Assembly: GCA_016929465.1 (NCBI GenBank)
Contig: JAFGIT010000047.1
Span: 1 to 13,733, forward strand
Direction: 5' to 3'
DNA length: 13,733 nt
DNA from: JAFGIT01 sp016929465 [NCBI: Candidatus Coatesbacteria bacterium]
Lineage (GTDB): Bacteria > B130-G9
Below, one piece after another: positions 1 through 13,733 of this stretch (position 1 is its first letter; each line of letters begins with the position of its first letter). Under the pieces are notes generated by a model. That model saw nothing but the letters and a program-made list of their open reading frames with translations. It did not search any database and was not told the DNA's origin. The position numbers were made by a program, and so were the translations under genes.

Positions 1-217
1 CACTTCCGGTCGAACCGGAGCCGAGGACCGAATGACCTCCGCCCAATCGGACCCGCAGTCCGTTCGCCGCGTCCAGAATGGCTTTGATGGAGTCCCCCGA
101 GCTGCGCAGATACACGCCGTCGAGGACGGCGCCACGCTCATCGATCGCCGCCATCTTCACCGTGGTCGAGCCGGCGTCGATACCGATATATATGTTCTTA
201 TCCCTCTGACCTGCCAT
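1..217 (-). CDS. Acyl-CoA dehydratase activase (BadF/BadG/BcrA/BcrD ATPase family), N-terminal part, runs off the left edge
   Basis: The minus-strand frame from the ATG at 217 is open to the window edge, giving 72 codons of an incomplete gene. The N-terminus reads NIYIGIDAGSTTVKMAAID, the phosphate-binding strand-loop-strand of the ASKHA (actin/hexokinase-like) fold as found in activators of 2-hydroxyacyl-CoA dehydratases and benzoyl-CoA reductases. In that family a [4Fe-4S] homodimer uses ATP to push one electron into the dehydratase. The iron-ligating cysteines would lie further downstream and cannot be seen here. An in-frame stop lies upstream, and a TTG four codons before the ATG is the only other start seen. 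The gene lies 34 bp after the lactate permease-like gene on the same strand, so co-transcription is likely. The family is fairly sure from the N-terminus; the substrate is unknown. Confidence 0.78.
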   Translation of the reverse strand, partial: MAGQRDKNIYIGIDAGSTTVKMAAIDERGAVLDGVYLRSSGDSIKAILDAANGLRVRLGGGHSVLGSGSTGS

Positions 218-251
218 TTTCGGTTTCAAGCCCTGAATCTATGAGCGCGCA

Positions 252-1790
252 TCAAAGCGTCCATATTAGTGTGATGAGAGCACAAACCAATGTTATCACA
301 ACCGAGATGGCAATCGTCTTCCGCATGACACTGCCCTCCATCCCAATCCTATCAATGCTAGCCGCGGAATTCTGGAGCTTCGCCGGACACATGACGGTCG
401 CAAGACCAGCTCCGACAGCGCTCGCGGCACCTAAAATCACTCCGCTGAGCCCGATCTTCTCGCCCACCGCCAGGTGTAGGTTCGTGAGCATCGCCACGGC
501 CGATGTCTCGGAGCCGCTGATGAATCCCCCGATTAGGCCCAGAAGCGGGGAAGTGAACGAATAAAACCGACCGAACGCCGATGCACAGAAATCTGCCAGC
601 ACGGCAATCATGCTATGCGATTCCGCAGCCAGCTGCCAGTTAGCGCCCTTGCCGGAGTGATTGTAGATATAAGCGATAGCGAAGTAAATCGCTGCAGCTA
701 AGGCCGGTCTCGGTGCTCTCTTCATCCATTTGCTCAGGGTCATCCTGAGCTGCGCTCGAGTCGGCCTCAATATAGGGAACGAAAGCAGCGTGCTGACGAG
801 TATCCAGAAATACGCCTGCCAGAAGGGACGTAGATACTCCGGGCTTCCCGGAATGATCGTGATCGGTAGGGAGAGCCTCTCAAAGAATCGCTCAAAGAAT
901 GGCAGGCAAGGTGTGTTCGCGAGCGCGCTTGCGACCATCAATATCAACCAGGGAGACACGGCCGCAACGAGTGGCATATTTCGGGACGCAGATCGGCCGC
1001 GGTCAGCCTGGACGCTGGATTCATAGACCTTTCCGCCCTTCGCTTTTACGTAGATCAGCATTGCGCATATAATCCCACCGCCAGCGACAATTCCGGTGAG
1101 AATAGTCATGCCCAATCGACAGCACACCATCGCGGCTGCGCCAGCAACGACGCCCGTTATCACCGCCGGGAGAAGACCGCGTCTCATCATCCTGAAACCG
1201 CCCACCAAATAGAGCATCGCCAGGGCCACACAGACCGTGAGGATGGGCGCGAAATTCGCGAAGATGGCCCCGGCCGCGTCGATGTTTATCCCGGTCATGT
1301 GAGCGAAGACGACGAGCGGTATCGCGAGTATCGCATACGAGCAAAGGGCGTCGAATCCAAGCGTTGGGAGCGCAATAGCCACGAAGGGCGTGAATCCCAG
1401 TGATAGCATGATTGGGGGCAATATGGAGAACGGCAGCAGCCCCACAGAGGTCAGAAGCGTCCCGAAACCGATGTTGATGATTATGATCTGGGCGGCCCTC
1501 TCATCTCTTGCGACGCCCTTGATGAGGGCAGAGATGCGGTCGATTGCACCGACCTCCTGCATATAGGTCATCTGCAGTATGGAGAACATGACGACGAGAC
1601 TAATCGGCAGTGAGGCGGTGAGGCCGGACAGGCTGGCCAGTGCTATGACTCTGGCTGGTGTCTCGAAGAAGATCGCCGCTATCCCGGCGGCAAGAAACCA
1701 ACCGACAATCCCCGCCCTATCTGCTGCCATGTGCCTGAACACAAGCAGCAGCAATACGACAATCAGCGGCAGAGTAGCGATCAACGCCAT
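252..1790 (-). CDS. L-lactate permease (LctP/LldP) family carrier
   Basis: The product is about 512 residues and almost entirely hydrophobic, with a dozen or more predicted membrane segments. The arrangement resembles the lactate permease family: an N-terminal helix pair, a SLVVMFSILQ segment followed by an amphipathic loop, the region FGTLLTSVGLLPFSILPPI, and near the C-terminus a SETSAV motif followed by an SAVGAGLATVM helix. Those correspond to the GxDTSSN-like motif and the following small-residue helix of LldP. The family imports lactate or related 2-hydroxy acids by proton symport; the actual substrate here is inferred. I chose the ATG at 1790 because AAGGG sits about 10 bases upstream. 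A GTG directly before it and a TTG at 1811 are alternatives. It lies between the sodium symporter gene (84-105 bp gap, depending on start) and the activase gene (34 bp). Confidence 0.78.
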   Translation of the reverse strand: MALIATLPLIVVLLLLVFRHMAADRAGIVGWFLAAGIAAIFFETPARVIALASLSGLTASLPISLVVMFSILQMTYMQEVGAIDRISALIKGVARDERAAQIIIINIGFGTLLTSVGLLPFSILPPIMLSLGFTPFVAIALPTLGFDALCSYAILAIPLVVFAHMTGINIDAAGAIFANFAPILTVCVALAMLYLVGGFRMMRRGLLPAVITGVVAGAAAMVCCRLGMTILTGIVAGGGIICAMLIYVKAKGGKVYESSVQADRGRSASRNMPLVAAVSPWLILMVASALANTPCLPFFERFFERLSLPITIIPGSPEYLRPFWQAYFWILVSTLLSFPILRPTRAQLRMTLSKWMKRAPRPALAAAIYFAIAYIYNHSGKGANWQLAAESHSMIAVLADFCASAFGRFYSFTSPLLGLIGGFISGSETSAVAMLTNLHLAVGEKIGLSGVILGAASAVGAGLATVMCPAKLQNSAASIDRIGMEGSVMRKTIAISVVITLVCALITLIWTL

Positions 1791-1895
1791 CACTCTGCCG
1801 CCCTTTTCCAAGCTTTCGATGCCCCAGATGATGGATGGCCGATCATCGTTACCAAACCGGCAGAGAGAATTCTAAATTCGAGGCCAGAATGTCCC

Positions 1896-3362
1896 TCAGA
1901 TCGCGTAGCCGTTCTTCGTGTCCTTTGGCCTGAACAGGCTCTCCACCCACACTACAATTGGCAGAACGATCATCGAGATGATCATGCCGGCGGAGGCGAT
2001 CTGCGGAACCATAGCCGCTGAGTCTGTCAGCGCATACCAGATCAGGGTAGTCCCGAGACCAACGAACGAACTGACTATCGCGCTGAGCTTGGTCGCTTTC
2101 TTCCATAGTAGGCCATATACAAAGGGCGCCAGGAATACCGCCGCCACCGCACCCCATGATATCGAGAGCATCGTGACGATTATCGCGGGTTTCTTGAGCG
2201 CGATTATCACGGAGAGAAATATCACGACGAGACATATCGCGCGCATCGGGAGAACGAGCTTCTTCTCGTGGTCGCCTTTGCCGAAGAATCCCTGGTACAA
2301 ATCCTTCACGATGGAAGAGCTCGACACGAGGACCAACGCCGCAAGGGTGGACATTGATGCGGCGAATACAAGCAGGAGGATAATCACCCCCAGGACTTCT
2401 GGAACGAATTGCTTAATCATCACGGGCATGAGCTTATCGACAGCAGCCTTTCCGCCTTTGAATAGTGTGGGATGACTCTCCGCTGAGATGAAGACCCTCG
2501 TTAGTGCCCCCGAATAGTATGCCCCGAATGTGATAATCAAGGCGAAGAGCGTGGCGACGATTGTGCCAATCTTGACCGACTTCTCGTCCTTGATGCCATA
2601 GAATTTCTGCACCAACTGCGGCATGGCGAACGGTGCAACGGATGTCAGGAAGACCAGCGCCATGATCGGGCGCCATCCAGCCGGTCCCCAGATCGACGTC
2701 AGTTCGGGATTGATTGAATTCAGCCTCTCGAGGATGTTGGATACTCCACCAGCCTTCGCGGTGAACATCCCAATCATTATGAGGATACCCGCGATCATGA
2801 TCATCCCCTGGAATATATCAACGACCGTAATGGCCTTATAGCCGCCCATGATCAGGTATATCGCAGTCAGTATCGCCATGGCGAAGAGGATGTAGCTGTA
2901 CGAGACATTGAAGTTGATCTCGAACAGGTAGCTCAAGCCCATGTACACCGAGGCGGAGTATGGAATGAGAAACACGAATATGCATATTGCCGAGTAGGCC
3001 TTCAGAAACCTCGACTGATAGCGGGCCTCTAAGTACTCGGGCATAGTATGCACGCCCATCTGCTGGGTCGCCCGCATGATTCTCCCGCCCAGTAATTTCC
3101 ACACCAGGAAGGTGCCGACGATAGTGTTCCCCAGCGCCACCCACAGCGAAGCCATTCCGAATCCCCATCCAATCTTGCCGGCAAAGCCTATGATCAACAC
3201 GGCGCTGAAGTATGCAGTACCATAGGTAAATGCGGTCAGCCAGGGACCAACGGTCCTGTTGGCGAGGAAGAAATCGCCGAAGGTCTTGGTCCTCTTCATC
3301 GACTTGTAGCCGATGAAAAGTATCACTATGACGTAGATTGCAAGAACGATGATTCTGTACAT
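1896..3362 (-). CDS. Sodium:solute symporter (SSS family)
   Basis: The product is about 488 residues with some 12-13 hydrophobic segments, the normal size for the SSS/SLC5 family (PutP, PanF and relatives). The start region matches well: a first helix, then KTFGDFFLANRTVGPWLTAF, which is the usual 'DFFLAgR..GpW.tA.t' signature. The mid-protein GGYKAITVVDIFQGMIM is the family's G-G-x-x-A...D-x-x-Q motif. It would import a carboxylate, amino acid or vitamin with sodium; the substrate cannot be read from sequence. The ATG at 3362 gives a canonical N-terminus and has GGAAAGGA upstream. The frame stays open to 3509 and that extension contains a hydrophobic stretch, but it lies outside the family boundary. 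This is the first gene of a minus-strand set with the lactate permease-like carrier and the activase. Confidence 0.92.
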   Translation of the reverse strand: MYRIIVLAIYVIVILFIGYKSMKRTKTFGDFFLANRTVGPWLTAFTYGTAYFSAVLIIGFAGKIGWGFGMASLWVALGNTIVGTFLVWKLLGGRIMRATQQMGVHTMPEYLEARYQSRFLKAYSAICIFVFLIPYSASVYMGLSYLFEINFNVSYSYILFAMAILTAIYLIMGGYKAITVVDIFQGMIMIAGILIMIGMFTAKAGGVSNILERLNSINPELTSIWGPAGWRPIMALVFLTSVAPFAMPQLVQKFYGIKDEKSVKIGTIVATLFALIITFGAYYSGALTRVFISAESHPTLFKGGKAAVDKLMPVMIKQFVPEVLGVIILLLVFAASMSTLAALVLVSSSSIVKDLYQGFFGKGDHEKKLVLPMRAICLVVIFLSVIIALKKPAIIVTMLSISWGAVAAVFLAPFVYGLLWKKATKLSAIVSSFVGLGTTLIWYALTDSAAMVPQIASAGMIISMIVLPIVVWVESLFRPKDTKNGYAI

Positions 3363-3640
3363 CTCTTCAGTGTCCTTTCCATCAAATACGAACAAAAAGA
3401 AATCCGTCGACCAACGAGCGTGAGCTGATTTATGGTGCACGAAAAAGGTAAGATAGCAAAGAAGTCCGACATAGCCAAGTAAAGCGTTGCCAGGGATTTG
3501 GCCCAGCACTATCCATCTATATGGGAGTCAAAATCTTAACGCTGGCTCCTGCAGAGATTGGGTCCTTTCATTAAGGTGTTCTCCCCCGGACGAGGGGCAG
3601 TCAATCACTCTCGAAATCGCCGAAGGGAGTAAAAATGGCG

Positions 3641-3678
3641 GGGGCGGGAGTTCCACCGAGAGGCTTCCTTCCCGCCCC
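3641..3678 (-). terminator. GC-rich hairpin with T-run on the minus strand (possible terminator or attenuator)
   Basis: GGGGCGGGA (3641-3649) pairs perfectly with TCCCGCCCC (3670-3678), a 9-bp stem with a 20-base loop. Read on the minus strand the stem is followed within five bases by TTTTT (3635-3631), as in an intrinsic terminator. On the plus strand it is followed by A-rich sequence, so it would not terminate there. Because the next minus-strand gene starts about 280 bases further on, it would act either as the end of an unseen minus-strand transcript or as an attenuator in the symporter leader. Confidence 0.4.
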
Positions 3679-3909
3679 AAAAACCACAAACCAAAAGGAG
3701 GGTAACACGCCGCATGGATCTCCGGGGCTGGAAACCCACACGGTCTATGAGGCTATCTATATCTAAAACAACCACCATGCCTCCAAGGTTTCTTGATGAG
3801 GTAGTGATATTCGAAAGAACAGATCGCGACGACGTACACTCATTTGTGTCGGTCAGCTCTGCCGTTCCCAGTTGTCCAGGGCTCTTATATATCTTGTACT
3901 GAAAGCCCT

Positions 3910-3937
3910 TTGACTAAAAGACCGCCTCTGCTATTAT
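3910..3937 (+). promoter_or_regulatory. Candidate sigma-70 promoter for the DUF4870 gene
   Basis: TTGACT (3910-3915) and TATTAT (3932-3937) each match the consensus at five of six positions and are 16 bases apart. The expected start of transcription lies about 75-80 bases before the ATG at 4022. A 6-bp inverted repeat ends directly at the -35 box and could be an operator or chance. Confidence 0.45.
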
Positions 3938-4021
3938 CACAATGGAATCACCCCCTGGAAGTTCCATGATTGTCTCTCCGGAGACAGCCAATACATTTTT
4001 AGGAGTGATATAAGTGACGCC

Positions 4022-4453
4022 ATGAAGGATGAAGACAATTTCGAATCTCGGACCAAAAATGGTCAACGGCCCACAGAGGAATCATCTCAATCAATCAATT
4101 CAATAACCGGGATGTCAGACGAACAGGCCAGAGGGTGGGCGATGCTCTGCCACCTGGGCGCGTTCGCGGGAGTGGTTTTTCCATTCGGTAATATCATCTT
4201 GCCATTAGTTTTCTGGATCATACGAAAGGACGAATCGGCATTCGTAGATGACCAGGGGAAGGAATCCCTGAATTTCCAAATTTCGCTTTCAATTTACTTC
4301 ATCATCGCCGGGCTGCTCGGTCTCATATTGATCGGGTTTTTCATGTTGCCCATTATTGGTGTTTTCGGAGTGATTTGTGTCATAATTGCCGCTATGAAGG
4401 CAAACAAGGGCGAGAAATACCGCTATCCCCTCTGCATAAGGTTCATTAAGTAG
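4022..4453 (+). CDS. DUF4870 (Tic20-like) small membrane protein
   Basis: This 143-residue protein has a polar N-terminal tail (about residues 1-30) and then the DUF4870 pattern: a WAMLCHLGAFAG helix, the PFGNIILPLVFWIIRKDES segment, the highly conserved FVDDQGKESLNFQIS loop, two further hydrophobic helices, and a KANKGEKYRYPLCIRFIK tail. The function of this family is not established; it is a small integral membrane protein with distant similarity to Tic20. The ATG at 4022 has only a distant AGGAG (4001-4005), so the Met at residue 31 (GMSDEQARGW), just before the conserved domain, is a possible alternative start. The gene stands alone: its stop is followed by a strong inverted repeat and a gap of 225 bp. 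Confidence 0.9.
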   Translation: MKDEDNFESRTKNGQRPTEESSQSINSITGMSDEQARGWAMLCHLGAFAGVVFPFGNIILPLVFWIIRKDESAFVDDQGKESLNFQISLSIYFIIAGLLGLILIGFFMLPIIGVFGVICVIIAAMKANKGEKYRYPLCIRFIK

Positions 4454-4503
4454 AGCGAGCGGCCGGGGCTCGCCCCGGGCCATGGAGGTCATAGCCTCGC
4501 TCT
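4452..4503 (+). repeat. Nested inverted repeat directly after the DUF4870 gene
   Basis: AGAGCGAG (4452-4459) pairs with CTCGCTCT (4496-4503) and encloses a second hairpin, CCGGGG-CTCG-CCCCGG (4463-4478). The outer arm overlaps the TAG stop codon. There is no T-run on the 3' side, so it is not a textbook intrinsic terminator, but its place directly after a stop suggests transcript ending or protection of the 3' end. Confidence 0.5.
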
Positions 4504-4678
4504 TCTCATCAGGGACAGCTGCATCCCGGAAAACTCGAGTGTGCATGAAACCCATTGAATTAGTGGACGATTTGGGGGTGGCAATCGTATCGGCCTGGGG
4601 TATATACTCACACTGAGGCGCAGGTTGGATGAGGTGCGCCACCATATCAGAACCATTCCAAAGAGGCGGAGAGGATAG

Positions 4679-5908
4679 ATGATGGCCAGGGTCTTCAAAT
4701 TAGTCGCCATTCTATGCGCTTTGATGCTTACAGCATCCTGCTCAATTACTATCACCTGTGGCGATTCAGACCACGACGACGATGAACAGGTGTGCAAGGG
4801 ACGTCCCTGCAAGAAGGAGCAGCCATGCGACGAGAAGAGCGGGCCCCAGGCTGGGAAGAAGCCTGGACAGAAGGGGCTCTACGACCCGAAAACCGGGGCA
4901 TTTCTAGATTTCGACCTCAAGGAGCTGGAGAAGCGCGCGAGGGAGGCCTACGAGGCTGGCGAGTACGAAAAGGCCGCTCGCCTTTATTTGAATTTACTCA
5001 GACGGAATATCACCGATGGCGGCAACATCTACAATCTCGCTTGCTGCTATGGGCTTCTTGGCAAGCCAAAACTCGCCGCGAATTTCCTCGAGCGCGCATA
5101 TAAGGCGGGATTCAACGATGTCGAGTGGATAAAGTTCGATCCCGACTTCGAAAAGGTCAGGGACAGCGAGGAGTTCCAATCGACGATCGCCTGTTTAGAA
5201 GGGCAGGCGAAGAGGAAATCGGAGGGCGCTGGCAAACCGATATATATAAGCGCCGAGGCGGAGTTCCGGTGCCGCGTGATGCTCCCCGACGGCTTTGACC
5301 CGAATAAGACGTACCCACTTCTCGTGGGGCTGCATGGCTACGGGAGTGATCCCGAGAATTTTGCCGGGCTCTGGAAGCGCTTCGACAACCCGCAGTTCAT
5401 CTATGCGGTTCCCCAGGCTCCCTATCCCTATCTGCGGGGAAATGAGCAGGGCTACAGCTGGAGCGCCCCGCTTCCGGATGACGATCCGGCAGGCGAGCGG
5501 TCGAAGCTCGAATCCGAGGAATACGTCGCCAAGCTCGTCAAGCATCTGAAGAAAGAATACAAAGTCGGCGATACTTACCTGCTGGGCTTCTCGCAGGGGT
5601 GTGGGATGACCTATACAACGGGGATCAAGTACCATGAGCTCTTCAAGGGCCTGATATGCTTCGGGGGATGGTTCTCCAAGGATTGGCTCGTCGATAAGGC
5701 GGGCATCGACCTGAAGGAGATGAACGACCTGCGCGTCTTCATCGCTCACGGCAGCAAGGATACGCTGGTGAAGATCGAGGAAGGTGAGAAGGCCAAGGAT
5801 ATACTCAAGGAGTACGGCTACAACGTCACCTTCTACGTGTTCGATGGCGCGCACGCCGTCCCTGAGCAAGCATTGCGAGAGGCGCAGAGCTGGATGGGTC
5901 TGAATTAG
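4679..5908 (+). CDS. Lipoprotein: TPR-like segment fused to an alpha/beta-hydrolase (phospholipase/carboxylesterase type)
   Basis: The 409-residue product starts with a signal peptide ending in a lipobox-like LTASC, so Cys21 is the likely lipidated residue and the protein should be membrane-anchored outside the cytoplasm. Next comes an acidic, cysteine-containing linker (about 28-66), then a helical TPR-like segment (about 80-170, AYEAGEYEKAARLYLNLLRR and NLACCYGLLGKPKLAANFLE), then an alpha/beta-hydrolase domain (about 188-405). The catalytic triad is visible: Ser305 in GFSQG, Asp361 in HGSKD, and His392 in GAHAVP; the HGYGSDPEN loop (about 219-227) forms the oxyanion side. The relatives are esterases of the carboxylesterase/phospholipase 2 group. 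The substrate is unknown. Two ATGs follow each other; GGAGAGGA lies just before the first. It is monocistronic in appearance, with a small terminator-like hairpin after its stop. Confidence 0.82.
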   Translation: MMARVFKLVAILCALMLTASCSITITCGDSDHDDDEQVCKGRPCKKEQPCDEKSGPQAGKKPGQKGLYDPKTGAFLDFDLKELEKRAREAYEAGEYEKAARLYLNLLRRNITDGGNIYNLACCYGLLGKPKLAANFLERAYKAGFNDVEWIKFDPDFEKVRDSEEFQSTIACLEGQAKRKSEGAGKPIYISAEAEFRCRVMLPDGFDPNKTYPLLVGLHGYGSDPENFAGLWKRFDNPQFIYAVPQAPYPYLRGNEQGYSWSAPLPDDDPAGERSKLESEEYVAKLVKHLKKEYKVGDTYLLGFSQGCGMTYTTGIKYHELFKGLICFGGWFSKDWLVDKAGIDLKEMNDLRVFIAHGSKDTLVKIEEGEKAKDILKEYGYNVTFYVFDGAHAVPEQALREAQSWMGLN

Positions 5909-5922
5909 GAGCAGGAACATAT

Positions 5923-5939
5923 TCGCCGTCGGCGATTTT
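5923..5939 (+). terminator. Short intrinsic terminator-like hairpin
   Basis: TCGCC (5923-5927), loop GTC, GGCGA (5931-5935), then TTTT (5936-5939). It lies 14 bases after the lipoprotein stop. The stem is only 5 bp and the T-run is short, so it would be a weak terminator. Confidence 0.4.
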
Positions 5940-5984
5940 GGATAGCTTGAATTAACGGATAAGGCGACAATATAAGAGGGTGCT

Positions 5985-6458
5985 ATGGATTACCGATATG
6001 ACTCGCCTTGTGGGATTTACTGCGGTGCCTGCGGGATCCTGAAAGATCTCCGGGCGGGGCGACATGAAGAGCGTGCAAGGCAAATGAATATGCCACCAGA
6101 GGAGCTGAAGTGCGCGGGATGCAAGACGGATACGATAGCTGACTTCTGCGTAGGCTGCAAATTCCGAGACTGCACGAAGGAGAAGGGGATCGAGTTCTGC
6201 TTCGATTGCGATGAGTTCCCCTGCGCTGAGCTCGTCGCCTTCAGGAATGACAAATGGCCACACCACTCGACCGTTCTGAATAATCTCGATACAATAAAGG
6301 AAGAGGGGGTCGCGGAGTGGCTCGTGAGGCAGAAGAAGCGATGGAGCTGCCCCGAGTGCGGCGAGTCATTCACCTGGTATGAGAGCCAATGCGAAGCATG
6401 CGGCGCGACGCTATATGACTGCCGCAAAGAGGATGAGGACCTGAAGAGAGAGAGATAG
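5985..6458 (+). CDS. DUF3795 cysteine-rich protein with C-terminal zinc ribbon (copy 1)
   Basis: The protein has 157 residues. The N-terminal two thirds match DUF3795: CGIYCGACGI, a helix, CAGCKTD, FCVGCKFRDC and FCFDCDEFPC, ending in the typical LNNLDTIKEEGVAEWL helix. The C-terminus adds a CPECG...CEACG pair that looks like a zinc ribbon. The conserved cysteines suggest metal or Fe-S binding; no biochemical role is established for the family, which is common in anaerobes. The ATG is preceded by AGAGGG at a good distance. The next gene begins two bases after the stop and encodes a paralogue, so the two are co-transcribed and probably arose by tandem duplication. Confidence 0.86.
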   Translation: MDYRYDSPCGIYCGACGILKDLRAGRHEERARQMNMPPEELKCAGCKTDTIADFCVGCKFRDCTKEKGIEFCFDCDEFPCAELVAFRNDKWPHHSTVLNNLDTIKEEGVAEWLVRQKKRWSCPECGESFTWYESQCEACGATLYDCRKEDEDLKRER

Positions 6459-6460
6459 CA

Positions 6461-6946
6461 ATGAACAACGGCAGATACGACTCCTATTGCGGTATTTACT
6501 GCGGCGCTTGTGAGATCGTGCACGAGGAAAGGAACGGTCGCCTGAGTTCCTATGCTGAGACGGCCGGTGTCTCGCCGGACGAAATGTCATGCCATGGCTG
6601 CAAGAGCGATACGATTACGAAGTGTTGCAAAGAATGCGAAGTTAGAGCCTGCGCCATTTCGAAGGGATTCGCGACATGTGCTGAATGCGAGGAGGTTCCT
6701 TGCGAGCTCTTCGCCCCATTCAAGGTCGGAGGTTTTTACCCTCTCTACGTGCTGATGATGAACAACCTCGAGAACATCAAACACGCTGGAATCGAGGAAT
6801 GGCGAGAATCGCGACGAAAGCGATGGAAGTGTGAGGAGTGCGGAACGCCATCTTGGTGGTATCAGAAGGTTTGTGACAATTGCGGGGCGATGCTCGTCGA
6901 TTGCGAGGCGGAGGCCGACAAGATAGAGCGCCGCAATGAGAGTTGA
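6461..6946 (+). CDS. DUF3795 cysteine-rich protein with C-terminal zinc ribbon (copy 2)
   Basis: The 161-residue product is a clear paralogue of the preceding one with the same order of motifs: YCGIYCGACEI, CHGCKSDTI, KCCKECEVRAC, TCAECEEVPC, the NNLENIKHAGIEEW helix, and a C-terminal CEECG...CDNCG ribbon. The sequences have diverged outside the cysteine motifs, so the duplication is not recent. The differences are largest in the helix after the first motif and in the loop before the NNLE helix, which could mean different partners. The stop overlaps the proposed TTG start of the dehydrogenase by four bases, so the three genes 5985-8001 look like one operon. Confidence 0.86.
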   Translation: MNNGRYDSYCGIYCGACEIVHEERNGRLSSYAETAGVSPDEMSCHGCKSDTITKCCKECEVRACAISKGFATCAECEEVPCELFAPFKVGGFYPLYVLMMNNLENIKHAGIEEWRESRRKRWKCEECGTPSWWYQKVCDNCGAMLVDCEAEADKIERRNES

Positions 6947-8001
6947 GATATCGCTTGCAGACTGAAGATTTGAGCACTGCTCAGCGCGAGACGACCGTCC
7001 TCTTCATCTGGGAGCCGCCTGACAGGCTTCGCGAATACCTCGAGAACGGGCTCGAAGGCCTGCCAGGCATTAAGCTGGTCTATCCGCCCGATGTCGAGGA
7101 AGAGACACTGACTCGGCTCGCGCCGGATGCCGATATAATCATCGGCTGGAGACCCACGAAGGGCATTTTGGATGCAGCAGAGCGACTGAAGCTCTTCATC
7201 AATCCAGGGGCAGGGGTGCAGCATCTGATCGATCTCTTCCGGGAGCAGGCCGAAAGGCGGGACATCACCCTCGTGAACGGACACGGCAACTCCTACTTCA
7301 CGGCACAGCATGCGGTCGCAATGCTACTCGCCCTGACCAACAAGGTTATCCCACATCACAACTGGATGGTTCAGGGCCAATGGCGAAAAGGTGACAAGGA
7401 CGCGGTGACGATTCCCATGCGAGATAGAAGCGTGGGACTCCTGGGCTATGGCGCGGTCAACTCGAAGGTGCATCGCTTCCTCTCCGGCTTCGAAGTCGAA
7501 TTCCATGCCCTTAGAAGCGACTGGTCGAAGCTGGCCGAAGCGCCGCCAACTCATCTCGTTCAATATACTCCGGATCAGCTCGACGATTTCCTGAAAGCGA
7601 TCGACATCCTCATCGTCGCGCTACCAATGACTCCAAAGACCGACGGTTTGATCGGTGCCCGAGAGTTCGAGCTGCTCGGCCCTGACGGGCTATTTTTGAA
7701 CTTCGGCCGAGGAGGGGTGGTTGATGAGAAAAGCCTATATAATGCCCTGAAGGAGAAGGTAATCGCGGGCGCGGCGCTCGACGTCTGGTATAACTACACG
7801 CCCGTTGCCGACGAGGGCGGCAGGACCGCCCCGTACAACTACCCTTTCCACGAGCTCGACAACGTGGTCCTCTCACCCCACCGGGCCGCGTCGCCGTTCC
7901 GCGACCTGAAGCGCTGGGATGAGGTCATCGAGAACATCACCCGCTTCGCAAATGGCAGGACTGACTTTTTGAATGTGGTGGATATCGAGGCGGGATACTG
8001 A
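6943..8001 (+). CDS. D-isomer-specific 2-hydroxyacid dehydrogenase family protein
   Basis: The product has about 352 residues with the two-lobe structure of the family. The Rossmann motif VGLLGYGAVNSKV (about 164-176) binds NAD(P); Arg256 in FGRGGVVDE and His313 in LSPHRAA are the catalytic Arg and His positions. The third catalytic residue, normally Glu in DVFxxEP, is replaced: the sequence is DVWYNYTP, with Tyr285 at the expected place. Members reduce 2-keto acids or oxidise D-2-hydroxy acids. No ATG is available; the frame opens after a TGA at 6937 and the usable starts are TTG at 6943, 6955 or 6970, none with a strong ribosome site. The ATG at 6936 is in another frame and soon stops. The last 33 codons are repeated at 11136-11236 after the signalling module. 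Confidence 0.9.
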   Translation: MRYRLQTEDLSTAQRETTVLFIWEPPDRLREYLENGLEGLPGIKLVYPPDVEEETLTRLAPDADIIIGWRPTKGILDAAERLKLFINPGAGVQHLIDLFREQAERRDITLVNGHGNSYFTAQHAVAMLLALTNKVIPHHNWMVQGQWRKGDKDAVTIPMRDRSVGLLGYGAVNSKVHRFLSGFEVEFHALRSDWSKLAEAPPTHLVQYTPDQLDDFLKAIDILIVALPMTPKTDGLIGAREFELLGPDGLFLNFGRGGVVDEKSLYNALKEKVIAGAALDVWYNYTPVADEGGRTAPYNYPFHELDNVVLSPHRAASPFRDLKRWDEVIENITRFANGRTDFLNVVDIEAGY

Positions 8002-8005
8002 ACCG
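7901..8005 (+). repeat. Left copy of direct repeat: 3' end of the dehydrogenase gene
   Basis: Positions 7901-8001 match 11136-11236 with 12 mismatches in 101 bp by my own alignment (about 88%) and no gaps. The 45-base stretch from 7931 to 7986 has only one or two changes. Ten bases at the end of this copy, TACTGAACCG (7996-8005), also occur at 11116-11125, twenty bases left of the second copy in a different order. The repeats are in direct orientation and enclose the kinase and cyclase genes; their spacing is 3235 bp. Confidence 0.92.
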
Positions 8006-8039
8006 AAGCTGAATATCAGATCCGATTAGGACAGCACGA

Positions 8040-9983
8040 TTGAGCATGGAGCTCTTGCGATCATTCCCGATTGCGATATATGCTGATGTGCAGAGTCGTG
8101 AGATAATGGTCAAAAGGCCCCATGAGCAGGACGGAGAGATGCCAAAGAACGAAGACATGCGAAGCTGCTTCCTCGCGATGCAGTTCTCTCGAACGTCAAG
8201 AGAAATCAGAATTGCGGTTGAGAAAGGTGCAAGATCCGCTCATTTCGAGGTCATCTCTCTCGAAGATGCATCTTCATCAATGAGCCTGACTATTGAGCAG
8301 ACTGTCCTATCGGCTATTGCGGCGGCAGACTGCGTAATTGGCGATGTCTCTAAGCTGAATCCCAACGTATTTTTTGAGATGGGGATTGCTCGAGCCATGG
8401 GGAAACATGTTCTGCTAATTGCAGCTGACAGTGCAACCGGCGCAAGTGACTTAGAGATGGCCCAGGTAGAGCCGTTGAGGTATTCCGAAAGTAGAGATGG
8501 TCTCCTGAGGTTAACCAAAGATATAGAGCACTCCCTCAAAGAAATTCGACAATTCCCGCAATCTCAACAGACCATATCGCGATCTCAGGCCTCAATTCCC
8601 TTCTATATCGATTGGGATAGCCTAAGCGAGAGAGATGCCGAAAATCTCTGCAGAGAGCTTTTGTCCCAGATGGGCTTTAAGCGGCTCGAATGGGAGAAGG
8701 TATCTCCGGAAATTGACCTCGTTGCGGAGCTTAACAGAAAGGATCCTGACGGATTTGAATATCGAGAGCTATGGCTCATATCGATGGGGCTTAATGCGCC
8801 CCCAGATATGTTAATTGAGATGCTCTCCCATAAACCGGAATATTTGCTGGATCGCATTCTTCGATATTCAGATCGTTTAGAGCGAAGCATCTCTCGATAC
8901 GGGGAATCATCTATAACCTTGCTCCTTATTCTATCTCGGTCGGGACGCCATTCCGAGGAATTGGAGATGCTACGAAGGCGAATGGAGATGCGCCGATCAC
9001 GTTTTGAGAATCGCGGTCTGAATTTGCGCTTACGGATTTGGGATCAAGATTACATGACATCACTTGTTCATAGATTCCCAGGTATCGCATACAAGTATTT
9101 TTCAGATGAGGGTCGCATTCGCTCAAAGACAAGAAAGAGCTATGAGGAGCTGTATGGTGAGAATGTCGAATTGACAGCAAGGCAAGCATCCTTGATCAAA
9201 GAGCTAGAGGATGAGAAAAACAAGCGAGTGCGGGCTGAACGTGATGCGATATGGAAGGATATCTCATTTTCTGCTGCCCACAAGATAGGCAATCCGATAT
9301 TCGCGATTGAGACCGACCTGGATCCTCTGGCAAAAAGGATCAATGAGGACAGAAAGGCCGACGCAATAACAGTCCTGAAAAATATCCGGTCCGCTGTCGA
9401 GAAGGCGAAAGGATTCGTTGATCAGTTCAAGTCTCTTGCTAAAGCGCAGGAGATCAAGCTAATCCCCATGTTACTCAAGCCCATTCTGCAGGATGCCTGT
9501 AAGTTTGCAGAAGACAAGAAGGTGAATTGCTCTATCGTTTGTCCGGATGATCTGAGTATTCAGGGAGATCCAGAAAAATTGGCCGAGTGCTTTGATGAAT
9601 TGGCCGCAAATGCGACTCATTGGCTGAAGAAGAGACGGAAGAAGGAGATTTCGCTCGTGGCCATATCCCCTGCGCCTGAGCCTCTGCCCGATTTTTTGGA
9701 CTCGTCACAGAAATATGTTTTAATACACGTCGAAGACAATGGTCCCGGAGTGCAACGAGAGAACAAGAATCGCATATTCGACGCCTTTTTTACGACTCGG
9801 GAGCATGGGACTGGGCTGGGACTAGCGCTCGTTCGTCGAATCATCGATGGGCACAAGGGGGGAATTATGGAGGTTGGGGTACCAGGAAAGGGAGCGGACT
9901 TTGAGATATTTGTTCCTCTGAGTTCCGACAGCTCCCCGAAGGCAATGGAAAGACGCCCACAGAAGCGTTTGAGTGAGGGATAG
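8040..9983 (+). CDS. Histidine kinase with N-terminal deoxyribosyltransferase/TIR-like domain and a degenerate Mrr-like domain
   Basis: The 647-residue, apparently soluble protein has three parts. Residues about 41-170 follow the 'CFVIMPF' nucleotide-binding family related to nucleoside 2-deoxyribosyltransferase and TIR folds: CFLAMQF, then AADCVIGDVSK and NPNVFFEMGIARAMGK, with Glu113 at the catalytic-glutamate position. Residues about 190-345 (DWDSLSERDAENLCRELL, MGF, EIDLVAEL) resemble the Mrr restriction-endonuclease fold, but the strand that should carry the catalytic Lys reads ELWLISMG without one. A coiled coil (about 366-405) leads to a kinase core: His414 in AAHKIGNP, N-box Asn524 in ELAANA, G1 Asp566 in DNGPGV, and GTGLGL near 590. 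The TTG at 8040 has AGGA nine bases before it; the ATG at 8046 is an alternative. The stop lies 4 bp from the partner gene. Function as a sensor is inferred; the kinase core is certain. Confidence 0.86.
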   Translation: MSMELLRSFPIAIYADVQSREIMVKRPHEQDGEMPKNEDMRSCFLAMQFSRTSREIRIAVEKGARSAHFEVISLEDASSSMSLTIEQTVLSAIAAADCVIGDVSKLNPNVFFEMGIARAMGKHVLLIAADSATGASDLEMAQVEPLRYSESRDGLLRLTKDIEHSLKEIRQFPQSQQTISRSQASIPFYIDWDSLSERDAENLCRELLSQMGFKRLEWEKVSPEIDLVAELNRKDPDGFEYRELWLISMGLNAPPDMLIEMLSHKPEYLLDRILRYSDRLERSISRYGESSITLLLILSRSGRHSEELEMLRRRMEMRRSRFENRGLNLRLRIWDQDYMTSLVHRFPGIAYKYFSDEGRIRSKTRKSYEELYGENVELTARQASLIKELEDEKNKRVRAERDAIWKDISFSAAHKIGNPIFAIETDLDPLAKRINEDRKADAITVLKNIRSAVEKAKGFVDQFKSLAKAQEIKLIPMLLKPILQDACKFAEDKKVNCSIVCPDDLSIQGDPEKLAECFDELAANATHWLKKRRKKEISLVAISPAPEPLPDFLDSSQKYVLIHVEDNGPGVQRENKNRIFDAFFTTREHGTGLGLALVRRIIDGHKGGIMEVGVPGKGADFEIFVPLSSDSSPKAMERRPQKRLSEG

Positions 9984-9987
9984 AGAT

Positions 9988-11082
9988 ATGCCTGGGAGTG
10001 AAAGACCTGTAGTTCTGCTGATAGATGATGAGAAAGAGAATCTGGATTCGCTGAAGCGAGCGCTCGGGGATGAGAATCCCGCTTGGGAAATACTCACCGC
10101 CCAAAGTGAGAAAGAAGCGGAGGAAACGCTAAAGCGCCAGATCAGCGAAAAGAAGCCTGTCGAAGTTGTTCTCACTGACCTGGTTATGGATACCGAAGCA
10201 AGCGGAATGAATATTCTGCAAAAGGCGAGACAGCTGGACCCCCTAATCATGGCGATTCTGTTCACGGCAAAGGAAAAGAGCCTCGATCGATATGCCGCTT
10301 TTGATTGCGGCGCCTTTGATGTCGTTGAGAAGAACATCAGAGGAACAGCAGCGGCGCGTGAGATCAACATCAAGACTCGAGCAGCTTTACGATATCGAGA
10401 ATGGTCTCAGTGGATAAACTTCATGCGGAGGTATTTCGACCCCAAGGTCTTCAATGTCATTCAGCGCGATCCATCCTTGCTCGATATATCAGGGAAGACG
10501 ATTTCGATTGTCTTCTGGGATATCAGTGGATTCTCGAAGCTCTGTGAGTCCCTGAAAGCATATCCCAATTTGATATCTGGATTTCTCCAGGAGTTCTGTG
10601 AAGTAGGCGCGAAGACCATCTTCGAACATGGTGGCGTCCTGGATAAGTTCATTGGCGATGAGATAATGGCCCTCTTTGGAGTTCTCAATCACAAAGACGA
10701 TGGGGGCAAATTAGACGCAATTGCGGCAGCAAAAACCGCACAAACGATGCGTGGGAGATTCGCGGAGCTGCTCCCCAAATGGATCGACAGATGGAGTCTA
10801 TATGTGCCAGAGAAGATAGAGATTGGATTGAAGTGCGGCATTCACACCGGCGAGGTTCTCGTGGGCAATGTGGGTACCGACTTTAGAGACCAATTCACCG
10901 CTCTGGGACCCCCAGTCAATTTCGCAAGCAGACTAACCGACAGGGCCAAACCAGGTCAGATACTCGTATCGCAATCGACAGAGAAGCGCATAGCGAAGAA
11001 TATAAAATCGGCGCCAGCTGGGGAGATCTCTGATGTCAAGAACATACCTGGCACATTCCTGCTATTCGAGGTCGTCTCTTAA
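9988..11082 (+). CDS. Response regulator with class III adenylate/guanylate cyclase output domain
   Basis: The 364-residue product joins a receiver domain (about 6-125) to a class III nucleotide cyclase domain (about 168-364). The receiver is complete: acidic pair Asp13-Asp14, phosphoacceptor Asp64 in VLTDLVM, Thr93 and Lys115. In the cyclase, metal-binding Asp178 (FWDISGFS) and Asp224 (FIGDEIMALFG), the base-contacting Lys220, and transition-state Asn311 and Arg315 (VNFASRL) are present. The motif usually reading G-D-x-V-N is G-P-P-V-N, so the base-selecting Asp is a Pro (residue 308). Phosphorylation by the kinase next door presumably switches the cyclase on. Catalysis looks possible; the nucleotide made is open. 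I chose the ATG at 9988, with AGGG ten bases upstream; a GTG at 9973 would overlap the kinase gene. No effector gene for the cyclic nucleotide is seen nearby. Confidence 0.92.
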   Translation: MPGSERPVVLLIDDEKENLDSLKRALGDENPAWEILTAQSEKEAEETLKRQISEKKPVEVVLTDLVMDTEASGMNILQKARQLDPLIMAILFTAKEKSLDRYAAFDCGAFDVVEKNIRGTAAAREINIKTRAALRYREWSQWINFMRRYFDPKVFNVIQRDPSLLDISGKTISIVFWDISGFSKLCESLKAYPNLISGFLQEFCEVGAKTIFEHGGVLDKFIGDEIMALFGVLNHKDDGGKLDAIAAAKTAQTMRGRFAELLPKWIDRWSLYVPEKIEIGLKCGIHTGEVLVGNVGTDFRDQFTALGPPVNFASRLTDRAKPGQILVSQSTEKRIAKNIKSAPAGEISDVKNIPGTFLLFEVVS

Positions 11083-11115
11083 GCGGCCATCTCACTCCGT
11101 CTCGTATTATTATGC

Positions 11116-11145
11116 TACTGAACCGTCAATCTTAGGCGACCTAAG
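11116..11145. repeat. Junction sequences: 10-bp repeat and a palindrome
   Basis: TACTGAACCG at 11116-11125 repeats the bases at 7996-8005, which span the dehydrogenase stop codon. Six bases further on is CTTAGG-CGA-CCTAAG (11131-11145), a perfect 6-bp inverted repeat with a 3-base loop. The homology to the dehydrogenase 3' end begins inside it, at 11136. Such a join of repeat and palindrome fits a recombination scar, but 10 bp and 6 bp matches can also arise by chance. Confidence 0.5.
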
Positions 11146-11236
11146 GCGCTGGGATGAGGTCATAGAGAACATCACCCGCTTCGCGAATGGCAGGACTGAC
11201 TTTTTGAATGTGGTGGACCTAAAGGCGGGGTATTAG
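11136..11236 (+). pseudogene. 3' fragment of a dehydrogenase gene (right copy of direct repeat)
   Basis: This piece encodes the last 33 residues of a 2-hydroxyacid dehydrogenase (DLRRWDEVIENITRF... ending AGY and a TAG stop), and nothing before 11136 continues the protein. Compared with the end of the complete gene at 7901-8001, most changes are in third codon positions and only three residues differ (Lys to Arg, Ile to Leu, Glu to Lys). The copies therefore diverged while both were coding, so this is a remnant of a related gene and not a fresh duplication. No start signal serves it; it is presumably not translated. The GAF-protein gene follows after 41 bp, which may be the original neighbour of the dehydrogenase. 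Confidence 0.85.
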
Positions 11237-11277
11237 AATAAGGGGCTAATTGACTCAGCCCAAAAAGGGGAACCAAA

Positions 11278-11991
11278 ATGAACGAAATGCCAGAGATTCA
11301 CGATATCGCTCTACCGGAGGCTATAGTCGGCCAGTGGCAAAAGCTGGTCGATCTCATCGCGAGGGTCATGAAAGTGCCGGCAGCCTTCGTCATGAGGGCT
11401 CAGCGGCCGGAGCTGGAAGTGTACAGGGCAAGCGAGAATCCAGAGAATCCAATCCCAGAGGGGACGCGGATGGATCTGGCTGGCCTTTACTGCGAGCGAG
11501 TGATGGATACCAAGGAGAGGCTCTTTGTCCCGAACGCGCTCGAGGATGAGGAGTGGAGGGATAAGCCAGGTGCAAAGGCGGGGCTTATCTCATATCTCGG
11601 CTTCCCTCTCGAATGGCCCAATGGCGAAGTATTCGGGACGATATGCACTCTCGATACGAAGGAAAGGGCACAGTCCAATACCTCCGAGGACTTATTGAGC
11701 CAATTCAGGCAGCTCGCAGAGGCACATCTCGCACTCGCCTATCAGAATAAAGCACTCGACATCGAGAAAGTCAGGCTCGAGAAGGCCCTCAATGAGATCA
11801 AGACGCTGCGCGGGCTCGTGCCGATCTGCGCCTGCTGTAAGAAGGTGCGAGATGACACCGGCTTCTGGCAATCCGTGGAGGTCTATGTGGGTGACCGGAC
11901 CGAAGCCGATTTCACCCACGGCGTCTGTCCCGAGTGCGAGAAGAAGCTTTATCCCCCCGAGCCGGGGGACGAGGACTACGAGGACGACTAA
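11278..11991 (+). CDS. GAF-domain protein with C-terminal CxxC...HGxCPxC motif
   Basis: The 237-residue protein begins with a GAF domain (about 12-155): the LISYLGFPLEWPNGEVFGTICTLD segment is the typical core. A helical linker or coiled coil (about 155-180, ALDIEKVRLEKALNEIKTLR) leads to a C-terminal module, LVPICACCKKVRDDTGFW, then VYVGDRTEADFTHGVCPECEKKLYP. The Cys184/Cys187 pair, His214, Cys217 and Cys220 are probably metal ligands. This tail is common at the end of bacterial PAS/GAF sensor proteins and kinases; its function is not known to me. No kinase or output domain is present, so the protein would sense a small molecule or redox state and signal through a partner. AGGGG lies at a good distance before the ATG. 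The acidic C-terminus (EPGDEDYEDD) is notable. Confidence 0.86.
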   Translation: MNEMPEIHDIALPEAIVGQWQKLVDLIARVMKVPAAFVMRAQRPELEVYRASENPENPIPEGTRMDLAGLYCERVMDTKERLFVPNALEDEEWRDKPGAKAGLISYLGFPLEWPNGEVFGTICTLDTKERAQSNTSEDLLSQFRQLAEAHLALAYQNKALDIEKVRLEKALNEIKTLRGLVPICACCKKVRDDTGFWQSVEVYVGDRTEADFTHGVCPECEKKLYPPEPGDEDYEDD

Positions 11992-12027
11992 CTCTGAAAC
12001 CAATCACAAAGGGAGACACAAATAAAG

Positions 12028-12600
12028 ATGGCTATGCTGCCCACGCTTCGCACCGAGAGGCTTGTTCTAAGGCCATTTGAGCTGACCGACGCGCTCGAGG
12101 TCCAGCGACTCGCCGGAGACCGACAAGTCGCAGCAACAACAGTCAACATTCCCCACCCATACAAGGATGGAATTGCGGAGGCCTGGATAGAGCGCCACGC
12201 GGAGGCTCTCGACAAGGGCGAAGCCGTGCACCTCGCTATTTGTCTGCGGGATGACGGGCGACTCGTTGGCGCAATCGCCCTCTTTCTGAGACTGGAACAC
12301 AACCGCGCAGAGATAGGGTATTGGGTGGGCAAGCCCTATTGGGGAAATGGATATTGCACTGAAGCAGCGGGGGAGATTATCCGCTACGGCTTCGAGGAGC
12401 TCGAGCTGAGCCGAATCTTCGCGGAATACATGGCCGGCAACGTGGCCTCTGGCCGCGTCCTGGAGAAGATCGGTATGAAATACGAGGGCCGTATGAGGCA
12501 GCACATGATCAAGTGGGACCTCCCTCAGGATATGATCGTTTATGGCATCCTGAAGGAGGATTTCGCCGAAATGCAGAGGGCTGCGGAGCAGAGGCATTAG
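12028..12600 (+). CDS. GNAT-family N-acetyltransferase (RimJ/RimL-like)
   Basis: The 190-residue product matches the RimJ-type acetyltransferase fold: N-terminal LRTERLVLRPFELTDA, then IGYWVGKPYWGNGYCTEAA (about 97-114), which is the acetyl-CoA-binding motif region, followed by GFEELELSRIFAEYMAGNVASGRVLEKIGM, the family's conserved final helix. It would acetylate an amino group on a protein N-terminus, amino acid or small molecule; the substrate is not readable. The ATG at 12028 has GGGAG about 12 bases upstream, and a second ATG two codons later is an alternative. It follows the GAF gene by 36 bp on the same strand. Confidence 0.92.
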   Translation: MAMLPTLRTERLVLRPFELTDALEVQRLAGDRQVAATTVNIPHPYKDGIAEAWIERHAEALDKGEAVHLAICLRDDGRLVGAIALFLRLEHNRAEIGYWVGKPYWGNGYCTEAAGEIIRYGFEELELSRIFAEYMAGNVASGRVLEKIGMKYEGRMRQHMIKWDLPQDMIVYGILKEDFAEMQRAAEQRH

Positions 12601-12608
12601 GTGGTTTA

Positions 12609-13038
12609 TTGACTGAAATAACGAGAACCCGACCTCTTTCCTATTCACTCTTCTCCCCCGGCTACGAGGGCGTCTATACTGGCCGGAAGACGGGCGAGAC
12701 TCCAGCGGACGGTTTGGGACCCTGCATCTTCGAGGGGGATGGGGACGGGAACGAGATCATGCGGTGGTCTCTCTGGAGTTGGACTGGCACGCTCGATGAG
12801 AGGGACTGGGATGACGACATCAAGCACATCAACCTGATGAAGAAGGCTTCGGGCCGCTGAGCGACGAAGTGCGCAAGATAAGGGCACATATCGCGAGCCC
12901 CAAGGAGGAAAGTGGCTCGCGGCTTGTCTGTGGAAAAACCTGATGCAGATTCCTGCCGGCCCTGGTAGATTTCTGCACAAAGAGCTGATCGAGCTGTCGG
13001 AGAAGGCGGGAATCGGTCTGCGCACTTGGATTGATTAG
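12609..13038 (+). pseudogene. Unidentified gene broken by two single-base frameshifts (or sequencing errors)
   Basis: Protein-like sequence runs through three frames in order. Frame one starts near the TTG at 12609 (AGGTGG just upstream) and runs to a TGA at 12858-12860 (ends ...DIKHINLMKKASGR). From about 12840 the sense continues in another frame (EEGFGPLSDEVRKIRAHIASPKE), and from about 12904 in a third (GGKWLAACLWKNLMQIPAG, then ...ELIELSEKAGIGLRTWID) to a TAG at 13036-13038. Each step equals the loss of one base. Restoring both would give a protein of about 143 residues, rich in Trp, Gly and acidic residues in its first half. I do not recognise the family. The breaks lie near GAAGAAG and CCCCAAGG, where read errors are plausible. 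Without a repair check, either decay or an assembly error fits. Confidence 0.6.
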
Positions 13039-13092
13039 GGATTAGCTGGCGGTTGGCAGTCAACGGAAATCCAACCAGAATTTGGAGGAAAT

Positions 13093-13659
13093 ATGGCTAA
13101 GATAAAAGTGGAAAGCAGCGTAGCGCTCTACCCGATGCCGGTACTCATTGTCGGTACTCATGTCGAAGGCAAACCGAACTTCATGACTGTCGGTTGGGCA
13201 ACTCGGATGAATCCCAAGCCGCCGATTTTGGGTATCGCGGTCGTGAAGACCCATCAAACCGCCCAGGGCATAATCGAGAACGAGGCATTCAGCATCAACA
13301 TCCCGAATGCCGAACTGCTGAAGGAGGCCGATTGCTGCGGCATCTTCTCCGGTCGCGAGATGGATAAAGCAGCGTTCTTCGATGTCTTTTATGGATCGGA
13401 GCTGCAGGCCGCGCCGATGATAGCTCAATGCCCTATCTGCCATGCGTGCAAGCTGGTCGATACGATAGAGTTGGACCCGGTTCATTTCTTTCTCGGCGAG
13501 ATAGTCGAGACCTACACCGAGAAAAAATATCTGACCTTCGGCAAGCCCGATCTCACCAAGACGAATCCATTCGTGCTGACCTTGCCGGACGGCAATTATC
13601 GGTCAGTCGGAGATGTGATCGGTAAAGCCTGGGAGATCGGGGCAAAGCACAAACCTTAG
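13093..13659 (+). CDS. Flavin reductase-like (FMN-binding split barrel) protein
   Basis: The 188-residue protein matches the flavin reductase/flavoredoxin family: PMPVLIVGTHVEGKPNFMTVGWA at the start (the FMN-binding strand-loop), then PPILGIAVVKTHQTAQGIIE and FSINIPNAELLKEADCCG. The last of these, with the nearby FSGREMDK, lies at the cofactor site. The CPICHAC cysteines (about residues 114-120) are an extra feature; most relatives have fewer cysteines there. Members bind FMN and pass electrons between NAD(P)H, ferredoxin or other partners. The start is secure: GGAGG lies six bases before the ATG. Neighbours suggest no single pathway. It stands 54 bp after the broken gene and about 30 bp before a possible next start. 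Confidence 0.9.
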   Translation: MAKIKVESSVALYPMPVLIVGTHVEGKPNFMTVGWATRMNPKPPILGIAVVKTHQTAQGIIENEAFSINIPNAELLKEADCCGIFSGREMDKAAFFDVFYGSELQAAPMIAQCPICHACKLVDTIELDPVHFFLGEIVETYTEKKYLTFGKPDLTKTNPFVLTLPDGNYRSVGDVIGKAWEIGAKHKP

Positions 13660-13688
13660 GATTATTGATTAGAGGAGAAATCCACAAA

Positions 13689-13733
13689 GTGACTGTGGTC
13701 GATGTCAATAGATTAGTTTGGATTTACCCATGG
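13689..13733 (+). CDS. Possible start of a further gene, runs off the right edge
   Basis: A GTG at 13689 follows GAGGAG at a distance of about 10 bases, and the frame stays open for the remaining 15 codons (VTVVDVNRLVWIYPW with Met at the first position). It is too short to assign to a family, and the call rests only on the ribosome-binding site and the lack of a stop. Confidence 0.25.
   Translation, partial: MTVVDVNRLVWIYPW

What the first reader, a model, noticed from the sequence alone, without database searches (positions are those of the whole stretch)
8040..11082. Two-gene phosphorelay joining a TIR/deoxyribosyltransferase-like sensor to a class III cyclase
Seen: a kinase with His414, N, G1 and G2 boxes preceded by a 'CFVIMPF/NPNVFFEMG' domain and an Mrr-like domain; four bases later, a receiver-cyclase. 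Known: such nucleotide-binding domains and Mrr folds are frequent in defence and stress proteins, and class III cyclases make second messengers. Inferred: the kinase senses a nucleotide-like ligand or DNA state and raises a cyclic-nucleotide signal. This architecture is not one I know as a named system.
Basis: partly seen in the sequence, partly recalled or inferred. Interest (0 to 1): 0.75.

Follow-up and report, generated by a model that had tools for sequence, protein, structure and literature searches.

The report
Rare mobile kinase–cyclase signalling pair
Two adjacent bacterial genes form a rare, apparently mobile signalling unit in which a sensor kinase built from what look like two retired enzyme folds (a nucleotide-handling fold and a DNA-cutting fold) probably switches on a partner enzyme that makes the messenger cyclic AMP.

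Summary
The pair is real. The kinase's N-terminus has a DNPH1/deoxyribosyltransferase fold (best Z 14.8). Its middle part is most like a PD-(D/E)XK (Mrr/FokI) fold, at moderate confidence. One scan found six near-full-length N-terminal relatives (39-49% identity) in Armatimonadota, Planctomycetota and Acidobacteriota; in all five whose contig continues, the same receiver–cyclase follows. It is rare: four searches of 1,465 genomes found the whole architecture only in the four seed genomes. The deoxyribosyltransferase Glu is kept in 68 of 68 other domains but 4 of 7 here, and no (E/Q)xK stands at the expected nuclease position in 7 of 7. Two relatives lack the pair at this site, and a 97-nt duplicated gene end flanks it, so it was probably inserted. 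Best reading: a mobile two-component system sensing a nucleotide or nucleic acid and answering with cAMP. Ligand and any defence role are unproven.

The parts
8139..9983 (+).
   Evidence: start by alignment with 6 homologues
8151..8558 (+). DNPH1 / nucleoside 2-deoxyribosyltransferase (DrHyd/TIR-like) domain, residues 5-140; catalytic-Glu position E81
   Evidence: Pfam PF05014 E 7.4e-6, 26.5 bits against a cut-off of 28.8 (7 of 7 N-termini match at E up to 0.1); fold Z 14.8 to 8rpt; Glu not conserved in the family
8601..9104 (+). PD-(D/E)XK (Mrr/FokI-like) fold domain, residues 155-322, predicted catalytically dead
   Evidence: Model pLDDT 77 with alpha-beta-beta-beta-alpha-beta order; restriction-type nucleases prevail among the top matches, all Z under 8; Mrr_cat sub-threshold; hhalign 85.6% over 42 columns
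9105..9254 (+). Conserved linker/coiled-coil to the kinase core, residues 323-372
   Evidence: Mean pairwise identity 64%
9255..9488 (+). DHp helices with phospho-acceptor His381 (codon 9279-9281), H-box AAHKIGNP
   Evidence: Pfam HisKA found in 3 of 8 rows of the family alignment
9489..9938 (+). ATP-binding (HATPase_c) domain with N, G1, F and G2 boxes
9988..11082 (+). Receiver-class III nucleotidyl cyclase, 364 aa from ATG 9988
10009..10347 (+). Receiver domain; phospho-acceptor Asp64 (codon 10177-10179), Thr93, Lys115 invariant in 6 of 6
10492..11067 (+). Class III cyclase catalytic domain; metal Asp178 and Asp224, base-specifying Lys220 and Asp301, Asn311, Arg315
   Evidence: residue roles recalled
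7901..7997 (+). Upstream copy of a 97-nt direct repeat: 3' end of the D-2-hydroxyacid dehydrogenase gene (6943-8001)
11136..11232 (+). Downstream orphan copy of the same gene end, 91% identical

Best explanation
This is a rare, apparently mobile, stand-alone two-component module. A soluble sensor histidine kinase carries a DNPH1/deoxyribosyltransferase-like domain and a nuclease-like (PD-(D/E)XK) domain that no longer need catalysis; they most likely bind a nucleotide or nucleic-acid cue. Binding changes the linker helices, the kinase phosphorylates itself on His381, the phosphate passes to Asp64 of the partner receiver, and the class III cyclase domain then makes cAMP. Shown by sequence: both genes and their motifs, conserved pairing in relatives from three phyla, non-conservation of both enzyme signatures, and absence of the pair at the same site in two related genomes. 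Inferred: the ligand class, cognate phosphotransfer, cAMP as product, and transfer as a cassette.
For: Pair conserved in 5 of 5 relatives whose contig extends beyond the kinase (the sixth, L070, ends inside the kinase gene). Module cyclases form one group against the 5 other class III cyclases of this genome (support 99/100, 11 rows). Rec-cyclase linker and receiver are the most conserved parts (80% and 70% mean identity), the outermost sensor domain the least (31%). DNPH1 fold Z 14.8, rmsd 2.4, 127 residues. The catalytic Glu is present in 68 of 68 other such domains but in 4 of 7 here, with Ala twice and Asp once (after moving three mislabelled rows out of the family tally). No (E/Q)xK at the end of strand beta-3 in 7 of 7. 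Lys220 invariant in 6 of 6 and Asp301 in 5 of 6 (Glu in L073), the pair that usually specifies ATP (recalled). G001 and G002 have the dehydrogenase without the pair behind it, and a 97-nt repeat flanks it here. Module G+C lies below both flanks in 6 of 6 loci.
Against: No ligand, activity or phosphotransfer was measured. The nuclease-like fold rests on a pLDDT 77 model with best Z 7.1 and Foldseek E of 0.011 or worse, with GTPases such as EF-Tu also in Foldseek's list, so it could be a chance arrangement; a conserved E-Y-R/K stands at the start of strand beta-3. The window's own first domain keeps its catalytic Glu. The H-box has Lys right after His in 6 of 6, where 19 pattern matches in 18 of 26 other kinase loci have Glu 17, Gln 1 and Ala 1, so autokinase activity may be weak or unusual. 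The low G+C of the module is partly typical of signalling genes: 7 other kinases of this genome have GC3 0.59-0.66 against 0.55 here, and one other cyclase (0.56) is as low as this one (0.57). None of the five other modules tested shows a flanking repeat like this one (best: 35 nt at 77% in L072). One of the six genomes searched (that of L069) showed no cyclic-nucleotide-binding domain.
Confidence: 0.6

Rival explanations
1. A Pycsar-like anti-phage alarm: the cyclase makes cUMP or cCMP and a TIR-type protein acts downstream.
For: PADLOC PycC model PDLC00734 matches the cyclase at E 3.5e-22. The kinase's first domain matches PADLOC 'Effector TIR' PDLC00733 in 6 of 8 alignment rows, best E 2e-7, though the window itself only at 0.038.
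Against: All 5 other class III cyclases of the genome hit PycC models nearly as well (best E of each 9e-22 to 1e-18, against 2.6e-22 here), so that match is non-specific. Base-selecting residues are the usual Lys/Asp (recalled). No effector gene adjoins the pair in the window, and the neighbouring proteins scanned in the window and relatives are mostly metabolic, transport or housekeeping types.
Confidence: 0.08
2. The first domain is an active nucleosidase or NADase whose reaction itself is the signal.
For: The window copy keeps Glu81 and Asp64; the fold is that of DNPH1 and TIR enzymes.
Against: The catalytic Glu is Ala in L071 and L073 and Asp in L074, although the pair is conserved there (L074's kinase frame is broken); 68 of 68 domains outside the family keep it.
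Confidence: 0.12
3. The middle domain is a working nuclease switched on by the kinase.
For: Restriction-endonuclease-like fold and a conserved Asp before strand beta-2; a conserved E-Y-R/K at the start of strand beta-3.
Against: At the expected place of the second and third catalytic residues the 7 sequences have Ser/Ala and Gly/His (register inferred); it sits between sensor and kinase core, a signal-transmitting place.
Confidence: 0.05
4. The kinase acts mainly as a phosphatase of its partner (Lys instead of Glu after His), so the ligand would keep cyclase activity low until it leaves.
For: HK(I/L)GNP in 6 of 6 against Glu in 17 of 19 other H-box matches; the Asn four residues after His is kept.
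Against: N, G1 and G2 boxes are intact, which a pure phosphatase would not need (inference).
Confidence: 0.15

Closest known systems
CyaC-type phosphorelay adenylate cyclases (cyanobacteria; Kasahara and Ohmori 1999, seen only as a reference entry in PMC1183210)
   Same: Autophosphorylation followed by phosphotransfer activates an adenylate cyclase (by its title)
   Different: CyaC is one hybrid protein (recalled); here two genes, and the sensor domains are a deoxyribosyltransferase-like and a nuclease-like fold
[quoted passage not shown]
   Same: Fold of residues 5-140 (Z 14.8); the class is described there as binding or processing nucleotides
   Different: Fused to a histidine kinase; catalytic Glu not conserved in the family
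Mrr-type and other PD-(D/E)XK nucleases (Avs4 N-terminal part, AspBHI, MspJI, FokI)
   Same: Predicted strand order, and moderate fold matches
   Different: Catalytic E/Q-x-K missing at the expected place; used as part of a sensor
Pycsar (PMC11224242, passages)
   Same: A class III cyclase, and a TIR-like domain somewhere in the system
   Different: No adjacent PycTIR or PycTM effector seen; control by phosphotransfer; usual purine-specifying residues (recalled)
Conflict systems that combine cNMP cyclases with REase, TIR or DRHyd domains (PMC7159879, passages)
   Same: The same kinds of domain meet in one system
   Different: Those are vWA/MoxR/VMAP-type systems, and that paper found no histidine kinases among the vWA-associated effectors

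Membership tests
Two-component system (histidine kinase + response regulator) | HATPase domain with N/G1/G2 boxes and phospho-acceptor His | tested here: met
   His381, N-box Asn, G1 Asp and G2 GTGLGLAL kept in 6 of 6 (G1 reads DTGPG in L074). Pfam HisKA found in only 3 of 8 rows
Two-component system (histidine kinase + response regulator) | Cognate receiver with phospho-acceptor Asp, Thr and Lys | tested here: met
   Asp64, Thr93, Lys115 invariant in 6 of 6; adjacent gene in 5 of 5 testable relatives. Acidic-pocket Asp13 is Gly in L074
Two-component system (histidine kinase + response regulator) | Phosphotransfer between the two proteins | not testable with these tools
   Needs purified proteins
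Class III adenylate cyclase | Two metal Asp, transition-state Asn and Arg, Lys + Asp/Thr for adenine | tested here: met
   D178, K220, D224, N311, R315 invariant in 6 of 6; D301 in 5 of 6 (Glu in L073). Residue roles recalled
Nucleoside 2-deoxyribosyltransferase / DNPH1 superfamily (fold) | Fold and sequence similarity | tested here: met
   Z 14.8, rmsd 2.4, 127 residues aligned; PF05014 in 7 of 7 N-termini at E up to 0.1, the window's own score just under the curated cut-off
Nucleoside 2-deoxyribosyltransferase / DNPH1 superfamily (enzyme) | Conserved catalytic Glu | tested here: not met
   As a family: E in 4, A in 2, D in 1 of 7 (the window copy has E); 68 of 68 others keep E
Mrr / PD-(D/E)XK nuclease (fold) | Core alpha-beta-beta-beta-alpha-beta fold | tested here: inconclusive
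   Best Z 7.1; 7 of the top 10 rows are restriction- or defence-type nucleases (the Avs4 part by recall), all under Z 8; Pfam E 0.012 at best; hhalign 85.6% over 42 columns
Mrr / PD-(D/E)XK nuclease (enzyme) | D...(D/E/Q)xK catalytic motif | tested here: not met
   Asp kept 7 of 7; beta-3 end reads S/A-x-G/H in 7 of 7; register inferred from antiparallel beta-2/beta-3; an E-Y-R/K at the start of beta-3 is noted
Pycsar | Adjacent cyclic-pyrimidine receptor (PycTIR/PycTM) | tested here: not met
   Neither immediate neighbour of the window pair matches PADLOC at E up to 1e-5; Pfam calls them a 2-hydroxyacid dehydrogenase and a GAF protein
Pycsar | Pyrimidine-selective active site | tested here: inconclusive
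   By my own position mapping, the place of AnPycC F109 is Gly/Glu here, while the F and K positions match AnPycC and ordinary cyclases alike

The most novel reading that the evidence does not exclude
A phosphotransfer-based alarm for foreign or damaged nucleic acid: a histidine kinase that uses a retired nucleotide-hydrolase fold and a retired restriction-enzyme fold to detect invader DNA or abnormal nucleotides and answers with cAMP. It would be a two-component counterpart of CBASS, Pycsar or Thoeris, travelling between phyla as a two-gene cassette.
Probability: 0.2. Interest if true: 0.8.

Novelty: new variant of a known kind. Interest (0 to 1): 0.52.

Why it matters
Familiar sensor kinases use PAS, GAF or periplasmic domains (recalled). 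One whose sensor is a pair of pseudo-enzymes from families used in nucleotide immunity and DNA restriction would link two-component signalling to nucleotide or DNA sensing, and would give a simple, portable two-gene system with a measurable cAMP output. The pairing across three phyla, with rare and scattered occurrence, makes it testable and suggests transfer as a unit.

Tried and rejected
Pycsar membership: the strong PADLOC score was tested against the genome's 5 other class III cyclases and found non-specific. Phage or plasmid carriage: no record in phages or plasmids matched the middle domain or 80% of the N-terminus; two viral-contig scans gave no relative, and a scan with the cyclase gave 15 loci of class III cyclases at 26-34% identity. 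Defence island: not seen among the proteins scanned (10 in each; Lon protease beside L074 hits BrxL, DolB and IetA models through shared domains). A general insertion signature: no comparable flanking repeat in the five other modules within 1,500 nt on each side (736 nt downstream in L071). Structured RNA: no Rfam match at gathering score. Promoter-like sites at chance level, terminator-like sites 6 against 2.3 expected with sd 2.1. Low GC3 as proof of transfer: weakened by the control. Co-evolution of kinase and cyclase by pairwise identity: rho 0.49, p 0.15, uninformative. Sequence search of solved structures: no match for the N-terminus better than E 0.19 nor for the middle domain better than E 0.32. 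Matches below Z 8 for the middle domain are read as a fold hint only. One search used a frame one base off for the downstream repeat and was replaced. In one search, hits with domain E-value of 1e-8 or more and duplicate sequences were dropped; three rows (L087-L089) were mislabelled as family by a name prefix and are counted here among the others. For the Mrr profile I used 15 of the 33 matches. Rarity figures depend on thresholds (E 1e-3 with one protein; 1e-12; 1e-20), on a first look of which only the best candidates were scored, and some genomes may be counted in more than one of the four searches.
Full report
What is there. The window holds a kinase frame 8040-9983 and a receiver–cyclase frame 9973-11082. 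Pfam gives HATPase_c (5.3e-16) and Nuc_deoxyrib_tr (7.9e-6, 26.4 bits against a cut-off of 28.8) for the first, and Response_reg (7.6e-14) and Guanylate_cyc (4e-15) for the second. Alignment with homologues places the kinase start most likely at ATG 8139. The second gene then begins at ATG 9988, 4 nt after the first stop. The quoted CFVIMPF reads CFLAMQF; NPNVFFEMG is correct.

Relatives. One scan of 84,980 species genomes with the N-terminal 354 residues found 10 loci, 6 of which match nearly the whole query at 39-49% identity: Armatimonadetes (L069), Planctomycetaceae (L070), Planctomycetota (L071), Acidobacteria (L072, L073) and Blastocatellia (L074). The scan needs exact short peptides, so 6 is a lower bound. 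In all 5 whose contig goes on, a receiver–cyclase 63-72% identical to the window's follows the kinase; the sixth contig ends within the kinase gene. Searching the family profile in 396 genomes from the phylum of L072, 392 from that of L071 and 291 from that of L069 found the full architecture only in the seed genome of each set; all other listed hits there cover the first domain only. Among 386 relatives of the window's own genome, itself included, only the window itself has it. Thresholds and overlaps are told under Tried and rejected. The module cyclases group together against the 5 other class III cyclases of this genome (support 99/100).

Sensor domains. A model of residues 1-354 (pLDDT 71) matches DNPH1 and deoxyribosyltransferases over residues 5-140 (best Z 14.8, rmsd 2.4, 127 residues); Foldseek ranks TIR-STING first, over the whole model and with poor rmsd. 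The catalytic Glu is present in 68 of 68 other domains collected here, but in the kinase family it is Glu in 4, Ala in 2 and Asp in 1 of 7. The window copy itself keeps Glu. A model of the middle region (pLDDT 77) has the order helix-strand-strand-strand-helices-strand. Its best matches are mostly restriction-type nucleases: Avs4 N-terminal part Z 7.1, AspBHI 5.6, MspJI 5.5, FokI 5.3, but also an RNA polymerase subunit (5.5) and the YqgP N-terminal domain (5.2); Foldseek gives E 0.011 or worse and also lists GTPases. Pfam Mrr_cat is the most frequent weak hit (4 of 8 rows, best 0.012), and a profile comparison with 15 Mrr_cat domains gives 85.6% over 42 columns up to just past the first catalytic Asp. 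Strands 2 and 3 being antiparallel, the other two catalytic residues should lie at the end of strand 3, where the 7 sequences read S/A-x-G/H. I therefore read it as a dead nuclease fold, with the fold itself at moderate confidence. A conserved E-Y-R/K at the start of strand 3 is the one contrary motif I saw.

Signal path. His381, the N, G1 and G2 boxes, receiver Asp64/Thr93/Lys115 and cyclase Asp178/Lys220/Asp224/Asn311/Arg315 are conserved in 6 of 6; Asp301 is Glu in L073, and L074 has Gly in the acidic pocket and a variant G1 box. Lys220 plus Asp301 is the pair usual for ATP (recalled), so cAMP is the likely product. The H-box has Lys after His in 6 of 6, unlike 19 pattern matches in 18 of 26 other kinase loci (Glu 17, Gln 1, Ala 1); its effect on kinase activity is unknown. 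The window's genome (86% complete) has 6 class III cyclases and 1 cyclic-nucleotide-binding domain, not adjacent to the pair; such a domain was found in 5 of 6 module-bearing genomes searched.

Mobility. A 97-nt direct repeat, 91% identical, lies at the 3' end of the upstream dehydrogenase gene and again behind the cyclase. Two genomes of the same family have the dehydrogenase (78-79% identical protein) without the pair behind it: in G002 an acetyltransferase follows directly, the relative of the gene at 12028 here, and in G001 the gene that matches 12600-13035 here; the third, G003, shows no close dehydrogenase (best 32%). The two repeat copies differ at 13 of 102 aligned bases, 8 of them third positions, and in 10 of 33 sense codons, 6 synonymous. 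This fits an imported allele of the gene end better than a decaying duplicate, on few sites. Module G+C is lower than both flanks in 6 of 6 loci, and GC3 is lower than in every neighbouring gene tested. The control with other signalling genes of this genome weakens this: the kinase part is lowest of 8, the cyclase domain second lowest of 6. No integrase lies in the cassette, and no similar repeat flanks the other five modules, so the mechanism of insertion is unknown.

Defence? PycC models match all 6 class III cyclases of the genome. Of the 10 neighbouring proteins scanned in the window and five relatives, only Lon protease hit a defence model, through shared domains; by Pfam the neighbours in the relatives are an ABC transporter, glycosyl- and mannosyltransferases, aspartate-kinase-like, amidohydrolase, Lon and others. 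TIR/DrHyd/SLOG domains are described as nucleotide binders or enzymes, and some SLOG domains as non-catalytic sensors (PMC9503650, passages), which fits the sensor reading; cNMP cyclases, REase and DRHyd domains do meet in predicted conflict systems (PMC7159879, passages), which keeps the bold reading open. The architecture was not found in print (open-licence PMC papers only; listings, plus passages of PMC7159879, PMC9503650, PMC11224242, PMC9239204 and PMC1183210).

Verdict. A real, rare, conserved two-gene signalling module; a new sensor architecture on a known kind of system. Mechanism inferred, not measured.

Noticed in passing
7901-7997 and 11136-11232: A 97-nt direct repeat: an orphan second copy of the dehydrogenase gene end behind the cyclase, running in frame to a stop codon.
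   Followed up: yes
12600-13060: Fragments in more than one frame matching a 430-aa gene that is intact in G001 (L067 3213-4505): apparently a decayed gene in this genome.
   Followed up: no
11278-11991: GAF-domain protein with a Cys-rich C-terminus between the pair and the acetyltransferase; absent between dehydrogenase and acetyltransferase in G002.
   Followed up: partly
5985-6458 and 6461-6946: Two tandem DUF3795 genes with Cys-rich, zinc-ribbon-like C-termini.
   Followed up: no
L074 around 5250-5285: The kinase gene of the Blastocatellia relative is broken by a frameshift (real or a sequencing error) while its cyclase gene is open.
   Followed up: no
window kinase H-box 9273-9296 and relatives: Lys directly after the phospho-acceptor His in 6 of 6 family members, where 17 of 19 other H-box matches have Glu.
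   Followed up: partly
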